NCBI RefSeq assembly: GCF_011734195.1
Contig: NZ_JAANTH010000001.1
Span: forward strand, 310,001 to 374,000
Direction: 5' to 3'
Length of the DNA stretch: 64,000 bases
Source of the DNA: Halobacterium sp. R2-5
Lineage (GTDB): Archaea > Halobacteriota > Halobacteria > Halobacteriales > Halobacteriaceae
The position numbers and the translations under genes are program-made. The notes below the pieces were generated by a model. That model made no database searches, was not told the DNA's origin, and saw only the letters and a program-made list of their open reading frames with translations. This document shows, piece by piece, positions 1 through 64,000 of this stretch; position 1 is the first letter of the stretch, and each line of letters begins with the position of its first letter.

Positions 1-2
1 AG

Positions 3-629
3 GTCGGCGTCTACGTCGTCCCGCTGGTCGCGCTCGCGGCGGGCTACGACGCCATCGTCGGCGCCGACGAGTCCGGCAGCCTCGAGATGCTGCTCGCGCT
101 CCCGCTGTCGAACGCCTCCGTGGTCGTCGGGAAGTACGCGGGCCGCGCGGTCGCCGTCGGCGGCGGGATGCTCGTCGGGTTCGCGGCCGGCGGCGCGCTG
201 CTCGTCCGGTACGCCGGCGCGGGCGTCGTCGGCGGGTACGCGTGGGTCGTCCTGGTCGCGGTCGCCGCCGCGCTCGCGTTCCTCGCGCTCGGCGTGCTCG
301 CGTCCGCGCTCGCCAGCGAGAAGACGCGGGCGCTCGGCGGCGCGCTCGCGGCGTGGGTGTGGTTCGTGCTCGTCCACGACCTCGTCGCGCTCGGCGCCGT
401 CGCCACCTTCGACCTCCCGCAGTGGGCGATCTCGGTGGCGGTGCTCGCGAACCCCGCGGACCTCTTCCGCGTGCTCGTGCTCCGCACCGTCTCCACGACC
501 GCGGGCGGCATCGCGGGGGTCCTCACCGGCACCGGACTCAGCCAACCCGTGCTGCTGGCGGCGCTCGCGGCGTGGATCGTCGTCCCCGTCGCGGGCGCCG
601 TCGTCGCGCTCGGCCGGCGCTCCGTCTAG
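3..629 (+). CDS. ABC-2 type transporter permease, 5' end outside the window
   Basis: The frame is open from the window edge and ends at TAG 627-629, so only the C-terminal about 208 residues are present. The visible part starts with a periplasm-facing loop containing DESGSLEMLLALPLSN, a stretch typical of NosY/ABC-2 permeases, followed by about four hydrophobic segments rich in Val, Ala and Leu. Such permeases pair with a separate ATPase to move lipids, drugs or assembly factors; the ATPase would lie upstream, outside the window. The substrate cannot be named. The stop overlaps the end of the convergent gene at 626-907. Confidence 0.8.
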   Translation, partial: VGVYVVPLVALAAGYDAIVGADESGSLEMLLALPLSNASVVVGKYAGRAVAVGGGMLVGFAAGGALLVRYAGAGVVGGYAWVVLVAVAAALAFLALGVLASALASEKTRALGGALAAWVWFVLVHDLVALGAVATFDLPQWAISVAVLANPADLFRVLVLRTVSTTAGGIAGVLTGTGLSQPVLLAALAAWIVVPVAGAVVALGRRSV

Positions 630-907
630 GAGTCCTCGCGCTGCCACGCGGTCACGCGGAACCGCCGGTAGCCGCCGTGGGCGGCCTCCAGTGCGCCCAT
701 CCACCAGTTCCAGCGCTCGGCGGGCGACCCGCCGGGCGCGTCCGCTAGCTGGTTCACGACGGCGTCCGGGGTGAGTTCGAAGCCGAGGTCGTCGTCTGTC
801 GCGCGGGCGTCCGCGAGGTCGCCGGCCATCCGTGCGACCACGCGGCGCTCGGCGGGCGTCCCGCCGAACTCGGCTTCGAGGCGGTCGGTGAGGAGTTCGC
901 GGTCCAT
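626..907 (-). CDS. Small acidic haloarchaeal protein of unknown function
   Basis: This 93-residue protein starts with ATG (MDRELLTDRLEAEFG) and has no membrane segment, signal peptide or metal-binding cysteines. It looks mostly helical, with a Trp-rich patch (AERWNWWMGALEAAHGGYRRF) near the C terminus. It is convergent with the ABC permease and the two stop codons overlap (TAG 627-629 against TAG on the other strand at 626-628). Codon use is ordinary for the window, so it is probably real. I do not recognise the family. Confidence 0.6.
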   Translation of the reverse strand: MDRELLTDRLEAEFGGTPAERRVVARMAGDLADARATDDDLGFELTPDAVVNQLADAPGGSPAERWNWWMGALEAAHGGYRRFRVTAWQREDS

Positions 908-1022
908 GCAGTCACAGTCCGGTTAGACGGATGCCACCTTCAACGCTCGGGTGGCCGCAACCGTCGAGCCCCCGATTCGCGGCCGAGGGCGGGCCTGAAG
1001 CCGGGGGAGCGGCTTCGACGGG

Positions 1023-1029
1023 TTTTTGA
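1023..1029 (+). promoter_or_regulatory. TATA element of rps6e
   Basis: The T-rich TTTTTGA stretch is centred about 27 nt before the ATG at 1053, and no ribosome binding site lies between them. This is the expected layout of a haloarchaeal leaderless promoter. Confidence 0.5.
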
Positions 1030-1052
1030 ACTGCGCCCGACTCGTTTCACGC

Positions 1053-1466
1053 ATGGCCACGTTCCAAGTTGTCGTCTCCGACCCCGAGTCGGGGCGAAGC
1101 TACCAGCACGAGGTCGACGGACAGGACGCGAACCGCTTCCTCGGCCTCGAGATCGGCGACGAGGTCGACGGCGGCGCCGTCGGCCTCGACGGCTACACGG
1201 TCGAGATCACCGGCGGCAGCGACTCCGCCGGCCGCCCGCTCCGCAGCGACGTCAACGGCGCCGAGCTCCAGGACGTCCTGCTCACCGGCGGCCCCGGCTT
1301 CAACCCCGAGAACGACGGCGAGCGCAAGCGCGTCACCGTCCGCGGGAAGGAGGTCTCCGAGGCCGTCGCCCAGCTCAACGTCTCCATCGCGGAGCGCGGC
1401 GAGGAGTCCGTCGAGGACCTCTACGGCGAGGGCGAGGAGGAAGACGCCGACGCCGCCGAAGCGTAA
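1053..1466 (+). CDS. rps6e: 30S ribosomal protein S6e
   Basis: The 137-residue product belongs to the archaeal/eukaryotic S6e family of the small ribosomal subunit. It begins MATFQVVVSDPESGRSYQ and carries the S6e core with RPLRSDVNG, LLTGGPGFNP and the KRVTVRGKEVSE strand. It ends in an acidic tail (GEGEEEDADAAEA), as usual for halophilic S6e. An in-frame start 27 nt upstream is possible, but the ATG at 1053 matches the family N terminus and the TATA spacing. It lies alone, with DUF5807 following after 39 nt. Confidence 0.96.
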   Translation: MATFQVVVSDPESGRSYQHEVDGQDANRFLGLEIGDEVDGGAVGLDGYTVEITGGSDSAGRPLRSDVNGAELQDVLLTGGPGFNPENDGERKRVTVRGKEVSEAVAQLNVSIAERGEESVEDLYGEGEEEDADAAEA

Positions 1467-1505
1467 GTAGTCAGTCTTTTTCGCGTTCGACGCCTACTCG
1501 TCGTC

Positions 1506-1943
1506 GTGAGCGACTACGACGCGTATCTCGCCGGCGACCGGCCCGACGACGTCGCACTCTACCTCTCCGAGTCGTACGTCTCCGACATCGACACGCTCGC
1601 GGACCGCGAGGACGCCGAGCGCGTCGACGACGGGGTCGTCCTCGTCGTCGAGGGCGAGCGCGGCCGCAGCGTCTTCCGGAAGATAACGGGCATGGGCGCG
1701 ATGGACTTCGGGTCCGCCGCGATGGACAACCCCGGGCACGTGGACGCGGACCTCGCGGGCGGCGACTGCCCGCACGCCGCCGACGGCCCCGGCGACCACC
1801 ACCCCGAGTTCGCGTTCTCGTTCGCGGAAGCCCAGAACGACGAGGTCGGCGGACTGTACGCGGAGGGCGACGTCATCCACGCGTACGTCTACTGTTCCTG
1901 CGGGGAGTCGTACTCCGACAAGTGGCTGGCCGGCGAGCGCTGA
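1506..1943 (+). CDS. DUF5807 family protein
   Basis: This 145-residue haloarchaeal protein starts at GTG 1506, with a TTTTT element at about 1477-1481 giving leaderless spacing. Its pattern matches my recollection of DUF5807: LAGDRPDDVALYL at the start, an LAGGDCPHAADG region, then NDEVGGLYAEGDVIHAYVYCSCGESYSDKW. Two cysteines (CSC) near the end and one in GGDC could bind metal, but this is inference. The PfkB kinase gene begins 1 nt after the stop, so the two are probably co-transcribed. The function is unknown. Confidence 0.85.
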   Translation: MSDYDAYLAGDRPDDVALYLSESYVSDIDTLADREDAERVDDGVVLVVEGERGRSVFRKITGMGAMDFGSAAMDNPGHVDADLAGGDCPHAADGPGDHHPEFAFSFAEAQNDEVGGLYAEGDVIHAYVYCSCGESYSDKWLAGER

Positions 1944-1944
1944 G

Positions 1945-2853
1945 ATGGCCGGCGTCGTCGCGGTCGGGAGCGCGGTGCTCGACCGCGTGTACGCGCTGTC
2001 GAACCTCCCGGAGCGCGACGGCGGCGCGTTCGTCCGCGACGACGAGGAGCGAGCGGGCGGCGTCGCCGCGAACGTCGCGTGCGCGCTCGCCGCGCTCGAC
2101 CACGACACCGGCGTCGTCTCTCGAATCGGTCGCGACGACGCCGGCGACCGCGTGCTCGCGTCCCTCGACGAGTGGGGCGTCGACGCGTCGGGCGTGCGTC
2201 GCGGCGACGACGCCACGTCGTACTGCCTGATTCTCCGCGGGCCGGACGGCGACCGCATGATCGTCGCGGGCGGCGACAGCGTCCCCGGCCTCCGCCTCAC
2301 GGACGGCGACCGCGACCGTCTCCGCGACGCGGACTGCGTGTTCACCAGCGCGTACGCCCCGGACGAGGTCGTCCGCGACCTCGTCGCGATGCGCGAGCAC
2401 GGCGAACTTTCTGCGCTGGCGTTCGACCTCGCGGGCCCGCTGTCCGAGCTCGACGGCCGCGGCGCCACGCCCGAAGCCATCGACGAGGTCGCCGCGACGG
2501 CGGACCTCTTCGTCACGAACGAGGTCGCGGCCCGCTCGTACCTCGGCAGCGAACCGGAAACCGCCGCCCGTGAACTCCAGAGCGCCGGCGCCGCCCGCGT
2601 CGCGGTCACGGTCGGCGTCGACGGCGCCTTCCTCGCGGACGGGAGCGGCGTCGAGCGCGTTCCTGCCGTGGACGCCGCCGTCGTGGACACGACCGGCGCG
2701 GGCGACGCGTTCACCGCCGCGCTCGCCCACGCGTGGCTGCTCGGGGACGCCGACAAGACGCGAGCGGGCCGCGTGGCTGCCGCCGCTGCCGCGCAGAACT
2801 GCACGGGTAAGGGCGCGCGCGGCGCGCTCGCCACGCGCGAGGACCTAGAATAG
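1945..2853 (+). CDS. PfkB-family carbohydrate/nucleoside kinase
   Basis: This 302-residue ribokinase-fold enzyme should transfer phosphate from ATP to a sugar, nucleoside or related alcohol. The N-terminal PfkB signature region is visible (RAGGVAANVACALAALD, residues 36-52). The second signature DTTGAGDAFTAAL (248-260) contains the catalytic base Asp and the anion-hole glycines. ATP-side residues lie in VTVGVDGAF and the Asn-rich C-terminal part. The substrate cannot be deduced from the sequence. It is tightly coupled to DUF5807 upstream and convergent with the BtpA gene, whose end abuts its stop. That neighbourhood hints at a shared sugar or nucleoside pathway, which is inference. Confidence 0.9.
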   Translation: MAGVVAVGSAVLDRVYALSNLPERDGGAFVRDDEERAGGVAANVACALAALDHDTGVVSRIGRDDAGDRVLASLDEWGVDASGVRRGDDATSYCLILRGPDGDRMIVAGGDSVPGLRLTDGDRDRLRDADCVFTSAYAPDEVVRDLVAMREHGELSALAFDLAGPLSELDGRGATPEAIDEVAATADLFVTNEVAARSYLGSEPETAARELQSAGAARVAVTVGVDGAFLADGSGVERVPAVDAAVVDTTGAGDAFTAALAHAWLLGDADKTRAGRVAAAAAAQNCTGKGARGALATREDLE

Positions 2854-3651
2854 CTACGCTTTCGCGTCGACGAGCGCCCGCACCCGGGACTCGTCGACGG
2901 GCGCGGTCGTCTCGCCGTCCTCCTTGAGCGCGGTGCCGACGATGGCGCCGTCAGCCACGTCCAGCGTCTCCACGACCGTCTCCCGGGTGACGCCGCTGCC
3001 GACGAACACCGGCGCGTCGGCGTCGTGTTCGTCCCGGGCCGCGGCCACGTCGGCGACGTGGTCGAGGCTGGCCTCCTCGCCAGTGCCGGGGCCGCTGGCG
3101 ACGAGGCCGTCCGCGAGGCCGCGTCCGAGCAGTTCGTCCACTTCCTCCTCCAGCGGCCGCTCCGCGATGGCCGCGGAGTGTTTCACGTTCACGTCCGCGA
3201 GAATCGAGACGTCCGCGTCGAGTCGGTCCAGCAGGCGGACGGTTTCGGCTGCGTCCCCCTCGACGACGCCCTGGTCGGTGAGGCGCGCGCTCGTGTGGAC
3301 GTTCACGCGCACGAACGCCGCGCCCGCCGCCGCGGCGACCGACACCGCGGCTTCGGCGTCGTTCCGCAGGACGTTCACGCCCAGCGGCAGGTCCGTCTCG
3401 CGGCGCAGGTCGCGGGCGAGCGCAGCCATCGACGCCACAACGTGTTTGGGCACGTCGTCGGCGTAGAACGGCGCGTCGCCGAAGTTCTCCACGAGAATCG
3501 CGTCCACGCCGCCGGCTTCGAGGCGGCGCGCGTCCCGGAGCGCGTGCTCGCGGATGCTGGCTCGGTCGCCGTCGAAGCCCGGTGCGCCCGGTAGCGCGTC
3601 GAGATGGACCATCCCGACGACCGGGCGCTCGCTCGCGAACGCCAGGCTCAT
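2854..3651 (-). CDS. BtpA/SgcQ family TIM-barrel protein
   Basis: The 265-residue protein begins MSLAFASERPVVGMVHLDALPGAPGF, the hallmark N terminus of the BtpA family. It continues with the barrel strands ILVENFGDAPFY, GVNVLRNDAEAA, FVRVNVHTSARLTDQG and VFVGSGVTRETV. Cyanobacterial BtpA is linked to photosystem I stability, but archaeal and SgcQ-type members probably act on phosphosugars or nucleoside-derived compounds. Its ATG overlaps the stop of the upstream DHH gene by 4 nt (3648-3651), so the two form an operon. It is convergent with the PfkB kinase. Confidence 0.9.
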   Translation of the reverse strand: MSLAFASERPVVGMVHLDALPGAPGFDGDRASIREHALRDARRLEAGGVDAILVENFGDAPFYADDVPKHVVASMAALARDLRRETDLPLGVNVLRNDAEAAVSVAAAAGAAFVRVNVHTSARLTDQGVVEGDAAETVRLLDRLDADVSILADVNVKHSAAIAERPLEEEVDELLGRGLADGLVASGPGTGEEASLDHVADVAAARDEHDADAPVFVGSGVTRETVVETLDVADGAIVGTALKEDGETTAPVDESRVRALVDAKA

Positions 3652-4742
3652 TCCTCGTCGGCGTCGTCGCTCTCGTCTTCCGGTTCGAGGTTCCGGAAGG
3701 CGTCGAGGATGACCTGCTTGGCGGTCGCGCCCTGGGACGTCCAGTGGTTCGCGTAGTCCAGCATGTCCTCGTAGATGTCGGGCTTGCAGCCCGCCGCCTT
3801 CGGGTGGCCGCCGCCGTTGACCTGGCGGGCGACCTCGTGGGCGCGCTCGAAGCCCTCGGTGCCGCGGATGCTCGCGCTCCCGGACGGCTTCACGACGACC
3901 GCGGCGTCCGCGCCCTGCTCGCGCAGCGCCTCCGCGACCTCGTTCTGCGAGCAGCGGCCGTACGTCACGCCGACGGTCCAGCCGTTGACCTCGCGGATCG
4001 ACGCGCGGTCGACCGCGCGGTCGATGAGGTCGTGTTTCTCGACGCGGCGCTCTTCGAGGAACTCCATGACGTCCTCGGGGAGGTCGGCGCCGTGCTCCTG
4101 AATCGTCTCCATGTACTCGTCGGTGTCCACCCAGTAGGAGTAGTCAGCGAGGTCGTCGCTGCGCGGGTCCTCCTTCAGCCAGAGGTCGTGGTCGCGGGTG
4201 ACCGCCGCGAGCTCTTTGAGGTACCGCGGCAGGTCCTCGTCGATGGAGCGCACCGCCACGTCGGCCGTGCACTCCTCCTCGGAGTCACCGATAACGAGGT
4301 CGACGCCCGCCTCGCGGACGGCCTCGGCCACCTCGTCGGTCCACTGGTGGTGGTCGAACCAGCGCACCTCGCCGGCGTGCTCGACGAGGTACGCGAGCTC
4401 GTCCTCGACGTACCGGAACTCGTCCGGGCAGAGGTCGCAGACGAACACCGTCGCGCCGTCCGCGCCGAACTCTGCCGCGCGCCGCAGGCCGTCCTCCAGC
4501 TCGTGCGGGCCGGCGGGCACGAGCGCCGCGTCGCCGTACACCTCGCGGACGATGGCCGCGCACGCCATCCCGTCGGCGTCCGGGTCCGCGACGACGAGGA
4601 CCTCGGCGCCCTCGGCCTCCTCGCGAATCTCTCGGTCCTTGCGCTCCTCGTGGATGCTGTCCGGGACGAAAAAGCCCTTCCCGGGGAGGAGGGACTTCCG
4701 CTCCAGCGGCATGTCCTCGTCCTCGATGACCCAGTCTTCCAT
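3648..4742 (-). CDS. DHH/DHHA1 family phosphoesterase (RecJ-like)
   Basis: This 364-residue protein has the metal-binding motifs of DHH phosphoesterases. VVADPDADGM lies near residues 50-59, VFVCDLCPDE near 115, the eponymous FDHHQW near 140, and the DHHA1 glycine-rich NGGGHPKAAGC near 317. Such enzymes hydrolyse single-stranded nucleic acids or small dinucleotides using Mn2+; archaeal members include RecJ-like nucleases that associate with replication proteins. The N-terminal 45 residues are an extension typical of haloarchaeal members. It is the first gene of a two-gene operon with BtpA. Confidence 0.92.
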   Translation of the reverse strand: MEDWVIEDEDMPLERKSLLPGKGFFVPDSIHEERKDREIREEAEGAEVLVVADPDADGMACAAIVREVYGDAALVPAGPHELEDGLRRAAEFGADGATVFVCDLCPDEFRYVEDELAYLVEHAGEVRWFDHHQWTDEVAEAVREAGVDLVIGDSEEECTADVAVRSIDEDLPRYLKELAAVTRDHDLWLKEDPRSDDLADYSYWVDTDEYMETIQEHGADLPEDVMEFLEERRVEKHDLIDRAVDRASIREVNGWTVGVTYGRCSQNEVAEALREQGADAAVVVKPSGSASIRGTEGFERAHEVARQVNGGGHPKAAGCKPDIYEDMLDYANHWTSQGATAKQVILDAFRNLEPEDESDDADEE

Positions 4743-4790
4743 ACCGGACGGAGGCGCGGCCGAGCAAAGAACCCCGCGGTTCGGGGGTGG

Positions 4791-5222
4791 CTACTCCTCG
4801 TCGGCGAGCTGGCGCACCGTCAGCACCGGCACCGGGCACGTGCGCACGACGCGCTCGGCGACGCTGCCGATGAGGAAGCGGTTCTCGCCGTGGCGGCCTC
4901 GCGTCCCCGTCGCCACGACGTCAGCGTCCACGTCGCGGGCGTACTGGCTGATCTCCGCGGCCGGTCGTCCCTCCCGGACCGCCGTCGTCACGTCCGCGTC
5001 GGCGCTGCTCGCGATGCGCTCGACTGCCTCCTCGCCGCGCTCCTCTAGGGCGTCGTGCATCTCCTCGCGGACCTCGTCGGGCGCGCTCTCGACGTCGCTC
5101 TCCTCCAGGACGTACAGCGCGTGGACGGCCGCGTCGAAGCGCGCCGCGAGGTCGAGAGCGACCTCCACGGCGCGGCTCACGCTCTCGGAGCCGTCGGTCG
5201 CGATGACCACCGTCTCTATCAT
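4791..5222 (-). CDS. Universal stress protein (UspA family), ATP-binding type
   Basis: The 143-residue single Usp domain starts MIETVVIATDGSESVSRAVEVAL. It carries the canonical nucleotide-binding signature near its end, VVATGTRGRHGENRFLIGS, of the G-2x-G-9x-G(S/T) type, so it probably binds ATP. These soluble dimeric proteins respond to energy or osmotic stress. It is divergent from a second Usp gene at 5317, with 94 nt between the starts, so a shared control region is likely. Confidence 0.93.
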   Translation of the reverse strand: MIETVVIATDGSESVSRAVEVALDLAARFDAAVHALYVLEESDVESAPDEVREEMHDALEERGEEAVERIASSADADVTTAVREGRPAAEISQYARDVDADVVATGTRGRHGENRFLIGSVAERVVRTCPVPVLTVRQLADEE

Positions 5223-5316
5223 ACTCGACGCTCCGCGCCCGCGCCCCTTAAAGCCACGCGCGAGTAGGCCCCGCGTACGCGGAGCGTTTTAGTAGCCCGC
5301 CCGCGCAGACCCAGCC

Positions 5317-5760
5317 ATGACCCTCGAAGTGGACACCGTGCTCGTGCCCGTGGACGGGACCGACGCCTCGGTCACGGCCGCCGAGTACGCGTTCGCGGTC
5401 GCCGACCGCTACGACGCCGACGCGCACGCGCTGTACGTCCTCGGCGAGACGGTCAGCCGCGGCATCCACGCCGGCGAAGTCGACGAACCCGAGCTCGCCG
5501 ACGAGACCCGGACGTTCCTCGCGGACCTCGCGGACAGCGCGCCCGAGAGCGTCCACGTCGACACCTCGATCGCGTACGGGTTCTCCACGACGCGGAAGCT
5601 CCAGCACCCCGGCAGCGTCATCCTCGACTGCGCCGAGGACGTCGACGCCGACTTCCTCACCATCCCCCGCGAGGGCCTGCGGGACGGCACCGGCGACGTC
5701 CTCGAGAAGGCCGCCGAGTACGTCCTCCTGTACGCCAGCCAGCCGGTCCTTTCGGTCTAA
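5317..5760 (+). CDS. Universal stress protein with altered nucleotide-binding loop
   Basis: The 147-residue Usp domain starts MTLEVDTVLVPVDGTDASVTAAEYAF, with a TTTTAG element at about 5288-5293 giving leaderless spacing. Unlike its divergent neighbour, the C-terminal loop reads FLTIPREGLRDGTGDVLEKAAEYVLL and lacks the G-2x-G-9x-G(S/T) pattern, so ATP binding is doubtful. The gene overlaps the end of the convergent small membrane protein by 4 nt. Confidence 0.9.
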   Translation: MTLEVDTVLVPVDGTDASVTAAEYAFAVADRYDADAHALYVLGETVSRGIHAGEVDEPELADETRTFLADLADSAPESVHVDTSIAYGFSTTRKLQHPGSVILDCAEDVDADFLTIPREGLRDGTGDVLEKAAEYVLLYASQPVLSV

Positions 5761-6002
5761 CTCTCGGGACCGTCGGCCTCCTCGACTCTCGTCTTCACCA
5801 GTTCGTCTACCTGCGTGAACAGCGAGTGCACGAGCAGCCACGTCGCGCCGAGCGCGACTACACCGGCCAATAGCATGCCGACGCTGCCCGTCGGGAGGAG
5901 GATCGCCTGCACGACGACCAGCCCGACCCACGCGAGCACAACGTGGACCGTGAACCGGTTCGCCCGCGAGATGTGTTCGTCGGACCACTCGGTGTCTGCC
6001 AT
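5757..6002 (-). CDS. Small two-helix membrane protein
   Basis: The product has 81 residues if started at ADTEW's ATG. A start 9 nt further upstream exists, but a TTATAA element at about 6029-6034 gives leaderless spacing to the ATG at 6002. Two hydrophobic helices (VHVVLAWVGLVVVQAILL and VGMLLAGVVALGATWLLVHSLF) are followed by a polar tail. This suggests a hairpin membrane protein with cytoplasmic ends. No family was recognised. Its promoter overlaps the stop of the upstream GNAT gene. Confidence 0.7.
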   Translation of the reverse strand: MADTEWSDEHISRANRFTVHVVLAWVGLVVVQAILLPTGSVGMLLAGVVALGATWLLVHSLFTQVDELVKTRVEEADGPES

Positions 6003-6033
6003 CGTCGGCACGTCCAGCGCCGGCGGCTTATAA

Positions 6034-6582
6034 CTAGTTCAGCCGTATCGCCATCTCCATCTCGAAGCTCTCCGCGGCCGCCGTCTCGAAGCCGACCTTC
6101 TCGTAGAGCGCGACCGCCGGCCGGTTCCACCGCTCGACGGTCAGCCAGACGTACTCCGCGCCCTCCTCCTGCCCGTGCCCGAGCAGCGCCTCGATGAGCT
6201 TCGTGCCGATGCCCGCGCCCTGGTAGTCCTGGTGGACGAAGATGGCGAGCTCGTACGTCGAGTCGTCGTCCGGCACCAGCGTCGCGTGGCCCGCGACCTC
6301 GTCGCCGTGCCACGCCAGCACGTCGTGGCCGTCCTGCTCGAAGAGCGTCGCGAGCCAGTCCCGGACGCGTTCCTCGCCGACGGGCGGCACGCCCTGCGCG
6401 CGGTCCGCCGGGTCGAACTCCGTGTACATCTCCACGACCGCCTCGAAGGCGTCGTCGCCCGGGCCGTGCTCGCCGGTCCACGCCCGCACCTCGATGGTGC
6501 GGCCGTCGGCGTCCTCGAACGCCCGCGGCGGCCGCGGGAACTCCGCGGCGACCTCCTCCGGGTAGACGCGTTCGTCGACCAT
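6034..6582 (-). CDS. GNAT family N-acetyltransferase
   Basis: This 182-residue protein has the GNAT acetyl-CoA binding core: LAIFVHQDYQGAGIGTKLIEALLGHGQEEG (motif A with the Q/RxxGxG/A loop, residues about 125-155). This is followed by WNRPAVALYEKVGFE (motif B). The N-terminal about 60 residues form the acceptor side. The acceptor substrate is unknown. Its start lies 1 nt beyond the stop of the upstream Usp gene (TAG 6584-6586), so the two are co-transcribed, which suggests a stress-related role by association only. Confidence 0.9.
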   Translation of the reverse strand: MVDERVYPEEVAAEFPRPPRAFEDADGRTIEVRAWTGEHGPGDDAFEAVVEMYTEFDPADRAQGVPPVGEERVRDWLATLFEQDGHDVLAWHGDEVAGHATLVPDDDSTYELAIFVHQDYQGAGIGTKLIEALLGHGQEEGAEYVWLTVERWNRPAVALYEKVGFETAAAESFEMEMAIRLN

Positions 6583-6583
6583 G

Positions 6584-6952
6584 CTAACGCACCAACTTCA
6601 CCGAGACGCGGGCGTTCAACAGCACGAACTCCGAGATGTCCCCGAGTCGAATCTTCCCCATCGGGCTGCGCTGGCCGCCCCCGAGCACGATCTGGTCGAA
6701 CTCCTCGCGCTCGGCGAGCTCCACGAGGCTGCTCCCGGGGTCTCCCGAGAGCCGCCGCACGTCGTCCTCTAACCCCGCCTCCTCCAGCGCCTCGCTGGCC
6801 CTCTCGACGAGCTCGTCCGGCGACGGGTCGCTCTCCGGGTTTTCCACCACGGCGACAGTCACCTCGTCGCCCGTCTCCACCGCCCGCTCGACGGTCTCGT
6901 GGAGCGCGTCCAGGGAGTCGTCCGCACCGCCGATGCCCAACAGCACTTTCAT
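6584..6952 (-). CDS. Universal stress protein, third copy in the region
   Basis: The 122-residue Usp-like protein starts MKVLLGIGGADDSLDALHETV. An A/T-rich TTTTCATT element on the minus strand at about 6976-6983 fits a leaderless start at 6952, so the longer frame to 7051 is not used. The C-terminal loop reads IVLGGGQRSPMGKIRLGDISEFVLL, with a glycine-rich turn but not the classical signature. It is the first gene of an operon with the GNAT enzyme. Confidence 0.88.
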   Translation of the reverse strand: MKVLLGIGGADDSLDALHETVERAVETGDEVTVAVVENPESDPSPDELVERASEALEEAGLEDDVRRLSGDPGSSLVELAEREEFDQIVLGGGQRSPMGKIRLGDISEFVLLNARVSVKLVR

Positions 6953-7159
6953 AGTCGGACTGTCAGCGCGGCCAATGAAAAGGATTCGGCTGGGAGACCG
7001 TGACCGGAGGGACCTGTCTCCGAATACGCGAGCGGGGACTTCTCGCTGCACCGCGCCGCTCGCGGGTCGCTGCGTTCCCCGTTCGCCGTTCGGGGACTTC
7101 TCGCGACGCTCGAAGTCCCCGGCGACACGCTTTTGCGCTCAACCCGGCAACGCTCCCTC
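6953..7159. repeat. Intergenic region with direct and inverted short repeats
   Basis: This 207-nt divergent intergenic region holds CGGGGACTTCTCGC twice (7033-7046 and 7091-7104) and the inverted core GAAGTCCCC at 7112-7120. The second copy and the inverted core can pair. The surrounding GCGAGC-type repeats resemble the purine-rich intergenic repeats seen elsewhere in the window. A T-rich element at 7131-7135 lies 27 nt before the ATG of the DUF5806 gene. Confidence 0.6.
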
Positions 7160-7783
7160 ATGCCCGAACGCGCTTCTCCCGCAGACTGGGACCTCACGCC
7201 GGCCGTCGAGCCGGCGGAGGGCCCGTCCGACGACACCGACGACGTGCCCGAGGACGTCCGCGAGTACCGGCGGTTCTCGAAGATGGACGGTGCGCAGTAC
7301 GACCGCGTTAACGAGTTCCTCCGGGACCGGACCTACATCACGGCCCGCGAGTGGGCGATAGCGCGGCTCTGCGCGGACTTCCGCACGGAAACCGGCGTGG
7401 AGATGACGAAGATCGGGGAGAACCTCCCGGAGCTCGTGCCGTTCATGACGGACACGTACAGCCCGCAGGCGGTCAACCAGGCGCGGTCGGCGTTCGAGGA
7501 CAAGGTCCGGATGGCGGGCGCGACGTTCCTCTACGGCGCGATGTCCGGCTTCTTCACGGCGGACGAGCTCGACGACCTGATGTACGAGGTGACGGAGGTC
7601 GCGAAGTTCCTGCTGGAGGTCGAGGGCGTCGACCTCGCCGTCGAGGAGGAGCTGGAGGCCGAGGAGCGCATCTCCTCGGTGATGCGGGACGTGCGGTCGG
7701 CCAGCGACGAACTGCGCCACGACGGCACGGAGTGCCCGAACTGCGGGCACACCATCGACGCCGACGCGACCGCCGACGACTAG
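7160..7783 (+). CDS. DUF5806 family protein with C-terminal CxxC
   Basis: The 207-residue haloarchaeal protein has the strongly conserved block KMDGAQYDRVNEFLRD, TYITAREWAIARLCADF and NLPELVPFMTDTYSPQAVNQAR, which I recognise as DUF5806. The helical core ends in a short zinc-finger-like tail, CPNCGHTIDADA; one CxxC alone would need dimerisation or other ligands to bind zinc. The ATG at 7160 is preferred over an upstream in-frame ATG because of the TATA spacing. The function is unknown. It is convergent, with 4-nt overlap, with the next gene. Confidence 0.88.
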   Translation: MPERASPADWDLTPAVEPAEGPSDDTDDVPEDVREYRRFSKMDGAQYDRVNEFLRDRTYITAREWAIARLCADFRTETGVEMTKIGENLPELVPFMTDTYSPQAVNQARSAFEDKVRMAGATFLYGAMSGFFTADELDDLMYEVTEVAKFLLEVEGVDLAVEEELEAEERISSVMRDVRSASDELRHDGTECPNCGHTIDADATADD

Positions 7784-8262
7784 CTCGTCCGTCCCTCGGG
7801 GAGGAACGGCTCGACGTTCTCGTGGACGAACTCCACGTAGTCGTCGTTCAGCCGGCGGCAGAACAGCCGGAGTTCGCCGTTCGCGCGAATCGTTTCGAGC
7901 TTCTCCTGTGAGCCCGCCGGGTCGTAGTACGCGGGAACGAACACCGCGGTTTCGCTGTCGGGGTCCTTCTCCACGACGAGCAGGTAGCGCATGCCGCTCT
8001 CCGCGCGGAACACGTCCACGTCCGAGAAGGCGACGTCCTCGGCGAGCGCTTCGAGGTCCTCGTACTCGTCGCCGGGCAGGAGGACGTCGAGGCCGGTCCG
8101 GAACTCGGAGTCGACGAGCACCGAGTCGCCGGGGTGGAGTTCGAGCGTGGTCCAGCCGCGGTCGCGGTACTCCTCGGCGACGGCTGCCATGTCCTCGACG
8201 ACGGCCTGCCAGCCGTCGGCCGCCTGGACGTTCGAGGGCGCGTCGGCGGGGTTGTCGGTCAT
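7780..8262 (-). CDS. Haloarchaeal conserved protein, DUF7529-like
   Basis: This 160-residue soluble acidic protein starts MTDNPADAPSNVQAADGWQAVV. It has alternating strands and helices (DRGWTTLELHPGDSVLVD, LDVLLPGDEYEDLEALA, RYLLVVEKDPDSETAVFVPAYYDP) that resemble a haloarchaeal family I believe is DUF7529. It has no catalytic motif or membrane segment. It diverges from the peptide transporter ATPase gene at 8394, separated by 131 nt. Confidence 0.7.
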   Translation of the reverse strand: MTDNPADAPSNVQAADGWQAVVEDMAAVAEEYRDRGWTTLELHPGDSVLVDSEFRTGLDVLLPGDEYEDLEALAEDVAFSDVDVFRAESGMRYLLVVEKDPDSETAVFVPAYYDPAGSQEKLETIRANGELRLFCRRLNDDYVEFVHENVEPFLPEGRTS

Positions 8263-8393
8263 GTGTTGACGGCGGGTGGCTCCCCGGATAAGCGTTACCC
8301 AACGCCGGGCGCGCGCCGGGTTTCCGCGGGGAGCGCCGGGCGCAGTGTCGGAGTCCCGCAAGCTATTTCTTGAGCGCCCCGTGATTTCCTCCA

Positions 8394-11123
8394 GTGACTG
8401 ACCTCCTGTCGCTCTCCGGCCTGCGGACGCAGTTCAAGACGAAGCGCGGCGCGGTGAAGGCCGTCGACGGCGTCGACCTCACCATCGAGGAAGGGGAGAC
8501 CGTCGGCCTCGTCGGGGAGTCGGGGTCCGGGAAGAGCGTGACGGCGCTGTCCGCGATGGACCTCGTGGACGAACCCGGCGAGATCGTCGACGGGCGCGTG
8601 ACGTTCCGGGCTCCCGACCTGGCCGCGGAGTTCGCCGCGGACTACGACGGCGCCGTCGTGCCCTACCCGTTCGACCTCGTGGACGCCGCCTACGAGGTCG
8701 CCGCCGACCTCCGCGCGGGCGACGGCGTCGAGACGGTCCCCACCGAACTACGCGGGATGGCCGACGACCTCGCTGGTCTGGACGACCCCGCGGACCTCGC
8801 GAGCGACTTCCGTGACGCCGCAGACCGGCTCGCCGACGGCGCGACCGAGTCCGTCGTCGCCGACACGCTCGAAGACGCGGTCGCGGACGCCGACGACGGC
8901 TTCGTCTACGTGGACGACGACGCCCGCGACCAACTGCTGGGTGGTGCGTCAGCCGCCGACGTGACCGTGACCGACGGCGTCGTCGACCTCACGGACGCCC
9001 CCGAGGAGGCGATGCGGAAGGTGCGCGGCGGCGAGATGGGGATGATCTTCCAGGACCCGATGACGTCGCTGAACCCCGCGGTGACCGTCGGCGAGCAGGT
9101 CGCCGAGTCGCTGCGCCTCCACCGCTACGGCGACCGCAAGCGGGACACGTGGGTGAACGCGATCCGGGAGATCCTCCCGAAGATCGGCGGCCGCGAGCAC
9201 GACGAGGAGGTCATCGAGGACGTCGTCGAAATCCTCACCGAGGTCGGCATCCCGGAGGCGACGACGCGCTTAGAGGAGTACCCCCACGAGTTCTCCGGGG
9301 GGATGCGCCAGCGCGTGCTCATCGCCATCGCGCTCGCGTGTCGCCCCCAGCTGCTCGTCGCGGACGAGCCGACGACGGCGCTGGACGTGACGATTCAGGC
9401 CCAGATCCTGGACCTCATCGACGACCTCCAGGACGAGTTCGGGATGTCCGTCCTGATGATCACCCACGACCTCGGCGTGGTCGCGGAGACCTGCGACCGC
9501 GTCGCGGTGATGTACGCGGGCGAGATCGTCGAGGAGGGGCCCGTCGAAGAGATCTTCCACAACCCCAGCCACCCGTACACGTACACGCTGCTGGAGTCGA
9601 TTCCGACCGAGGACAAGGACCGCCTGACGCCCATCGAGGGCAACGTCCCCGACCTCATCGACATGCCCGACGGCTGCCACTTCGCGGACCGCTGTCCGTG
9701 GGCCCAGCCCGAGTGCCGGGAGGGCGAGATTCCGTTCCTCCAGCACGGCCCCGAGGACGTCGACCACCGGTCGAAGTGCATCCTCCCCGAGTTCGACAAG
9801 AACGAGTACGGCACCGAGGGCGTTCCGTCGCAGTCGACGAACGCCACCGGAGAGCCGATTCTCAGCCTCGACGGCATGCGGAAGTACTACGAGCAGGAAG
9901 ACGGCCTCTTCGACCGCCTGCTCCCGGGCGAGGAGCCCAGCGTGAAGGCCGTCGACGGTATCGACCTCGACGTCCACGAGGGCGAGACGCTCGGGCTGGT
10001 CGGTGAGTCCGGCTGCGGGAAGTCGACGGCGGGCCGCGCGCTGCTGCACCTCGACCCGCCGACCGACGGCAGGGTCGTGTTCGCGGGCGAGGACCTCGGC
10101 GACCTCTCGAAGTCCGAGCTCCGGGAGAAGCGCAAGGACATGCAGATGGTGTTCCAGGACCCGATGTCGAGCCTGGACCCGCGGATGACGGTCGGGCAGA
10201 CCATCATGGAGCCGCTGAAGATCCACGACCTCGCGAAGGGCCGCCGCCGCGAGCGCGTCCTCGAACTCCTTGAGGAGGTCGGCCTCGACGAGAGCCAGTA
10301 CGGCCGCTACCCCCACGAGATGTCCGGCGGGCAGCGCCAGCGCGTCGGCATCGCTCGCGCGCTCGCGGTCGACCCCGACTTCATCGTCGCCGACGAGCCG
10401 GTCTCCGCGCTGGACGTCTCCGTGCAGGCCCAGATTATCAACCTCATGGAGGACCTCCAGGACGAGTACGGGCTCACGTACCTGTTCATCGCCCACGACC
10501 TCTCCGTCGTCCGGCACATCTCCGACCGGGTGGCGGTGATGTACCTCGGGCGAATCGCGGAGGTCGCCGAGACCGAGGCGCTGTTCGAGGACCCCAAGCA
10601 CCCGTACACGAACGCGTTGCTGTCGGCGATTCCGGAGCCGGACCCGCTGGCGGACACGAGCGACCGCACCATCCTCAAGGGGGACGTGCCGTCCCCCATC
10701 AATCCGCCGTCGGGCTGTCGGTTCCGGACGCGGTGTCCGTCCGTGATTCCGCCCGAGGACCTCGACATCGAACAGGACCGCTACCGCGAGGTGATGTTCT
10801 ACCGGCAGCGCGTCGAGGCCCGCGACATCGACCTGGCGGCCGCCCGCGAACAGGCCACCGACGACGCGTCCGCGGACCACGCGGTCGCGGACGGCGGCAG
10901 CGACCTCCACGCCGTCCTCCGCGACGAGTTCTTCGACGGCCCGCTGTCCGGGCGGTCCCGGGACGCCGTCGAGGAGTCCTTCGACCACCTCGCGGCCGAC
11001 GACTGGGCGGCCGCCGAGGCCGTCCTCGCGGACACCTTCGAGAGCGTCTGCGAGCGCGAGGACCCCGAACTCGGCGACGACGCGCACCCGGCAGCCTGCC
11101 ACCTCTTCTCGGATTCCAGGTAG
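8394..11123 (+). CDS. Oligopeptide/dipeptide ABC transporter, fused double ATPase
   Basis: This 909-residue protein fuses the two ATPases of a Dpp/Opp importer. NBD1 has Walker A GESGSGKS (41-48), Q-loop [12 protein letters not shown] (217-228), signature FSGGMRQR near 304 and Walker [16 protein letters not shown]2 has GESGCGKS near 541, the second Q-loop [12 protein letters not shown], signature MSGGQRQR and DEPVSALD. Each half ends in an oligo_HPY tail with cysteines ([14 protein letters not shown] and CRFRTRCPS). About 120 acidic residues (roughly 72-193) are inserted between the first strand and the Q-loop of NBD1, and a 100-residue acidic extension precedes the final PAACHLF. GTG 8394 has leaderless spacing from CTATTTCTT. 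It energises the permeases at 12964 and 13974. Confidence 0.93.
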
Positions 11124-11233
11124 GTCTTCCCCGGCGCCGTCCCCGGATCACTGGTAACTTTTGCCATAACCGAAGCGCCCCGACGACCCGTCCCCTGCGG
11201 CGTGTGGCGATTGTCGTCGACTATTCGATAACC

Positions 11234-11240
11234 TTATTTA
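11234..11240 (+). promoter_or_regulatory. TATA element of the substrate-binding protein gene
   Basis: TTATTTA is centred 26 nt before the ATG at 11263. The intervening sequence has no Shine-Dalgarno site, which supports leaderless transcription and a promoter separate from the ATPase gene. Confidence 0.55.
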
Positions 11241-11262
11241 CGTCGCTCGCGCGGGTGTGGTT

Positions 11263-12903
11263 ATGGCAGATAATGACAGCCAGCTCTCACGGCGCAGCTT
11301 CCTGAAGGCTGCCGGCACCGCGACCGTCGCCGCCACGGCGACGAGCTCGGTCGCCGGCTGTCTCGGCGGCGGCGGCGACAGTGGCGCCACGCTCCGCTAC
11401 GGCCGCGGTTCCCACTCCTCGACCCTCGACCCGCAGAACACCACCAGCGGCGAGGTCGCGAAGGTCACCAACCAGGCCTACGAGGGCCTCGTCGGGTTCC
11501 AGCCCGGCGAAGCCGCGCTCACCGAAGCGCTCGCGACCGACTGGACGATGGACGGCGCGAACGTCACCCTCCAGCTCCGCGAGGACGTCTCCTTCCACGA
11601 CGGCTCCGAGTTCACGGCCGACGACTTCATCGCGACCTACCGCCGGTTCGTCGACGAGGACTACGAGTACTACTTCGAGGACGCGTCCGCGTACGGCCCG
11701 TTCACGCTCGGCAACTGGATCGACAGCGTCGAGAAGGACGGCGACTACACGCTGAACATCACGCTCACGCAGACGTACGCGCCGTTCCTGCGTAACCTCG
11801 CGATGTTCGCCGCGGTCGTCATCTCCCAGGACGCCATCGAGGGCGACGTCGACCTCGACGGGGAGATGGTCGGCACCGGCCCGTTCGAGCTCTCCGAGCT
11901 CGACGACTCGAACAACCGCATCCAGCTCACCGCGTTCGACGACTACTGGGGCGACAGCCCGAACGTCGGCGAAGTGCTGTTCCTCACGCGCGGCCAGAAC
12001 TCCACGCGCGCACAGGCGCTCGTCGAAGAGGAGATGGAGATCATCGACGGCCTCGACCCCGACACCATCCAGACCGTCGAGGACTCCGACACCGCGTCCG
12101 CGGAGACCGTCCAGGGCATCAACATCGGCTACATGGCGTTCAACATGTCCCGGGTGGAGGCGTTCCGCGACCGCCGCGTCCGGCGCGCGATCAGCTACGC
12201 CATCGACACCCAGTCCATCGTCGAGAACATCTACTCGGGCATCGCGACGCAGGCCGACCAGCCGATTCCGCCCGCGCTGTTCGGCCACAACGACGACCTC
12301 GAACCGTACCCCCACGACCCCGAGCAGGCGCAGTCGCTGCTCGAGGAAGCCGGCTACGGTGACGGGTTCGAGTTCGAACTGACGACGTTCCAGAACCCGC
12401 GCGGCTACAACCCCGCGCCGCTCCCGACCGCCGAGACCATCCGGTCGAACCTCGACGAGGTCGGCATCGACGTCACCATCGACGACCGCCAGTTCTCGGA
12501 CTACCTCACGTACACCGCCGAGGGCCGCCACGACGCGGCGATGTCCGGCTGGTACACCGACAACGCCGACCCGGACAACTTCTGTTACGTGCTCCTCCAC
12601 CCGCAGACGGAGGCTCCCCAGGACCAGGACTGGGTCTCGTGGGACACCGAGGGGTACAACACGTCGAACCTGACCGGGTGGGCGAACACGGACTACATGA
12701 ACCGCGTCGAGGAAGCCCAGCAGACGTCCGAGCAGAGCGCTCGCGCCGAACTGTACAACCAGGCCGTCCAGATCGCTCACGACGAGGCGCCGTGGGTGTA
12801 CGTCGACTACGCTGACGAGGTCCGCGGGGTCAGCAACCGCGTCAGCAACTACACCATCTCCGCCATCGGCGGCCCGCACCTCGACCTCGTCGAACTCGAA
12901 TAA
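11263..12903 (+). CDS. Peptide ABC transporter substrate-binding lipoprotein (DppA/OppA family, SBP_bac_5)
   Basis: This 546-residue lipoprotein captures peptides outside the cell. It starts MADNDSQLSRRSFLKAAG, a twin-arginine signal (SRRSFLK), with a lipobox SVAGCLGGGG about 25 residues later, as usual for haloarchaeal exported lipoproteins. Family features include LRYGRGSHSSTLDPQN, VTLQLREDVSFHDGSEFTADD and FNMSRVEAFRDRRVRRAISYAID. The ATG at 11263 is chosen over GTG 11257 because of TATA spacing. It lies between its ATPase and its permeases, and 60 nt with a hairpin separate it from the permease pair. Confidence 0.94.
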   Translation: MADNDSQLSRRSFLKAAGTATVAATATSSVAGCLGGGGDSGATLRYGRGSHSSTLDPQNTTSGEVAKVTNQAYEGLVGFQPGEAALTEALATDWTMDGANVTLQLREDVSFHDGSEFTADDFIATYRRFVDEDYEYYFEDASAYGPFTLGNWIDSVEKDGDYTLNITLTQTYAPFLRNLAMFAAVVISQDAIEGDVDLDGEMVGTGPFELSELDDSNNRIQLTAFDDYWGDSPNVGEVLFLTRGQNSTRAQALVEEEMEIIDGLDPDTIQTVEDSDTASAETVQGINIGYMAFNMSRVEAFRDRRVRRAISYAIDTQSIVENIYSGIATQADQPIPPALFGHNDDLEPYPHDPEQAQSLLEEAGYGDGFEFELTTFQNPRGYNPAPLPTAETIRSNLDEVGIDVTIDDRQFSDYLTYTAEGRHDAAMSGWYTDNADPDNFCYVLLHPQTEAPQDQDWVSWDTEGYNTSNLTGWANTDYMNRVEEAQQTSEQSARAELYNQAVQIAHDEAPWVYVDYADEVRGVSNRVSNYTISAIGGPHLDLVELE

Positions 12904-12912
12904 CCGAGAGGC

Positions 12913-12938
12913 CCCGTCGCCACGACGGGACCTTTTTA
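12913..12938 (+). promoter_or_regulatory. Hairpin followed by T-tract/TATA between binding protein and permease genes
   Basis: CCCGTCG (12913-12919) and CGACGGG (12923-12929) form a 7-bp stem with a 3-nt loop. TTTTTA follows at 12933-12938. It could partly terminate transcription after the abundant binding protein. The same TTTTTA is also 27 nt from the permease ATG at 12964, as expected for an internal leaderless promoter. Confidence 0.5.
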
Positions 12939-12963
12939 CTGCTCCCACACTCCCCTTCGCGTA

Positions 12964-13977
12964 ATGGTCTCAAAGCGGTTCATCGCGAAACGGCTGTTGC
13001 TCCTCGTGCCCGTGCTGTTCGGGGTAGCGACCGTCGTGTTCGCGATCCTCCACCTCTCTCCGGGCGACCCGGCCGTCGCCATCGCCGGACAGCGCGCCAG
13101 CCAGGCGTTCGTCGAGCAGGTCCGGACGGACCTCGGGCTGAACGACCCGCTCTGGCAGCAGTACGTCCGCTTCCTCGGCGACGTGGCGACGTTCGACTTC
13201 GGACAGTCCTACCAGATCCAGCGCGGCACGCCCGTCAGCCAGATTCTCGCTGACAGGCTCCCGATCACCATCGAGCTCGCTGTCCTCGGCCAGCTCGCCG
13301 GCCTGCTGTTCGGGCTGCCGCTGGGCATCCTGAGCGCGGTCAAGCAGGACACGTGGACCGACCACCTCACGCGCATCGGCGCGCTCACCGGCATCAGCAT
13401 CCCCATCTACTGGAGCGGGCCGCTGCTCATCCTGCTGTTCGCGCAGTTCCTCGGCGTCCTCCCGACGAGCGGCCGCATCGGCTCCGCGCACTTCATCGAC
13501 AACGTCACCGGGCTCATCCTCGTCGACACCCTCCTGGCGGGCGACCTCCCGGCGTTCCGGTCGGCGGCCCGCCACCTCCTGTTGCCCATCGTCGTGCTGG
13601 GCATCTACCAGATGGCGCTCATCTCGCGGATGATGCGCTCGTCGATGATCGAGGTCATCCGCCAGGACTACATGCGGACCGCCCGCGCGAAAGGCCAGGG
13701 CGAGAAGATCACGACGATGAAACACGGCCTCCGGAACGCGTTCATCCCCGTCATCACCATCATCGGCATCCAGTTCGGGGCGCTGCTCGGAGGCGCCGTC
13801 CTCACCGAGACGGTCTTCGAGATTAACGGCATCGGCACGCTGCTCGTCAGCGCCATCAACCAGAGTGACTACCCGGTCGTGCAGGCCACCGTGCTCGTGT
13901 TCGCGGTGATGTACACGCTGGTGAACCTCGCCGTCGACGTGACGTACTCCGTCCTCGACCCCCGCATCGAACAATGA
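12964..13977 (+). CDS. Peptide ABC transporter permease (DppB family)
   Basis: The 337-residue protein has six transmembrane helices. It has the DppB-type N-terminal helix (RLLLLVPVLFGVATVVFAILHLSPGDPA) and the EAA coupling loop (RQDYMRTARAKGQGEKITTMKHGLRNAFIPV) that contacts the ATPases. It forms the channel together with the DppC-type partner, whose ATG overlaps its stop by 4 nt. The ATG at 12964 has a TATA-like TTTTTA 27 nt upstream. Confidence 0.95.
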   Translation: MVSKRFIAKRLLLLVPVLFGVATVVFAILHLSPGDPAVAIAGQRASQAFVEQVRTDLGLNDPLWQQYVRFLGDVATFDFGQSYQIQRGTPVSQILADRLPITIELAVLGQLAGLLFGLPLGILSAVKQDTWTDHLTRIGALTGISIPIYWSGPLLILLFAQFLGVLPTSGRIGSAHFIDNVTGLILVDTLLAGDLPAFRSAARHLLLPIVVLGIYQMALISRMMRSSMIEVIRQDYMRTARAKGQGEKITTMKHGLRNAFIPVITIIGIQFGALLGGAVLTETVFEINGIGTLLVSAINQSDYPVVQATVLVFAVMYTLVNLAVDVTYSVLDPRIEQ

Positions 13978-14891
13978 GCACCGAAACCGAGACTTCGACC
14001 GTCGACCGTGGCATCGTCGAGCGGCTCCGCGCGAGCCCGTTCCTCTCCCAACTACTGTCGAACCGCCTCGCCGTCCTCGGGCTGACGCTCATCGGCGGCG
14101 TCGCCCTCCTCGCCGTCTACGCGCGGCTCGCGTACGACCTGGGCGCCATCACGGCGACGAGCTTCGGCACGAACCCGACGGAGGCGGCGCCGAGCGCACA
14201 GTACTGGTTCGGTACCGACGGGCAGGCCCGCGACATCTTCCCGCGCGTGCTGTACGGCGCGTGGTACGCCATGCTGTACGGCACCGTCACGGTCGTCGCC
14301 TCGACCGTGCTGGGCGTCGGCCTCGGCATCATCGCGGCGTACTACGGCGACCTCACGGACAACGTCATCATGCGCACGATGGACGTGCTGCTGTCGTTCC
14401 CGTCGCTCCTGCTCGCGCTCGCGCTCGTCACCATCTTCCCGGACGAACTCGGGCTGTGGCGCGCGGTCGCGGCGCTGACGCTCGTGTACACGCCGCGGTT
14501 CGCGCGCGTCGTCCGCGGCGCCGCGCTGAAAGTCCTCGAGGACGAGTACATCGACGCGACGCGCGCGCTCGGCGCGACCGACCCGCGGCTGCTCGTGCGC
14601 CACGTGCTCCCGAACTGCCTGGCGCCCATCACCGTCCAGTCGACGCTGAACTTCGGGCTCGCCATCATCGACATCGCGGCGCTGTCGTTCCTCGGGTTCG
14701 GCGCCAGCCCCGGCGAGCCGACGTGGGGGATGATGCTGTCGAACGGCGTCGAGTACGGGCTGTTCTCGGGCGCGTGGTGGTGGTCGTTCTTCCCCGGCCT
14801 GCTCCTCGCGCTGACCGTCCTCGGGTTCAACCTCCTCGGGGACGGCATGCGGGACGCCCTCGACCCGCGGATGCGGGAAGCCGTTGACTGA
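13974..14891 (+). CDS. Peptide ABC transporter permease (DppC family)
   Basis: The 305-residue second permease of the importer begins with a cytoplasmic DppC N-domain (RLRASPFLSQLLSNRLAVLGLTLIGG). It has six predicted helices and an EAA loop (EDEYIDATRALGATDPRLLVRHVLPNCLAPI). The loop GTDGQARDIFPRVLYG resembles the G-T-D-x-x-GRD motif before the second helix of DppC proteins. Translation is probably coupled to the upstream permease through the ATGA overlap, and the stop overlaps the next gene's TTG start. Confidence 0.95.
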   Translation: MSTETETSTVDRGIVERLRASPFLSQLLSNRLAVLGLTLIGGVALLAVYARLAYDLGAITATSFGTNPTEAAPSAQYWFGTDGQARDIFPRVLYGAWYAMLYGTVTVVASTVLGVGLGIIAAYYGDLTDNVIMRTMDVLLSFPSLLLALALVTIFPDELGLWRAVAALTLVYTPRFARVVRGAALKVLEDEYIDATRALGATDPRLLVRHVLPNCLAPITVQSTLNFGLAIIDIAALSFLGFGASPGEPTWGMMLSNGVEYGLFSGAWWWSFFPGLLLALTVLGFNLLGDGMRDALDPRMREAVD

Positions 14892-15246
14892 TTCTCCCTA
14901 CGACGAGTCGGCGAGCCTGCGCGACCTCGCCGTTCGCGCGGGACGCTGGACGCTCCGCGGCGCCGCAATCGGCGTCGCCGTCTCGCTGGCGCTGCTCGTA
15001 GTCACGTCCCCGAAGGGCGCGACCGACACGTCGTTCGCGCTCGGCGCGCTCGTCCTCGGGTTCGGCGTGTTCGCGTGGGCGACCGCCATCGGCCTGGGGG
15101 AGACGCTCGATGGGGTGCGGAACCGCCTCGACGTCAGCTCCGCGTGGACGGAAGCCGGCGCTCGCGAGGCGTTCTTCGTGCTGTCGTGGCTGGGCGCGGG
15201 GTGGGCGTTCGCCGCCGCGCTCACGTCGATCGCGCTCGGCGTCTAA
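14884..15246 (+). CDS. Small three-helix membrane protein at the end of the peptide transporter operon
   Basis: The 120-residue product is predicted to start at TTG 14884, overlapping the stop of the permease by 8 nt. It has three hydrophobic helices (IGVAVSLALLVV, FALGALVLGFGVFAWATAIGL and FFVLSWLGAGWAFAAALTSIAL) and an acidic N terminus. The rare TTG start is the first codon that keeps the whole polar N-terminal region. No function is known, and the operon position does not prove a role in peptide uptake. Confidence 0.7.
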   Translation: MTDSPYDESASLRDLAVRAGRWTLRGAAIGVAVSLALLVVTSPKGATDTSFALGALVLGFGVFAWATAIGLGETLDGVRNRLDVSSAWTEAGAREAFFVLSWLGAGWAFAAALTSIALGV

Positions 15247-15261
15247 GTCGACCGTCTCGCG

Positions 15262-16524
15262 CTACGCGCGGACGTTCTCGCCGTCGTGGTCGGTGAACTC
15301 TTCGCCGTCCCAGACGACGCTCCCCCGAACCAGCGTCAGCTCGGGGAAGACACCCTCGAACCCCTCGAACGGCGTCCACCCGCACTTCGAGTGGAGGTCG
15401 CCACCGCGAATCTCCCGGGATGCGTCCGGGTCGACGAGCACGAGGTCAGCGTCCCGCCCGGCCTCGATGCGACCCTTCTCGGGCAGGTCGAAGATTTCGG
15501 CGGGGTTCGCGGCGGTGACGTCCCGCACGCGCTCGTAGCTCAGCCGCCCCTCACTGGCGGCCTGGAGCAGCAGCGGGAGCGCAGTCTCGACGCCCGGCAC
15601 GCCCGAGGGCGCGTCCCAGATGCTCGCGTCCTTCTCCTCTCGCGTGTGCGGCGCGTGGTCGGTCGCGACGACGTCCACCTCGCCGTCCGCGAGCCGCTCG
15701 AACAGCGCCTCGCGGCGCGCCTCACTGCGCAGCGGCGGATTCATCCGGCCGAACGTGCCCAGCTCGTCGAGGTCCTCCCGGGAGAGAAAGAGGTGGTGGG
15801 GCGTCACCTCGCAGGTCGCGCCGCCCGCACGCGCCGCGTCCACGCCCTCGGGCGTCGACGTGTGCGCGACGTGAATCGTCGCGCCGACGTTCCCGCCGAC
15901 GCCGACTGCGCGCTCGACGGCCGCCTCCTCGGCTTCGGCGGTGCGGTACGCGCTCCAGGCGTCCGCGTCGTCGCGCTCCTTCGCCTCCTCAGAGAACAAC
16001 TCCGCGTCCTCGGCGTGCACCGTGACCACGACGTCCTCCTCGGCCGCGCGGCGGCACGCGTCAGCGAACAACTCGGCGTCGATGCCCATGTCGCCCGTCG
16101 AGTCCGCGAGGAACACCTCTCCGAGCGCGAACAGCGGCCGGTCGAACAGCGTTTCGGGGTTCCAGTCCGCGGTGACGCCGCCGTTGACGCCCCAGTCCAC
16201 GAGCGACTCGGCGGCGAGCTCCGCCTTCTCGTCGAACGCCGCGCCCGTCACCGTCGCCGGGTCCGTGTTCGGCTGGTCGACGACGGTGGTGACGCCGCCC
16301 GCCGCCGCGCTCCGCGACCCCGACGCCCACGTCTCCTTGTGGCCGTACCCCGGCTGCCGGAAGTGCACGTGCGCGTCTATCATCCCCGGCAGCAGGCGCT
16401 TGTCTGTGGCGTCGACGAGGGTCTCCCCGTCGAGGTCCTCGCCCACCGCGTCGATATGGCCGTCCTCGATTCGGACGTCCCGCTCTCGCCCGTCCGCCAG
16501 CGTCGCGTTCCGGAGTACTCGCAT
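15262..16524 (-). CDS. pyrC: Dihydroorotase, class I type
   Basis: This 420-residue amidohydrolase closes carbamoyl-aspartate to dihydroorotate in pyrimidine synthesis. The metal site motif is DAHVHFRQPGYGHKETW near residues 50-66, followed by DQPNTDP, the VTVHAEDAELF histidine, IHVAHTSTP, and the catalytic Asp in VDVVATDHAPHTREEKD. The start at MRVLRNATLADGRERDV matches the family, so the upstream 40 in-frame codons are excluded. It stands alone between converging neighbours. Confidence 0.95.
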   Translation of the reverse strand: MRVLRNATLADGRERDVRIEDGHIDAVGEDLDGETLVDATDKRLLPGMIDAHVHFRQPGYGHKETWASGSRSAAAGGVTTVVDQPNTDPATVTGAAFDEKAELAAESLVDWGVNGGVTADWNPETLFDRPLFALGEVFLADSTGDMGIDAELFADACRRAAEEDVVVTVHAEDAELFSEEAKERDDADAWSAYRTAEAEEAAVERAVGVGGNVGATIHVAHTSTPEGVDAARAGGATCEVTPHHLFLSREDLDELGTFGRMNPPLRSEARREALFERLADGEVDVVATDHAPHTREEKDASIWDAPSGVPGVETALPLLLQAASEGRLSYERVRDVTAANPAEIFDLPEKGRIEAGRDADLVLVDPDASREIRGGDLHSKCGWTPFEGFEGVFPELTLVRGSVVWDGEEFTDHDGENVRA

Positions 16525-16617
16525 ACGGGCAGTCCGGCCGGCCGGCGCGTAAGTCCTCCGGAGACGTTCGTGTCTCTCTGTGTACCTTCTCCTCGTCGCT
16601 TTTGTTCGAAAGCCCTC

Positions 16618-16705
16618 GGCGCGCTCGCGGTCGCTCGCCAGCATATCGCCGCCTGCTGGTCGGCGATAGCGGCTGGCGAGACGACCACGCGAACGCGAGC
16701 GCGCC
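16618..16705. repeat. Nested inverted repeats forming a long potential hairpin
   Basis: GGCGCGCTCGCG (16618-16629) is perfectly inverted as CGCGAGCGCGCC (16694-16705). Inside, CTCGCCAG (16634-16641) pairs with CTGGCGAG (16673-16680), and ATCGCCG (16645-16651) pairs with CGGCGAT (16661-16667) around a 9-nt loop. GAAAG and CTTTC flank the outer arms with a mismatched spacer. The element fills the 238-nt gap between the pyrC start and the end of the ligase gene. It may be a terminator for neither gene, since it lies upstream of pyrC, or a MITE-like element. Confidence 0.75.
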
Positions 16706-16762
16706 TCGCCCTTTCAATCCGCCAGGGGCCGGCTGTGTAATCGCCGGAAGCGTGTCGGGAAG

Positions 16763-17434
16763 TCAGGACAGTCGTTCCACGTCGGCGTCCGCGTCGCCGA
16801 CGAGCGCGCTTTCCAATTCGTCTCGAATCCTGTCGGCGTCGCCGCCGGCGGCCGCGACGCTCCCCACCGATTTCGGGTCGAACGGCACCCCGAGTTTCGG
16901 GTAGACGTCCGCGAGCACGTCCGCGATCTCGTCGCGGTCGTCGACGACGAGTACCCCCGACGTGAGCGCGGCGTCCTTCGTCACGCGCTGGGCGATGCCC
17001 GCGAGCTTCCCGTCCGCGGAGACTGAGTGCTCTCCCGGGCAGAACGAGTCCGGGGGTTCGCCCTCGTGGGCGTCCACGCCGACCGCCGCGAGCGCGTCGA
17101 CGACATCCGCGACCATCGCGTCGTAGCGCTCTTGCAGGCCCGAGCGAACGCTCTCGACCGGCGTGATTCTGGCGAACGCGAGCGTCGTCCCCGTGTACGC
17201 GACCGCGCGGCCGCCGACGCTGCGCTCGACGGGCGGGAAACCGTGTTCGCGGGCGGCCTCCCTGGCGGCCTCGTAGTCGTCGCCGTGGGCGTCCCGGCGC
17301 CCGAACGCGAGCTGGCGGCCCGGCGCCCACACGCGGACCGCCGGCTCGCCGGTCTCCCCGACCGAATCGAGGCGGTCGCGGGTCGCCGCGCGGTCGGCCT
17401 CCGGATCCTCTGCTCGCCCGCGGAGCACGCGCAT
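16763..17434 (-). CDS. Lipoate-protein ligase A family protein
   Basis: The 223-residue protein has the BPL/LplA fold. The lipoate-binding loop is RSVGGRAVAYTGTTLAFARI (residues about 69-88), and the AMP-contacting lysine lies in DGKLAGIAQRVTKDAALTSGVL. It ends with a degenerate C-terminal part (SVAAAGGDADRIRDELESAL) in place of a separate accessory domain. The likely role is attaching lipoate or octanoate to 2-oxoacid dehydrogenase or glycine cleavage proteins, but no lipoyl-dependent enzyme is encoded nearby. It is divergent from the M23-like gene with 50 nt between starts. Confidence 0.9.
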   Translation of the reverse strand: MRVLRGRAEDPEADRAATRDRLDSVGETGEPAVRVWAPGRQLAFGRRDAHGDDYEAAREAAREHGFPPVERSVGGRAVAYTGTTLAFARITPVESVRSGLQERYDAMVADVVDALAAVGVDAHEGEPPDSFCPGEHSVSADGKLAGIAQRVTKDAALTSGVLVVDDRDEIADVLADVYPKLGVPFDPKSVGSVAAAGGDADRIRDELESALVGDADADVERLS

Positions 17435-17484
17435 ACCGGCCCTTCGACCGACGGGAGTAAATCCTCTCGGTCCGACGCTCGCGC

Positions 17485-18384
17485 ATGGTCACGCTGGACG
17501 GCGACGTGCTCGCGCGCTACCCGCGCGCGTCGCTGTACAACTCGCCGTACCCCGCCCACGACGCCGGCTGCGCGGTCGACCTGTATCCCGACAGCGCGGC
17601 CGAACGAAGTGAGGCCGCGGGCCGAGCGAGCGGTGAAACCGCGAGCAGCGCGGCCGGCGGACGCGCCGGCCGCGCTCGTCGCGCCCCCAGCCCGGTCGCG
17701 GGCGAGGTCGTGGAGACGCGGACCGTCCGCTGTCCGTCGAAGCCGTACGCCGCCGACCACGACCACCTCGTCGTCGTCGATACGGGCGAGTACCTCGCGC
17801 GCATCCTCCACGTCGAACCGGCCGTCGAACCCGGCGACACCGTCGACCTCGGGGGCGACCTCGGGCGGATGGTGCGCTCGGGCTTCTTCGCGCCGTGGGT
17901 CGCCAACCACGTCCACCTCGGGTTCCGCGAGCGCGACGGCGACGCCGTGCGCGCGTCCGGGTCGCTGCCGCTCGACATCGACGCGCCGATCGAACCGGTC
18001 TCGTGGGACGGCACGGGCGAGGTCGTCGAGACCGGGGAGACGTACGCGCTCCTCGACGCGCCCGAGCACCCCACACCCGGCGACGGGCTCGCGGGCGTCG
18101 CCACCGACGGCGGCGGCGTCCTCGACGGCGGCTTCCCGCACTACGAGGGCGGCGGCGTCCTCGGGCGGGCCAGCTCGGACGAAGCAGTCTCGTTGCTCGG
18201 GCGGGAGGTCGGCGCCACGACCGACGGCCGCACCGTCGCGTGGCGGGACGTGACGGTCACGGTCGACGGCGGGCCGATTCACGGGCTCTCGCTGTGGCTC
18301 GGCAGCGACCGCCTCGGCGTCAAGCTCGTCGCGCCCGACCGCGAGTTCGCCGTCGGCGACCGGGTCGCGGTCGCCGTCGAGTAG
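17485..18384 (+). CDS. M23 peptidase-like (LysM/duplicated hybrid motif fold) haloarchaeal protein with low-complexity insert
   Basis: The 299-residue protein has no signal peptide. Its central part resembles the M23/DUF duplicated hybrid fold: LVVVDTGEYLARILHVEPAV, GDTVDLGGDLGRMVRSGFF and ANHVHLGFRERDG mirror the HxxHLxxxxV, GDxVxxGxxLGxxG and HLHF elements of that family. The expected first zinc His/Asp pair is not complete, so catalysis is doubtful. Residues about 37-69 are an Ala/Arg/Ser-rich stretch encoded by hairpin-forming repeat DNA. A C-terminal β-rich domain follows. The function is unknown; the fold assignment is inference. Confidence 0.65.
   Translation: MVTLDGDVLARYPRASLYNSPYPAHDAGCAVDLYPDSAAERSEAAGRASGETASSAAGGRAGRARRAPSPVAGEVVETRTVRCPSKPYAADHDHLVVVDTGEYLARILHVEPAVEPGDTVDLGGDLGRMVRSGFFAPWVANHVHLGFRERDGDAVRASGSLPLDIDAPIEPVSWDGTGEVVETGETYALLDAPEHPTPGDGLAGVATDGGGVLDGGFPHYEGGGVLGRASSDEAVSLLGREVGATTDGRTVAWRDVTVTVDGGPIHGLSLWLGSDRLGVKLVAPDREFAVGDRVAVAVE
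17593..17691 (+). repeat. Hairpin-rich repeat DNA lying in frame inside the M23-like gene
   Basis: Three inverted repeats lie in tandem: GCGGCC/GGCCGC (17596-17601, 17613-17618), GCGGT/ACCGC (17630-17634, 17638-17642) and AGCGCGGCCGGC/GCCGGCCGCGCT (17647-17658, 17665-17676). The style (GAACGAAGTGAGG, GAGCGAGCGGTGAAACC) matches intergenic repeats elsewhere in the window. It encodes a low-complexity linker between two conserved segments. Confidence 0.65.
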
Positions 18385-18402
18385 CTGTCTCGGTGCTCCG
18401 CG

Positions 18403-18975
18403 TTACGCGAACGCCACGCCCTCGCGCCCGACGAGTTCGCCGAACAGCCAGTCGGCGTGGTCGAGGGCGTACTCGCGGTGCGCTTCTTCGATGTAGCCGA
18501 CGGCGTCCTCGACGAGCACCGGCCGGTAGTCCCGGAGGCCCGCGCTCCCCGCGGTGTGGAGCACGCAGACGTTCGCGAGCGTCCCGCAGAGCAGCAGGTC
18601 GTCGACGCCGTGCGCGTCGAGGTGGGCTTCGAGGCCGGTCTGGTAGAACGCGTCGTACGTGTGCTTCTCGACGACGTAGTCGTCCCCGCGGACGTCGAGG
18701 TCGTCGTGGAGGTCGGCGTCCCACGTCCCCTCGACGACGTGTTCGCCCCAGCGCTCGAACTCGTCGTAGTAGTGGGTGTCCTCGAACTGCTCGGGCGGGT
18801 GGATGTCGCGCGTGTAGACGACGCTCGCGCCCGCGTCTCGCGCTCGTTCCACGAGGTCCGTCACGGGGTCGAGGGCGTCCTCGCTTGCGGGCGCGTACAG
18901 GCTCCCCTCCGGGTGGCAGAACCCGTTCTGCATGTCCACGACGACGACGGCGGTGCTGTCGGGGTCGAACTCCAT
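18403..18975 (-). CDS. Isochorismatase/nicotinamidase-family cysteine hydrolase
   Basis: The 190-residue enzyme has the family triad. The Asp lies in AVVVVDMQNGFCHPEGSLY (near residue 14), the Lys in VVEKHTYDAFYQTGLEA (near 103), and the Cys in LLLCGTLANVCVLHTA (near 136). Metal-site residues are expected in YTRDIHPPEQFEDTHYY. This arrangement suits nicotinamidase (nicotinamide to nicotinate), and a nicotinate phosphoribosyltransferase gene lies 1.6 kb away at 20579. Together they could make an NAD salvage route. Other amidase substrates cannot be excluded. Confidence 0.88.
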   Translation of the reverse strand: MEFDPDSTAVVVVDMQNGFCHPEGSLYAPASEDALDPVTDLVERARDAGASVVYTRDIHPPEQFEDTHYYDEFERWGEHVVEGTWDADLHDDLDVRGDDYVVEKHTYDAFYQTGLEAHLDAHGVDDLLLCGTLANVCVLHTAGSAGLRDYRPVLVEDAVGYIEEAHREYALDHADWLFGELVGREGVAFA

Positions 18976-19074
18976 GTGCGGCTGCTCGACGGCGACGCAC
19001 TAAGCCGTTTGGCCGTTCGCGGGCGGCGTGAACGTAGGACAGGGTTTTAGCCCGTCGCGCCCGAACCACGGGCA

Positions 19075-20511
19075 ATGACACGTCGTGTTCTCGCGGTCGC
19101 GTTCGTCGCGCTGGTCGTCCTCGCGGGCTGCCAGTCGCCGGTCTCCAGCGGCGGCGACCCCGTGGAGACCACCACGAACGCGACCGGCGGCGAGTTCGAC
19201 CACGCCGACCCCGACAGCGACGTCCTCGGGTGGGAGGGCGGCTACTGGCACAACGAGTCCCTCCCGGTGACCGTCGACGACGGGCTCAACGAGAGCGAAC
19301 GCGAGATGGTAATCAACCGCTCGATGGCCCGCGTCGAGTACCTCCGCGGCATCGAGTTCGAGGAGCCGGTCTCCGTGGACGTCATCTCGCGGTCGACGTA
19401 CCGCGAGGAGTTCGCGGGCACCGGGAACGCCACGGACGCGATGCAGACGTTCGACAACGTGAAGTTCGAGGCGATGTTCCTCATCGGCGAGCGAAACGAC
19501 TCGCTGGCGGTCCAGGATGAGAACCGCGGGTCGAACGTCCTCGGGTTCTACACGCCCCGCGACGACCGCATCGTCGTCATCTCCGAGTCCGAGACGCCGA
19601 CCATCGACGAGAACACGCTCGCCCACGAGCTGATGCACGCCCTCCAGTTCCGGAACTTCGAGGCGAACTTCTCCTCGCCCACCCGGGACAAGAGCAACGC
19701 CCACAACGGCCTCATCGAGGGTGAGGCGAGCTTCCTCGACAGCCGGTTCAGCGAGCGCTGCGGCGTCGAGTGGGAGTGCGCGTCGCCCGAGGCGGCCGCC
19801 GGCGGGGGCGGTGGCGGGAGCGACATCCACCTCGGCGTCTACATGCTGAAGTTCTTCCCGTACAGCGCGGGGTCGGCGTTCGCCGAACACCTCCACGAGG
19901 ACGGCGGCTGGGACGCCGTCGCGGACGTCTACAGCGACCCGCCGGCGTCCTCCGAGCAGGTCTCCCAGCCGGAGAAGTACGGTAGCGACCAGCCAACCGC
20001 CGTCACGCTCCCCGACAGGTCCGGCGGCGACTGGGACCGCGTCACGCCCGAGGGCCGCGCGCCCTACGGCGAGGTCGGCGTCGCCGGGCTCACCGCGATG
20101 TTCGGCTACCCCGCCTACGAGCAGGCGTACAAGCCCCAGGAGTTCGTCATCGACCCGCTGAACCGCGACGACCAGGGCAACATCGACAGCGACTCGCCGT
20201 TCGACTACGCGACTACGCCGGTCGCGGGCTGGGACGGCGAGCAGCTCTGGGTGTACGAGAACGGCGACGAGACCGCGTACACGTGGCGGCTCGCGTTCGA
20301 CTCCAGCGGCGACGCCCGCGAGTTCGCGCGGACGTACCGCAGTCTCCTCCAGTACTGGGGCGCCGAGCAGACCGACGCCGACGGCGTCTGGCGCATCCCC
20401 GAGGACGAGAGCGAGTTCGCGGACGCGTTCCGCGTCACGCGCTCCGGCGACACCGTCACCATCGTGAACGCGCCGACGACCGACGAGCTCGGCGACGTCC
20501 ACTCGCGGTAG
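19075..20511 (+). CDS. Hvo_1808 family surface lipoprotein with HExxH motif
   Basis: The 478-residue exported protein begins with a short basic N terminus, a hydrophobic helix and the lipobox VVLAGCQS, so it should be anchored outside the cell. It matches the Hvo_1808 surface protein family. Near residue 184 it carries ENTLAHELMHALQFRNF, a HELMH zinc-metalloprotease motif, followed by IEGEASFLDSRF, where a Glu could be the third ligand (gluzincin-like). Substrates are unknown. The ATG has a TTTTAG element at about 19043-19048. Confidence 0.87.
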   Translation: MTRRVLAVAFVALVVLAGCQSPVSSGGDPVETTTNATGGEFDHADPDSDVLGWEGGYWHNESLPVTVDDGLNESEREMVINRSMARVEYLRGIEFEEPVSVDVISRSTYREEFAGTGNATDAMQTFDNVKFEAMFLIGERNDSLAVQDENRGSNVLGFYTPRDDRIVVISESETPTIDENTLAHELMHALQFRNFEANFSSPTRDKSNAHNGLIEGEASFLDSRFSERCGVEWECASPEAAAGGGGGGSDIHLGVYMLKFFPYSAGSAFAEHLHEDGGWDAVADVYSDPPASSEQVSQPEKYGSDQPTAVTLPDRSGGDWDRVTPEGRAPYGEVGVAGLTAMFGYPAYEQAYKPQEFVIDPLNRDDQGNIDSDSPFDYATTPVAGWDGEQLWVYENGDETAYTWRLAFDSSGDAREFARTYRSLLQYWGAEQTDADGVWRIPEDESEFADAFRVTRSGDTVTIVNAPTTDELGDVHSR

Positions 20512-20522
20512 GGAGGCGAGCC

Positions 20523-20582
20523 TTTTTCGACCGGGCGAATCTACGCCGAGTCATGCAGGCTACTCGCCGGGTGGTCGCGTGA
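20523..20582 (+). promoter_or_regulatory. Promoter and 9-codon upstream ORF overlapping the NAPRTase start
   Basis: TTTTT (20523-20527) is about 27 nt before an ATG at 20553, not before the gene's GTG. That ATG opens a 9-codon frame (MQATRRVVA) ending in TGA 20580-20582, which overlaps the GTG start at 20579 by 3 nt. A leaderless transcript would therefore begin at the short ORF and reach the enzyme by translational coupling. Confidence 0.45.
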
Positions 20583-21733
20583 GCTTCGACGTCATCCCGC
20601 CCGAGGACATCGAGAGCGGGCGCGCGACCGACGCGTACTTCGAGCGCACCGAGACGACGCTGGAGTTCGCGGACAAGAACCCCCACGTCGTCGCGGAAGT
20701 GACCGCCGACCAGTTCCCGACCGGCGGCTTCGAGCTGCTCGTCGGCCTGAAGGACGCCGCCCACCTCCTCGAAGGCCTCCCGATCGACGCCGACGCGCTC
20801 CCCGAGGGGACGCTGTTCGACGGCGGCCCCGTCCTCCGCATCGAGGGCGACTACCTGGACTTCGCGCGCTACGAGACCTCGCTTTTGGGGTTCCTCTCGC
20901 ACGCCTCCGGGGTCGCGACGGGCGCGCTCGAAGTCCGGCGGGCCGCCCCCGAATCCCAGGTGCTGAGTTTCGGCGCGCGCCACGTCCACCCATCCATCGC
21001 GGCGATGGTCGAGCGCTCCGCGCTCGTCGGCGGCCTCGACGGCTTCTCGCACGTCGCGGCCGGCGACGTCATCGGGCGCGAGGCTGGCGGCACGATGCCC
21101 CACGCCCTGCTCATCTGCTTCGGGCGCGGGAACCAGGAGGCGGCGTGGCGGGCGTTCGACGACGCCGTCGCCGAGGACGTGCCGCGGGTCGCGCTCTGTG
21201 ACACGTACAGCGACGAGAAAGACGAGGTGTTGCGCGCGGTCGACGAACTCGGCGACGACCTCGACAGCGTCCGCCTCGACACCACGGGGTCGCGACGCGG
21301 GGACTTCCGGCACATCGTCCGCGAGATCCGGTGGGAGCTCGACGCCCGCGGCCGCGGTGACGTCGACGTCTTCCTCAGCGGCGGTCTCGGTCCGGGAGAC
21401 CTCCGGGAGCTCCGGGACGTCGCGGACGGCTTCGGCGTCGGCAGCCACGTCTCGAACGCCGACCCCGTCGACTTCGCGCTCGACATCGTGGAAGTCGAGG
21501 GCGAGCCCGCGGCCAAGCGCGGGAAGCTCTCCGGGAAGAAGGACGTCTACCGCACGCGCGACGGCGGCCACCACGTCGGCCTCGCGGCCCGCCCCGGCCC
21601 GACGGACGGCACGTCGCTGCTGAAGCCCCTGATTCGGGACGGCGAGCTCGTCCGGACCTTCAGCATCGAGGACGCCGCCGACCGCGCGCTCGACGACGCC
21701 GAACGTGTCGGCTTCGGCGATAGCGCGGAGTAA
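20579..21733 (+). CDS. Nicotinate phosphoribosyltransferase
   Basis: This 384-residue enzyme joins nicotinate and PRPP to give nicotinate mononucleotide for NAD synthesis. It has the archaeal NAPRTase layout: DAYFERTETTLEF, GFLSHASGVATGALEVRRAA, the conserved FGARHVHPSIAAM with the phosphorylatable His, TMPHALLICF, and the PRPP/phosphate end VDVFLSGGLGPGDLREL followed by GVGSHVSNADPVDF. The start is GTG 20579; a 9-codon upstream ORF overlaps it. A nicotinamidase-like gene at 18403 may supply its substrate. Confidence 0.94.
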   Translation: MSFDVIPPEDIESGRATDAYFERTETTLEFADKNPHVVAEVTADQFPTGGFELLVGLKDAAHLLEGLPIDADALPEGTLFDGGPVLRIEGDYLDFARYETSLLGFLSHASGVATGALEVRRAAPESQVLSFGARHVHPSIAAMVERSALVGGLDGFSHVAAGDVIGREAGGTMPHALLICFGRGNQEAAWRAFDDAVAEDVPRVALCDTYSDEKDEVLRAVDELGDDLDSVRLDTTGSRRGDFRHIVREIRWELDARGRGDVDVFLSGGLGPGDLRELRDVADGFGVGSHVSNADPVDFALDIVEVEGEPAAKRGKLSGKKDVYRTRDGGHHVGLAARPGPTDGTSLLKPLIRDGELVRTFSIEDAADRALDDAERVGFGDSAE

Positions 21734-21743
21734 GGGTCGCGTT

Positions 21744-22379
21744 CTACGCGGTGAGCTCTTCGACGGGTTCCTCGGCGTCCTCGCCCGTTTCCCGGAACAC
21801 CTGCCCCTCGAAGAGGGTGACCATCACGTCGTCGTCCTCCCACGCGCCGTTCGGGAGGCCGGCCTTCCGGCAGGTGCGGTCGAGGTACTCGAAGACGCTC
21901 CAGTCGTTCTCCACGGGCAGTGTCGGATACATCCAGCCGTGCTTGCCGTCGCCGTCGATGGCGACGCCGTGGACGCCGAGCTCGATGTCGTCGACGGGGT
22001 TGTCCGTGAGAACGAGGTTCGAGACCGTGCAGACGGAGACGCGGAGGTTCGGGAGCTCCGCGGGCTCGACCTCCGAGCCACAGGACGCGTCCGAGGCGGC
22101 CTTGATGGACGCCTCGACGATCGCGTGTCCGAGCTGCTGGTCGCGGTTGCCGAGGTCGCGGGCGGACTCCTGTGCGCCCGCGCAGCCTCGCAGCCGGCCG
22201 CGGCCGTGCGTCGACTCGAGGCGCACGAACGCGCTGGTTCGGTTGTAGAACGCGTCCCGCATGCTCCCGGGCTGCTCGCGCTGGCCGTTGCGAACGAACG
22301 CCTCGACGGATTCTCGTGCTAGTTCGACCGTCCGGGCGCCGTCCTCGAAGGAGAGTACTACTGACTGGGCCTCGGCCAT
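21744..22379 (-). CDS. AMMECR1 domain protein (TIGR00296)
   Basis: The 211-residue protein consists of an AMMECR1 domain. The conserved motif LRGCAGAQESARDL (residues about 63-76) corresponds to the LRGCIG hexapeptide. SSKVEL-type later strands are seen in ELPNLRVSVCTVSNLVL, and GVHGVAIDGDGKHGWMYP and DWSVFEYLDRTCRKAGL complete the domain. Its biochemical role is unknown; some genomes fuse it to radical SAM or MEMO-like partners. An AGTTAATCC element about 25 nt upstream fits a leaderless start at 22379. Confidence 0.93.
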   Translation of the reverse strand: MAEAQSVVLSFEDGARTVELARESVEAFVRNGQREQPGSMRDAFYNRTSAFVRLESTHGRGRLRGCAGAQESARDLGNRDQQLGHAIVEASIKAASDASCGSEVEPAELPNLRVSVCTVSNLVLTDNPVDDIELGVHGVAIDGDGKHGWMYPTLPVENDWSVFEYLDRTCRKAGLPNGAWEDDDVMVTLFEGQVFRETGEDAEEPVEELTA

Positions 22380-22631
22380 ACGGGTATCTATATGGCAAGG
22401 ATTAACTTGAACCCTTCCCCTCAGGGGCGGGAGTTACGACGGAGTTACCCTCGGGGCGTGCGAGCGCGGGAACCGCCGGACGTAAGGACTGCTTACCGAA
22501 TCTCGCCAGTGAATTCGCCCGCTTCCAGCATTGTTCCCCCGACCAAACGATCGAACGCTTGTGTAACGTCGACGCGGCCGCGTTCGACACCCCGCTACCC
22601 AACCGAACCCCTTAACGCCGCGGCACCCCTA
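22380..22631. other. Divergent intergenic region upstream of RNase P RNA
   Basis: This 252-nt region holds the minus-strand promoter of the AMMECR1 gene near 22400 and CCTTAA at 22611-22616, the likely TATA of rnpB. A GGAGTTAC motif occurs twice (about 22431 and 22442). No coding frame looks real. Confidence 0.5.
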
Positions 22632-23045
22632 GGACGGGTGAGCAGAGGGAGCCTGGCTCCCGTGCCGAGAGGCATGAGGAAAGTCCCCCCACCCGTTCGG
22701 GCGGGCGGCCGGATGCAAATCCGGGACGGGAGACCGTCGGCACTGGAACAGAGACGACACGTCCCTCCTCGACCCATGAGGCGTGCGACCCGACCCGCGA
22801 GGGGAGGAAGCTAACCCGCCGAGGGAAGCGCGGCTTCGCCGCGTTACGGGCTCGCGGCTGACGCCGCTCGCTCGTTCGGAGACCCCGCGCTCCGCGCGGC
22901 GTCTCCCGGGGAGGGGACCGATGGAACGGCTAATCCCCGCCGGTGCAAGTCCGCGCGCGCAAGGTAGCCCGAGCACTCCCGAGAGGGGCCGCGCGGACGC
23001 TCAGCCGAATGCCAGGCCGAACAGAAGGGGGCTTACTCCCCTCCA
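22632..23045 (+). ncRNA. rnpB: RNase P RNA, archaeal type A
   Basis: This is the catalytic RNA that matures tRNA 5' ends. The conserved P4 strands are clear: GAGGAAAGTCC (CR-I) at about 22676-22686 and ACAGAAGGGGGCTTA (CR-V) near 23020-23035. The P3 hairpin GGGAGCC/GGCTCCC, GGATGCAAATCC and the GGTGCAAGTCC segments are also in the expected order. The ends are estimated from P1/P2 pairing of GGGTGAG with the CTTACTCCC segment and from the CCTTAA element about 20 nt upstream; they could be off by about 10 nt. The long GC-rich P12 region near 22830-22915 is haloarchaea-like. Confidence 0.95.
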
Positions 23046-23058
23046 GCTCGTACCTTTA

Positions 23059-23100
23059 CGACCGCGAGCCGCTGGCTCGCGGTCGCAAATCTACGCTAAA
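23059..23100 (+). repeat. Perfect 12-bp hairpin plus CGCAAATCTACGCTAAA motif downstream of rnpB
   Basis: CGACCGCGAGCC (23059-23070) is inverted as GGCTCGCGGTCG (23074-23085) around a 3-nt loop. It overlaps the start of CGCAAATCTACGCTAAA (23084-23100). A near-identical motif follows tRNA-Arg at 35053-35071. It is a candidate 3'-processing or termination element, or a dispersed repeat. Confidence 0.65.
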
Positions 23101-23267
23101 GACAGCGACCGCTACCGGCTGCGGGGACATCACGACACAGAAGTCTAAACACCGCCAGTAAGCACGTCCTACTAACGGTTCACGGTCTGAAAACGAGTGA
23201 AACGACTGCGAAATCGGCATTCCCGATACGGCCAGTCGCGTCGACGGTGCGCGCCCAGCCAGTTCCG

Positions 23268-24371
23268 CTACTCCTCGAAGCCGTCTTCCCACCGGAACGT
23301 CCCGTTGCGCTGGACGACCTCGCCGTCGACTTCCATGAACGAGTCCTCGCTGACGTCCGTGATCATGTCCACGTGGACGGCGGACTCGTTGGCCTCGTCC
23401 TCGTGGCCCTCCGGGTAGTTCGAGTCGTACGCGCGACCGAGCGCCATGTGGACGGTGTCGCCCATCTTCTCGTCGAAGAGGATGGAGTCCGTGAACCGGT
23501 CGATACCGCGGTTCATCCCGATACCGAGTTCGCCGAGGCGGCGGGCGCCCTCGTCGGTGTCCAGAATCTCGCCGACGACCTGCTCGTTCTGGCCGGCGCT
23601 GTAGTCGACCGCCTCGCCGTCCTCGAACGTGAGGTGGACGTCCTGGACGCGCTCGCCGCGAATCGTCATCGGGACGTCGAAGAACACCTCGCCCTCGGTG
23701 GCGTGGGGCGCGGTGAACACCTCGCCGGACGGGAGGTTGTGGGAGTCGTACGCGACCGACGCCGCGGAGTTCACGGCGGTCCGGTTCTCGATGCTCATCG
23801 TGAGGTCGGTGTCCTCCTTGACCAGGTGGACCTCGCTGCCGTCGTCGAGAATCGCTTTCACGTTCGCCATCTGGTCGGCGAGCGCTTCCCAGTCGCGGAG
23901 GATGGCGTCGTACGCGAACTCGCGGTACTCCTCGAAGGACATGTTCGCCTGCTGGGCGAGCGACCGGGTCGGGTGGACCGTCGACACCCAGTCCGTGCTC
24001 AGGCGCGCTTCCCGGATGCCGTTCCGGGCCTTCGTCTTCGCGCTGCGGGTCTCCGCGGGAACGTCTGACCCCTCGCTGGTGTTGCGGCTACCGCCGACGG
24101 AGAGCACGACGTCGGCGTTCTCGTACAGGCCGAGCTCGTACGCTGGGTTCTCCTCGAAGTCGCTCTCGTGGGCGAGCGCGTACGCGCGGTCGACCTCGTT
24201 CGAGTCGTAGACGGTGACGAGGTTCGCGCCGCGCTCGCCGACCGCCTCGGCGACCGCGACCGCGAGCTCGTGGGCGTCCGGCCCGACGCGGAGCACGACG
24301 TCGTCGCCCTCGTCGACGCGCGCGCTCCAGTCCACCAGCACTTCGGCGTGGTCCTCGATGCGGGGGTCCAT
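23268..24371 (-). CDS. M29-family aminopeptidase
   Basis: The 367-residue metal-dependent aminopeptidase removes N-terminal residues from peptides in the cytoplasm. It has the M29 ligands: Glu in NLPSGEVFTAPHATEGEVFF, Glu in RLGELGIGMNRGI, the His in DTVHMALGRAY and HVDMI near the C terminus. The N-terminal Rossmann-like part (EVLVDWSARVDEGDDVVLRV) is also typical. It could process peptides imported by the transporter at 8394-14891, but that is only a suggestion. It lies 60 nt downstream of the valS start on the same strand only in map order; each has its own promoter region. Confidence 0.93.
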   Translation of the reverse strand: MDPRIEDHAEVLVDWSARVDEGDDVVLRVGPDAHELAVAVAEAVGERGANLVTVYDSNEVDRAYALAHESDFEENPAYELGLYENADVVLSVGGSRNTSEGSDVPAETRSAKTKARNGIREARLSTDWVSTVHPTRSLAQQANMSFEEYREFAYDAILRDWEALADQMANVKAILDDGSEVHLVKEDTDLTMSIENRTAVNSAASVAYDSHNLPSGEVFTAPHATEGEVFFDVPMTIRGERVQDVHLTFEDGEAVDYSAGQNEQVVGEILDTDEGARRLGELGIGMNRGIDRFTDSILFDEKMGDTVHMALGRAYDSNYPEGHEDEANESAVHVDMITDVSEDSFMEVDGEVVQRNGTFRWEDGFEE

Positions 24372-24431
24372 ACGTCAGTTGGCGGTCCGCGCGCGAAAAA
24401 GCAGCCGGGTTCCGGTCGGTGCCGTGGGGGA

Positions 24432-27071
24432 CTACTCGTAGACGAGGACGGTGCCGAAGGAGGTCTCGACGACCGCGACCTCCTCGCCGGACTCCGCGCG
24501 GTACTCCTCTTCGACGGTCAGCCAGTCGGCGTCGAGGTCGTACGATTCGCCGTCGGCTTCGACGGTGACGGTGTCCCCGGAGTGAATCTGGGCCTGAATC
24601 TCCGCGGGGTCGGCCTCGTCGACGGCCCCCAGCACGGCGCCCGCCTCGCTGCGGAACTCGGGGCCGACTTCGGACTCGTCGGCGTCGACCTCGACGGGGA
24701 CGAGCTCGATGTCCGGACGACCGTCGACGAGCTTGATGGGGGCGTTGACGGTCTCGCTGAGGTCGTACGTGTCGAGAGCGGCGTCCTCGCCGGCGTCGAA
24801 GTAGAGCTCGACGCGGTCGAGGGACTCGTTCAGCGGGATGTGGTTCTCGGACTTCCACGCGCGGACCTCGCTTGCGGTCTCGGCGATGTACTCGCCGGCG
24901 ACCTCGGCGTCCTCGTCGAGCATGTCGACGTCGGGCCACGTCGCGTTGTGGACGCTGCCCTCCGTGCCGGGGAGGTGGTGCCAGATCTCCTCGGTGACGT
25001 GCGGGCTGAACGGCGACAGCATCCGCACGACCGCCGTGACCGCGGTGTAGAGGGTCTTCTCGGCGGCGGCGCGCTCGCCCGGCCGGCCGTTGTACAGCCG
25101 TCCCTTCACGAGCTCGACGTAGTCGTCGGCGAGGTCCTCCCACGCGAACTCCCGGAGGCGGCGCAGCGCCGCGTCGAACCGGTAGTTCTCCATCTCGGCC
25201 TCGACCTCGTCGGCGACCCGCGTGAGCTCGGAGAGGATCCAGCGGTCGGCGTCCCGATACGCGGGGTCCTGGACGTCCGGGGTGTCCTCGTCGAAGTGCC
25301 CGTCCGCGAACTTCACGATGTTCCAGAGCTTCGTGAGGAAGCGGGAGGCGGACTTGACCTCCTTCCACTGGAACTGGACGTCGCTGCCGGGCTGGCCGCC
25401 GAGCGCGAGCGCCTGCCGGACGGCGTCCGCGGAGTACTCCGAGATGGCCTCGTCGGGCGTGACGAAGTTCCCGCGGGACTTGGACATCTTGTTGCCGTCG
25501 TCGCCGAACACCATGCCGTTGACGAGGATGTCCTCCCACGGCGCCTCGTCGGTGAGCGCGCCCGTCCGCAGGAGCGTGTAGAACGCCCACGTGCGGATGA
25601 TGTCGTGGCCCTGCGGCCGCAGCGCGACCGGCTCGAACTCGTCGAGGTCGATGTCCTCGGGCCACCCGGAGATGTGCAGGGGCGTGATCGAGGAGTCCAT
25701 CCACGTGTCCATGACGTCGGTCTCGCCGCGCCAGTCCTCGCTACCGCACTCGGGGCAGGCGCCGACCGCCGGGTCTTCGTCGTTGGGGTCGACGGGCGTC
25801 TCGGCGCGCTCGGCGATGTGCCAGTGGCCGCAGTCGGCACACTCCCAGGCGGGGATCGGCGTCGCGAAGACGCGCTGGCGGGAGATGACCCAGTCCCACT
25901 CCATGCCCTCCGCCCAGTCGACGAGGCGGTCGTGCATGTGCTCGGGGATCCACTCGACCTCGTCGGCCTTCTCCAGGATGAGGTCCTGGTCGACCTCGAC
26001 GAACCACTGCTCCTTCGAGAGGATCTCGATGGGGGTGTCACAGCGCCAGCACGCGCCGACGCTCTGCTCGGTCGGCTCGCTGTCGTTGAGGTAGCCCTCG
26101 TCGTCGAGGGCGTCCGCGATTTCGCCCTTCGCCTCGTCGATGGACAGCCCCGCGAACTCGCCGGCTCCCTCGGAGAGGTGGCCGTCCTCCGTGAACACCG
26201 ACCGGAGGTCGAGGTCGTACTCGGCCCACCAGTCGACGTCCTGCTTGTCGCCGAACGTACAGATCATGACGGCGCCGGTCCCGAACTCGGGGTCGACGTC
26301 GTCGTCGGCGAGCAGTTCGACCTCCTGGCCGAACAGCGGGACTTCGAACGTGTCGCCGACGCGGCCCTCGAAGCGCTCGTCCTCGGGGTCGACGGCCATC
26401 CCGACACAGGCCGCGAGCAGCTCCGGGCGCGTGGTCGCGATTTCGATGTCGTCGTTGCCGACGCCCTCGAAGGTGACGTAGTACAGCGTGCCCTCGCGGT
26501 CGACGTTCTCGACCTCGGCGTCCGCGATGGCGGTCTCGCAGCGCGGACACCAGTTGACGGGGTGCTCGTCGCGGTAGACCATGTCGTCGTCGGCCATCTC
26601 GACGAACGACGACTGGGTGTCGCCCCAGTACTCGGGGTCCATCGTCTGGTACTCCGCGGACCAGTCCTGGGAGTAGCCGAGCTCCCGCATCGTCCGTTTC
26701 ATCTCGTCGATGCGGGCCTCCGTGTGCTCGACGCACATCTCCCGGAACTCCTCGCGGGAGACGTCCGTGCGATGGATGTCGTGGTTCTCCTCGACTTTGA
26801 CCTCGGTGGGGAGGCCGTGGCAGTCCCAGCCCTGCGGGAAGAGGACGGCGTCACCTTGTAGCCGGTGGAAGCGCGCGGTGAAGTCGATGTACGACCAGCC
26901 GAGCGCGTGGCCGAGGTGGAGGTTGCCGGTGGGGTACGGCGGCGGCGTGTCGATGACGTACTGGGTGTCCGAGTCGCTGGGGTCGAACTCGTAGACGTCG
27001 GAGTCCTTCCAGGCGTCCTGCCACTCGGATTCGATGCGTTCGGGGTCGTAGCTGTCCGGGATGTTCGTCAT
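24432..27071 (-). CDS. valS: Valyl-tRNA synthetase
   Basis: The 879-residue class I enzyme charges tRNA-Val. The HIGH-equivalent is [13 protein letters not shown] near residue 46, and KMSKSRGNF lies near residue 530. The editing CP1 domain lies between, with zinc-type cysteines in [10 protein letters not shown] and CWRCDTPI and in CADCGHWH...[11 protein letters not shown]-terminal anticodon-binding domain includes [13 protein letters not shown]. The long 5' region (27072-27210) with a TTTATT element near 27203 on the minus strand suggests a leader of about 100 nt, unusual among neighbours that look leaderless. Confidence 0.97.
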
Positions 27072-27312
27072 GGCTGTGTGGGTCGTCGGCCGCGGTCGAA
27101 TCGCCGTACGTGCGAGTCGCGTCGCCGAGTGCGAGAACAGATTTTACACACGTACTACCGCGAGCTCGACGCGCATACGTCAGCGGAACGGAGGCGCGGC
27201 AATAAAGGTTCCCGTCCACCGTCGCGGGGTCCCGTCCCGCGGCGTCGCCGGCGCGACCGGGCGTCGGCCGCCCGGTCTTTAGGGCCGCCGAAAAAACGAC
27301 GGGCTTTTATTC

Positions 27313-27328
27313 TTTAGGCGAACCTAAA
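27313..27328 (+). promoter_or_regulatory. Iron-repressor-type operator overlapping the promoter of the iron ABC gene
   Basis: TTTAGGCGAACCTAAA is a perfect 6-bp inverted repeat with a 4-nt spacer. It sits immediately after the TATA element CTTTTATT (27304-27311) and just before the leaderless ATG at 27334, so a bound repressor would block initiation. The half-site is shared with 28508-28521 and resembles DtxR/IdeR-family boxes. Confidence 0.75.
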
Positions 27329-27333
27329 CGAGT

Positions 27334-28488
27334 ATGCGACGACGCACGTTCATCAAGGCGGGCGGTGCGGCGACGCTCGCGGGCTTGCTCGCCGGCTGCG
27401 CCAGCCCCAACGAGGGCAGCAGCGACCCCACGCAGGAACCGGCCGACACCACCGAAGGGACCACCGTCGAGTCCGGCGACGAGGAGACGACGGCCGACAG
27501 CTCGTACTCCGTCTCCATGACGCCCGTCGGCGAGGTCACGTTCGACGGCGTCCCCGAGAAGACCGCCGTCTACATGCCCGGGTACGCCGACATGCTCGTC
27601 GCGCTCGGCCACGGCGACGCGGTCGCATCCGTCGGCCAGAAATCCCGGTTCCACACCGGCCCCTACGACGAACTCGACGGCGTCAGCATCGACAAGTCGA
27701 ACCTGGTCGACCTCGTGAACTCCGGCGTCACCCGGGAGACGTTCCTGAACATCGACGCCGACTTCCACCTCGTCGACCCCAACTGGCTCACCAACGTCTT
27801 CGAGATCTCCACCGAGGACATCGAGTTCCTCGAGGAGCGCGTCGGCCCGTTCTTCGGCAACACCATCTTCCGCCGCACCGACGCCTGGCACGACTACGAG
27901 TACTACACGCTGTACGGCGCCTTCGAGAAGGTCGCGCAGGTGTTCCAGGAGACTGAACGATACGAGGCGTTCGCGTCCTTCCACGACGACTACATCGACC
28001 GCGTCTCCCAGGACGTCCCCAGCGAGGGGCCCCGCGGCGCGCTCGTCTGGGGCGGCGAAGACAACCCCACGTCGTTCTCCCCGTACCACCTCAGCGGCGA
28101 GGGCGCGAACAAGAAGTCCTTCCACGACCTGAACGTCCGAGACGCCATCGCGAACTCCGACGTCGAGGCGCTCTCCGAGAGCCAGCGCTCGAAGATCGAC
28201 TACGAGACGCTGCTGGAACTCGACCCCGAGGTGCTGTTCGTGCGCGGCCACGAGGCCAAGAGCCGCGAGGAGTTCCGGAACACCGTCGTCTCGTTCATGC
28301 AGGACCACGACACCGCAAGCCGCATCACCGCTGTCGAAAACGGCGACGTCTACCGCGGCGGCCCCATCTTCCTGGGTCCCATCCAGCACCTGTTCCTGAC
28401 CGAGCGGTTCGCCACCAGCCTCTACCCCGAGACGTTCTCCGGCGAGCTGTTCGACCGCGACGAGCTCGCCGATATCGTCACGTCGTAG
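27334..28488 (+). CDS. Iron/siderophore (BtuF/FepB-type) ABC transporter substrate-binding lipoprotein
   Basis: This 384-residue exported lipoprotein starts MRRRTFIKAGGAATLAGLLAGCAS, a Tat-like RRR-TFIK signal with a lipobox (LLAGC). It is followed by a Thr/Glu/Ser-rich linker. The periplasmic-type binding fold has helices typical of class III proteins (KTAVYMPGYADMLVALGHGDAVASVGQ, LELDPEVLFVRGHEAK). It should capture an Fe(III) chelate or cobalamin; the TTAGG operators favour iron. It is the first gene of an importer completed by the permease at 28599 and the ATPase at 29722. Confidence 0.9.
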   Translation: MRRRTFIKAGGAATLAGLLAGCASPNEGSSDPTQEPADTTEGTTVESGDEETTADSSYSVSMTPVGEVTFDGVPEKTAVYMPGYADMLVALGHGDAVASVGQKSRFHTGPYDELDGVSIDKSNLVDLVNSGVTRETFLNIDADFHLVDPNWLTNVFEISTEDIEFLEERVGPFFGNTIFRRTDAWHDYEYYTLYGAFEKVAQVFQETERYEAFASFHDDYIDRVSQDVPSEGPRGALVWGGEDNPTSFSPYHLSGEGANKKSFHDLNVRDAIANSDVEALSESQRSKIDYETLLELDPEVLFVRGHEAKSREEFRNTVVSFMQDHDTASRITAVENGDVYRGGPIFLGPIQHLFLTERFATSLYPETFSGELFDRDELADIVTS

Positions 28489-28507
28489 ACGGAACGCTTT
28501 TCAGCTA

Positions 28508-28521
28508 TTAGGGCGGCCTAA
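28508..28521 (+). promoter_or_regulatory. Second TTAGG-N4-CCTAA operator, before the permease gene
   Basis: TTAGGGCGGCCTAA has the same half-sites and 4-nt spacer as the operator at 27313-27328. It lies 20 nt after the binding-protein stop and 78 nt before the permease ATG. An internal iron-controlled promoter for the permease and ATPase is therefore likely. Confidence 0.7.
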
Positions 28522-28598
28522 ACAACAAGCGAAGCCCGACGGCGCGACCCCCGGACCGCGGTGCGCCGGCCCGCAGCGCCGCCGGGCGACCCACACAG

Positions 28599-29720
28599 AT
28601 GTCACGACAGTTCCGCGTTCGGGACCTCCTCCTCCCGAAAATCGACGCGACGCTCGCCGCCATCGCCGCGGCCAGCACCGCCGCCGTCCTCGTCGGCGCG
28701 CTCGTCCAGATCCGGTACGGCGCCTACCAGATGCCGTTCGAGACGGTCTGGCGGGCGCTGTTCGACCGCGTGCTCTGGACGAACCCGAAGCTCCTCGCCA
28801 CCGTCGTCCTCGGCGACGAGACCGCGCGCACGCTCGGCGTGTACGCCGACCTCTCCGCGCTCTCCGACGCCACCGCCGTGGTGTGGACGATCCGCCTGCC
28901 GCGGGTCGCCGTCGCCGCCTTCGTCGGCGCGAACCTCGCCATCGCGGGCGCCATCTTCCAGGCCATCACGCGCAACGAACTCGCCAGCCCCTACATCCTC
29001 GGCGTCTCCTCCGGCGCCGGGTTCGCCGTCGTCGTCACCATCGTGTTCTCCCTGGGCACGTACCTCCTGCCGCTCGCCGCGGCGATCGGCGGCACCGGCG
29101 CGTTCCTGCTCGTGTACGCCGTCGCGTGGCGCAACGGCACTACGCCGGTCCGCCTCGTGCTCGCGGGCGTCGTCGTCGGCACCATCTTCAACAGCCTCCA
29201 GACGGGCGTATTCTACTTCATCGACAGCAACGGCTCGATGCGCACCGCCGTCTCCTGGCTCGCCGGCTCCCTCACGGGCGTCGGCTGGTCGGAGTTCCGC
29301 CTCGTGCTCGTCCCCACGCTGTTCGTCGTGCCGGCCGTGATGGTCGCCGCGCGCCAACTGGACGTCCTCCTGCTCGGCGAGCGCCGCGCCCGCGCGCTCG
29401 GCATGCGCGTCGAGACGATGCGCTTCATGCTGTCGGCGCTGGCCATCCTCGCCACCGCCGCCGCGGTCTCCGTCGGCGGCCTCGTCGGCTTCGTCGGCCT
29501 CGTGGTCCCCCACGCCGTCCGCACGTTCGTCGGCAGCGACTACCGGCGGCTGCTCGTGGGCTGCCTGTTCGCCGGTCCCGCGCTCGTGGTCGTGGCGGAC
29601 GTTGTCGCGCGCCTCGGCCTCGGCGGCGCACAGGTCCCGGTCGGAGTCGTCACCGGCCTCGTCGGCGGGCCGTACTTCCTGCTGTTGCTCCGCCGCACCG
29701 AATCGTTCAACGAGTTCTAA
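28599..29720 (+). CDS. FecCD-family iron chelate ABC permease
   Basis: The 373-residue membrane protein has about nine to ten transmembrane helices of the FecCD type. Family signatures include WTIRLPRVAVAAFVGANLAIAGAIFQAITRNELASPYILGVSSGAGFAV, broken here as the classic RLPR and GxxLAxxGxxxQxxxRNPLAxPxxLGxxxGA pattern. GFVGLVVPHAVRTFVGSDYRRLL is the ATPase-contacting segment. It homodimerises and works with the ATPase that starts 1 nt after its stop. Confidence 0.95.
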   Translation: MSRQFRVRDLLLPKIDATLAAIAAASTAAVLVGALVQIRYGAYQMPFETVWRALFDRVLWTNPKLLATVVLGDETARTLGVYADLSALSDATAVVWTIRLPRVAVAAFVGANLAIAGAIFQAITRNELASPYILGVSSGAGFAVVVTIVFSLGTYLLPLAAAIGGTGAFLLVYAVAWRNGTTPVRLVLAGVVVGTIFNSLQTGVFYFIDSNGSMRTAVSWLAGSLTGVGWSEFRLVLVPTLFVVPAVMVAARQLDVLLLGERRARALGMRVETMRFMLSALAILATAAAVSVGGLVGFVGLVVPHAVRTFVGSDYRRLLVGCLFAGPALVVVADVVARLGLGGAQVPVGVVTGLVGGPYFLLLLRRTESFNEF

Positions 29721-29721
29721 C

Positions 29722-30576
29722 ATGTCCAAGATCCCACTCCTCAGCACCGACGACGGCGAGTTCACACCCGAAGACCCGATCGACGACGCGGCGCTGTTCG
29801 CCACCGAGCTCGAACTGGGGTACGGCGAGCACACGGTCGTGGACTGCGAGGACCTCGTCGTCCCCGAGGGCGAAGTCACCGCGCTGGTCGGCCCGAACGG
29901 CTCCGGGAAGTCCACGCTCCTCAAGGGCCTCTCCGCGGAGCTGTCGCCGGACGCCGGCACCGTCCTGCTGCGCGGCCGCCGCGTCCAGGAGCGCTCCCCG
30001 AAGGAGCTCGCGACGGAGCTGGGCCTGCTCGACCAGGAGAACGACGCGCCCGGCGGCCTCACCGTCGAGGACCTCGTGACGCACGGCCGCTACCCCCACC
30101 GCGGCTTCCTCGACCCCCTGCACGAGGACGACCACGACGCCATCGACCGCGCCGTCGAGCTCGCGGGCGTCGAACACCTCCGCGACACGCCGCTGTCGGA
30201 GCTCTCCGGCGGCCAGAAGCAGCTGGCGTTCGTCGCGATGGCGCTCGCCCAGGAGACCGACGTCCTCCTGCTGGACGAGCCGACGACGTACCTCGACCTC
30301 CACCACCAGCTGCGGGTGATGGAGACGGTGCGCTCGCTCAACCGAGAGAAGGACGTCACCGTCTGCGTCGTCCTCCACGACCTCCAGCAGGCCGCGCGGT
30401 TCGCGGACTACCTCGTCGCGCTCGACGACGGCGCGGTCTACGACTGGGGGCCGCCCGCGGAAGTCGTCACCGAACAGCTCCTCGCGGACGTCTTCGACGT
30501 CGACGCCGCCGTCGACTTCCAGCCCGGCGACGACGAACCGCGCATCGTACCGCGGCGCGCGCTCGATCAGGACTGA
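29722..30576 (+). CDS. Iron chelate ABC transporter ATPase (FepC/BtuD type)
   Basis: The 284-residue ATPase has Walker A GPNGSGKSTLLKG (near residue 60), the Q-loop LLDQENDAPGGLTVEDLV, the signature LSGGQKQLAFVAMALAQ, Walker B VLLLDEPTTYLDL and the switch His in VVLHDLQQAAR. The N-terminal about 25 residues precede the usual start; ATG 29722 directly follows the permease stop. It powers the permease at 28599. The stop overlaps the end of the convergent small membrane gene by 10 nt. Confidence 0.95.
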   Translation: MSKIPLLSTDDGEFTPEDPIDDAALFATELELGYGEHTVVDCEDLVVPEGEVTALVGPNGSGKSTLLKGLSAELSPDAGTVLLRGRRVQERSPKELATELGLLDQENDAPGGLTVEDLVTHGRYPHRGFLDPLHEDDHDAIDRAVELAGVEHLRDTPLSELSGGQKQLAFVAMALAQETDVLLLDEPTTYLDLHHQLRVMETVRSLNREKDVTVCVVLHDLQQAARFADYLVALDDGAVYDWGPPAEVVTEQLLADVFDVDAAVDFQPGDDEPRIVPRRALDQD

Positions 30577-30791
30577 ATCTGTTCGCGCAGCTGTTCGACT
30601 TGCCGCTGTAGCTCCGCCCGGGACGGCGGTGTCTCGCCGACGGTCGCACCGACGGCGACCAGTACCGGCACCGCCAGCGCGAGCGCGCCGCCGAGCACGA
30701 CCAGCCACGCCGGCACCGCGACGTCCAGCGCCAACAGGAGGACCGCGTCGTTCACCAGGACAACCGCGAGGACCACCGGGAGCGTGCGCAT
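30567..30791 (-). CDS. Small membrane protein with C-terminal coiled-coil tail
   Basis: The 74-residue product starts MRTLPVVLAVVLVNDAVLLLAL. It has two hydrophobic helices (the second is LVVLGGALALAVPVLVAVGA) and a charged tail with heptad-like spacing (RAELQRQVEQLREQIQ), suggesting helix pairing. It is convergent with the iron ATPase. No family was recognised. Confidence 0.65.
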   Translation of the reverse strand: MRTLPVVLAVVLVNDAVLLLALDVAVPAWLVVLGGALALAVPVLVAVGATVGETPPSRAELQRQVEQLREQIQS

Positions 30792-30883
30792 ACGCCCGCG
30801 TTCCGCGCTCACCCCCTGAAGCCTTGTGGTCGCCTGCGGGACCGTACCGCAACCACTACTTGCCGCGCCCGGAAGGTCACGGT

Positions 30884-31792
30884 ATGGAACTCGGCGTTAT
30901 CGGTCTCGGCCGCATGGGACGCATCGTCGTCGACCGGTGTCTGGACGCCGGCCACGACGTGGTCGCCTTCGACATCGACGCGGACGCCCGCGAGGACGCC
31001 GCCGACGCCGGCGCCACGCCCGCCGACTCGATTCCCGACCTCGCGGACGCGCTCGGCGACGAGAAGCGCGTCTGGCTGATGGTGCCGGCGGGCGACCCCG
31101 TCGACGCCGCGCTCGACGAACTCGCGCCACACTTAGAGGCCGACGACGTGGTCGTGGACGGCGGGAACAGCCACTTCGAGGACTCGACGCGACGCGCCGA
31201 CGCCCACGAGTTCGCGTACCTCGACTGCGGCACCTCGGGCGGTCCCGCGGGCGCGGAACTCGGCTTCTCGCTGATGGTCGGCGGCCCCGAGTGGGCGTAC
31301 GAGGAACTCGTGCCGGTGTTCGACGCCGTCGCCACTGGCCCGGACGGTCACGACCGGATGGGACCGGCGGGCTCCGGCCACTACGTGAAGATGGTCCACA
31401 ACGGCGTCGAGTACGCGCTCATGCAGGCGTACGGCGAAGGGTTCGAGCTCCTCCACGAGGGCCGCTACGACCTCGACCTCGAAGCCGTCGCGAACACGTG
31501 GAACAACGGCGCAGTCATCCGGTCGTGGCTGCTCGAACTCTGCGAGGAGGCCTTCCGCGAGGAGGGCAACGACCTCGGCGACGTCGCGGACCACGTCGCC
31601 GGCGGCTCCACGGGCACGTGGACGGTCCAGGAGAGCCTCGAACAGGCGGTCCCGCTCCCGCTCATCTACCAGGCGCTCGCCGAGCGCTTCGACTCCCGCG
31701 CCAGCGGCGACGGCGAGGGGCGGTTCGCGCGGCGGCTCGCGAACCGGCTGCGGTACGGGTTCGGGCGGCACGAGGTTGCTCGGAAGGAGTAG
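30884..31792 (+). CDS. gnd: 6-phosphogluconate dehydrogenase, decarboxylating (short archaeal/Gram-positive form)
   Basis: The 302-residue enzyme oxidises and decarboxylates 6-phosphogluconate to ribulose 5-phosphate. MELGVIGLGRMGRIVVDRCL is the Rossmann motif; VVDGGNSHFEDSTRRA, LDCGTSGGPAGAELGFSLMVGG and GSGHYVKMVHNGVEYALMQAYGEGFEL hold the substrate-binding and catalytic Lys/Glu residues. The length suits the tetrameric short form. In haloarchaea this oxidative pentose pathway supplies pentoses. The start is the ATG at 30884; upstream in-frame codons lack family similarity. Confidence 0.95.
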   Translation: MELGVIGLGRMGRIVVDRCLDAGHDVVAFDIDADAREDAADAGATPADSIPDLADALGDEKRVWLMVPAGDPVDAALDELAPHLEADDVVVDGGNSHFEDSTRRADAHEFAYLDCGTSGGPAGAELGFSLMVGGPEWAYEELVPVFDAVATGPDGHDRMGPAGSGHYVKMVHNGVEYALMQAYGEGFELLHEGRYDLDLEAVANTWNNGAVIRSWLLELCEEAFREEGNDLGDVADHVAGGSTGTWTVQESLEQAVPLPLIYQALAERFDSRASGDGEGRFARRLANRLRYGFGRHEVARKE

Positions 31793-31940
31793 CGCGGTTC
31801 GGAGGGAGCGAGCGCAGCGAGCGACTGAGAACCGCGGGGATGCGAGCGGGGAGCGCAGCGACCCGCGAGCAGAGTATAGCGGGGGACTGAGAGCAACTAC
31901 TAGCCGAACGGGAAGCGGAGTGACCCGCGAGCGGCGAGTG
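31793..31940. repeat. Hairpin and GAGCGMAGCGAGC-type intergenic repeats after gnd
   Basis: CGCGGTTC (31793-31800) directly after the gnd stop is inverted as GAACCGCG (31829-31836), enclosing GAGCGAGCGCAGCGAGCGA. Variants follow (GCGGGGAGCGCAGCGACCCGC and GGGAAGCGGAGTGACCCGC). This looks like a terminator embedded in dispersed purine-rich repeats. Confidence 0.6.
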
Positions 31941-31948
31941 GCCTGCGG

Positions 31949-32530
31949 TCAGTAGCCGGTCTCGTACTCGATTTCTTCGGCCACCTTCTCGGCGACGTCG
32001 GCGCCGCACTCGCGTTCGACGACGTGGAGCGCGAGGTCGATGCCCGAGGTGACGCCGCCGGCGGTGAGCACGTCGCCGTCGTCGACGAACCGGTCGTCGC
32101 GGACGTCCGCGCCGTACGCTCGGAGGTCGTCTTTCGCGGACTCGTGGGTGGCCGCGGGGCGTCCGTCCAGCAGGCCGCCCTCCGCGGCGATGAGCGCACC
32201 CGTGCACACCGTGGCGATGGTCGCGCCGCCGTCGTACAGCGTGGCGAGGCGCTCGGGGAGGGCGCCGTCCTGGACTTCCGCCCACGCGCCGTTCTCGCTG
32301 CGGTCGTTCCACCCGCCGCCCGGGACGACCACGAGGTCGGGCGTGCCGATGAGCACGTCGTCGGGCTCGACGCGGAGGCCGTGGCTCGCGGTCACGCGCT
32401 CGCTCGGCACGAGCGTCCGCAGGGTCGCGTCCACGTCCGCGCCGAACTCCGCGGCCGTCTGGAACACCTCGTAGGGCGCGACGGCGTCGAGCTCGTCGAA
32501 CCCCTCGTACAGCAGTATCGCGACGTCCAT
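31949..32530 (-). CDS. DJ-1/PfpI family protein
   Basis: The 193-residue protein has the class I glutamine amidotransferase-like fold. The nucleophile elbow is VCTGALIAAEGGLLDGRPAATH, with the Cys near residue 107 and a following His in ATHESAKDDL. VVVPGGGWNDR holds the conserved Gly-rich loop, and the N terminus MDVAILLYEGFDELDAVAPYEVF is typical. Such proteins act as isonitrile hydratase-like, chaperone or transcriptional co-regulators; which applies here is unknown. Confidence 0.92.
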   Translation of the reverse strand: MDVAILLYEGFDELDAVAPYEVFQTAAEFGADVDATLRTLVPSERVTASHGLRVEPDDVLIGTPDLVVVPGGGWNDRSENGAWAEVQDGALPERLATLYDGGATIATVCTGALIAAEGGLLDGRPAATHESAKDDLRAYGADVRDDRFVDDGDVLTAGGVTSGIDLALHVVERECGADVAEKVAEEIEYETGY

Positions 32531-32623
32531 ACCGGGGGTTCGCGGGCTCTCCTCAAAACTCGCCCGGAGCGGGGCCGGTAGGCAATCACAATACTGTTAA
32601 GCACCGTCTCCGTACCGCCGGAC

Positions 32624-33205
32624 ATGGTGAACACACTGGGGCTGCTGCTCGGCCTCGGGATGGCGCTCACGCTCGTCGGGCTCCACTTCCTGAAGGGCAC
32701 CGCGAATCCCGCCCCCGAGGACATCGCCAGCGAGGTCCTCGAACAGCGCGCCTCGACGGTTCCGGACACGGACTTCCCGGAGCCGTACAACCGCTCCATC
32801 GGCGGAGGCGGCGGCGCCGGCGCGGTCGCGGGCGGCGGCGCGGAGGGCGAGCTCGAAGAAGAGAGCGAGGAAGACGAGGGCTTCGACCCCGAATCCATCC
32901 CGGACGACGAGGTCGAGTACTACGAGATCGAGTTCGTCAAGCAGGGCGAGACCATCGAGGTCGCGAACAACGAGAACCTCCTCGAGGCGGGCGAGGACGA
33001 GGGCTGGGACCTCCCGTACGCCTGTCGCCAGGGCCAGTGTCTCTCCTGCGGTGGTCGCGTCGCGGACGGCAGCGACTCCGCCGAGTTCGTCCGGCACTCG
33101 AACAACGAGACGCTCAGCGACGACGAGATGGAGAAGGGGTACATGCTGACGTGTACCGCGCACCCGACCTCGTCGTTCTCGCTGGAGACCGACGAGACGC
33201 CGTAG
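32624..33205 (+). CDS. Membrane-anchored [2Fe-2S] ferredoxin
   Basis: The 193-residue protein has an N-terminal helix (MVNTLGLLLGLGMALTLVGLHFL) that can anchor it to the membrane. A Gly/Ala-rich and Glu-rich linker follows (residues about 64-100), then a plant-type ferredoxin domain. The cluster ligands are in CRQGQCLSCGG and LTCTAHP, in the CX4CX2CXnC pattern. It should carry electrons between soluble donors and a membrane partner not encoded here. A CTGTTAAG element about 27 nt upstream fits a leaderless start. Confidence 0.92.
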   Translation: MVNTLGLLLGLGMALTLVGLHFLKGTANPAPEDIASEVLEQRASTVPDTDFPEPYNRSIGGGGGAGAVAGGGAEGELEEESEEDEGFDPESIPDDEVEYYEIEFVKQGETIEVANNENLLEAGEDEGWDLPYACRQGQCLSCGGRVADGSDSAEFVRHSNNETLSDDEMEKGYMLTCTAHPTSSFSLETDETP

Positions 33206-33314
33206 CCGACCACTCGCTTCTCCCGCGTTCGCCGCAGTACCCGGCAAGCCGCGCGGTTTGCCGGCTCTCCCCGAGCCGGAGTTTTCAAACCGGCCGGCTC
33301 CGTGAGCACGAGTA

Positions 33315-34721
33315 GTGCCCGACACCCGCTCGACGAGCAGCATCACCGAGGGCGACCTCGTCGGCCCGATGATCCGGCTGGCGTGGCCGATGGTCGTCAT
33401 CCAGCTCCTCCAGGTGGCGTACAACCTCGCGGACACGTTCTGGCTCGGCCGGCTGTCCGGGAACGCCGTCGCCGCCATCAGCCTCGCGTTCCCGCTCGTG
33501 TTCTTCCTCATCTCCGTCGGCGGCGGGTTCACGACCGCCGGCTCGATTCTCGTCGCGCAGTACACGGGCGCGGACAGCGAGACCTCCGCGGGGAAGGTCG
33601 CCGCGCAGACGATGGGGTTCGTCGTCTCCATCGCCACTGTCCTCGGCGTCGTCGGCCACTTCCTCACGCGGGACATGCTCGCGCTGCTGCCCGCGGACGC
33701 CGAGACTGCGGCGGTCGTCGTCCCGATGGCCGCCGACTACATGGAGGTGTTCTTCCTCGGGATGCCCGCGCTGTTCGGGTTCTTCGTGTTCTCCTCGCTG
33801 ATGCGCGGCTACGGCAACACCCGGACGCCGATGCTCGTGATGTTCGTCAGCGTCGCCATCAACGTCGCCCTCGACCCGTTCCTCATCTTCGGGTGGTGGG
33901 TGTTCCCCGAGCTCGGCATCGCGGGCGCCGCCGTCGCCACCATCTTCGCTCGCCTCGTCGCCGCCGCGATGGGCGCGTACGTCCTCTTCTTCACGTCCGC
34001 CGGCCCGAGCGTCTCGCTCGCCCAGTTCGTCCCCGACCTCTCGATGGTCTCGAAGATCGTCCGCGTCGGCACGCCCAGCGCCGCCGAACAGTCCACGGTC
34101 GCGCTCGCGATGATCACGCTCACGGGGATGGTGGCGTCGTTCGCGCCCGCGGTCGTCGGCGCGTACGGCCTCGGCAACCGCCTCATCTCGCTGGTGTTCC
34201 TGCCCGCGATGGGCCTCGGCCGCGCCACCAACACGATGGTCGGCCAGAACCTCGGCGCCCAGCAGGTCGAGCGCGCCGAACAGGCCGTCCGGCTCGCCGC
34301 GAAGTCCGCCGCCGGCGTCCTCCTCGTCATCGCGGTCGTCGCCGCCGTCTTCCCGCGGCCCATCGTCGCCGTCTTCCTCAGCCCGGGCACCGAAAACGCC
34401 GCCGCGATCGTCGACTACGGCTCCACGTACGTCCGCATCCGCTCCGTCGAGTTCGTGTTCATCGGCGTGCTCCAGGTGCTGCTCGGCGCGTTCCGCGGCG
34501 CCGGCAACACCAAGACCGCGATGGCCATCTCGATGGTGACGCTGTGGCTCGGCCGCGTCCCCACCGTCTACTTCTTCGCGTTCGTCCTCGGCTGGGGCGC
34601 TACCGGCATCTGGGTCGGCATGGCGTTCGGCAACATCACCGGCGCCATCGTCGCCGCCGCGTGGTTCACGCGCGGCACGTGGAAACGCTCGCTCGTCGAC
34701 TCGGACGCCGAGGCCGCCTGA
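33315..34721 (+). CDS. MATE family multidrug/cation exporter
   Basis: The 468-residue transporter has 12 predicted helices in two similar halves. The N half starts GDLVGPMIRLAWPMVVIQLLQVAYNLADTFWLG and the C half GTPSAAEQSTVALAMITLTGMV. Such NorM/DinF-like proteins export cationic compounds using a Na+ or H+ gradient. GTG 33315 is the start, with a GTTTTCAAA element about 27 nt upstream. The tRNA-Arg gene follows 50 nt after the stop. Confidence 0.94.
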   Translation: MPDTRSTSSITEGDLVGPMIRLAWPMVVIQLLQVAYNLADTFWLGRLSGNAVAAISLAFPLVFFLISVGGGFTTAGSILVAQYTGADSETSAGKVAAQTMGFVVSIATVLGVVGHFLTRDMLALLPADAETAAVVVPMAADYMEVFFLGMPALFGFFVFSSLMRGYGNTRTPMLVMFVSVAINVALDPFLIFGWWVFPELGIAGAAVATIFARLVAAAMGAYVLFFTSAGPSVSLAQFVPDLSMVSKIVRVGTPSAAEQSTVALAMITLTGMVASFAPAVVGAYGLGNRLISLVFLPAMGLGRATNTMVGQNLGAQQVERAEQAVRLAAKSAAGVLLVIAVVAAVFPRPIVAVFLSPGTENAAAIVDYGSTYVRIRSVEFVFIGVLQVLLGAFRGAGNTKTAMAISMVTLWLGRVPTVYFFAFVLGWGATGIWVGMAFGNITGAIVAAAWFTRGTWKRSLVDSDAEAA

Positions 34722-34771
34722 CCGCCGCGACTCACAACCGTTATACCGTCCCCGCCGCTATCTCACGCCGA

Positions 34772-34844
34772 GGGCGCGTAGCTCAGCGGACAGAGCACTT
34801 GGTTCCGGACCAAGATGTCAGGGGTTCAAATCCCTTCGCGCCCG
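34772..34844 (+). tRNA. tRNA-Arg (anticodon CCG)
   Basis: A 73-nt cloverleaf is complete. The acceptor GGGCGCG pairs with CGCGCCC and has discriminator G; the D arm is GCTCAGCGGACAGAGC, the anticodon stem is CTTGG/CCAAG around TTCCGGA (anticodon CCG), and the T arm has loop TTCAAAT. It decodes CGG. No CCA is encoded and no intron is present. Its last 22 nt recur at 34971-34992. Confidence 0.97.
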
Positions 34845-34907
34845 CTTTTCAGGGACCCGCACCGGACAGCGACGCACCTGTCGCTGTCCGTGCGGTGATG
34901 GCGTAAA

Positions 34908-34992
34908 CGGGCGAGGATTTGAACCCTGGAAGTCGCAACCGCGAGCGCAGCGAGCGGTCCGTCTTCCTCCGGTTCAAATCCCTTCGCGCCCG
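34908..34992. repeat. tRNA-Arg-derived inverted pair: degenerate inverted and exact direct copies of the 3' end
   Basis: 34971-34992 repeats exactly the last 22 nt of tRNA-Arg (34823-34844). 34908-34929 is a degenerate inverted copy containing GGATTTGAACC. The two can form a stem of about 18 bp around a loop that holds CCGCGAGC/GCGAGCGG. A TTTTTT tract follows at 34998-35003. It could be an integration scar or a structured terminator. Confidence 0.75.
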
Positions 34993-35052
34993 TGTACTTT
35001 TTTACTTCGTCGGGTTTCCTCGGTCGCTGCGCTCCCTGCGGGAACCACTCCT

Positions 35053-35071
35053 CGCAAAAATCTACGCTAAA
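35053..35071 (+). repeat. CGCAAAAATCTACGCTAAA motif, second copy
   Basis: This matches 23084-23100 apart from two extra A residues. Both copies follow a stable RNA gene and a GC-rich imperfect hairpin, and both have a GTAC...TAC T-rich run about 45 to 60 nt upstream. Confidence 0.6.
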
Positions 35072-35377
35072 AACGTCCTCGCACTCGCTTCGCTCGTGCG
35101 AATGCTAACCCCAGAGTCGAGACCACGAGGGAGCGAGCTCGGCTGCGGTATTCGGGTCCCGTCACAGGCTATTACTGGTCGCCGTCGCCTCGTAGCCGGT
35201 TTCTGAACCGAAAACAGACAGAATTCTGGTGGGCGCGTCGCTGAAGAGGCCGTCCGCTCTGTCCCAGTTCCCCGTCATTACGGCCGGCGGCGGCGAGTAG
35301 CGGTTCGGAGACACGTGACCGGAGGTCGCCCCCGTTCGCAGTCGTCTCGGCCTGCTGCGTCGCGGTAGACGCCGCCC

Positions 35378-36406
35378 TCACGTGAATATGAGCACGACCC
35401 CGGACAGATAGATGAGGAAGATCAGATAGCTCTCCGTTCCGACGTCCGTCCCCAGGTCCTCGGTCTCCCGCCGGATCAACATGATCATCAGAACGCTGCT
35501 CATGAGGATGGCTATCCCGGTCAGAAACGGCACTGCGGGACTCACGTCCCTGTAGATCGGGGCTGCCGAGTAGGCGAGGTCGCCGAGCGCGATCATGAGC
35601 GTGTCGAACACGTTTCCCCCGATGATGTCCCCGATCGCTAGCGATACCGCGCCCCGCTTGACGGCGGAAACGGCCGTGACCAGTTCGGGGATCGAGGAGG
35701 CGATGGCCATCCCCGTCATCCCCACGAGCATCGGCGAAGTCCCGGTCTCTACGACCAGCCGCTGTCCACTGTACGAGATCAACCACCCCGCCCCGCCCAT
35801 GAGCCCGGCGACCAGGAGATACTCTCCGGGAAGGCCGAGTGACAGGACCGAGCCGCGACGGGTACGCTCTGACTCGGGCCGAGTGTCCTGCTGAGTGGCC
35901 TGTCCAGCTAACCGGCGGGCGTACCACTTCGGTTCGACTTCGGACGTCTGAATCATCCGAAACCCGAGGACCACGGCGACGACGAGAGCGTACGACGCCG
36001 GGTGGAGACCGAAGAGGGTGAACGCGTCGGGGACCAGCATGGCCAGTAACGCGAGTGTCAACAGGACCAGCAGGATCGCCAGTTGCATGAGACTCGCGGA
36101 CGCCGTCACCTCTTCGCTGAGCGGTCCGCGTCGCATCACGACGTCCGCAACGGCGATGAACACGGTCTGCGCTGCGATTCCGCCGACCGCATTGCTCACC
36201 GACAACGTCGCTTGGCCACCGAGAGCGGTGTCGAACGAAATGATGAGGCCGGGCAACGAGGTACTCGCTCCCAGGAGGATCATCCCTCCGAGCGACTGTC
36301 CGATGCCGAGGGCTCCGGCGAGGTCCTCCGCGAGGCGGCTGAGTCGGGGACCGGTAACTACGATGACCGTGGCCCCCAGCACGAAGAGCGCGATCTCCGC
36401 CCACAT
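35378..36406 (-). CDS. CaCA superfamily sodium/calcium-type antiporter (YrbG-like)
   Basis: The 342-residue membrane protein has about ten helices and the two inverted alpha repeats of the family: LGASTSLPGLIISFDTAL (residues about 46-63) and ASSIPELVTAVSAVKRGAVSLAIGDIIGGNVFDTLMI, read as the SxxPE and GGNxFD signatures. It probably exchanges Na+ for Ca2+ or another cation. Codon third positions are visibly less G+C-rich than in flanking genes, and it sits beside a duplicated tRNA 3' end, so recent acquisition is likely. A GATTTTTG element about 30 nt upstream supports ATG 36406. Confidence 0.9.
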   Translation of the reverse strand: MWAEIALFVLGATVIVVTGPRLSRLAEDLAGALGIGQSLGGMILLGASTSLPGLIISFDTALGGQATLSVSNAVGGIAAQTVFIAVADVVMRRGPLSEEVTASASLMQLAILLVLLTLALLAMLVPDAFTLFGLHPASYALVVAVVLGFRMIQTSEVEPKWYARRLAGQATQQDTRPESERTRRGSVLSLGLPGEYLLVAGLMGGAGWLISYSGQRLVVETGTSPMLVGMTGMAIASSIPELVTAVSAVKRGAVSLAIGDIIGGNVFDTLMIALGDLAYSAAPIYRDVSPAVPFLTGIAILMSSVLMIMLIRRETEDLGTDVGTESYLIFLIYLSGVVLIFT

Positions 36407-36697
36407 GGCCCGTCTCTACGCATTCGGAAAGTGAAGACAAAAATCCTCGCGTGCCTGACTGAATAGCGACGGCGCGGGAGGGGACACCGGGGAGTGTCTA
36501 CTGCGACGAGACCGTCAGGTGGACCACCGGACCTCGTATTCGAGCATCCGTCGTCAGTCACGGTTCGTCGCGATCCCGGCGGGTTTCTGGGTTTCGTCAC
36601 CGGCCGGTCGCGATGCGAGAATCCGCGGTGTCCCAGCGCCACGGCCTCCAGCGGTAGCCGGGCGCGTTTTTATGAATCCGGCCGTGGTACCGGTCGC
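36407..36697. other. Divergent intergenic region between antiporter and SDR
   Basis: The region is 291 nt long. It holds the antiporter promoter near 36435-36445 and GTTTTTATG at 36666-36674, which is the TATA of the SDR gene. No copy of the tRNA-Arg 3' end is seen here, so a second attachment site is not evident. Confidence 0.5.
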
Positions 36698-37402
36698 ATG
36701 GCCGACACGAAGGTGGCGATAGTGATGGCGGCGGGGAGCGGCATCGGGGAGGCGTGCGCGCGGCGACTACATGACGAGGGATACACGCCGGTGTTGCTGT
36801 CGCGGTCTGGGAGCGCCGTCGAGGTGGCCGACGAACTCGGGGGCGACGGCTTCGAGGGCTCCGTGACGGACCCCGACGACCTGGCGGCGCTCGTGGAGAC
36901 GACGTACGAGCGCTACGGCCGCATCGACGCCGTCGTGAACAACACGGGCCACCCGGCGTCCGGCGACCTCCTCGACATCTCGGATGAGGAGTGGCACGAG
37001 GGCCTGGACCTCGTGCTGTTGAACGTCGTGCGGATGGCCCGCCTCGTCACGCCCCTCATGGTCGAGCAGGGCAGCGGCGCCATCGTGAATATCTCCACGT
37101 TCTCGGCGTTCGAGCCCTCGGCCGCGTTCCCCGTGTCGTCGGTGCTCCGCGCCGGCCTCGGGAGCTTCACGAAGCTCTACGCCGACGAGCACGCGGCCGA
37201 GGGCGTCCGGATGAACTCGGTGCAGCCCGGGTTCGTCGACAGCTACGACGTCGACGAGGAGACGCGAGCCCGCATCCCGATGGGCCGGCCGGCGCGCACC
37301 GACGAGATCGCGGACGCGGTCGCGTACCTCCTCTCGCCCGCCGCGAGCTACGTCACCGGCCAGAACATCCGCGTCGACGGCGGGCTCACGGCGTCCGTGT
37401 AG
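36698..37402 (+). CDS. SDR-family protein with altered active site
   Basis: The 234-residue protein has the Rossmann fold of short-chain dehydrogenases. The cofactor loop reads [15 protein letters not shown] instead of TGxxxGIG, and [10 protein letters not shown] matches the NNAG strand. The catalytic Ser lies in NISTFSAF, but the Tyr-x3-Lys pair is replaced by Phe and Ser in [14 protein letters not shown]. The C-terminal [11 protein letters not shown] and [14 protein letters not shown] are canonical. I recall close relatives with the same change, so it may have another catalytic mechanism or a binding role. Its TATA is GTTTTTATG at 36666-36674. Confidence 0.88.
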
Positions 37403-37408
37403 TCCGGG

Positions 37409-37732
37409 CTACGCCCCGTCCGCCGCGGCGTCGTCCTCGCCGTCGCGCTCGGTCACGCCCTCTCCGCGTTTTGCGGTGACGGTGACCGTGTCGCCGTCGA
37501 CGCGGACGTGGTAGCCGCCGGCTGTGAACTCGACGGCGACGGCCGCGCCGTCCGTGACGAGCGCGTTCAGCGCTTCCGGGTCGACGTGCTCGCTCAGTGG
37601 CGGATCCAGCACGCCCGCGACGTCCCGTGGCTCCCCGTACTCGAAGACGGCGATGGATTCGGTGACGGCGACGCTCGCGGTGACGGCGGACCAGTCGTAC
37701 TGCTGTCGCACTCCCTGGAACCCCACATCCAT
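37409..37732 (-). CDS. HalOD1 output domain protein
   Basis: This 107-residue protein (longer, 122 residues, if GTG 37777 is used) contains one HalOD1 domain. Its pattern is TASVAVTESIAVFEYGEP, VLDPPLSEHVDPEALNALV and YHVRVDGDTVTV. HalOD1 occurs as a stand-alone or receiver-linked output module in haloarchaeal signalling; its target is unknown. The ATG at 37732 is preferred because a palindrome at 37744-37759 would then lie in the control region. It faces away from the small wHTH gene at 37929. Confidence 0.75.
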   Translation of the reverse strand: MDVGFQGVRQQYDWSAVTASVAVTESIAVFEYGEPRDVAGVLDPPLSEHVDPEALNALVTDGAAVAVEFTAGGYHVRVDGDTVTVTAKRGEGVTERDGEDDAAADGA

Positions 37733-37743
37733 GGCGATCCCTA

Positions 37744-37759
37744 GTGAATTATGATTCAC
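37744..37759. promoter_or_regulatory. Palindrome GTGAATTATGATTCAC upstream of the HalOD1 gene
   Basis: GTGAAT and ATTCAC are perfect inverted half-sites with a 4-nt spacer. The position 12 nt upstream of the chosen ATG suits an operator. If translation starts at 37777, it would be coding sequence instead. Confidence 0.45.
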
Positions 37760-37871
37760 TTCGCGGAAAAAAGCCACTGGCCGAATCGGACGGTCGGTCG
37801 TGAGTCGGAGTCCGCGGCCGCCCGTTTCGAGGAGTGGGACTCCGATGCGGTCGACGCATCGGCCACAAATA

Positions 37872-37891
37872 TTTTATACCACATTAATGTG
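37872..37891 (+). promoter_or_regulatory. TATA element and CACATTAATGTG palindrome before the first small wHTH gene
   Basis: TTTTATA (37872-37878) is immediately followed by the perfect 12-nt palindrome CACATTAATGTG (37880-37891). The layout suggests repressor control. The A/T-rich stretch is unusual for this genome. The gene starts at 37929, implying a leader of about 25 nt. Confidence 0.55.
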
Positions 37892-37928
37892 TTGACGAAA
37901 TGACGGGATAAGCTGAAACCGTGTAACT

Positions 37929-38282
37929 ATGTCCGCGAACTCAAACACGTGCGAAAATTCGGGGGAGGAGCGGTCGCTGAACGCCGTCTTCTCGGCCCTG
38001 AGCCACCCGGTTCGCCGCCACGTCCTCGCGACGATTCACGACCCTCCAACCCAGGCGAGTGGTGAGTTCCGACCGGAGGACTTCGTTCGGCGCGACGGCC
38101 CGCGCGAGCGACCCGTGCTCGAACTGTACCACAACCACCTGCCGCGGCTCGACTCGGCGGGGTTCGTCGACTGGGACGACGAGACGAACACCGTCACGCG
38201 CGGCCCCCGCTACGCGGAGATCGAGTCCGTCCTCTCCGTGCTCCAGGCCAACAGCGACGCGCTCCCCGGCGACTGGCCGTAG
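37929..38282 (+). CDS. Small winged-helix (DUF7344-like) protein 1
   Basis: The 117-residue protein has the pattern of a short haloarchaeal wHTH family: NAVFSALSHPVRRHVLATIHD, then VLELYHNHLPRLDSAGFVDWDDETNTVTRG. The second segment is the recognition helix and wing. It lacks a sensor domain. Two relatives lie at 39124 and 43709, each next to a Bat/HTH-10 gene. It probably acts as a DNA-binding regulator; the target is unknown. A palindrome overlaps its promoter. Confidence 0.8.
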   Translation: MSANSNTCENSGEERSLNAVFSALSHPVRRHVLATIHDPPTQASGEFRPEDFVRRDGPRERPVLELYHNHLPRLDSAGFVDWDDETNTVTRGPRYAEIESVLSVLQANSDALPGDWP

Positions 38283-38387
38283 CCGGGACGGGGCTCCCGC
38301 TCCGACCGGGCTTCGCCCCGCTCACGATTCTCCGGCGACCGGCCCGGCCGCCCGTCGAGCTTTCGGGATGCGACCCCTTCTAGGCGT

Positions 38388-39053
38388 ATGAGTATCGTCA
38401 CCGAATTCACCATCCCGGCGTCGTCGTTCGCGCTCGGGCGGACGTTCGAGGCCGTCCCGGACGTGACCGTCGAGGTCGAGCGGCTGGCGACCCACAGCCG
38501 CGAGTGGGTGATGCCGTTCGTCTGGGTGACCGGCGACGACCTCGACGCCGCGGAGGCGGCGCTCCGCGCGGACCCGACCGTCGAGAGCCTGCAGCGCCTG
38601 GACGCCCGCGACGGCGTCGCGGAGTTCGGCGTCGAGTGGAGCGAGGACGTCCAGGCGCTGGTCGATCAGATCGTCGACCAGCACGGCATCGTCCAGGAGG
38701 CGGAGGCCGCCGACGGGACGTGGTTCCTGGAACTCCGGTTCACCGACCAGGAGGCGGTCGGGGAGTTCCGCGCGTACTTCCACGACCGCGACTACGGCTT
38801 CGAACTGCAGCGCCTCTACGAGGGGCTGCCGCCGAAGGAGCGCGAGTACGACCTGACCGCCGAACAGTACGAGGTGCTCGTCGCGGCCCTCGAAGCCGGC
38901 TACTTCGACGTGCCCCGCGAGGCGGCGGGAAGCGACCTCGCCGCGGAACTGGATATCTCGACGAACGCCGTCTCTCAACGGCTGCGCCGGGCGACCCGGA
39001 ACCTCACGCGGAACACGCTCGCGGTCTCGACGGACTCGGAGCACGAGGAGTGA
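38388..39053 (+). CDS. Bat-type HTH-10 transcriptional regulator 1
   Basis: The 221-residue protein has an N-terminal β-rich Bat-like ligand domain (MSIVTEFTIPASSFALGRTFEAVPDVTVEVERL). A C-terminal HTH-10 domain follows at about residue 158: YDLTAEQYEVLVAALEAGYFDVPREA, then LAAELDISTNAVSQRLRRATRNL as the DNA-binding helices. Relatives regulate bacterioopsin and many other haloarchaeal genes. No PAS or GAF sensor is present, so it may answer a small ligand or a partner protein. Confidence 0.9.
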   Translation: MSIVTEFTIPASSFALGRTFEAVPDVTVEVERLATHSREWVMPFVWVTGDDLDAAEAALRADPTVESLQRLDARDGVAEFGVEWSEDVQALVDQIVDQHGIVQEAEAADGTWFLELRFTDQEAVGEFRAYFHDRDYGFELQRLYEGLPPKEREYDLTAEQYEVLVAALEAGYFDVPREAAGSDLAAELDISTNAVSQRLRRATRNLTRNTLAVSTDSEHEE

Positions 39054-39123
39054 CGCCGCCCCCACGTAAGGACCCTCGAAATCAAAGCACGGGGTGTTTG
39101 CTCGTCACTCGCCTCGGGGACGT

Positions 39124-39483
39124 ATGAGCAATCAGGAGGGGGACGCGACGGAACGCACTGACTCGCTCCCCCGCGACGACGTCTACGCCCTCCTCGCGAG
39201 CGAGCGGCGGCGGTACGTGCTCTCGGTGCTCCGCGAGCACGAGTCGCTGTCGCTGCCGGACCTCGCCGACGAGGTCGCGCTCCGCGAACACGACGCCCCG
39301 CTCCCCCAGGTTCCCGAGGACGCGGTCTTGCAGGTCTACCTCTCGCTGTGGCACGTTCACGTCCCCAAACTCACTGACGCCGACGTCGTCGCCTACGACC
39401 AGGACCGGGACATCGTCACCCTCGCCGAACACGCTCAGGCCGTCGAACAGTTCGCGCTCGCGGACGCCGACCAGTCGACGTAG
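39124..39483 (+). CDS. Small winged-helix (DUF7344-like) protein 2
   Basis: The 119-residue protein shares its layout with the genes at 37929 and 43709: DDVYALLASERRRYVLSVLREHESLSLPDLADEVA and LYLSLWHVHVPKLTDADVVAYDQDRDIVTL. The ATG at 39124 is used because upstream codons match no relative. It follows the HTH-10 gene by 70 nt on the same strand and is convergent with the large PAS/GAF regulator. Confidence 0.82.
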   Translation: MSNQEGDATERTDSLPRDDVYALLASERRRYVLSVLREHESLSLPDLADEVALREHDAPLPQVPEDAVLQVYLSLWHVHVPKLTDADVVAYDQDRDIVTLAEHAQAVEQFALADADQST

Positions 39484-39669
39484 CGTCCGTCCGGCTACTG
39501 CGTGCTGCGGCGGCCCGAGACGGACGCGACCTCGAGTTCGTCCCACGTCCGCTCGAACGCGGCGAGGCTGACGACTCCCTCACCGCCGTCCCCCTGCCGG
39601 CCTGTGGGGTCGGCGGCGTCGTACGTCGGCTCGTGACGGATGCGGTTAGCGTCGGCGGCCCCTGCGGGG

Positions 39670-42600
39670 TCAGGCCGGCGAGGCGAACACCGCGTCGAAG
39701 ATCTTCCGCTCGGCCTTCCGGAGGTGCTGGTGGAACGTCGGTGGCGCGACGCCGATCGACTCCGCGACCTCCTCGCCGGTCGCCTCCCGCGGCCACTCGA
39801 AGAAGCCCGCGTGGTGGGCGACTTCGAGGGCGGTGCGCTGGCGGTCGGTGAGCTCCGAGAGCGCGCGCTGGGCGCGCTCGGAGCCGCCCCGCTCGCGGCT
39901 CATCTGCCGGCGCCGGAGCATCTCGGCGTCGGGGTAGGCGTCCTCGACGGCGTCGATGACCCGGCGGACGTCGGCGGTCGGCGCCAGGTGAATCGTCAGC
40001 CGCAGGTCGGCGTCCTCGATGACCGCGTTGTCGATGTAGCCGCCCAAGGACGCCACCACTGAGAGCACCGGCGGGTCGGTCGTCCGGAGCTCGAAGGTCG
40101 CCGGGTCCTCGTCGTCCGTCTCGACGGCGACGTCATCCCAGTACGGGACCGCGTCGACGAGCGCGTGAAGTGTGTCTACGGCGTCCGGGGTGGCCGTTCC
40201 GTAGACGAGGAACTCCCCGCCGCCGACGGCGACGGTGTCGTCGAGGGTGATCGTTCCGTTCGAGCTCTCGGAGGCGCCGAACGCCGCGAACACGTCCTCG
40301 ATCTGGAAGTCGAGTTCGACGAGCTCGTCGCTCATCAGCGCGCGCTTGCGCTCGGTCGCCGCGATGCTGTGCCCGACGATCTCGCCGAGCTGCGTGATCA
40401 CGTCCAGCTCGGCCCCCGTGAACGCGTCGGGGCGCGCGGCGTAGACGTTCAACACGCCGTACGTCGTCCCCTCGTGGACGACGGGAATCGCGGCCGACGA
40501 CCGGAAGTCGTACTCCTCGACGGCCGACTCCCAGGGGCCGTGGCGGCCTTCCGTGCGGACGTCGTTCGTGACGTCGACCTCGCCGGTGCGGAGCGCGCGG
40601 CCGGTGGGGCCCTCGCTGCGTTCGTCGGCTGGGTCCACCGAGATGGTGACGTCGTCGAGGTAATCCTCCACGCCGGCCTCCGCCCGGAGGTTCACGGTCT
40701 GCGTGTTGGTGTCGACGTCGCCGATCCACGCGAACTGGTAGGAGTCGGTGGCGGCGAGGCGCTCGCAGACGGTTTCCTCGATCTCCTCGCGCGTGGACTG
40801 TTCGATGACCGCGCCCGTGATGTCCCGAACGACCTCGTTGAGGCTGTTCAACGCCGCCAGCTGCTCGCGCTGGTGGACCAGCTCCTGCTCGTAGTCGTGC
40901 TGTTCGATCGCGGCCGCGAGGACGTTCGCGATAGCCTGGACGAACGTCGCGTCGTGGTCGGCGAACTCCCCCCGGTCCGTGTCGTGGGTGCCCAGAATTC
41001 CCCAGGGGTCGTCCGTGGGTCCGATGATAGTGCTGATGCCGCTCTCGACGTCGTGGTTCCCCAGCAGGTCGGGACCGCTGAACCGCGGCTCCGTGTCGAG
41101 GTCCTCGACGATGACTGGCTCCTCGGTCTCCAGCGTGTACGCGGCCTGCGAGTCGGCTTCGACCGCCGACACGGTCGCTTCCCCGACGATGTCGTCCTGC
41201 CAGCCGACGCCCTGCCGGAGCAGTAGCTCTTCGCTGGCTTCGTCGAGGTCCATCACCTTGCAGTAGTCCGTGTCCAGCGTCTCGGTGACGAGCTCGGCGG
41301 CTTCCGCGAACAGGTCGTCCAGTTCCACGCCGCCGAGCGCCTTCCGCCCGATTTCGGCCACCGCCTCCTGCTGGCGCACCCGATTCTCGAGCTCGCGCTC
41401 GTTCTCCACGCGCTCGGTGACGTCCTGGGACATCCCCATCGCCGCGAACACGTCGCCGTTCTCGTCGCGGACCGGAACGAAGTGGAACTGGTAGACGCGG
41501 TCGCCGACGGAGTCCGCGAACTCCGAGGGCTCGCCGTCCAGCGCCGCCTCGTACCCCGGCACGACCACGTCGGCGAGCTCCTCGGACAGCACGTCCGGGA
41601 GGTAGCCGCCCTCGAAGTCCTCTCGGGTCTTGTCGGTGTGCCCCTCGGGCGTCCCGCCGAACGTGGTGTAGTGGAGGTCCCGATCGACGAGCGCGACTGC
41701 ACCGTTCGGGAAGTGCTCGGCGACCGTCTCGAAGCGCTGCTCGCGCCGGCGGAGCTCCCGTTCGCGTTCCTTTCGCTCCGTGACGTCCCGGATGATGCCC
41801 GTGAAGTAGCGCTCGCCGGCGTGCTCGTACTCGCTGAACGAGACCGACAGCGGGACCTCGTCGCCGTCGGCGGTGACGCCGGGCAGCTCCACGTGGTCCC
41901 AGTCGAGCCTGCGCTCGCCGGTCTCCATGTACCGCGTGATGCCCTCGCGGTGGGCGTCCGCGAGCCGGTCGGGCATGAGCGTCGTGAGCGGCTCGCCGAC
42001 CAGGTCCTCGGGCTCGTAGCCGAACACGTCCTCCACCGCCGGGTTCACGCTCCGGATGCAGTCGTCCTCGCCGATGGTGACGACGGCGTCCGAGGCCGTC
42101 TCGGTGACCGTCCGGTACTGTTCGAGCGTGCGCTCGCGCTCCTTCCGGTCGGTGATGTCCCGGACGTACACCGACAGGCCGGTCTCCGAGGGGTACTCCC
42201 TGATCTCCACCCACCTGCCGAGTATCTCCGAGTAGAACTCGAACTCCACGGACTCCTGGCTCGCGAGCGCGCGCTCGGTCAGCTCCCGCGGCTCGCCCTC
42301 GGCGACCTCCGGGAGTGCGTCCCAGACCCGTGACTGGAGGAGCTCCCCGACGGGCCGCCCGACCAGCTCGGCGGCGCGGTCGTTGACGTACGTGACGCGC
42401 CACTCCTCGTCGAGCGCGAAGAACGCCTCGTCGATGCGCGTGAACACGTCGTCCAGCTCGTGCCGGAGGTCGTCGCGCTGGCGTTCGAGACGCTGCTCGC
42501 GGGCCTTCCGCTCGCTGACGTCCCGACCGATGCCCGTGAAGCCGATGACGTCGTCGCTCTCGTCGACGATCGGGCCGCCCCTGAACTCGTAGGGAATCTC

Positions 42601-43479
42601 TTCGCCGTCCTTGGTCACCAGCGGTAACTCTACCGTCACCCGCTCGCGGTCCTCGACGACCGTCTGGATGTCCTCGGCGGTCTCCTCGCGCGCGCGCTCG
42701 GCGACGAAGTCGCTGGCCTCCATCGACGCTAGCTCCTCGTCGGTGTAGCCGGTGACCTCCCTGAAGCGGTCGTTCCACCGCAGCAACGTCGCGTCCGTGT
42801 CGAAGGCGTACATCACGTCGAGCTGGGTGTCCAGGAGGCTCTCGACGAACGCTTGCTCCTCTTCGAGCTCTCGTTCGTACTCGCGGCGGTCGGTCATGTC
42901 GCGGGTGACCTTCGCGAACCCGACGAGGTCGCCGTCGTCGTCGCGGATGGCGGTGATGGTGACGTTCGCCCAGAACGTCGAGCCGTCAGCGCGGACGCGC
43001 CAGCCCTCGTCCTGTACCGACCCCTCCTCGGCGGCCCGCTCCAGATTCCGCTCGGGGACGTCCTGCTCGCGGTCCTCGTCCGTGTAGAACGCCGAGAAGT
43101 GCTCGCCGACGATTTCGTCCTCGCCGTAGCCCTTGATGCGCTCGGCGCCGGGGTTCCACGTCTGGACGTACCCCTCGTCGTCGAGCATGAAGATGGCGTA
43201 CTCCTCGGTCGCGTCCACCAGCGACCGGAACCGTTGTTCCCACTGTTCGTCCTCGGGCGCGCCCGCTCCGGCGATGGTCCGCCACCAGACACGGGCGTTC
43301 GCGCCGACTTTCTTCGTCTCCAGGCGGTCGGCCTCGACCAGTCGTTCGAGGCGGGCGTACGTCGTCCGCCGCCCGAGGCCGAGGTGCTCGGCGACCTCCG
43401 GGGTCGTCCGCGGCTCCGCTGACCCCTCGAAGACCGTCAGCGTCTCCCGGAGACTCTCCGTCAACGGTCGCTGTTCCAT
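39670..43479 (-). CDS. Large PAS/GAF sensor with N-terminal wHTH and C-terminal Bat HTH-10
   Basis: This 1269-residue soluble regulator has an N-terminal wHTH (RTTPEVAEHLGLGRRTTYARLERL). Five PAS modules follow (about 82-700), the first four ending in ITDRKERE-like linkers and one containing FYTDEDR. Two GAF domains (about 720-1035), a Bat β-domain (about 1050-1200) and HTH-10 (LTDRQRTALEVAHHAGFFEWPREATGEEVAESIG) complete it. It lacks a histidine kinase domain, so it should couple redox, light or small-molecule sensing directly to DNA binding. Having DNA-binding domains at both ends is unusual. ATG 43479 is chosen over an upstream in-frame start that lacks wHTH similarity. Confidence 0.93.
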   Translation of the reverse strand: MEQRPLTESLRETLTVFEGSAEPRTTPEVAEHLGLGRRTTYARLERLVEADRLETKKVGANARVWWRTIAGAGAPEDEQWEQRFRSLVDATEEYAIFMLDDEGYVQTWNPGAERIKGYGEDEIVGEHFSAFYTDEDREQDVPERNLERAAEEGSVQDEGWRVRADGSTFWANVTITAIRDDDGDLVGFAKVTRDMTDRREYERELEEEQAFVESLLDTQLDVMYAFDTDATLLRWNDRFREVTGYTDEELASMEASDFVAERAREETAEDIQTVVEDRERVTVELPLVTKDGEEIPYEFRGGPIVDESDDVIGFTGIGRDVSERKAREQRLERQRDDLRHELDDVFTRIDEAFFALDEEWRVTYVNDRAAELVGRPVGELLQSRVWDALPEVAEGEPRELTERALASQESVEFEFYSEILGRWVEIREYPSETGLSVYVRDITDRKERERTLEQYRTVTETASDAVVTIGEDDCIRSVNPAVEDVFGYEPEDLVGEPLTTLMPDRLADAHREGITRYMETGERRLDWDHVELPGVTADGDEVPLSVSFSEYEHAGERYFTGIIRDVTERKERERELRRREQRFETVAEHFPNGAVALVDRDLHYTTFGGTPEGHTDKTREDFEGGYLPDVLSEELADVVVPGYEAALDGEPSEFADSVGDRVYQFHFVPVRDENGDVFAAMGMSQDVTERVENERELENRVRQQEAVAEIGRKALGGVELDDLFAEAAELVTETLDTDYCKVMDLDEASEELLLRQGVGWQDDIVGEATVSAVEADSQAAYTLETEEPVIVEDLDTEPRFSGPDLLGNHDVESGISTIIGPTDDPWGILGTHDTDRGEFADHDATFVQAIANVLAAAIEQHDYEQELVHQREQLAALNSLNEVVRDITGAVIEQSTREEIEETVCERLAATDSYQFAWIGDVDTNTQTVNLRAEAGVEDYLDDVTISVDPADERSEGPTGRALRTGEVDVTNDVRTEGRHGPWESAVEEYDFRSSAAIPVVHEGTTYGVLNVYAARPDAFTGAELDVITQLGEIVGHSIAATERKRALMSDELVELDFQIEDVFAAFGASESSNGTITLDDTVAVGGGEFLVYGTATPDAVDTLHALVDAVPYWDDVAVETDDEDPATFELRTTDPPVLSVVASLGGYIDNAVIEDADLRLTIHLAPTADVRRVIDAVEDAYPDAEMLRRRQMSRERGGSERAQRALSELTDRQRTALEVAHHAGFFEWPREATGEEVAESIGVAPPTFHQHLRKAERKIFDAVFASPA

Positions 43480-43708
43480 ACTCCCGGTTCGCGCTCGCGC
43501 CTTCTCAACGTTCCGTCGATGGAAACGAACGCGCGGTCTACTCGCGTCGTAACGGCGTCTGCAACGTGTAACAACCTCGTCGCCACTCCTCGTCACGTTG
43601 CCCGCACCGGCTCGAAACGCTCGGCCAAACGACCCTCATCAGTTCTAGGACGGTCTTAGGGTGACGTGGTGCGTTCCAGGAAGTACAGCAGTGCCCGACC
43701 AACTAACC

Positions 43709-44020
43709 ATGTCTCAGACAACCCCCACCGTCACGGCGACGAGCCCGAGCACCGACGACCTGACCGACACCGAACGCCACCGCCTCCTCCAGTCCGAGCG
43801 CCGCCGCGTCGCCGTCGACGTCCTCGCCGAACGGTCGGCGCCCGTCGAGCTGTCGGCGCTGGCGACCGCGATTGCCGCCCGCGAGGACGGCCGCGACCCC
43901 GGCGACGAGGCGGCCGTCGAGCGCATCGAACTCACCCTCCACCACTCTCACCTCCCGAAGCTGGCCTCGTTCGACGTGGTCGACTACGACCCCGACACGG
44001 GTCTCGTCACGCGGCACTAG
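43709..44020 (+). CDS. Small winged-helix (DUF7344-like) protein 3
   Basis: The 103-residue protein again has the short wHTH pattern: TERHRLLQSERRRVAVDVLAERSAPVELSALATAIAARE, and ELTLHHSHLPKLASFDVVDYDPDTGLVTRH. It diverges from the large PAS/GAF gene and is followed by a Bat regulator at 44170, repeating the pairing seen at 37929-38388. A less likely start lies 48 nt upstream. Confidence 0.8.
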   Translation: MSQTTPTVTATSPSTDDLTDTERHRLLQSERRRVAVDVLAERSAPVELSALATAIAAREDGRDPGDEAAVERIELTLHHSHLPKLASFDVVDYDPDTGLVTRH

Positions 44021-44169
44021 CCGCTGCGGTCCGGCGCGCTCGCGCGAGCCCCGTTGTGCGCTGCCCCGCCGCGGACGCCACCCCGTTCGACCCCACGCTG
44101 TCGGCGCGCGTCGGCCATCACTGCCAGTAGATTCATCAGCCAACGCCGAATACTGGGAGACGATACCAC

Positions 44170-44877
44170 ATGACAGAAAGCCGGTCAATCGAGCGGGCGG
44201 ACGCCATCTGCGAGGTCGAATTCGCCCTCCAGGACCCGGCGTACCCGTTCGTGGAACTCAGCGAGTCGGGCGACTGCACGCTCGAACTCGCGGAGATGGT
44301 TCCTCGCTCGGGCGGCCAGTACGCGGAGTTCTTCAACGTCACGGGCGCGGAACCGGAACACGTCGCCGAAGTGATGGCGGACACCGACGCCGTCGACGTG
44401 ACCCTCCTCGCGGAGTACGAGCACAGCCGGCTGTTCGAGTTCGTCGTCTCCGGCGGCTGTCCGGCCCGCCGGCTCGCGGAGCTCGGCGCGCTCCCGAGCA
44501 CGGTGCGCGGCGACGACGGCGACGGCCGCATCGTCGCAGCGATCCCCGAATCCCGCGACGCGGCCGACGTCGTCGGCACGTTCCTCGACGAGCACCCCGA
44601 CGCCGAGCTCGTCTCCAAGCGCGAGACGGACGCCGTCCAGCCGCTCGCCTCGCGCTCGGCGGTCTACCAGATGCTGCAGTCGCTGCTGACCGACAGGCAG
44701 CGCGAGGTCCTCGAAACCGCCTTCGAGGTCGGGTACTACGACTGGCCGCGCGAGGCGACCGGCGAGGACGTCGCGGCGGAACTCGGCATCAGCTCGGCGA
44801 CGTTCGCCGAGCACATCCGGGCCGCCGAACACAACCTCCTCACGGTGTTCGTCGGCGGCCGCGGATTCGACTTCTAG
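44170..44877 (+). CDS. Bat-type HTH-10 transcriptional regulator 2
   Basis: The 235-residue protein has a β-rich N-terminal domain (ADAICEVEFALQDPAYPFVELSESGDCTLEL). The C-terminal HTH-10 is LLTDRQREVLETAFEVGYYDWPREATGEDVAAELGISSATFAEHIRAAEHNLL. It follows the small wHTH gene at 43709 with 149 nt between them. It has no sensor domain. It is convergent with the HalOD1 gene at 44897, from which only 19 nt separate it. Confidence 0.92.
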   Translation: MTESRSIERADAICEVEFALQDPAYPFVELSESGDCTLELAEMVPRSGGQYAEFFNVTGAEPEHVAEVMADTDAVDVTLLAEYEHSRLFEFVVSGGCPARRLAELGALPSTVRGDDGDGRIVAAIPESRDAADVVGTFLDEHPDAELVSKRETDAVQPLASRSAVYQMLQSLLTDRQREVLETAFEVGYYDWPREATGEDVAAELGISSATFAEHIRAAEHNLLTVFVGGRGFDF

Positions 44878-44896
44878 AGCGCCGCCCGGGGGGCGA

Positions 44897-45205
44897 CTAC
44901 GAGCCGTCTACGGGGGAGACGACCGTGCGGCCGTCCGCGTGGACCGTCACGTCGCAGCCGTTGAAGCGGAAGGAGACGCGGCCGGACGGCCCGGCGCGGC
45001 CGCCGGACGGCTCGAACACGGTGTCGAGGGCCTCGGTGTCGACGACGTCGTAGAGCGGTTGCATGCTGAGTGGGTCGTCGCCCGTCGCCTCCGCGACGGC
45101 TTCGACGACCGTTCGGACGGCCGACTCGTCCGGGTCTCGGGTCGCAGTTACAGTGTTCCCGTCGGCGCCCGTCTCGTTCATCGAGCGGTTGTTGTACCCT
45201 GGCAT
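44897..45205 (-). CDS. HalOD1 output domain protein 2
   Basis: The 102-residue protein is a single HalOD1 domain: VRTVVEAVAEATGDDPLSMQPLYDVVDTEALDTVF, then GRVSFRFNGCDVTVHADGRTVV. The first 25 residues are a polar leader. It probably relays signals with the neighbouring regulators. A start at the second Met (SMNETG) is also possible. Confidence 0.85.
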   Translation of the reverse strand: MPGYNNRSMNETGADGNTVTATRDPDESAVRTVVEAVAEATGDDPLSMQPLYDVVDTEALDTVFEPSGGRAGPSGRVSFRFNGCDVTVHADGRTVVSPVDGS

Positions 45206-45289
45206 GAAATCACGTGCGACCGCACGTACCAGTACCGTATCCCGGACGAGGGTTAGTTCACGTCCCTACCGTACGAGGTCCGACCCGAC

Positions 45290-45703
45290 TCAGGCCGCCT
45301 CGTCGTGGACCGCCTCGATCGCGGTCACCACCGGCTCGACGGGGTCCTCGTGGTCGAGCGCGACGAAGACGCCCTCGTCGCCGAAGTAGACGCGGACGAG
45401 CGTGAACACGTCGAGGCTGGTCGCGTGGTAGCGGACGTCGCTGGCGAGCGGGAACAGCCCGTCCGTGAAGAAGTCGGTCTCGGTGAAGTCGATGTGGACG
45501 TAGGAGTGGATCTCCTCGAAGTGTTCGAGCATGTGCGCCTCGTCGTCGTAGAACGAGCGCGTGACGTCGTCGACGTAGACGGGCCTGAACTCCTCGTCGG
45601 TGAACTCGACGAACGACCGCAGGGTACCGTCGACGGCGTCCTCGGCGGCGGCTCGCATGGCTTCGACGTCCAGCGACGTGAGTCCCGAATTCGAGACCGA
45701 CAT
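45290..45703 (-). CDS. Haloarchaeal regulatory-type protein, DUF7522-like
   Basis: The 137-residue soluble protein has the pattern DGTLRSFVEFTDEEFRPVYVDD, then a helical middle part and LVRVYFGDEGVFVALDHEDPVEPVV at the end. This resembles a haloarchaeal family I believe is DUF7522, often encoded beside HalOD1 and small wHTH genes. No catalytic motif is seen. It lies downstream of the HalOD1 gene in map order on the same strand. Confidence 0.7.
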   Translation of the reverse strand: MSVSNSGLTSLDVEAMRAAAEDAVDGTLRSFVEFTDEEFRPVYVDDVTRSFYDDEAHMLEHFEEIHSYVHIDFTETDFFTDGLFPLASDVRYHATSLDVFTLVRVYFGDEGVFVALDHEDPVEPVVTAIEAVHDEAA

Positions 45704-45749
45704 GTTCCGACTTCGACTTGACTACTACTGTGGCATTAGCGTTGCGCCG

Positions 45750-46442
45750 CTACGTACCGTCCTCGCTGCCGTAGTCGGCGCCGACAGGCGGCAGCCCGCT
45801 GTCGTCGAATTCGAGGACCGCGTCGCCGTTGCCGGAGCCGTCCGCCATCCCCGTGGTCATCAGGATGCGGATGGCCGCGCGCACGCTCAGGTCCGCGTCG
45901 TAGACGCGGCTCTCCGGCACGAGCAACAGCGCGCCCTGCGTGGGGTTCGGGCTGCCGGGGACGAACACGTTGTGCGCGGGCTCGCCCGCGACGTCCTCGA
46001 CGTCGCTCGGGCTGTTCCCGGTCTTCAGGCCGAGCCGGTAGAGCCCGTCGCGCTCGTACTCGACGTACACCGCGGACTCGAAGTCCGAGCTCCGCGAGGA
46101 GACGGAGTTCGCCATCTGCTTGATGCTCCCGTAGATGGTGCGGAACACGGGAACGAAGTTGACGAGCCGGCCGGTCCGGCCGAAGACGTGCTGGCCGAGC
46201 GGGCGCTTCGCGAACGCGCCCAGTAGGGTGACCGAGACCAGCAACACCACGGCGGCGACGAGCTGCGCGAGCAGTTCGTTGTTCGCGGTGTACGTCGCGA
46301 GCCGCGTGCTCTCGACGATGGGCTGTAGCTGGCCGGCCAGCAGGTCGGAGACGAAGCGGAGGATGACGAGCGTCGCGAGCAGCGGCGCGACGAGTACCAC
46401 GCCCGCCAGAAAGCTGCTCTTCAGTGACTCCTTGAGCCGCAT
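45750..46442 (-). CDS. DUF502 family membrane protein
   Basis: The 230-residue protein begins MRLKESLKSSFLAGVVLVAPLLATLVILRFVSD, the N-terminal helix of DUF502. A second helix is LLAQLVAAVVLLVSVTLLGAFA. The conserved block RTIYGSIKQMANSV and a soluble C-terminal domain follow (PNPTQGALLLVPESRVYDADLSVRAAIRILMTTGM). The biochemical role of DUF502 is unknown. The upstream 29 in-frame codons are excluded because the family starts at this Met. Confidence 0.9.
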   Translation of the reverse strand: MRLKESLKSSFLAGVVLVAPLLATLVILRFVSDLLAGQLQPIVESTRLATYTANNELLAQLVAAVVLLVSVTLLGAFAKRPLGQHVFGRTGRLVNFVPVFRTIYGSIKQMANSVSSRSSDFESAVYVEYERDGLYRLGLKTGNSPSDVEDVAGEPAHNVFVPGSPNPTQGALLLVPESRVYDADLSVRAAIRILMTTGMADGSGNGDAVLEFDDSGLPPVGADYGSEDGT

Positions 46443-46550
46443 ACAGCGAAGGGGTACGCGGCGGAGAAAAGTGTGGTGGTGGTCGGGGGCGTTCGCTGCA
46501 GAGCTGTCACTCGCGAGAACACACGTCAACGTTTATGTTGGTGGAATAAG

Positions 46551-47108
46551 ATGACAGAACGAGTACTAATGCGAAGGGAGGGGGGACACGGCGACACGGA
46601 CCACGTTCTCGTCACCGGAACAGCCGTCACGCCCGCAGACGCGGCCGTCGAACCGGCGTCGAACGTGCTCGGAGTCGCCTACGACACCACAGCCGAAGCG
46701 TGGCTGGCGGGCGTCCAGCCCGGACCGGACCGCGTCGCCGTCGTGAGTGTCGGGGAGCACTCGCGGACGGCCGCCGAGGCGGCCAGCCCGAACGCCGACC
46801 CGGACGCCGTGGCGACGATGGCGGGTGCGGTGGAGACGGTCCCGGACGTCGGCGACGCCGCCGCCGTCGGCACACTCGTCAACAACTACCTGTCCGTGTG
46901 GGACGGCGAAACGACGGTGTACGTCGACGACGTCTCGCCGTTACTCGAGTGTGTGTCCGCGGAGGCGGCGTTCCGGTTCCTACACGCGCTGCAGTCGTGT
47001 GCGGCCGCCAACGACGCCCGGCTCGTCGCCGGCCTCGACACCGCTGGCCACCCGCCGCACGTCGCGGCGACGTTCGGCGAGCTGTTCGGAGACGTCCGCG
47101 AGGTCTAG
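46551..47108 (+). CDS. RecA-like signalling protein without P-loop, DUF7504-like
   Basis: The 185-residue protein has a RecA-type strand order without a Walker A motif: ASNVLGVAYDTTAEAWL, RVAVVSVGEHSRTAAEAA, then AVGTLVNNYLSVWDGETTVYVDDVSPLLECVSAEAAFRFLHAL. It resembles a haloarchaeal family encoded with HalOD1 and small wHTH proteins (I believe DUF7504). Binding of nucleotides is unproven. ATG 46551 has a GTTTATG element about 18 nt upstream; ATG 46569 would fit leaderless spacing better. Confidence 0.7.
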   Translation: MTERVLMRREGGHGDTDHVLVTGTAVTPADAAVEPASNVLGVAYDTTAEAWLAGVQPGPDRVAVVSVGEHSRTAAEAASPNADPDAVATMAGAVETVPDVGDAAAVGTLVNNYLSVWDGETTVYVDDVSPLLECVSAEAAFRFLHALQSCAAANDARLVAGLDTAGHPPHVAATFGELFGDVREV

Positions 47109-48073
47109 AGCCAGTCCTCGCGGCGGAAGTACGCCACAAGTATCAGCGCCATCGCGCCCATTCCAATCATTACTGCGGGGTAGCTGTACGGCCACGCGAG
47201 CTCGGGCATGTACTCGAAGTTCATGCCGTAGACGCCCGCGACGAACGTCAGCGGGAGGATGATGGTGGCCACGACGGTGAGCTTCTTCATCGCGTCGTTG
47301 GTCGACATCGACAGCGCGTTCAGGTAGATGTCCCGGGCGCCGCCCGTCAGGTCGCGGTACGTCTCCACGAGGTCGACGAGCTGGACGAGGTGGTCGTAGA
47401 CGTCGCGGTAGTACTTCTCGGCGTCCGCGCCGATCTGCTCGGGGTCGCCGCGCGCGAGCACGCCGACGGCCTCCCGGGTCGGCCACAGCAGCCGCCGCAC
47501 GGACAGCAGGTCGCGGCGGAGGTCGTTGATGCGTTCGAGGACGTCGTCGCCGGCGGCGTCGACGACCTCGTCCTCGACGGCCTCGATGTCGTCCTCGATG
47601 TCGTCCAGAATCGCGAAGTAGTCGTCGACGATGCCGTCCAGACACCGGTACGCGGTGAAGGCCGGGCCGCGCGAGGCGAGCCGCGGCTCCTCGCGGTGGA
47701 CGCGCTCCCAGACGGCGTCGAGGGCGTCGACGCGCTCGGGCTCGACGGTCACGAGCCAGTCGTCGCCGACGAACAGTCCCGCCTGCTCGACGCGGAGTTC
47801 GTCGGCGAACGCGACGTCGCCGCGGCGCAGCGTCGCCGCCTTCACGAGTACGAACGTGTGCCCGTCGAACTCCTCGACCTTCGGGCGGACGCCCCCGAGC
47901 ACGTCCTCGACTTCGAGCGGGTGGATGTCGTAGGCGTCCGCGACGTCGTCTAACTCCTCGGCCGTCGGGTCGGTGACGCGCACCCACGTCGTGCCGTCGG
48001 CGTCCCGCGCCGCGGCGGCGTCGGTCCACTCCGCGTACCCGTCGGCCGCGTACACCACGCAGTCGACGGTCAC
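47105..48073 (-). CDS. corA: CorA-type magnesium/cobalt transporter
   Basis: The 322-residue protein has the N-terminal cytoplasmic domain and long stalk helix of CorA. Two C-terminal helices follow, with the signature VAGVYGMNFEYMPEL; GMN is the selectivity motif between the helices. It imports Mg2+, perhaps Co2+, as a pentamer. Its start overlaps by 4 nt the stop of a small membrane gene, so the two are co-transcribed. Confidence 0.96.
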   Translation of the reverse strand: MTVDCVVYAADGYAEWTDAAAARDADGTTWVRVTDPTAEELDDVADAYDIHPLEVEDVLGGVRPKVEEFDGHTFVLVKAATLRRGDVAFADELRVEQAGLFVGDDWLVTVEPERVDALDAVWERVHREEPRLASRGPAFTAYRCLDGIVDDYFAILDDIEDDIEAVEDEVVDAAGDDVLERINDLRRDLLSVRRLLWPTREAVGVLARGDPEQIGADAEKYYRDVYDHLVQLVDLVETYRDLTGGARDIYLNALSMSTNDAMKKLTVVATIILPLTFVAGVYGMNFEYMPELAWPYSYPAVMIGMGAMALILVAYFRREDWL

Positions 48074-48231
48074 GCCGCGGCACCCCCGGTCGTGATGCTC
48101 AACAGCGTGATGCCGACGATGAGCGCGGTGATGCTGAACGCGCGTCCCGGGTACGGGGCGGCGACGCCGGCGACGTAGCCCGCGAGCCCGGCGGCGCTGA
48201 CCCCGACGGCGACCGCTCGCAGCCAGTGCAT
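48070..48231 (-). CDS. Two-helix small membrane protein upstream of corA
   Basis: The 53-residue product starts MHWLRAVAVGVSAAGLAGYV at ATG 48231. It has two hydrophobic helices with the loop APYPGRAFSITA; a longer frame begins at GTG 48258. Overlap with corA suggests a shared transcript and perhaps a helper role in the membrane, which is speculative. Confidence 0.65.
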   Translation of the reverse strand: MHWLRAVAVGVSAAGLAGYVAGVAAPYPGRAFSITALIVGITLLSITTGGAAA

Positions 48232-48277
48232 GCCCGAGTGCTCGCGGGCGGACACCAAAAGTGGGGGCCCCGTGGGG

Positions 48278-48754
48278 CTACTCGACGCGCTCGCCCTGGT
48301 AGCTGCCGTCGTAGGTGTCGGCGTGCTCGGCCTCGGCGAACACGAGCTGGGCGACGCGCGCGCCGCGTTCGAGTTCGACGTCGTGGTGGACCTGCAGTAG
48401 TCCCTCGCCCTTCCCCGTGTAGCCGGCGTCCCAGACGGCGGTGTTGAGCATGCAGGAGTTGCGCATCAGCGACGACCGCGGGTAGAGGAAGCCGACGTGG
48501 TCCTCGGGGATGGAGATGGTCTCGGCGTACTGGAGGATGTAGCCGCCAGCCGGCAGGGAGAACGTCTCCGCGTCGTCGCGGGCGTCGGGCTGGACCGGCT
48601 GGCGGTCGCCGATGGTCTTGCCCTCCCGCCCGATGCGTCCGCGCTCGCGCTGTTCGAGGACGGCCTCGACGGTGAGGTCGACGCCGTTCGGCTGGACCTG
48701 CTCCTCGGCGACCGGTTCGACGTGTTCGGCGACGAACGCCCCGCTCTGGTACAT
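48278..48754 (-). CDS. dUTPase / dCTP deaminase family nucleotide hydrolase
   Basis: The 158-residue protein belongs to the trimeric dUTPase-dCTP deaminase superfamily, which limits uracil incorporation and supplies dUMP. Visible motifs are QVQPNGVDLTVEAVLE, PAGGYILQYAETISIPEDHVGFLYPRSSL and LNTAVWDAGYTGKGEGLLQV. The last motif corresponds to dUTPase motif 3; the family members in haloarchaea are usually annotated as dUTP nucleotidohydrolase. I cannot separate deaminase from diphosphatase function. The start is MYQSGAFVAEHVEP; codons upstream lack family similarity. Confidence 0.88.
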   Translation of the reverse strand: MYQSGAFVAEHVEPVAEEQVQPNGVDLTVEAVLEQRERGRIGREGKTIGDRQPVQPDARDDAETFSLPAGGYILQYAETISIPEDHVGFLYPRSSLMRNSCMLNTAVWDAGYTGKGEGLLQVHHDVELERGARVAQLVFAEAEHADTYDGSYQGERVE

Positions 48755-49053
48755 CGCGTGGGGCGTCGCGCTCGCCCGGTAACGGTCTGTCGGTTCCGCG
48801 CTCGCGGGCCCGTTCCGCCGCCGGACACGCCCGCGGACTCGCACGCGCTAGTCGACTCCTACTCCGGGAGCGGCGGCGACACGCTCGCGACCACCGGGTA
48901 CGAGTGACGGACCCGTCCCTCGGCCCCCGCGACACCCCGACATTGCGTCCCGTTCACACGACCCAAATTAGGTATTAGGCCGCGTATTAGGAGAATTGGG
49001 CATTCCTGAAACACGCGGGATTTATAATCGTCGAAGGTGCATCTTCGGACGCT
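48755..49053. other. Divergent region upstream of aconitase
   Basis: The region is 299 nt. The first half is GC-rich and holds no clear gene. From 48961 it becomes A/T-richer and carries ATTAGG direct repeats and the acn TATA element. Confidence 0.5.
48967..49028 (+). promoter_or_regulatory. Promoter of acn with three ATTAGG direct repeats
   Basis: ATTAGG occurs at 48967-48972, 48974-48979 and 48986-48991; the last two lie in GTATTAGG copies 12 nt apart, close to one helical turn. ATTTATAAT at 49020-49028 is the TATA, about 30 nt before the ATG at 49054. The TTAGG core is the same as in the iron operators at 27313 and 28508, but here it is direct, not inverted. Confidence 0.5.
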
Positions 49054-51039
49054 ATGGGACAGACGATTACGGAAAAAATCCTCGACGACCACCTCGTCGA
49101 GGGCGAACTCGAGCCCGGTGAGGAAATCGGGATCGAGATCGACCAGACGCTCTCCCAGGACACCACTGGGACGATGGTCTGGCTGCAGTTCGAGGCCCTC
49201 GAGATGGACGAAGTCCAGACCGAGCTCGCGGCCCAGTACTGCGACCACCAGACCTATCAGTTCGACTTCAAGAACACGGACGACCACCGCTTCCTGCGCT
49301 CTGCGGCCGGCACGTACGGCGCGTACTTCTCCCGGCCCGGGAACGGCATCTGCCACAACGTCCACAAGGAGAACTTCGCCGCACCCGGCAAGACGCTCCT
49401 CGGCTCCGACAGCCACACGCCGACCCCCGGCGGGCTCGGCCAGCTGGCCATCGGCGCGGGCGGCATCGACATCGCCGTGGCGATGGGCGGCGGCGCCTAC
49501 CACGTCGAGATGCCGGAAGTCGTCAACGTCCGCCTCGAAGGCGAGCTCCCCGAGTGGGCGACCGCCAAGGACGTCATCCTCGAGCTCCTCCGTCGCCTCT
49601 CCGTGAAGGGCGGCGTCGGCAAGGTGCTCGAATACACGGGTCCGGGCGTGGAGACGCTCTCGGTCCCCGAGCGCACCACCATCACGAACATGGGCACCGA
49701 ACTGGGCGCCACCTCCTCCATCTTCCCGACCGACGAGAAGACCGAGGAGTGGCTCGCCCAGTTCGACCGCGAGGACGAGTTCGTCGAGCTCGAACCCGAC
49801 GAGGACGCCGAGTACGCCGACGAGATCGTCGTCGACCTCTCGGACCTCGAACCGCTCATCTCGAAGCCGTCGATGCCCGACGAGGTCGTGCCCGTCCGCG
49901 AGGTCGCGGGCGAGCAGGTCGAACAGGTCATCGTCGGTTCCTGTACGAACGGCGGCTACGAGGACATCCTCCCGGCCGCGAAGATGCTCGAGGGTCGGCA
50001 GATCAACGCCGGCACCGAGATGATCGTCGCGCCCGGCTCCAAGCAGGCCTCCGAGATGCTCGCCCGCGAGGGCTGGACCGCCGAGATGATGGCGGCCGGC
50101 GTCAACTTCTCCGAGTCCACCTGCGGCGCCTGCATCGGCATCGGCCACGTTCCGGCCAGCGATTCCGTCTCGCTGCGGACGTTCAACCGGAACTTCGAGG
50201 GCCGCTCCGGCATCGAGGACGACTCCGTCTACCTCTGCTCGCCGGAAGTCGCGGCGGCGGCCGCCCTCACGGGCGAAATCATCGACCCGCGCGACCTCGC
50301 CGACGAACTCGGCGACCTCGAGGCGCCCGGCTTCGAGCTCGCGGACAAGTACTCCGCGGGCTACGGCGCCGACGACCCGGACATCATCACGCCCGACGAG
50401 GCCATCGACGACGAGCTCATCAAGGGCCCGAACATCTCGAGCGTGCCGGTCAAGGAACCCATCGACGAGACCATCTCCGGCGAGACGCTCCTGAAGATGG
50501 GCGACAACATCACGACCGACCACATCATCCCGGCGACCTCCGACATCCTGAAGTTCCGCTCGAACATCGAGCGGCTCTCGGAGTTCACCCTCTCGCGCAT
50601 CGACGACACGTTCGCCGAGCGCGCGAAGGCGTCCGATCACGGCGTGCTCGTCGCCGGCGAGAACTACGGCCAGGGGTCGTCCCGCGAACACGCGGCGATG
50701 TGCCCGATGTTCCTCGGCGTCGAGGCGGTGCTCGCTCAGAGCTTCGCCCGCATCCACAAGGCCAACCTGTTCAACTTCGGCCTGATTCCGCTCACCATCG
50801 ACGAGGACACCTACGAGCGCATCGAGCAGGGCGACGACGTCGAAATCGTCGACGACGCCCGCGCGGGCGTCGAGTCCGGCCAGGAGGAGTTCACCATCCG
50901 CGTGAACGACGACTGGGAGGCGACCGCCTACCTCGACGCGTCCGAGCGCGAGCGCCGCACGCTCGCGGCCGGCGGGAAGCTCTCGCTCACGAAGCAGCGC
51001 CACGGCGACAGCGGCGCCACGAGCTCCGCCGACGACTAA
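49054..51039 (+). CDS. acn: Aconitate hydratase
   Basis: The 661-residue [4Fe-4S] enzyme isomerises citrate to isocitrate in the TCA cycle. Cluster cysteines are in VGSCTNGGYEDI and STCGACIGIGH. Substrate-binding parts include LLGSDSHTPTPGGLGQLAIGAGGID, GDNITTDHIIPA, GENYGQGSSREHAAM and the C-terminal swivelling domain. The start MGQTITEKILDDHLVEGELEPGE is typical of haloarchaeal enzymes. The ATG sits about 30 nt after the TATA; three ATTAGG repeats upstream may link it to iron control. Confidence 0.97.
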   Translation: MGQTITEKILDDHLVEGELEPGEEIGIEIDQTLSQDTTGTMVWLQFEALEMDEVQTELAAQYCDHQTYQFDFKNTDDHRFLRSAAGTYGAYFSRPGNGICHNVHKENFAAPGKTLLGSDSHTPTPGGLGQLAIGAGGIDIAVAMGGGAYHVEMPEVVNVRLEGELPEWATAKDVILELLRRLSVKGGVGKVLEYTGPGVETLSVPERTTITNMGTELGATSSIFPTDEKTEEWLAQFDREDEFVELEPDEDAEYADEIVVDLSDLEPLISKPSMPDEVVPVREVAGEQVEQVIVGSCTNGGYEDILPAAKMLEGRQINAGTEMIVAPGSKQASEMLAREGWTAEMMAAGVNFSESTCGACIGIGHVPASDSVSLRTFNRNFEGRSGIEDDSVYLCSPEVAAAAALTGEIIDPRDLADELGDLEAPGFELADKYSAGYGADDPDIITPDEAIDDELIKGPNISSVPVKEPIDETISGETLLKMGDNITTDHIIPATSDILKFRSNIERLSEFTLSRIDDTFAERAKASDHGVLVAGENYGQGSSREHAAMCPMFLGVEAVLAQSFARIHKANLFNFGLIPLTIDEDTYERIEQGDDVEIVDDARAGVESGQEEFTIRVNDDWEATAYLDASERERRTLAAGGKLSLTKQRHGDSGATSSADD

Positions 51040-51136
51040 CTCTCCACCTTCTCTCCGTTCTTTCAGCGCCTCGACAGCGACGGCGCTGTGCTCCGGGGCC
51101 GCAGGCCCTTTATCCCCGTTTCTCGTAGGCGGTGAC

Positions 51137-51640
51137 GTGACCGTTCCCGCGCCGCCGTCGGCCGACACCGCCATCCGGCAGGCGACCCGCGCGGACCTGC
51201 TGGACGTGTTCGGCATCGAGAAGGAGGTGTTCGACCACCCGTGGCCGTACTCGGCGTTCGAACAGCAGGTCGGGTCGCCGACGTTCCTCGTCAGCGAGAC
51301 CGGCGGCCCCGTCGCGGCGGACGGCGAAATCACGGGGTACGTGGTCGCGGACACGATCCCGAACCACCCGCGGCCGCTCGGCCACGTCAAGGACATCGCG
51401 GTCCGGCCGGACAGCCGCGGCGAGGGCATCGGGTCGGCGCTGCTGGCGGCGGCGCTGGCGGCGCTGTCCCGGGAGGGCGCGCGCAGCGTGAAACTCGAAG
51501 TCCGGCGGAGCAACGACACCGCGATGGGGCTCTACGAGGAGTTCGGCTTCGAGTACCTGCGCACGCTCCCCCAGTACTACACGGACGGCGAGGACGCGTA
51601 CGTGCTGGTCGCGAACCTCGAGGACCGTGACGCGTTTTAG
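51137..51640 (+). CDS. rimI: Ribosomal protein S18-alanine N-acetyltransferase-like (RimI/ArdI)
   Basis: The 167-residue GNAT enzyme acetylates protein N termini. Motif A is VKDIAVRPDSRGEGIGSALLAAALAAL (residues about 84-110) and motif B is VRRSNDTAMGLYEEFGFEYLR, close to RimI. In archaea this family acetylates many proteins. GTG 51137 is the start, with a CTTTAT element about 26 nt upstream. DUF5810 follows after 22 nt on the same strand. Confidence 0.92.
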   Translation: MTVPAPPSADTAIRQATRADLLDVFGIEKEVFDHPWPYSAFEQQVGSPTFLVSETGGPVAADGEITGYVVADTIPNHPRPLGHVKDIAVRPDSRGEGIGSALLAAALAALSREGARSVKLEVRRSNDTAMGLYEEFGFEYLRTLPQYYTDGEDAYVLVANLEDRDAF

Positions 51641-51662
51641 GCGGTAGCTCCATTATCCGGGC

Positions 51663-52028
51663 ATGGGCTACGAGTGTCCGGTCTGCGGCGTCGAGGAGGC
51701 GGACGGCGAGCACCTCGCGAACCACCTCGCGTTCACGGCGCTGGTGCGGGGCGGCGACCACGAGTCGTGGCTGGACGAGACGGTGCCGGACTGGGAGGAC
51801 CGCGACCCCGAGTCGCTGGCGCCCGACGTCACCCCGCACGCGACCGAGACGGAGACGGAGACCGTGACCGAGGAGCACGGCCACGAGATGCCCGCCGTCG
51901 AGCGCACGGGGAACGCCGACCTCTCCGGGGAGGCCGCCGCGATTCTCGACGAGGCCCAGGAGCTCACCGAGCAGCTCCGGGAGTCCTCGCTCGCGAACCC
52001 CGACGAGGACGACTCCGAAACCGAGTAA
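51663..52028 (+). CDS. DUF5810 family zinc-finger-like protein
   Basis: The 121-residue protein begins MGYECPVCGVEEADGEHLANHLAFTAL, a CxxC plus HxxxH arrangement that can bind one zinc. An acidic Glu/Thr-rich linker and a C-terminal amphipathic helix follow (SGEAAAILDEAQELTEQLR). I recognise it as DUF5810. It is followed 23 nt later by DUF5809; the pair is conserved in haloarchaea as I recall. The function is unknown. Confidence 0.85.
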   Translation: MGYECPVCGVEEADGEHLANHLAFTALVRGGDHESWLDETVPDWEDRDPESLAPDVTPHATETETETVTEEHGHEMPAVERTGNADLSGEAAAILDEAQELTEQLRESSLANPDEDDSETE

Positions 52029-52051
52029 GGCGTTGACGACCACTCGCCGCT

Positions 52052-52471
52052 ATGACCGAGACGCGTGGCGTGCTCGCGCCCGGGACCGAAGCCGAGGTCC
52101 GCGAGCGCTTCGAGGAGGTCGGGCCGGCCGCACAGACCGTCACTCGCGAGGTCGCTCGCGCGATGGAGTTCTCCGAGGAAGAGTACGACGAGCGCGTCAC
52201 CGGCGGCGTCGTGGGCGCCGCCCGCGAGGCCATGTTCGCTTCGCTCCTGCAGGTGGCAGTCGGCGACTACGATGAGTTCGAGGCCGCGAAGGCCGACTAC
52301 CCGGACGCCGAGGTCCACGAGAACGGGAGTCCGGAGGTCGACCGCGCGGCGTGGCACTACGTGCCGTTCGCGGACGCGCTCGTCGCGACGACGTTCCAGA
52401 ACGAGCCGGCGGCCGCGGTCGCGACGCTGCGACGCATCGCGTTCAGCGAGTTCTACGAGCCCGTGCTCTGA
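52052..52471 (+). CDS. DUF5809 family protein
   Basis: The 139-residue protein has the DUF5809 pattern: GTEAEVRERFEEVGPAAQTVTREVARAMEFSEEEYDERV, VVGAAREAMFASLLQVAVGDYDEFEA and VDRAAWHYVPFADALVATTFQNEPAAAVATLRRIAFSEFYEPVL. It is all helical with no cofactor motif. It lies downstream of DUF5810 and is convergent with the DtxR gene, whose stop codon directly abuts its own. Confidence 0.85.
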   Translation: MTETRGVLAPGTEAEVRERFEEVGPAAQTVTREVARAMEFSEEEYDERVTGGVVGAAREAMFASLLQVAVGDYDEFEAAKADYPDAEVHENGSPEVDRAAWHYVPFADALVATTFQNEPAAAVATLRRIAFSEFYEPVL

Positions 52472-52909
52472 CTACTGGGAGAGCTGGTAGTCCGGGCAGC
52501 ACTCCGCGAAGTCCGCGTGGGGCGCCGAACACTGGCCCGTGCACGGGTGGTCGATGTGGCGCTTGAGCGCGAGCGCCGCGTCCTCGGAGAGCGCCTCGCC
52601 GATGGACTCCGCGTCGGCGTCCGCCACGCCGAGATCGTCGCTCGCGAAGTTCTCGACGAGACAGCGCTTCCACATCAGCTCGCGCGTGACGGCCTCGCCG
52701 TCGTCGGTGAGCGTGGCGCCCTGGTAGCGCTCGTAGTCGACGAGCCCGCGCTCCGCGAAGTCCGCGAGGCGCTCGGTGACCGTCGCGGGGTCGACGTCGA
52801 GGCGGTCGGCGACCTCGCCGGTCTTCGCGGGCCGCTCCTCTCGGGCGGACACCAGCAGGATGGCGCTGAGGTAGCGGCCGGCCGTCTTCGAGAGTTCTCC
52901 CCCGCTCAT
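52472..52909 (-). CDS. DtxR/SirR/MntR-family metal-dependent transcriptional regulator
   Basis: The 145-residue protein begins MSGGELSKTAGRYLSAILLVSAREERPAKTGEVA; a start three codons upstream (MHVMSGG, 52918) is equally possible. The wHTH is LDVDPATVTERLADFAERGLVDYERY, and the dimerisation helix region is LTDDGEAVTRELMWKRCLVENF. The metal-site tail is LALKRHIDHPCTGQCSAPHADFAECC, with His and Cys residues. It lacks the SH3-like C domain. It is a candidate repressor at the TTAGG-N4-CCTAA operators at 27313 and 28508, though other family members outside the window could serve instead. Confidence 0.92.
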   Translation of the reverse strand: MSGGELSKTAGRYLSAILLVSAREERPAKTGEVADRLDVDPATVTERLADFAERGLVDYERYQGATLTDDGEAVTRELMWKRCLVENFASDDLGVADADAESIGEALSEDAALALKRHIDHPCTGQCSAPHADFAECCPDYQLSQ

Positions 52910-53001
52910 TACGTGCATTCGTCCGCCCTTCCGAGGGATAAGGCTGTTCCCGGCACTCGCAGTCCCCGGGAGGCTTTGTGCGGGGGCGCGTACGGCCGCC
53001 C

Positions 53002-53691
53002 ATGAGCGACCACGACTGGCCAGTCGTCGCGTCCGAGACGGAGTACGAGACCGGCTGGTACGCGGGCGGCTACGACCGCGTCGAGCAGCCCGACGGCTCG
53101 CGGAAGGACTACTACTGGGCGGAGCTCCCGCCCGCGGTCGTCGTCGTCGCCGTCGACGACGGGGACGTGCTGTTCGTCGACCAGTACCGGCCGACGATTC
53201 GCGAGCAGTGCATGGAACTCGTGGCGGGAATCGTGGAGCGCGAGGCCGACCAGCGGGAGGCCTCGGAACGGCGAGCGGGGAGCGCGTGCTCGACCGAAGG
53301 GAAAGCACGGAACGGCGAACGGCGAGCACCGCGATCCGTGAGCGACGCGACCCCCGAGCAGGACGAATCCACGGCCGACGTCGCCCCCACTCCGGACCGC
53401 GAGTCCTACGTGTCGGCGGGCCGCCGCGAACTCCGCGAGGAGACGGGCTACGAGGCCGACGACGTCCACTTCGTGGAGTCGTTCTGGACGGCGACCGGGG
53501 TGTTGCGCCACCAGCGCGGCATCGTCTTCGCGGAGGGGCTGACGGAGGTGGGGCGGGACCTCGACGACAACGAGTTCCTCTCCGTCGAGCGCGTGCCGGT
53601 CGAGGACGCGCTGTCGGTCGCGCGCTCGCCGCCCGCGAACGACGCCACCATCGAGGGACTACTGCTCGCGCAGGCCGACGGCTACCTCTGA
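53002..53691 (+). CDS. Nudix hydrolase with an insert splitting the Nudix box
   Basis: The 229-residue enzyme resembles ADP-ribose pyrophosphatase-type Nudix proteins: VVVVAVDDGDVLFVDQYRP, then RECMELVAGIVE-like text and RELREETGYEADDVHFVESFW, and a C-terminal strand with RGIVFAEGLTEV. The Nudix box GX5EX7REUXEEXGU is interrupted. After MELVAGIVER about 52 residues (81-132, low-complexity) come before RESYVSAGRRELREETGY. Removing them restores exact spacing: Gly, five residues, Glu, seven residues, Arg-Glu. The loop may be tolerated at a surface position, so activity could remain. Confidence 0.87.
   Translation: MSDHDWPVVASETEYETGWYAGGYDRVEQPDGSRKDYYWAELPPAVVVVAVDDGDVLFVDQYRPTIREQCMELVAGIVEREADQREASERRAGSACSTEGKARNGERRAPRSVSDATPEQDESTADVAPTPDRESYVSAGRRELREETGYEADDVHFVESFWTATGVLRHQRGIVFAEGLTEVGRDLDDNEFLSVERVPVEDALSVARSPPANDATIEGLLLAQADGYL
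53242..53397 (+). repeat. Repeat-rich in-frame insert within the Nudix gene
   Basis: CGGAACGGCGA occurs at 53264-53274 and 53308-53318, and GTGCTCG (53286-53292) is inverted as CGAGCAC (53323-53329). GAGCGGGGAGCG and GAACGGCGAGC phrases resemble the intergenic repeats at 31793-31940. The segment is 156 nt, a multiple of three, and encodes residues 81-132. Confidence 0.65.
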
Positions 53692-53752
53692 GCGCCGGAG
53701 ACGGGTTGTCCCGACCGCAAACCGTAACTCCGCGCGGACCCAGTCTCGGCAC

Positions 53753-54124
53753 ATGGACGGCGAGATCTCCGTTGACGAACTCGAAGCACTCCTCGCGGCG
53801 GGCGAGGACGTCCGCGTCGTCGACATCCGCCAGCCGGCGGCGTTCGACCGCGGACACATTCCGGGCAGCGAGAACATCCCGTTCTCCGAGCTCCCGCAGT
53901 CCGTCGACCGCCTCGACGGCGCCGAGCGCGTCGTCACCGTCTGCCCGCACGGGCAGGCGAGCGTGCAGGCCGCTCGGCTCGTGCAGTCCTACGAGGGCCT
54001 CGCCGAGGACGCCCGCGTCGAGAGCCTCGCGGAGGGCATCACCGGCTGGGAGGGCGAAATCGAGGCCAGCGAGCGCGACGACGAGGGTCCGGACACGGAG
54101 TCGGCGACCGACGCCCCGTTCTGA
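53753..54124 (+). CDS. Rhodanese-like domain protein
   Basis: The 123-residue protein is one rhodanese domain. It starts ISVDELEALLAAGEDVRVVDIRQPAAFDRGHIPGSENIPFSEL, and the active-site Cys is in VVTVCPHGQASVQAA, a six-residue CPHGQA loop. It can carry persulfide sulfur for thiolation or detoxification. An acidic tail (ERDDEGPDTESATD) follows. It is separated from the Nudix gene by 61 nt on the same strand. Confidence 0.92.
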   Translation: MDGEISVDELEALLAAGEDVRVVDIRQPAAFDRGHIPGSENIPFSELPQSVDRLDGAERVVTVCPHGQASVQAARLVQSYEGLAEDARVESLAEGITGWEGEIEASERDDEGPDTESATDAPF

Positions 54125-54226
54125 CGCAGGCGCGTTCTGCGGCCGCACGCAGTCCGCACGGCAGCGCTGGCTATCCGGACGGCTGGAGCGTTAGTAACAG
54201 CGTGGGGGACGCGGTCGACGCGCGGG

Positions 54227-54544
<318 letters not shown>

Positions 54545-54554
54545 CTATTAAACA

Positions 54555-56765
54555 CTATCGCCGGGGACCGGGCAGGCGGCTGTATTCGCCTGCCAGCGAC
54601 CGCGCGAGCCGCTTCGCCTCGGCGGCGTCGTCGGCGTCGGCGCGGCCCGCGTACCGCGCCCGCTCCCGGAGGGCCGCCACCCGCCGCGCGCGGTCGTCGG
54701 CGCGCACGTCCGCGAGGAACTCCCGGACCGTCTCTCCGTTCGCCCGCTCGCGGTACTGGCGTTCGAGGACGTACTCCACGCGCTCGAACGCGCCCTCGAT
54801 CTCTCGGTCGGGCCCGCCCCGGGGCAGCCACCGCAGCCACACCGCCCGGTACGCCCGGCCGCCCAGCCCCGTGTACCGCGCGCCGGCGAGCGCGCCGACG
54901 GCGAGCACCGCCCAGACGGCGAGCGTCGACAGCGGCGGGAGCGACGACCCGCTGCTCCCGTCGTCACCGCTCGCACCCGGAGCGCCCGGAGCACCTGGCA
55001 CGGCCGGCGCGGTCACGTTCACGGCGTCCGCTCCGTCGAAGCGGTCGGCACCGTAGGCGTCTCGGTCGGCCGGCACCGGTTGTCCGTCCGTGCTCGGCCC
55101 CGCGTCGCCGGGCGCGGTCGACGTGGTCGTCCCGTTCGGCGGCGTCCACGACACGGACTCGCTGCCCGCGGCGTCGACGTCCTCGACGCCGCTCTCGCGG
55201 GCCTCCGAGACGCGATCCGCTTCCGCCGACTCGCGGTTGTCGCTCGGCGTCGGGTCGAACTGCACCCACCCCTGGTTCGGGACGTACACCTCCACCCACG
55301 CGTGGGAGTCAAGTCCCCGCACCACCCACTCGTCGTCGGCGACCTGCTGGCCGGGCGTGTAGCCCGTGACGAAGCGCGCGGGCACGCCCTGCGAGCGCAG
55401 CATCACGACCATCGCGCTCGCGTAGTACGTGCAGTAGCCGGGCGCGTCCCCGAGCACGAACTCCGTGACGAGGTCGCCGTCGGGCCGCGGCGCGTCCAGC
55501 GAGTACTCCTTGTTCGCCTCCAGCCAGCGCTCGACGGCCGTCGCCCGCTCGTAGTTCGAGTCCGTCCCCTCCGTCAGCGAGCCCGCGAGCTCGACCACGC
55601 GGTCGTCCGTGCTGTCCGGTAGCTGGAGGTACGTCGCCGCGATGCGGTCGGGGACCGCCCCGGTCTCGCCCGCGAGGGCCGCGTCGTCGTCGACCGGCCG
55701 CTGGCTCTCGACGGTGTAGCTGTCGCCCTCCCGCAGCGTCGGGCCGTCCATCAGCAGGCCGGCGTCGGTCACCTCGGCGTCGACGCCGCTGACGGACTGC
55801 GGGACGGCCGCCGACGGCAGCACGTCGAGCGTGCGCTGGGCCGTGATCCGCTGGCGCACCCGGTCGCCGGTCGCGGGCACGCCCTCGGTGTCCTCGACGT
55901 CCGCAGTCCGGACCCAGCCGTCGCCCGTGTAGCGGTCGTAGACGCCCGTCCGGTAGTACGTCTCCTGCTCGGACTCCACGACGAACTGGACCTGCGGGTC
56001 GAGTTCGAGGCTGCCGCCGACGCCGACGTAGCCGTCCTCGCTCAGCAGGCTGGTTGCCGCCGGGTTCGTCGACGACTCGGGCACGAGCGGCGACTGCCCC
56101 CCCGGCACCGCGGTCACCGTCGCGGACCCGACGACCATCACCGCGAGCACGACCGCCACCGCGTGGGTCTGTCGTGCGCTCGCGGCGTGCGCGGCGAGCG
56201 TCGCGAATCCGACGGCGCCGGCCGCGCCGAGCACGCCGACGAGCGTCGTGGTCGTCGTGCTGTCTCCGGTCAGCACGAGGAACCCCAGCGTCGCCGAGGC
56301 GACCCCGGCCGCCCGGGCGTACTGCCCGCGGAACGCGAGGTACGCCGCGAGGAACGTCGGCGCGGGCGCGACCGCGGTCGACCACGCGCCCGCCGCGGGC
56401 ATCCGCAGCACGGAGTAGCCGGTCAGCAGCGCGAGCGTGTCGCGGGCGACGCGGGACGGCGACATCGCGTCGAAGTACGTCGGCGGCACCGCCAGCAGGT
56501 AGAACCCGAGGCCGACCCCGAGCAGTAGCGCCGCCAGCCCGAAGGCGTACCGCCACGGGAGCGCCCGCAGCACGCCCGCGAGCACGACCGCGCCGAGCAC
56601 CGCGCCGGCGAACAGCCGCGCGTCGCCGACGACTGTGACGACGTCGTACAGCACCGAGAGGTACGCCGCCACGACCACCGCGACGCAGGCGGCCGCCGCG
56701 GCGTCCCACAGCGAGACGCTCCGCCCGCTGCGACCGACGACGTCTCGGACGCTCGCGGTGCTCAC
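54555..56765 (-). CDS. TgpA-type transglutaminase-like membrane protein
   Basis: The 736-residue protein has about six N-terminal transmembrane helices (to about residue 215). A large extracytoplasmic domain with a transglutaminase core follows: the Cys is in APGYCTYYASAMVVMLRSQGVPARFVTGY, the His in LDSHAWVEVYVPNQGWVQFDPTPSD. A further helix (LSTLAVWAVLAVGALAG) and a cytoplasmic DUF4129-like tail end it. It may act as a protease or cross-linking enzyme. It is the last gene of the MoxR-DUF58 operon, overlapping DUF58 by 4 nt. Confidence 0.92.
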   Translation of the reverse strand: MSTASVRDVVGRSGRSVSLWDAAAAACVAVVVAAYLSVLYDVVTVVGDARLFAGAVLGAVVLAGVLRALPWRYAFGLAALLLGVGLGFYLLAVPPTYFDAMSPSRVARDTLALLTGYSVLRMPAAGAWSTAVAPAPTFLAAYLAFRGQYARAAGVASATLGFLVLTGDSTTTTTLVGVLGAAGAVGFATLAAHAASARQTHAVAVVLAVMVVGSATVTAVPGGQSPLVPESSTNPAATSLLSEDGYVGVGGSLELDPQVQFVVESEQETYYRTGVYDRYTGDGWVRTADVEDTEGVPATGDRVRQRITAQRTLDVLPSAAVPQSVSGVDAEVTDAGLLMDGPTLREGDSYTVESQRPVDDDAALAGETGAVPDRIAATYLQLPDSTDDRVVELAGSLTEGTDSNYERATAVERWLEANKEYSLDAPRPDGDLVTEFVLGDAPGYCTYYASAMVVMLRSQGVPARFVTGYTPGQQVADDEWVVRGLDSHAWVEVYVPNQGWVQFDPTPSDNRESAEADRVSEARESGVEDVDAAGSESVSWTPPNGTTTSTAPGDAGPSTDGQPVPADRDAYGADRFDGADAVNVTAPAVPGAPGAPGASGDDGSSGSSLPPLSTLAVWAVLAVGALAGARYTGLGGRAYRAVWLRWLPRGGPDREIEGAFERVEYVLERQYRERANGETVREFLADVRADDRARRVAALRERARYAGRADADDAAEAKRLARSLAGEYSRLPGPRR

Positions 56766-57799
56766 GCCGCCACCTCCCCGCTGTCCGCGGGACGACGCTC
56801 GCCCGCTCGCTCCGCGCCGGCGTCCCGGCCGGCGAACTCGCCGTAGCGGTGGTCGGTGCCGCCGACAGTCACGGTGACGTGCTCGCCGCTCTCCGGCGCG
56901 TGCACCACGATGTCGGCGTCGTCCCGGCGGTGCTGGGGGAGCCGTTCGCGGTCGAACGTCCCGAGCGCGGCGAGCAGCCGGCGCCGGTGCGGGTCGCCGT
57001 GGGCGGGCTCGATGCTCCCGGACGCCGACACTACGCCCACCGCGACTCCGGCGTCGAGCAGGTGGACGGCGACGCTCGCGGCGGCCTCCGCGACCGAGTC
57101 GGCGCGCGGCCCGACCGCCTCCGCCGCGATCGTCACGCGGTCGGCGGCGCCCTCGCCCGCGTACTCGGTGACGGCGAGCCTGTCGGGGTGTTTCGCGGAG
57201 GCCTTCCAGTTGATGTCCCGCAGCGGGTCGCCGCGCTCGTACTCGCGGACGCCCGCGAACCGCTCGCGGTCGTCAGTCACGCCCACGTATCCGGTGAGTA
57301 GCGCCGCGGTGTCCCGGAGCTCGTGGACGCGCGGGAACACCGTCACTCGCTCCTGGGACCCCGCGACGAAGCCGACCTGCCAGAGGCCGAACGGGTCGGT
57401 CGCGCGCACCGAACACGGTCCGAACGAGTGGACGCCGCGCTCGGCGAGCCCCACGTCGTACGTCAGCGTGCGGCCGTCCGTCTCGGTGCGGCGCTCGCTG
57501 TCGCCGCGCAGCCCGTCGTCGAGCCGGTCGCGAACCGTCGCCGGGTACGGCCGGGACGCGTCGACGACCAGTTCGACGGTGCGGCGGTCGCCCTGGTGGG
57601 CCTCGTACGGTGCGTTCCGCCGGACGGTCGGCTCCGGGGCGAAGTGGACGAACACCCGGGTCGCACCGAGCAGCGCGGCCGCAGGGACGACGACCGCGTT
57701 CAGGCTGCGGCCGCCGAACGCGTACCCGAGCGCGAACCCGAGGACGGCGACCGTGAGCACCGCCTTTCCCCGGCGCGTGAGCGACGTCGACGGCATCAC
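56762..57799 (-). CDS. DUF58 family membrane protein
   Basis: The 345-residue protein has two N-terminal helices (AVLTVAVLGFALGYAFGG and VVVPAAALLGATRVFVHF). A vWA-like domain follows with the DUF58 signature GVREYERGDPLRDINWKASAKHPDRLAVTEYAGE. DUF58 proteins work with MoxR ATPases, perhaps in protein maturation or envelope assembly. Its start overlaps the MoxR stop and its stop overlaps the TgpA start, 4 nt each. Confidence 0.94.
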   Translation of the reverse strand: MMPSTSLTRRGKAVLTVAVLGFALGYAFGGRSLNAVVVPAAALLGATRVFVHFAPEPTVRRNAPYEAHQGDRRTVELVVDASRPYPATVRDRLDDGLRGDSERRTETDGRTLTYDVGLAERGVHSFGPCSVRATDPFGLWQVGFVAGSQERVTVFPRVHELRDTAALLTGYVGVTDDRERFAGVREYERGDPLRDINWKASAKHPDRLAVTEYAGEGAADRVTIAAEAVGPRADSVAEAAASVAVHLLDAGVAVGVVSASGSIEPAHGDPHRRRLLAALGTFDRERLPQHRRDDADIVVHAPESGEHVTVTVGGTDHRYGEFAGRDAGAERAGERRPADSGEVAA

Positions 57800-58788
57800 T
57801 CGGGGTCGACGCTGTCGAGCGCTCGCTGGACGACCGACCGCGCGGGCTCCCCGCCGAGCGTCCCGCCAGCGTCCGCGCGGACGCGGTGAGCGAGCACCGA
57901 CTCGGCCTCCGTCTGCACGTCGTCGGGCACCACGTAGTCGCGGCCGTCGAGGACCGCCCGCCCCTGCGCCGCCCGCAACAGCGAAATCGAGCCGCGGGGG
58001 CTGACGCCGAGCGCGGCGTGGTCGCGGGTGTACCGCGCCAGCGCCGTGACGTACTCCTTGACCGGCCGGGCGACCGCCACCTCGCCGGTCGCGGTGCGCG
58101 CGCGGCGCAGATCCTCGACGGACGCCACCGCCTCGATGTCGTCGATGGGGTGGCCGCCGACCGCGCGGTCGAGCACGTCGATCTCCTGCTCGCGGCCCGG
58201 GTAGCCGAGGTGGAGCTTCTTCATGAAGCGGTCGAGCTCCGCCACCGGGAGCTCGTACGCGCGGTCGCGCTCGACGGCGTTCTGGGTCGCGACCACCACG
58301 AACGGGTCCGGGAGCTCGCGCGTCTCGCCGTCCGCGGTCACTTGGGTCTCCTCCATCGCCTCCAGCAGCGACGACTGGGTCTTCGGGGGCGCGCGGTTGA
58401 TCTCGTCGGCGAGCAGTACGTTCGCGAACACGGGCCCGGGCTGGAACTCGAACTCCCGGGTCTTCTCGTTGAACACGTTCACGCCCGTGACGTCCGTCGG
58501 CAGCAGGTCGGGTGTGAACTGCACGCGCCGGAAGTCGCCGTCGAACGAGCGCGCCACCGACCGCGCGAGCATCGTCTTCCCGACGCCGGGGACGTCCTCT
58601 AAGAGAATGTGGCCGCCGCCGAGGACGGCGGTCAGGACGTGCTCGACGGCGTTACGCTGGTCGACGATGACTGTCTCGATGTTCTCGACGACGCGGCCCG
58701 CGAGGTCGCTCGCGTCCGCGACCGACATCGCCCCCGATGCGTCGCCTCGCGAGTCGGCGATAGCTCCTGTGTCGTGTGCGTCAGTCAT
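57796..58788 (-). CDS. MoxR-family AAA+ ATPase
   Basis: The 330-residue ATPase has Walker A LLEDVPGVGKTMLARSVARSF, Walker B VLLADEINRAPPKTQSSLLEAMEE, a sensor 1 VVATQNAVERD and the C-terminal lid with REYxx-like RGSISLLRAAQG. It is a chaperone-type AAA+ protein that probably remodels a substrate in concert with DUF58. It starts the three-gene operon. The N-terminal 30 residues are variable. A start at M20 would also be possible. Confidence 0.95.
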   Translation of the reverse strand: MTDAHDTGAIADSRGDASGAMSVADASDLAGRVVENIETVIVDQRNAVEHVLTAVLGGGHILLEDVPGVGKTMLARSVARSFDGDFRRVQFTPDLLPTDVTGVNVFNEKTREFEFQPGPVFANVLLADEINRAPPKTQSSLLEAMEETQVTADGETRELPDPFVVVATQNAVERDRAYELPVAELDRFMKKLHLGYPGREQEIDVLDRAVGGHPIDDIEAVASVEDLRRARTATGEVAVARPVKEYVTALARYTRDHAALGVSPRGSISLLRAAQGRAVLDGRDYVVPDDVQTEAESVLAHRVRADAGGTLGGEPARSVVQRALDSVDPE

Positions 58789-58877
58789 GGTTCATGGTAA
58801 CGGGCCACAACCGCCGGTCGTAGACCAGTAGGGCAGCAGCCACCGTATGTCTACTGGTCAACACGCCCCGCTACCGG

Positions 58878-59114
58878 TTACGACCACTGCTTGCAGGCAC
58901 CACACACTCGTTTTCCGTCGTCCAGCCAGCGGCGGGTCGCGGGCTCGCCGCAGGCCTCGCAGGTCCCGTCGGCGCCCCACGAGCTCGTCACCGCCGCGGG
59001 CTCGACGGCCGGTGCGTCGTCCTCCGAATCGTCGCGCTCGGTCCCGGAATCCCCGGCGAACGCGTCGAGCGTGGCGTCGTCGGACACGACCGGCCGTTCG
59101 GCCGCCACCGCCAT
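58878..59114 (-). CDS. Small zinc-ribbon protein, DUF7573-like
   Basis: The 78-residue protein starts MAVAAERPVVSDDATLDAF. It has an acidic, disordered-looking middle and ends in a zinc ribbon, CEACGEPATRRWLDDGKRVCGACKQW. Two CxxC pairs are 18 residues apart. It resembles a haloarchaeal family I believe is DUF7573. It diverges from the 68-residue membrane gene at 59160, with 45 nt between starts. Confidence 0.78.
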   Translation of the reverse strand: MAVAAERPVVSDDATLDAFAGDSGTERDDSEDDAPAVEPAAVTSSWGADGTCEACGEPATRRWLDDGKRVCGACKQWS

Positions 59115-59159
59115 AACCGTCCCGGAGCATCTAAGGCGTCGGCCTGCGGACGTGCGGAC

Positions 59160-59366
59160 ATGGTCTGGTTCATCGACAACGCCGTCTCGCTCGTGGAGAA
59201 CATCGCGACGGCCGCCAGCACGGACCCGCTCTCGGCCGCACTCGTCGCCGTGGGCGGCCTGATTGTCGCGCTCAGCGCCGGCGGGTTCGGCGCGCTCACG
59301 TTCGGCGCAGTCGTCGAATCGCTCGTCCCCGACACCTCGACGTCGCGCCAGCGCCGCCAGCGCTAG
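59160..59366 (+). CDS. Small single-helix membrane protein
   Basis: The 68-residue protein has an amphipathic N-terminal helix and one long hydrophobic helix (SAALVAVGGLIVALSAGGFGALTFGAVV). A basic Arg/Gln tail follows. The stop overlaps the end of the convergent mer gene by 4 nt. No family was recognised. Confidence 0.6.
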   Translation: MVWFIDNAVSLVENIATAASTDPLSAALVAVGGLIVALSAGGFGALTFGAVVESLVPDTSTSRQRRQR

Positions 59367-60337
59367 ACGCCCGCGGCGTCGAACGCGTCCGCGAGCAGCC
59401 CTACCGCTTCTTCTCTGTCCGGCCCGAGCGGCGACGCCGCGACCACGCTGTCGACGTGCTCGTCGAGCGCCGCCAGCCGCTCGGCGACGTCGCCAGGGTC
59501 GCCCGCGATGCAGAACGCCTCCAGCATCCGCTCGGTCACCTGTCCGAACGCTTTCGAGAACTCGCCCGCCTCGATGGCGTCCCCGATGTCGCTCGCACGC
59601 TCCGCGTCGATGCCGTGGCGCTCCAGCACGGGCGGCGCTGCCCCCGACGCGATGAACGCCACCGGCGGCCGCGCCGCCTCCACGGCCGCGTCCGCGTCCT
59701 CCGCGATCGACACCGACGCGAACGCCGCCACGTCCGGGTCTCCGGAGACCACGCGGTCGTCCTCGCCCTCCGCGACGCGGTCGGCCGCCCACGACACGTC
59801 CCGCTCGTGGCTCGCGTTCACCAGCACGCCGTCCGCGTGCTTGCCCGCCATCCGGAGCATGTGCGGGCCCTGCGCGCCCACGTACACCGGAACTTCGCCG
59901 ACCTCGTAGTTCAACCCGGCGTCCCGCGCGACGAACGTCCCGTCGTGGTCGACGCGCTCGCCCGCCCACAGGTCCTGTGCGACCTTCATCGCCTCCAGTA
60001 CCCGCCGGAGCGGCCGGTCGCGCTCCACACCGAGGTTCCGCAGCGTCGACGCGTCGCCGGCGCCCAGTCCGAGGACCGCGCGCCCGTCGCTCACCTCGTC
60101 GAGGGTCGCGACCTGCGACGCGAGCTTCACGGGATGGGTGTCGTAGGGGTTCGCGACGCCTGGTCCCAGCCGGACTTCCTCCGTTGCTGCCGCCGCTCTG
60201 TCGAGCGCGACGACCGGGTCGCGGTTGTTGTAGTGACACGACGCGAACACCGTGTCGAAGCCCGCGCCCTCCGCACGCGACGCGAGGTCGGCGACCTCCC
60301 CGACGGGAATCTCGGGCGTCAGCTCAACTCCGCGCAT
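59363..60337 (-). CDS. mer: 5,10-methylenetetrahydromethanopterin/folate reductase-like (F420-dependent, Mer family)
   Basis: The 324-residue luciferase-like TIM barrel begins MRGVELTPEIPVGEVADLASRAEGAGFDTVFASCHYNNRDP. Family features are VRLGPGVANPYDTHPVKLASQVATLDEVSDGRAVLGLGAGD and VPVYVGAQGPHMLRMAGKHADGVLV. In methanogens Mer reduces methylene-tetrahydromethanopterin with F420H2; haloarchaea may use it on folate. It overlaps the upstream cofE gene by 14 nt, which fits use of F420. Confidence 0.9.
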   Translation of the reverse strand: MRGVELTPEIPVGEVADLASRAEGAGFDTVFASCHYNNRDPVVALDRAAAATEEVRLGPGVANPYDTHPVKLASQVATLDEVSDGRAVLGLGAGDASTLRNLGVERDRPLRRVLEAMKVAQDLWAGERVDHDGTFVARDAGLNYEVGEVPVYVGAQGPHMLRMAGKHADGVLVNASHERDVSWAADRVAEGEDDRVVSGDPDVAAFASVSIAEDADAAVEAARPPVAFIASGAAPPVLERHGIDAERASDIGDAIEAGEFSKAFGQVTERMLEAFCIAGDPGDVAERLAALDEHVDSVVAASPLGPDREEAVGLLADAFDAAGV

Positions 60338-61085
60338 ACTCCCACCCCCGGAGCGCCTGCCGCACGAAGTCCCCGTCGACCTCGCGGTACAGCTGTTCGC
60401 TGCCGTCGTGGTCGCCGAACTCGAACTCCCGCACGACGACCACGGGCGTGCCGCCGTCGCCCTCCCCCGAGACGAGGTTCGCCGCCGCCGCGAGCTCGTC
60501 CACCACGCTCTCGACGGTCACTTCGAGTTCGTGGCCGTCGCGGTCCGTCTCCCCGCGCCAGTCCCGGGACGCCGGCATCCCCGCCCAGCCGAGCGCGACG
60601 CCGCGCTGCCCGTGCCGGAACGGCCGCCCGGACGTGTCGGTCACCACGACCGCGACGTCCGAATCCAGCCCCTCGCGGATGCGCTCGGCGCTCTCCGTCG
60701 GCCGCTCGGGCAGCAACAGGAGGTCCGTACCGCCCGTGTTCGACCGGTCGATGCCGGCGTTCACGCCGACGTGGCCGAACGGGGTCTCCGTCAGCAGGAA
60801 CGGGGCCTCCATCAACAGGTCGACGGACTCCTCCAGGACGGCCTGCGCGAACCGCGGGTCCTTCTGTTCGCCCGTAATCCCGCTCAGCTCGTCGGCGATC
60901 TCGCGGGCGCGCGGCCCCGCCGGGTAGTCCGACAGCGACGCCGTCCGCCCCTCGGCCTTCGAGACCACCGTGCTCGCGACACAGACCACGTCGCCGTCCT
61001 CCAGGTCGGCGCGCTCCGCGACGAGGGCCGCGAGGCTGTCGCCCGCGCGGACCTCCGGGAGCTCCGGCACCGCGAACGCGTGCAT
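60324..61085 (-). CDS. cofE: Coenzyme F420-0:L-glutamate ligase
   Basis: The 253-residue enzyme adds glutamate residues to F420-0. It starts MHAFAVPELPEVRAGDSLAALVAERADLEDGDVVCVASTVVSKAEGR, a CofE hallmark. VVVTDTSGRPFRHGQRGVALGWAGM holds the GTP/metal-binding Asp and the Gly-rich turn, and LVSGEGDGGTPVVVV ends the core. It is followed immediately by mer, so F420 supply and use are co-transcribed. Confidence 0.94.
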   Translation of the reverse strand: MHAFAVPELPEVRAGDSLAALVAERADLEDGDVVCVASTVVSKAEGRTASLSDYPAGPRAREIADELSGITGEQKDPRFAQAVLEESVDLLMEAPFLLTETPFGHVGVNAGIDRSNTGGTDLLLLPERPTESAERIREGLDSDVAVVVTDTSGRPFRHGQRGVALGWAGMPASRDWRGETDRDGHELEVTVESVVDELAAAANLVSGEGDGGTPVVVVREFEFGDHDGSEQLYREVDGDFVRQALRGWEYARS

Positions 61086-61133
61086 ACCCCGCGCTTCGGC
61101 GGCCCCGATAAAAGCCCCGGCGGTACCGGACCC

Positions 61134-61634
61134 TCACTCCCGCAGGACGGAGACGGCCACGTCGCCGCCGTCGACGTCGACGGCCAGCATCGTCGCCTCC
61201 GCCGCGGGATCCGCACCCGTCGCACTCCCCGGGTTCAGGTGGCGAACGCCGTCGACGACGTGGTCCGTGAGCTCGTGGGTGTGCCCCGAGACGACGATCG
61301 CGTCCTCACTCTCGCGCTCCTCGCGGACGGTCTGCAGGACGCGGTCCTGGTAGCCGTCCAGCGGCCCGCTGCCGTGTACGACCACGAACTCCCGGTCGTC
61401 GACCCACAGGGTCTCCACCGCGGGCAGCCCCAGCGAGACGGGGTCCATGTTCCCGCGGACCGCCACGAGGTCGCCGCCTGCGAGGTCCTCGACGGCCTCG
61501 TAGGTGGCCTCGCTGTCGAAGTCGCCGGCGTGGACGACCTCGTCTGCGTCTTCGACCTCCTGCTCGACGAACCCGGGAATCTCGGATTCGCGGGACGGCA
61601 CGTGCGTGTCGCTGAGAACCGCGAGGCGGCGCAT
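61134..61634 (-). CDS. YfcE/MJ0936-type metallophosphoesterase
   Basis: The 166-residue enzyme has the calcineurin-like metal motifs: LAVLSDTHVPSRES (Asp, His), VVHAGDFDSE, VAVRGNMDP (Asn), VVVHGSG and VVSGHTHELTD. Its size suits the small MJ0936 phosphodiesterase family, which cleaves phosphodiesters with Mn2+ or Ni2+. The physiological substrate is unknown. It diverges from the Nudix-eIF2B gene at 61696. Confidence 0.93.
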   Translation of the reverse strand: MRRLAVLSDTHVPSRESEIPGFVEQEVEDADEVVHAGDFDSEATYEAVEDLAGGDLVAVRGNMDPVSLGLPAVETLWVDDREFVVVHGSGPLDGYQDRVLQTVREERESEDAIVVSGHTHELTDHVVDGVRHLNPGSATGADPAAEATMLAVDVDGGDVAVSVLRE

Positions 61635-61695
61635 GTCCGGTCTTCGGCAGCCACCCGGAAATACGTTGAAGCCGCTGGCGCCACCACTGGCGACT

Positions 61696-62925
61696 GTGCC
61701 AACGCACGTCGTCACGGTCTTCCTCCGGAACGGGACGGACGTACTGCTGTTGCGCCGCAGCGACGACGTCGGCTCGTACCCCGGGCAGTGGGGCGCGGTC
61801 GCCGGCCACGCAGAGGGCGACCCGGACACGCAAGCCCGCGTCGAAATCACCGAGGAGACGGGGCTCGACGACGCTGCTTCGCTCGTCCGCCGCGGCGACT
61901 CGTTCGAAGTACGCGACCCCGAGCACGGCACGTGGGTCGTCCACCCGTACCTCTTCGACTGCGCGACCCGGGAGGTCGACCCGAACTGGGAGACGGCGAC
62001 CTACGAGTGGGTGCCCGCGACCGGAATCCGGGAGCGCGAGACCGTCCCCGAGCTCTGGGCGTCCTACGACGCCGTGCGGCCGCGCGTCGAGACGGTCGCC
62101 GGCGACGACGAACACGGCTCGGCGTACCTCTCGCTTCGCGCGCTCGACGTACTCCGCGACGAGGCCGCACTCGCCACCGACGACGGCGGCTGGCCGGCGG
62201 TCGCCGACACCGCCCGCCGGCTCCGAGAAGCGAAGGCCGGGATGGCGGTCGTCCGGAATCGCGTGAACCGCGTGATGGCGACTGCCGGCCGCACGGCCGA
62301 CAGCGTCGAAGCGATAGCCCGCGAGGTCGCCGACGAGGCCGTCGATGCGGACGCCCGCGCAGCGAGCGAGGCGGCAGCCGAACTCGACGGCCTCGGCGCG
62401 GACGCGGTGTTCACGCTCTCGTGCTCCGGGACCGTCGCGGCTGCGCTCCGCGACGCGGACCCGGAGCGAGTGCTCGTCGCCGAATCCCGTCCGGGCGCCG
62501 AGGGCGTCGGCGTCGCCGAAGCTTTCGCCGAGGATTTCGACGTGACGCTCACGACCGACGCCAACGTTCCCGCAGTCGTCGCAGAGGCCGACGCGGTGCT
62601 CGTCGGCGCCGACGCCGTCTTCCCGGACGGCCGTGTCGTCAACAAGGTCGGCACGCGCGCCGCCGCGCTCGCCGCACGCGACGCCGACGTTCCCATTTTC
62701 GTCGTCTGTGCCTCGGACAAGATCACTCCGGAGCCGCTGCCAGTCGAAGACGGGAATCCGGAGTCGCTCTACGACGGCGACGCACCGCTCGACGTCCGCA
62801 ATCCCGTCTTCGAGGTCGTCCCCGGGCGTCTCGTCGACGGCGTCGTCACCGAACACGGGCGACTCGACTCCGGGGACGTAGCGCGGGCCGCAGAGGAGCA
62901 CCGTAGCTGGGCGGACTGGGAGTGA
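61696..62925 (+). CDS. Nudix-eIF2B-like fusion protein
   Basis: The 409-residue protein joins an N-terminal Nudix-like domain (VLLLRRSDDVGSYPGQWGAVAGHAEGD, residues about 17-43) to a C-terminal eIF2B-alpha/isomerase-like domain (from about 155). The latter includes VFTLSCSGTVAAALRD, VLVAESRPGAEG, DAVLVGADAVFPDGRVVNKVGTRAAALAARD and VPIFVVCASDKI. The second part resembles ribose-1,5-bisphosphate and methylthioribose isomerases. The Nudix box is degenerate: VEITEETGL keeps the Glu residues but the Arg is Val and the box is about two residues short. GTG 61696 is the start because upstream codons match no family. Confidence 0.88.
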   Translation: MPTHVVTVFLRNGTDVLLLRRSDDVGSYPGQWGAVAGHAEGDPDTQARVEITEETGLDDAASLVRRGDSFEVRDPEHGTWVVHPYLFDCATREVDPNWETATYEWVPATGIRERETVPELWASYDAVRPRVETVAGDDEHGSAYLSLRALDVLRDEAALATDDGGWPAVADTARRLREAKAGMAVVRNRVNRVMATAGRTADSVEAIAREVADEAVDADARAASEAAAELDGLGADAVFTLSCSGTVAAALRDADPERVLVAESRPGAEGVGVAEAFAEDFDVTLTTDANVPAVVAEADAVLVGADAVFPDGRVVNKVGTRAAALAARDADVPIFVVCASDKITPEPLPVEDGNPESLYDGDAPLDVRNPVFEVVPGRLVDGVVTEHGRLDSGDVARAAEEHRSWADWE

Positions 62926-63355
62926 AAGGCTCTTCTCCCGGGAGTCCCTACCACGCTCTCGGGCGACGGTGACGAGGAGTTACCCCCTCCGAGCCCCTTG
63001 TGACGAGGACTTTCTCCCGAGTCGCCCGCCTCGACGCGAGCCAGCGACAGCTATGGCTTGCAGGCGGCGTGCGCGTCCGCGAGCCGGTCCGCCGCCGTTC
63101 CGCGTCCGCCGGCCCGCGGCGACTGTCAGGTCACGCGCTCGGTTGGTCTCGTTTTCCCACTTGAACCTGCGCAGCCGACGAGCTAGCATTCGCGGCGCGA
63201 GTGGTCCAACGGACCCGAGCGCCGGGATTCTCTGCGCGAGCGAACAGAGTGAGCGAGCGCAGGCCGAGGAGCGACCACCGGGAGCGACGCTGGCTTTTGG
63301 CCGAGCTTTTGCCGAGCGAGCGGCTTCCGGCCGCTCGCGCAGCGCAAAAGGTCGC
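62926..63355. other. 430-nt gene-free region with repeats and a terminator-like hairpin
   Basis: No gene is seen. GAGCGAACAGAGTGAGCGAGC-like purine repeats lie near 63236-63275. Downstream, CTTTTGC (63306-63312) and GCAAAAG (63344-63350) flank GCGAGCGGC/GCCGCTCGC (63316-63324, 63330-63338), forming a two-part hairpin that ends 5 nt from the engB stop. It may be a terminator shared by the convergent genes. Confidence 0.6.
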
Positions 63356-63973
63356 TTAGAAGAACTTCTTGAGGTCGTCGCGTTTTGCGGCTTCGAGGTG
63401 GGTTCGGACGGCGTCGTCGAAGGGGTCAGTGCGACCGTGTTTGGCGGCGATGGGGGCGATGGTGTCCTGCCACTGCTTCCAGGGCGGGTGGAGGCCGAGG
63501 CGGTCGGCGATGTCGTCGAGGCGTTCGTCGCGGTCGTCGACTTTGTCCATCTTGTTGACAGCGACGACGGGCGTGATGCCGAGGTCTTCGAGGAGGTAGA
63601 ACAGTTCGACGACGTGGGGGATCTCCTCGTCGCCGGAGTGGCGGTCGATGATGTCGACGGCGGCTTTGCCGTCGAGGACGAGCACGCCGACCATGATGTC
63701 GTCGGCGTTGTCCTCGAGGTAGCGGACGACGTCGGTCTTGATGCGTTCGCGGACGTCGTCGTCGACGCCGGACATGAAGCCGAAGCCGGGGAGGTCGGTG
63801 ACGACGAAGTCGTCGCTGGCCCAGTCGAAGTGATTCGGCTTGCGGGTGACGCCGGGCTTCTGGCCGGTCGCGACGCTGTGGCCGGTGATCTCACGCATGA
63901 GCGTGGATTTGCCGACGTTCGACCGCCCGACGAGGACGATCTCGTCGCTGCGGTCCGGGCGGGTGTCGAACAT
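63356..63973 (-). CDS. engB: EngB/YihA family GTP-binding protein
   Basis: The 205-residue GTPase has G1 [17 protein letters not shown]2/switch [14 protein letters not shown]3 [10 protein letters not shown] and G4 [10 protein letters not shown]. In bacteria it helps build the large ribosomal subunit; archaeal relatives are assumed to be similar. The gene ends at a hairpin (63306-63350). Its ATG at 63973 is near the window edge and the promoter region is only partly inside the window. Confidence 0.94.
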
Positions 63974-64000
63974 ACCGCTCGTAGCCGGCGGGCGGGGTTA

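Follow-up and report, generated by a model that had tools for sequence, protein, structure and literature searches.

The window, by which we mean the whole stretch of 64,000 nucleotides of Halobacterium sp. R2-5 DNA that was analysed, carries an intact tRNA-Arg(CCG) gene whose 3′ end is repeated downstream in both direct and inverted orientation. The features of the locus, from left to right, are as follows.

34772–34845, + strand: tRNA-Arg(CCG), the intact target gene, called by ARAGORN and matched by Rfam RF00005 at 34772–34844 (68 bits).
34823–34844, + strand: first tail copy (T), nucleotides 52–73 of the tRNA; direct repeat D1, with block edges taken from 49 loci.
34845–34907, + strand: spacer, read from the sequence, which holds a near-perfect hairpin at 34857–34895 that is like hairpins behind other tRNA genes.
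34908–34925, + strand: inverted arm (T′), an imperfect reverse complement of T; inverted repeat I2, with helix 1 covariation in alignment A1.
34926–34970, + strand: hairpin core CTGGAAGTCGCA...GTCCGTCTTCCTCC, 45 nt; match to covariance model R1 at 34913–34983 (92.1 bits), helices 2 and 3.
34971–34992, + strand: second tail copy (T), exact; direct repeat D1.
34993–35009, + strand: outer flank TGTACTTTTTTACTTCG, including a T6 tract at 34998–35003; read from the sequence and from locus L310.

The tail GGTTCAAATCCCTTCGCGCCCG forms an exact 22-nt direct repeat (34823–34844 and 34971–34992, offset by 148 bp), in agreement with the preliminary description, which had also correctly noted the T6 tract behind the second copy and the lack of an integrase between the two; none was found there, and the unit contains no ORF. 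The degenerate inverted copy that it reported is likewise present and pairs with the second tail, but it extends from 34908 to 34925 and not to 34929. This arm consists of CGGGCG and AGGATTTGAACC, with part of the acceptor middle absent, and its pairing with the second tail copy encloses GAGCGCAGCGAGC (34943–34955). That the extra copies form a stem was borne out, with T′ and the second tail closing a long one: folded as single-stranded DNA, 34904–34992 reaches −27.3 kcal/mol compared to −15.2 ± 2.6 in shuffled sequences (z −4.6), and 0 of 200 shuffles fold equally well. Above its thresholds Rfam finds nothing at the locus besides the tRNA, and a terminator scan of 34700–35200, in which loops were limited to 3–8 nt, found none. 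The suggestion that the copies form a structured terminator was not supported, as no stem directly followed by a T run was called, the T-tract flank is also present behind a bare tRNA tail (L090), and some units of the same family are found on the 5′ side of protein genes in antisense orientation.

A 121-nt query from the window has a match in 42 of 59 genomes, its own included, and all 40 of the better-matching loci that were fetched have a same-strand tRNA gene just upstream, with many isotypes represented; in most of them the right end is a copy of the upstream tRNA's tail. Because the unit recurs in many genomes and its copies fit the adjacent tRNA, a local chance repeat and a remnant of an unrelated tRNA were both rejected. 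The covariance model R1 finds the unit in 25 of the 26 genomes of the family, and in a sample of the phylum 31 of 196 genomes match, all 31 belonging to one order, of which at least two genomes have no match among those listed. Four genomes together contain 108 R1 matches, 99 of them within 1 kb on the 3′ side of a same-strand tRNA gene, such that 72 of 169 tRNA genes have a unit on their 3′ side and 97 do not. Five of the other nine matches are at protein genes, two (L167 and L171) follow a tRNA missed by the Rfam search, one (L174) ends in a decayed tRNA-Ala tail, and one (L169) is a hairpin with no clear target duplication. The window's own genome has an R1 match within 1 kb at 19 of its 42 tRNA genes and, by another measure, a copy of the gene's own tail (at least 14 of 19 positions) within 330 nt downstream at 18 of the 42. 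The tail match at the window locus is 21 of 21, compared to 11–15 of 21 at best elsewhere in a control on 13 congeneric loci, which covered 900 nt per locus, outside the tRNA and on one fixed side; taken with the 18 tRNA genes this indicates that the repeat exceeds chance. The preliminary description had proposed looking for the unit behind many tRNA genes in its own genome and in other haloarchaea, and such dispersal is what is found. Its notion of a dispersed tRNA-derived repeat is thus correct as to the scattering of the unit behind many tRNA genes across the order, and is correct only in part.

A strict core pattern, run against about 85,000 GTDB species genomes, recovered 60 stretches, all from archaeal records, the titles of which name Halobacteria taxa with two exceptions ('Euryarchaeota archaeon' and 'uncultured archaeon'). 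A same-strand tRNA is located no more than 700 nt upstream of 55 of the 61 hairpins in this set, and in 48 of these 55 its own tail is matched with at most 3 mismatches, the rest mostly showing an indel or decay. The remaining six hairpins have no antisense tRNA either; in four of them the tRNA either runs off the end of the locus or is obscured by N. Locus L345 has two earlier tail copies and no tRNA within 490 nt of locus, and in L384 (Halorubrum sp. CSM-61) a tRNA-Gly-like sequence runs from its T-loop straight into the hairpin core. In the plasmids and viruses searched no copy of the unit was found, the best of 80 loci among the matches listed for a looser viral pattern scoring 18 bits (E 0.2), and a plasmid- or virus-borne repeat was accordingly rejected.

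The 35 units in alignment A1, which omits L031, L034, L059 and one identical unit, share a common plan of T′ arm, CT, GnnAG, T, CGC(A), variable stem-loop, CGTCTnnC, TCC, and tail. In this alignment 94.3% of the cells are paired and two-sided changes occur at 15 of the 21 pairs; 74 cells have such changes compared to 18.4 in shuffles, with 0 of 500 shuffles as high, and the signal is destroyed by sliding the pair partners. The inverted arm, which the preliminary description had considered unexpected for an att scar, is a constant component of the unit family and covaries with the target. Among the units of the window's genome the right arm fits its own tRNA best, either alone or tied, in 16 of 17, and the left arm does so in 8 of 17, with a mean rank of 4.1 of 42. 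A covarying structure that lies on the same strand and close to a tRNA in nearly all cases, and is spread through a whole order, could be a functional RNA of the tRNA 3′ trailer, with the hairpin and second tail acting in transcript processing, termination or regulation. We regard this as decidedly unlikely, given the patchy presence of the unit with differing core types at one tRNA within one genus, the 97 of 169 tRNA genes without it, its occurrence at protein genes, in some cases antisense at the 5′ end, and the lack of an Rfam family or a called terminator.

The extent of the duplicated block was determined from 49 of 77 loci, the other 28 being skipped as having no clear second copy. At positions −4 to −1 before T54 the tRNA and its copy are identical in 15, 20, 40 and 43 of the 49 loci, respectively; identity is then 40–49 of 49 through the block, with 48 at +19 (nucleotide 73) and 32 at +20. 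These sharp edges indicate that copying starts at G52/G53 and stops at the mature 3′ end of the tRNA. The junction is G/TTC (the slash marking the point of joining) or near it in most cases, and G/TAC at nuoB/nuoCD. This last example is one of several at protein genes, where the inverted arm repeats the gene end, in reverse orientation, and not a tRNA. Units duplicate the 3′ end of aspS, including the stop codon (L168 and L173), the 3′ end of a gene for an enolase-superfamily sugar-acid dehydratase (L170 and L172; enolase itself was rejected as the target, the family matches being to the dehydratase), and the 5′ end of a low-molecular-weight phosphatase gene (PF01451; L117 and L119), and one is located at the nuoB/nuoCD junction (L175). 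The phosphatase gene is empty in genome G013 and has one unit in its congener G019, with flanks that align well on both sides, and two units in each of G025 and G017.

Occupancy is similarly variable at tRNA-Arg(CCG). Among 13 congeners, an exact second copy lies nearby in three (the window's genome, G009 and G001), a degenerate copy in one (G005) and a 3′-truncated unit in one (G008), and in eight there is no second copy within 900 nt. The G001 core at this tRNA is quite different from that of the window. Between the window core and that of a tRNA-Met unit in G009 there is a difference at 1 of 44 sites, and between it and the core of a tRNA-Phe unit in another family at 2 of 44; the comparison was restricted to cores of similar length that matched one regular expression. 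That different tRNAs have near-identical cores suggests that the cores travel between tRNA genes, with arms that fit the host gene. Whole units are also repeated in tandem (L035 and L176), and L176 (G022:C1:1877774–1879400) is an array of about eight near-identical units of ~111 bp behind a single tRNA-Gly. Tandem repeats of this kind, and direct and inverted copies of one local sequence, might be produced locus by locus through strand switching or slippage at the tRNA tail. Such copying errors are a very improbable source of the units, as the core is common to unrelated loci and to another family, and could not be supplied locally, and the block edges are constant; local copying may nonetheless homogenise T and T′.

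The duplicated gene tail, the restored gene, the patchy occupancy and the empty site constitute an insertion signature, and the earlier suggestion of an integrase-type footprint is to that extent correct, though only partly so. We think it rather probable that the unit is a non-autonomous, dispersed mini-element lacking an integrase, which is inserted site-specifically at gene ends and whose hairpin serves as the recombination site. Such an element would insert preferentially at the T-loop of tRNA genes, with the junction by G53/T54 (...G/TTC...), and would leave behind an intact gene with its full tail, followed by the spacer, the hairpin and a second exact tail. A recombinase acting in trans, most likely a tyrosine recombinase, would join element and target at G/TTC; the T′-core-T hairpin would be a folded recombination site, similar to an integron attC, and the T′ arm could aid the choice of target through pairing. 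The matching of the arms to a new gene is the weakest step, and either gene conversion or quasi-palindrome correction could bring it about. More tentatively, and with considerable doubt, the units may represent a kind of mobile DNA that relies on pairing to complete its insertion, with a guide-like T′ complementary to a conserved gene end, an arm that is rewritten for each gene, and a lower stem that is half element and half host. If true, this would be integron-like or guide-directed recombination without coding cargo, operating across the tRNA genes of an archaeal order.

Several observations count against a mini-element. First, only 8 of 17 left arms have their own tRNA as the best fit. Secondly, one hairpin (L169) is without a clear target duplication. 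Thirdly, no copy was found on a plasmid or virus, and hence no transfer form is seen. Finally, the unit has no recombinase of its own and could not be linked to one elsewhere; integrases do lie near seven hairpins, and these are those of larger elements. Tyrosine recombinases (PF00589) are present in 25 of the 26 family genomes, the exception being a genome of 72% completeness. A Y1 transposase (PF01797) was found neither in the window's genome nor in G003, G006, G008 and G009, which have 13–25 R1 matches each among the matches listed, and a Y1 transposase was rejected as the resident enzyme on this basis. Among the matches listed (153 hairpin and 150 integrase rows, with three rows coming from other searches), at least eight hairpin-integrase pairs are less than 6 kb apart, and seven of the eight have one divergent layout. 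The class-A hairpin was considered as the attP of integrases 440–580 bp away (seven rows), which the sequences did not bear out. At six of these seven loci the integrase is separated from the class-A hairpin by one more tail copy or by sequence resembling the tail, which indicates that these integrases belong to larger elements on the same tRNA.

The seventh locus is L310. Relatives of its integrase occur, at 35–46% identity, in 12 virus records (those of SNJ2, HHPV4 and HRPV9 included), and also in plasmids. L310 lies in the congener G010, where a ~44 kb island (G010:C1:34568–79045; L132, L310 and L396–L398) occupies the same tRNA-Arg(CCG). The island is of lower GC content (48–56%), has two tyrosine-recombinase-like ORFs and others resembling island ORFs, and ends with an inverted-arm hairpin and a tail end. 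At this far junction, ~44 kb from the tRNA itself, a hairpin of a different class comes after the integrase, and then the tRNA-Arg(CCG) tail end and an outer flank nearly identical to that of the window. A tyrosine recombinase beside a hairpin, a tail end and nearly the same flank, all at the same tRNA, would fit a scar of large integrative elements, in which a left tail copy and a right att junction persist after loss of the interior and do not move by themselves; Haloferax gibbonsii also has elements described as bounded by a tRNA and a tRNA remnant (PMC7921747). We nevertheless consider a scar unlikely, because the constant small size, the tandem like units, the protein-gene targets of the same plan and the near-identical cores at different tRNAs would not be expected from random deletions. 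Further, kb-size DNA precedes the hairpin in one single unit (L184) among the 108 matches in four genomes. This is an HNH-domain ORF (L184:276–1300, in G010) between the tRNA-His tail and a hairpin with no left arm; since that arm is missing the ORF was rejected as unit cargo, and may be a separate insertion. The known attP cores of the nearest integrases, which are 13–15 nt of tail with no hairpin, also argue against a scar. No T′-core-T was found in the attP of six IntSNJ2-type viruses or in that of pHK2, which in turn weighs against a mini-element.

Comparison with known systems reveals both common features and departures. With integron attC sites the units share a recombination-type junction by G/TT, an arrangement in tandem arrays, a long imperfect hairpin in which the outer and inner arms are paired, the spacers are not and the tip varies, and a hybrid outer stem whose right arm belongs to the neighbour. 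However, the attC R′ core has the consensus GTTRRRY, and the outer arm of the tRNA units, GTTCRAA, does not conform to it. The units also differ from integrons in that their arms follow the target gene, the targets are the ends of tRNA or protein genes, and the window unit is free of ORFs. PF00589 proteins occur in 25 of 26 genomes of the family, but no integrase is tied to the units and no integron integrase was demonstrated. Integron cassettes and attC sites have also been reported in archaeal MAGs (PMC9668308). The IntSNJ2-type elements of haloarchaea are described as integrating at tRNA 3′ ends, with the tail duplicated and the gene restored (PMC8371274, PMC7911831). The unit resembles them in the duplicated tail of its target tRNA and the intact gene, and an integrase of this type is present at the far end of the G010 island; it departs from them in having no integrase, in its size of ~150 bp, in duplicating 20–22 nt, and in its lack of likeness to their annotated attP cores, which are 13–15 nt long and without a hairpin.

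Partial tRNAs beside full tRNA genes in Haloferax gibbonsii LR2-5 have been called remnants (PMC7921747), and the passage of that report dealing with them describes no hairpin, inverted arm or family. The small mobile repeats, MITEs and PATEs of Haloquadratum are reported as short, non-coding, dispersed and mobilised in trans, with inverted repeats or palindromes (PMC3119063); those repeats are fixed sequences belonging to the element, whereas in the unit it is the target gene that sets the sequence of the outer arms, and ~22 nt of gene tail are duplicated. MITEs have a target duplication and terminal inverted repeats common to all copies; in the unit T′ and T form an inverted pair and the tail is present twice, but both follow the target gene. 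A derivative of IS200/IS605 (a PATE) is not in keeping with the five genomes that have no PF01797, nor with the 22-nt duplication, since PATEs have none. By these tests the unit is neither an attC, as judged by core consensus, nor an intrinsic terminator, nor is it an element that carries an integrase or one of Y1 type; by analogy, it may work like an integron cassette with its attC, or like a miniature tRNA-targeting integrative element.

We found no description of the hairpin unit family in the literature covered, from which subscription papers were mostly absent, such that an earlier mention is possible; the unit appears to be a small mobile element, widespread and of a kind not described before. 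With their precise edges, empty sites, arrays and protein-gene targets, the units offer a ready test bed for tRNA ends as landing sites, and if the hairpin is a folded recombination site then these archaea would possess an attC-like system. In haloarchaea they may also cause tRNA fragments, att sites and 3′ trailers to be misannotated.

Other short sequences occur in the same surroundings. A GCGACG-nnnn-TGTCGC hairpin (window 34857–34895; also L080, L096 and others) follows many tRNA genes, and is found behind some tRNA genes without a class-A unit. A second dispersed sequence, GTACYTTTTTRC...GCAAAAATCTACGCTAAAAAC (window 34993–35110; also L021, L084, L090 and L186), is located behind both tail copies and bare tRNA tails. 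At L030, L065, L068, L073 and L096 there are further, shorter tail copies that start with TCCC and are preceded by other small hairpins; these are perhaps scars of elements with a 13–15-nt core.

Follow-up and report, generated by a model that had tools for sequence, protein, structure and literature searches.

Recurring gene pairings and two intergenic DNA signals in a Halobacterium genomic island point to a putative shared mode of gene control across Halobacteria

The window analysed here is a stretch of 64,000 nucleotides from Halobacterium sp. R2-5, and within it lies an island of approximately 10 kb with three DUF7344 winged-helix genes, three BAT/HTH_10 regulators and two HalOD1 genes; every gene named for the island in a first-pass annotation was found present by profile searches. 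The small proteins encoded at 37929, 39124 and 43709 all belong to PF24035/DUF7344 (40.6, 84.0 and 81.4 bits; cut-off 27.8), while the regulators at 38388, 39670 and 44170 each carry an HTH_10 domain (PF04967) and a preceding BAT domain (PF15915) above cut-off. PAS and GAF domains, as found in Bat itself, occur in the large sensor at 39670 and are absent from the proteins at 38388 and 44170. Few regulator families have multiplied as much in haloarchaea as HTH_10 and DUF7344, yet a known function is on record for only a handful of HTH_10 proteins.

The left border of the variable island is a tRNA-Arg(CCG) gene on the plus strand (34772..34845, found by ARAGORN and Rfam) and not position 37409, where the edge had previously been placed. 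The 3' end of this tRNA is the point at which DNA synteny with congeners breaks in several genomes, and an exact k-mer match of roughly 23 bp to it, an integration scar, lies on the plus strand at 34971..34993, with a similar copy in two congeners (L310 and L315). At the tRNA-Arg site the cluster is missing from most congeners and the cargo is different in each congener compared, one of them having an integrase-like plus methylase-like element there. On the right, the DUF502 (45750) and DUF7504 (46569) genes, formerly included in the island, are instead conserved chromosomal flank. The DUF7522-like gene (45290..45703, minus strand) belongs to the right flank in some members of the genus, being syntenic in L310 and L312, and stands outside the modules described below; its match to DUF7522 (E 0.0025, 18.4 bits) falls below the Pfam cut-off of 27. 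Three congeners (L325, L326 and L316) carry the same gene set as the island; the sensor is divergent from the strand bearing the HTH_10 and HalOD1 genes in the first two, and in L325 a DUF7344 gene is called between them. Most related sensors, however, do not have modules 1 and 3 alongside, and therefore the full set in the window is not one fixed system. The region is best described as a genomic island at a tRNA-Arg hotspot for integration, put together from separate regulatory modules of two genes each. Being short, paired and sited at an integration hotspot, one that holds the integrase-like and methylase-like element in a congener, the small genes could also be island-borne toxin-antitoxin or defence elements; this is barely credible, as PADLOC returned no full match for ten proteins (two had weak matches to regulator domains) and the members are single winged-helix or output domains.

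The first module consists of a BAT-HTH_10 regulator on the plus strand (38388..39053; PF04967 6e-18, PF15915 1e-15) with its DUF7344 partner downstream on the same strand (39124..39483; PF24035 1e-23). The AlphaFold model of the partner is a winged helix with a pLDDT of 82, and its weak PDB matches include ArsR/MarR-type regulators, none at E<=0.001. Orthologues of the 38388 protein, including its closest relatives, are found in other families at 60-66%. Among 89 foreign loci of 38388-type HTH_10 genes, a same-strand DUF7344 gene lies directly downstream in 32 (median gap 75.5 bp), and the downstream slot is otherwise occupied by HalOD1 (7 loci), a zinc ribbon (3) or a second HTH_10 (3). Upstream of the same genes DUF7344 was seen at three loci (same strand at one) and HalOD1 at two. 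Therefore, the conserved order is the reverse of the one first proposed, in which an HTH-10 gene directly followed a small winged-helix gene. The phylogenies of the 38388-type HTH_10/DUF7344 pairs are partly congruent (Mantel r 0.33), and a partner has been exchanged within one orthologous HTH_10 lineage, a combination that fits loose cooperation or mere co-location under one promoter. No DNA element was common to all of the HTH_10-to-DUF7344 gaps (motif score 195 vs 163-174 in shuffles), and a motif search upstream of the HTH_10 genes recovered the start codon alone. A promoter-like ATACAACC motif is present in a subset of the gaps, so the two genes need not form one transcript.

The second module is built around the sensor-regulator on the minus strand (39670..43479), with the domain order wHTH-PASx5-GAFx2-BAT-HTH_10. 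The initial description of this protein as a kinase-less sensor with five PAS and two GAF domains and DNA-binding domains at both ends was borne out: no Pfam match to HisKA/HATPase was seen at E up to 0.1, and the N-terminal winged helix is HTH_20-like with 24.5 bits, slightly short of the 27.0 cut-off. Sensors with such an N-terminal domain are widespread in the class. The partner is the DUF7344 gene on the plus strand at 43709..44020 (PF24035 6e-23, 81 bits, read from 43661), since DUF7344 is divergent from the large sensor in 21 of 29 foreign sensor loci. The first-pass annotation had instead paired 43709 with the HTH_10 gene that follows it at 44170; this candidate pair was rejected, its gene order recurring at one foreign locus (L253) among the 44170 orthologues. 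Distances between sensors and between their DUF7344 partners showed no significant correlation (r 0.21, p 0.10).

The intergenic region between sensor and DUF7344 carries two footprints that are conserved class-wide: TAA-N17-TTAGG near the DUF7344 gene (element A) and the palindrome TCCRYCGRCGGAR, which precedes the sensor by about 45 bp (element B). In the window, element A lies at 43634..43658, about 50 bp before 43709, and reads TAAGACCGTCCTAGAACTGATGAGG on the minus strand with one mismatch to the consensus; element B is the palindrome-like TTCCGTCGATGGAA at 43511..43524, some 45 bp ahead of the sensor start, reading TTCCATCGACGGAA on the sensor strand. Across 24 sensor/DUF7344 intergenic regions, strict element A was present in 17 (shuffled mean 0.03), with a spacing of exactly 17 in 17/17 strict occurrences, and the element B pattern TCCNNCSNCGGA was present in all 24 (shuffled mean 0.15); information content flanking the two elements is near 0. 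The element B pattern occurs at only four sites genome-wide, the island's being one; its distance to the start is 44-49 bp and its reading frame varies, so it is non-coding. Of eight sensors without an adjoining DUF7344 gene, three retain element B and none has element A, and a solo DUF7344 gene of this genome (L024) has element A upstream; this dissociation indicates that element A travels with DUF7344 and element B with the sensor. An inverted repeat close before a start codon could also fold, and element B may, in place of a DNA operator, be a hairpin of the sensor's leader RNA that affects translation or RNA stability. One of three leaders tested folded with a z of -2.1, whereas the other two, including that of the window, folded no better than shuffles and the element B leader matched no Rfam family, making a hairpin improbable.

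In the third module, a BAT-HTH_10 regulator on the plus strand (44170..44877; PF15915 4e-35, PF04967 6e-22) stands tail to tail with a HalOD1/DdfA-family gene on the minus strand (44897..45205; PF18545 5e-24, 84.7 bits, cut-off 26.3), with 19 bp between the genes. This geometry is kept in 18/18 close orthologues and is also found on a plasmid of Haladaptatus salinisoli. With the NCBIfam DdfA model (NF053557, cut-off 70), the protein at 44897 scores 76.5 bits and that at 37409 scores 32.9, within HalOD1 scores that are continuous from 33 to 77 bits, so that the protein at 44897 is at most a candidate DdfA orthologue; the structure model of HalOD1 is poor, with a pLDDT of 57. A tie between module 3 and metal transport, by way of neighbouring genes for a P-type ATPase and a CorA-like protein in L255 and L259, showed up in few loci only.

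At the left of the island, a HalOD1 gene on the minus strand (37409..37732; PF18545 1.5e-10, 41.5 bits, cut-off 26.3) is divergent from a short-type DUF7344 gene on the plus strand (37929..38282), whose match to PF24035 (41 bits, E 3.4e-10) is confined to the C-terminal half of the model. Five such divergent pairs are present in this genome, and only two of the foreign loci scanned have one, so the arrangement was rejected as a class-wide module. A perfect 12-bp palindrome, CACATTAATGTG (37880..37891), lies immediately after a TTTATA-like box and before 37929; it is the sole match in the window at <=2 mismatches (0.07 expected), was not found at the other four divergent pairs of this genome, and is offered as a lead only. 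A genome-contig search with the alignment of the short DUF7344 type gave no relatives, nor did two viral-contig searches, and DUF7344 was absent from phage records.

Combined, these arrangements form three distinct modules of fixed geometry that, as judged from sequence, recur across Halobacteria. Within this genome, which has 19 HTH_10, 23 DUF7344 and 21 HalOD1 genes in total, the three families cluster with one another far above chance: for the three heterotypic combinations, 6, 7 and 5 pairs lie no more than 1 kb apart against 0.35, 0.42 and 0.26 expected, counts matched in 0 of 5000 shuffles, and pairs of the same family showed no enrichment in the same test. Neighbourhood statistics of the kind suggested in the first-pass annotation accordingly gave adjacency that is class-wide, far over chance and fixed in geometry. 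Regulators may also pile up in plastic regions without functional links, which would suit the varied content of the tRNA-Arg hotspot and the nearest 38388 relatives lying in other families; this explanation is strongly disfavoured by the lack of clustering among same-family genes, by orientation and spacing that are fixed across families, the tail-to-tail pairs included, and by the conserved intergenic elements.

On the DUF7344 tree, 59 of 65 nearest leaves are of the same partner class vs 24 expected; the subfamilies of DUF7344 thus follow the type of partner beside them. The preferred reading, to which a probability of roughly 0.5 is given, is that each Bat-type regulator works with a small partner dedicated to it, and that the sensor/DUF7344 pair may be autoregulated through elements A and B. 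The sensor would take a signal via its PAS/GAF domains and act directly on DNA with no phosphorelay, binding element B at its own promoter, while the DUF7344 protein at 43709 would bind element A in its own, thereby making the pair autoregulated. The small partner and the HTH_10 regulator would jointly act on target promoters that they share, after the manner of Brz and Brb with Bat at bop; where HalOD1 or a zinc ribbon takes that slot in other genomes, it would serve as an alternative co-factor. A less likely reading is a cascade in which the HTH_10 regulator or sensor controls the adjacent small gene, whose product acts alone on its own targets, elements A and B being ordinary promoter or operator sites. 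This cascade would fit the separate ties of the two elements, A to DUF7344 and B to the sensor, as well as the promoter-like motif within some gaps and the incongruent partner trees, but the sorting of DUF7344 subfamilies by partner type and the substitution of unrelated small proteins in one slot argue against it, as does the one studied case, in which Bat does not act through brz (PMC2253796, PMC3184054).

Extended to the whole class, the preferred reading would cast DUF7344 as a family of co-regulators dedicated to Bat-type HTH_10 proteins and split into partner-matched subfamilies; elements A and B would serve as operators in an autoregulated switch of sensor and co-regulator that is conserved across Halobacteria. 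This wider claim stands a little short of even odds. The recurring pairings and the two DNA signals, as predicted from sequence, point to a mode of gene control shared across the class. The conserved pairing and its candidate operators, which span a few dozen bases, open tests of how a kinase-less sensor acts on genes and of why Bat-type regulators come with small partners. The earlier idea of a modular system of small winged-helix and Bat-type proteins is thus supported in part: class-wide adjacency, fixed geometry and subfamily sorting bear out its core, whereas the gene order differs, the trees agree only in part and a precedent has been described.

No mention of DUF7344, element A or element B was found in the literature searched, the name DUF7344 occurring in none of 5.39 million papers, and several known systems offer comparisons. 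ArsR/SmtB-type winged-helix repressors have the same fold as predicted for DUF7344, although the likeness is weak (SmtB profile E 0.08) and DUF7344 falls under every ArsR/SmtB family cut-off (ArsR metalloregulator model 16.6 bits vs 55). DmsR-type HTH_10 activators have a C-terminal HTH like that of Bat (PMC1447603), whereas the protein at 44170 matches DmsR_N weakly (E 0.003, below cut-off) and has no reductase operon alongside. The proteins at 37409 and 44897 are stand-alone HalOD1 proteins, as are others of the family including DdfA of Haloferax volcanii, and the portions of the HalOD1/DdfA reports consulted describe no pairing with a BAT-HTH_10 gene (PMC5847659, PMC10869688, PMC12240190). 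The closest precedent, for an arrangement first put forward as having no described mechanism, is Bat of Halobacterium salinarum, which was shown experimentally to need Brz and Brb, two small proteins encoded nearby, in its control of bop; the Bat homologues Boa2 and Boa4 likewise have small zinc-finger neighbours (PMC2253796, PMC3184054). The gene geometry and intergenic elements here differ from those of Bat-Brz-Brb, and the partners in the island are DUF7344 and HalOD1 proteins with no zinc finger; in other genomes, some 38388 relatives have their partner slot filled by a small zinc ribbon.

The window occupies positions 310001-374000 of contig C1 in its own genome, G000 (G000:C1:310001-374000), a haloarchaeal assembly of 2.98 Mb. 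All genes listed by the first-pass annotation were found there: its three small winged-helix (wHTH) proteins fall in Pfam DUF7344, the HTH-10 proteins have BAT plus HTH_10, and both output proteins are HalOD1 members. The 1269-residue sensor carries five PAS, two GAF, BAT and HTH_10 domains with no kinase domain match; its N-terminus is a wHTH-like stretch scoring slightly under the HTH_20 cut-off. Across the genome, 19 HTH_10, 23 DUF7344 and 21 HalOD1 stretches were tallied, and heterotypic pairs within 1 kb numbered 6, 7 and 5 vs. 0.35, 0.42 and 0.26 expected (0 of 5000 shuffles as high) in a coordinate permutation preserving contig membership, the window's own genes contributing part of the signal. 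The same permutation gave no enrichment of homotypic pairs within 1 kb in this genome. Four more divergent HalOD1/short-DUF7344 pairs were seen in G000 (C1:244-896, C3:59255, C3:165977-166610 and C3:178107-178741), three of them on contig C3; one HalOD1 copy has an in-frame stop.

For the comparisons between genomes, gene calling in low-GC stretches relied on a codon model whose training set was ten genes of the window. Because it overlooked some small genes (e.g., at fetched loci L037 and L326), counts were taken from domain matches on six-frame ORFs. The loci are the best-scoring ones, and the fractions thus describe close relatives rather than all members.

Sensors with an N-terminal wHTH are widespread. 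The window's sensor (39670-43479, minus strand) diverges from the DUF7344 gene at 43709, and in 21 of 29 foreign sensor loci the sensor likewise has a divergent DUF7344 gene upstream; these loci were taken one per genome with several from the same genus and are not all independent. By sequence, two candidate DNA elements are conserved class-wide in the intergenic region (43480-43708), as compared across these 21 loci, the window and L325 (23 regions), or 24 with L326. Element B (TCCNNCSNCGGA), on the sensor side, occurs in 24/24 regions (shuffled mean 0.15, maximum 3), its S position having been broadened once L325 and L326 had been seen; the narrower form gave 22/23. Strict element A (TAA-N17-TTAGG), on the DUF7344 side, occurs in 17/24 (shuffled mean 0.03, maximum 2), and its halves gave no match at other spacings (10 to 25 tried). 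On both flanks of B, information content drops to about zero; the surroundings of A also carry little, except at a few positions on the DUF7344 side. At eight sensor loci without a DUF7344 match, B was upstream in three and A in none; the two elements dissociate, A following DUF7344 and B the sensor. Four sites in the window's genome fit a relaxed 14-base B pattern. At position 1818 of L024, element A precedes a DUF7344 gene of the same genome that adjoins no sensor.

Relatives of the HTH_10 regulator 38388, which is followed by the DUF7344 gene at 39124, were present in all 145 sampled genomes. Its closest relatives (60-66%) lie outside its own family, the best match within the genus being 42%, so 38388 is either patchy or transferred. 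Among 89 foreign loci (29 best plus 60 next), picked by HTH_10 protein similarity and not by neighbour, the next same-strand downstream gene was DUF7344 in 32; this slot was taken by HalOD1 in 7 and by a small CxxC protein or another HTH_10 in 3 each. On the upstream side, DUF7344 was found in 3 (same strand in 1) and HalOD1 in 2. Twenty named loci represent the 38388 lineage. Their partner slot is occupied by DUF7344 in Halorientalis salina and Natronococcus pandeyae, and three Halorussus have a second HTH_10 there. In ten loci, from Natrialba, Natronococcus, Halostagnicola and a Natrialbaceae MAG, it holds a small zinc ribbon. This zinc-ribbon gene lies at about 10.7-11.2 kb in Natrialbaceae loci L176, L178, L182 and others; the L176 protein had no Pfam match. 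The window's 38388 groups with Halorientalis and Natrialbaceae in the HTH_10 tree, and 39124 lies near the Halorientalis DUF7344 in a tree with many weak forks; further members of that HTH_10 clade are partnered by different DUF7344 lineages. HTH_10 and DUF7344 distances were correlated over 33 pairs (r 0.33; 0 of 5000 permutations reached it), species relatedness being ignored. A (G)GTTGTNNATACAACC-like dyad over a TATA-like stretch is common to a subset of the HTH_10-DUF7344 gaps (L100, L111, L192, L196, L198, L232 and L250).

DUF7344 domains from four contexts (sensor-divergent, HTH_10-downstream, short-type and TM-type) were placed in one tree, where the nearest leaf was of the same class for 59 of 65 (with labels shuffled, 24.4 expected and at most 40); the deep node joining the sensor type has low support (0.31).

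The regulator at 44170 lies tail to tail with the HalOD1 gene at 44897, an arrangement found in 18/18 closest orthologues (48-60%) and in an independently annotated plasmid record of Haladaptatus salinisoli. The arrangement is absent from the next four orthologues, and in several that are more distant HalOD1 sits on the opposite side. At L255 and L259 the pair has next to it a CorA-like gene and a P-type ATPase, the latter confirmed by Pfam in L255; with such neighbours a link to metal is possible.

A DNA search of twelve congeneric genomes, together with the fetched regions, was used to compare the island's site. Congeners share MATE and tRNA-Arg as the left flank; the conserved right flank comprises DUF502, DUF7504, CorA, dCTP deaminase and a GyrB/TopoVI-like gene (the last named by eye from sequence). 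The content between the flanks varies in every congener examined, from ~1 kb (L314) up to a long element in genome G145 (L312, L313), which includes a gene resembling tyrosine integrases (26.9 bits vs. a cut-off of 27.1). The tRNA-Arg(CCG) gene (34772-34845) is followed by a 23-bp duplicate of its 3' end (34971-34993); the site (34772-34993) is an integration hotspot. The positions of the tRNA and its copy, with the conserved flanks, place the island at ~34.9-45.25 kb, leaving DUF502 and DUF7504 outside. At the same site, genome G126 holds an HTH_10→HalOD1 arrangement, a sensor with 47-56% identity across its aligned parts and a divergent DUF7344 that shares 53% identity with 43709. The G145 element (G145:C54) also carries Mre11/Rad50-like genes and, as judged by eye from sequence, methylase-like ones; it is possibly a defence island.

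Overall, the comparisons show that the paired genes are neighbours in a set geometry, that the intergenic elements are conserved, and that A and B separate along with DUF7344 and the sensor respectively. DUF7344 would bind element A and the sensor element B, and each regulator may cooperate with its small partner at target genes. The nearest studied case is Bat with Brz and Brb, which backs such partner cooperation by analogy only.
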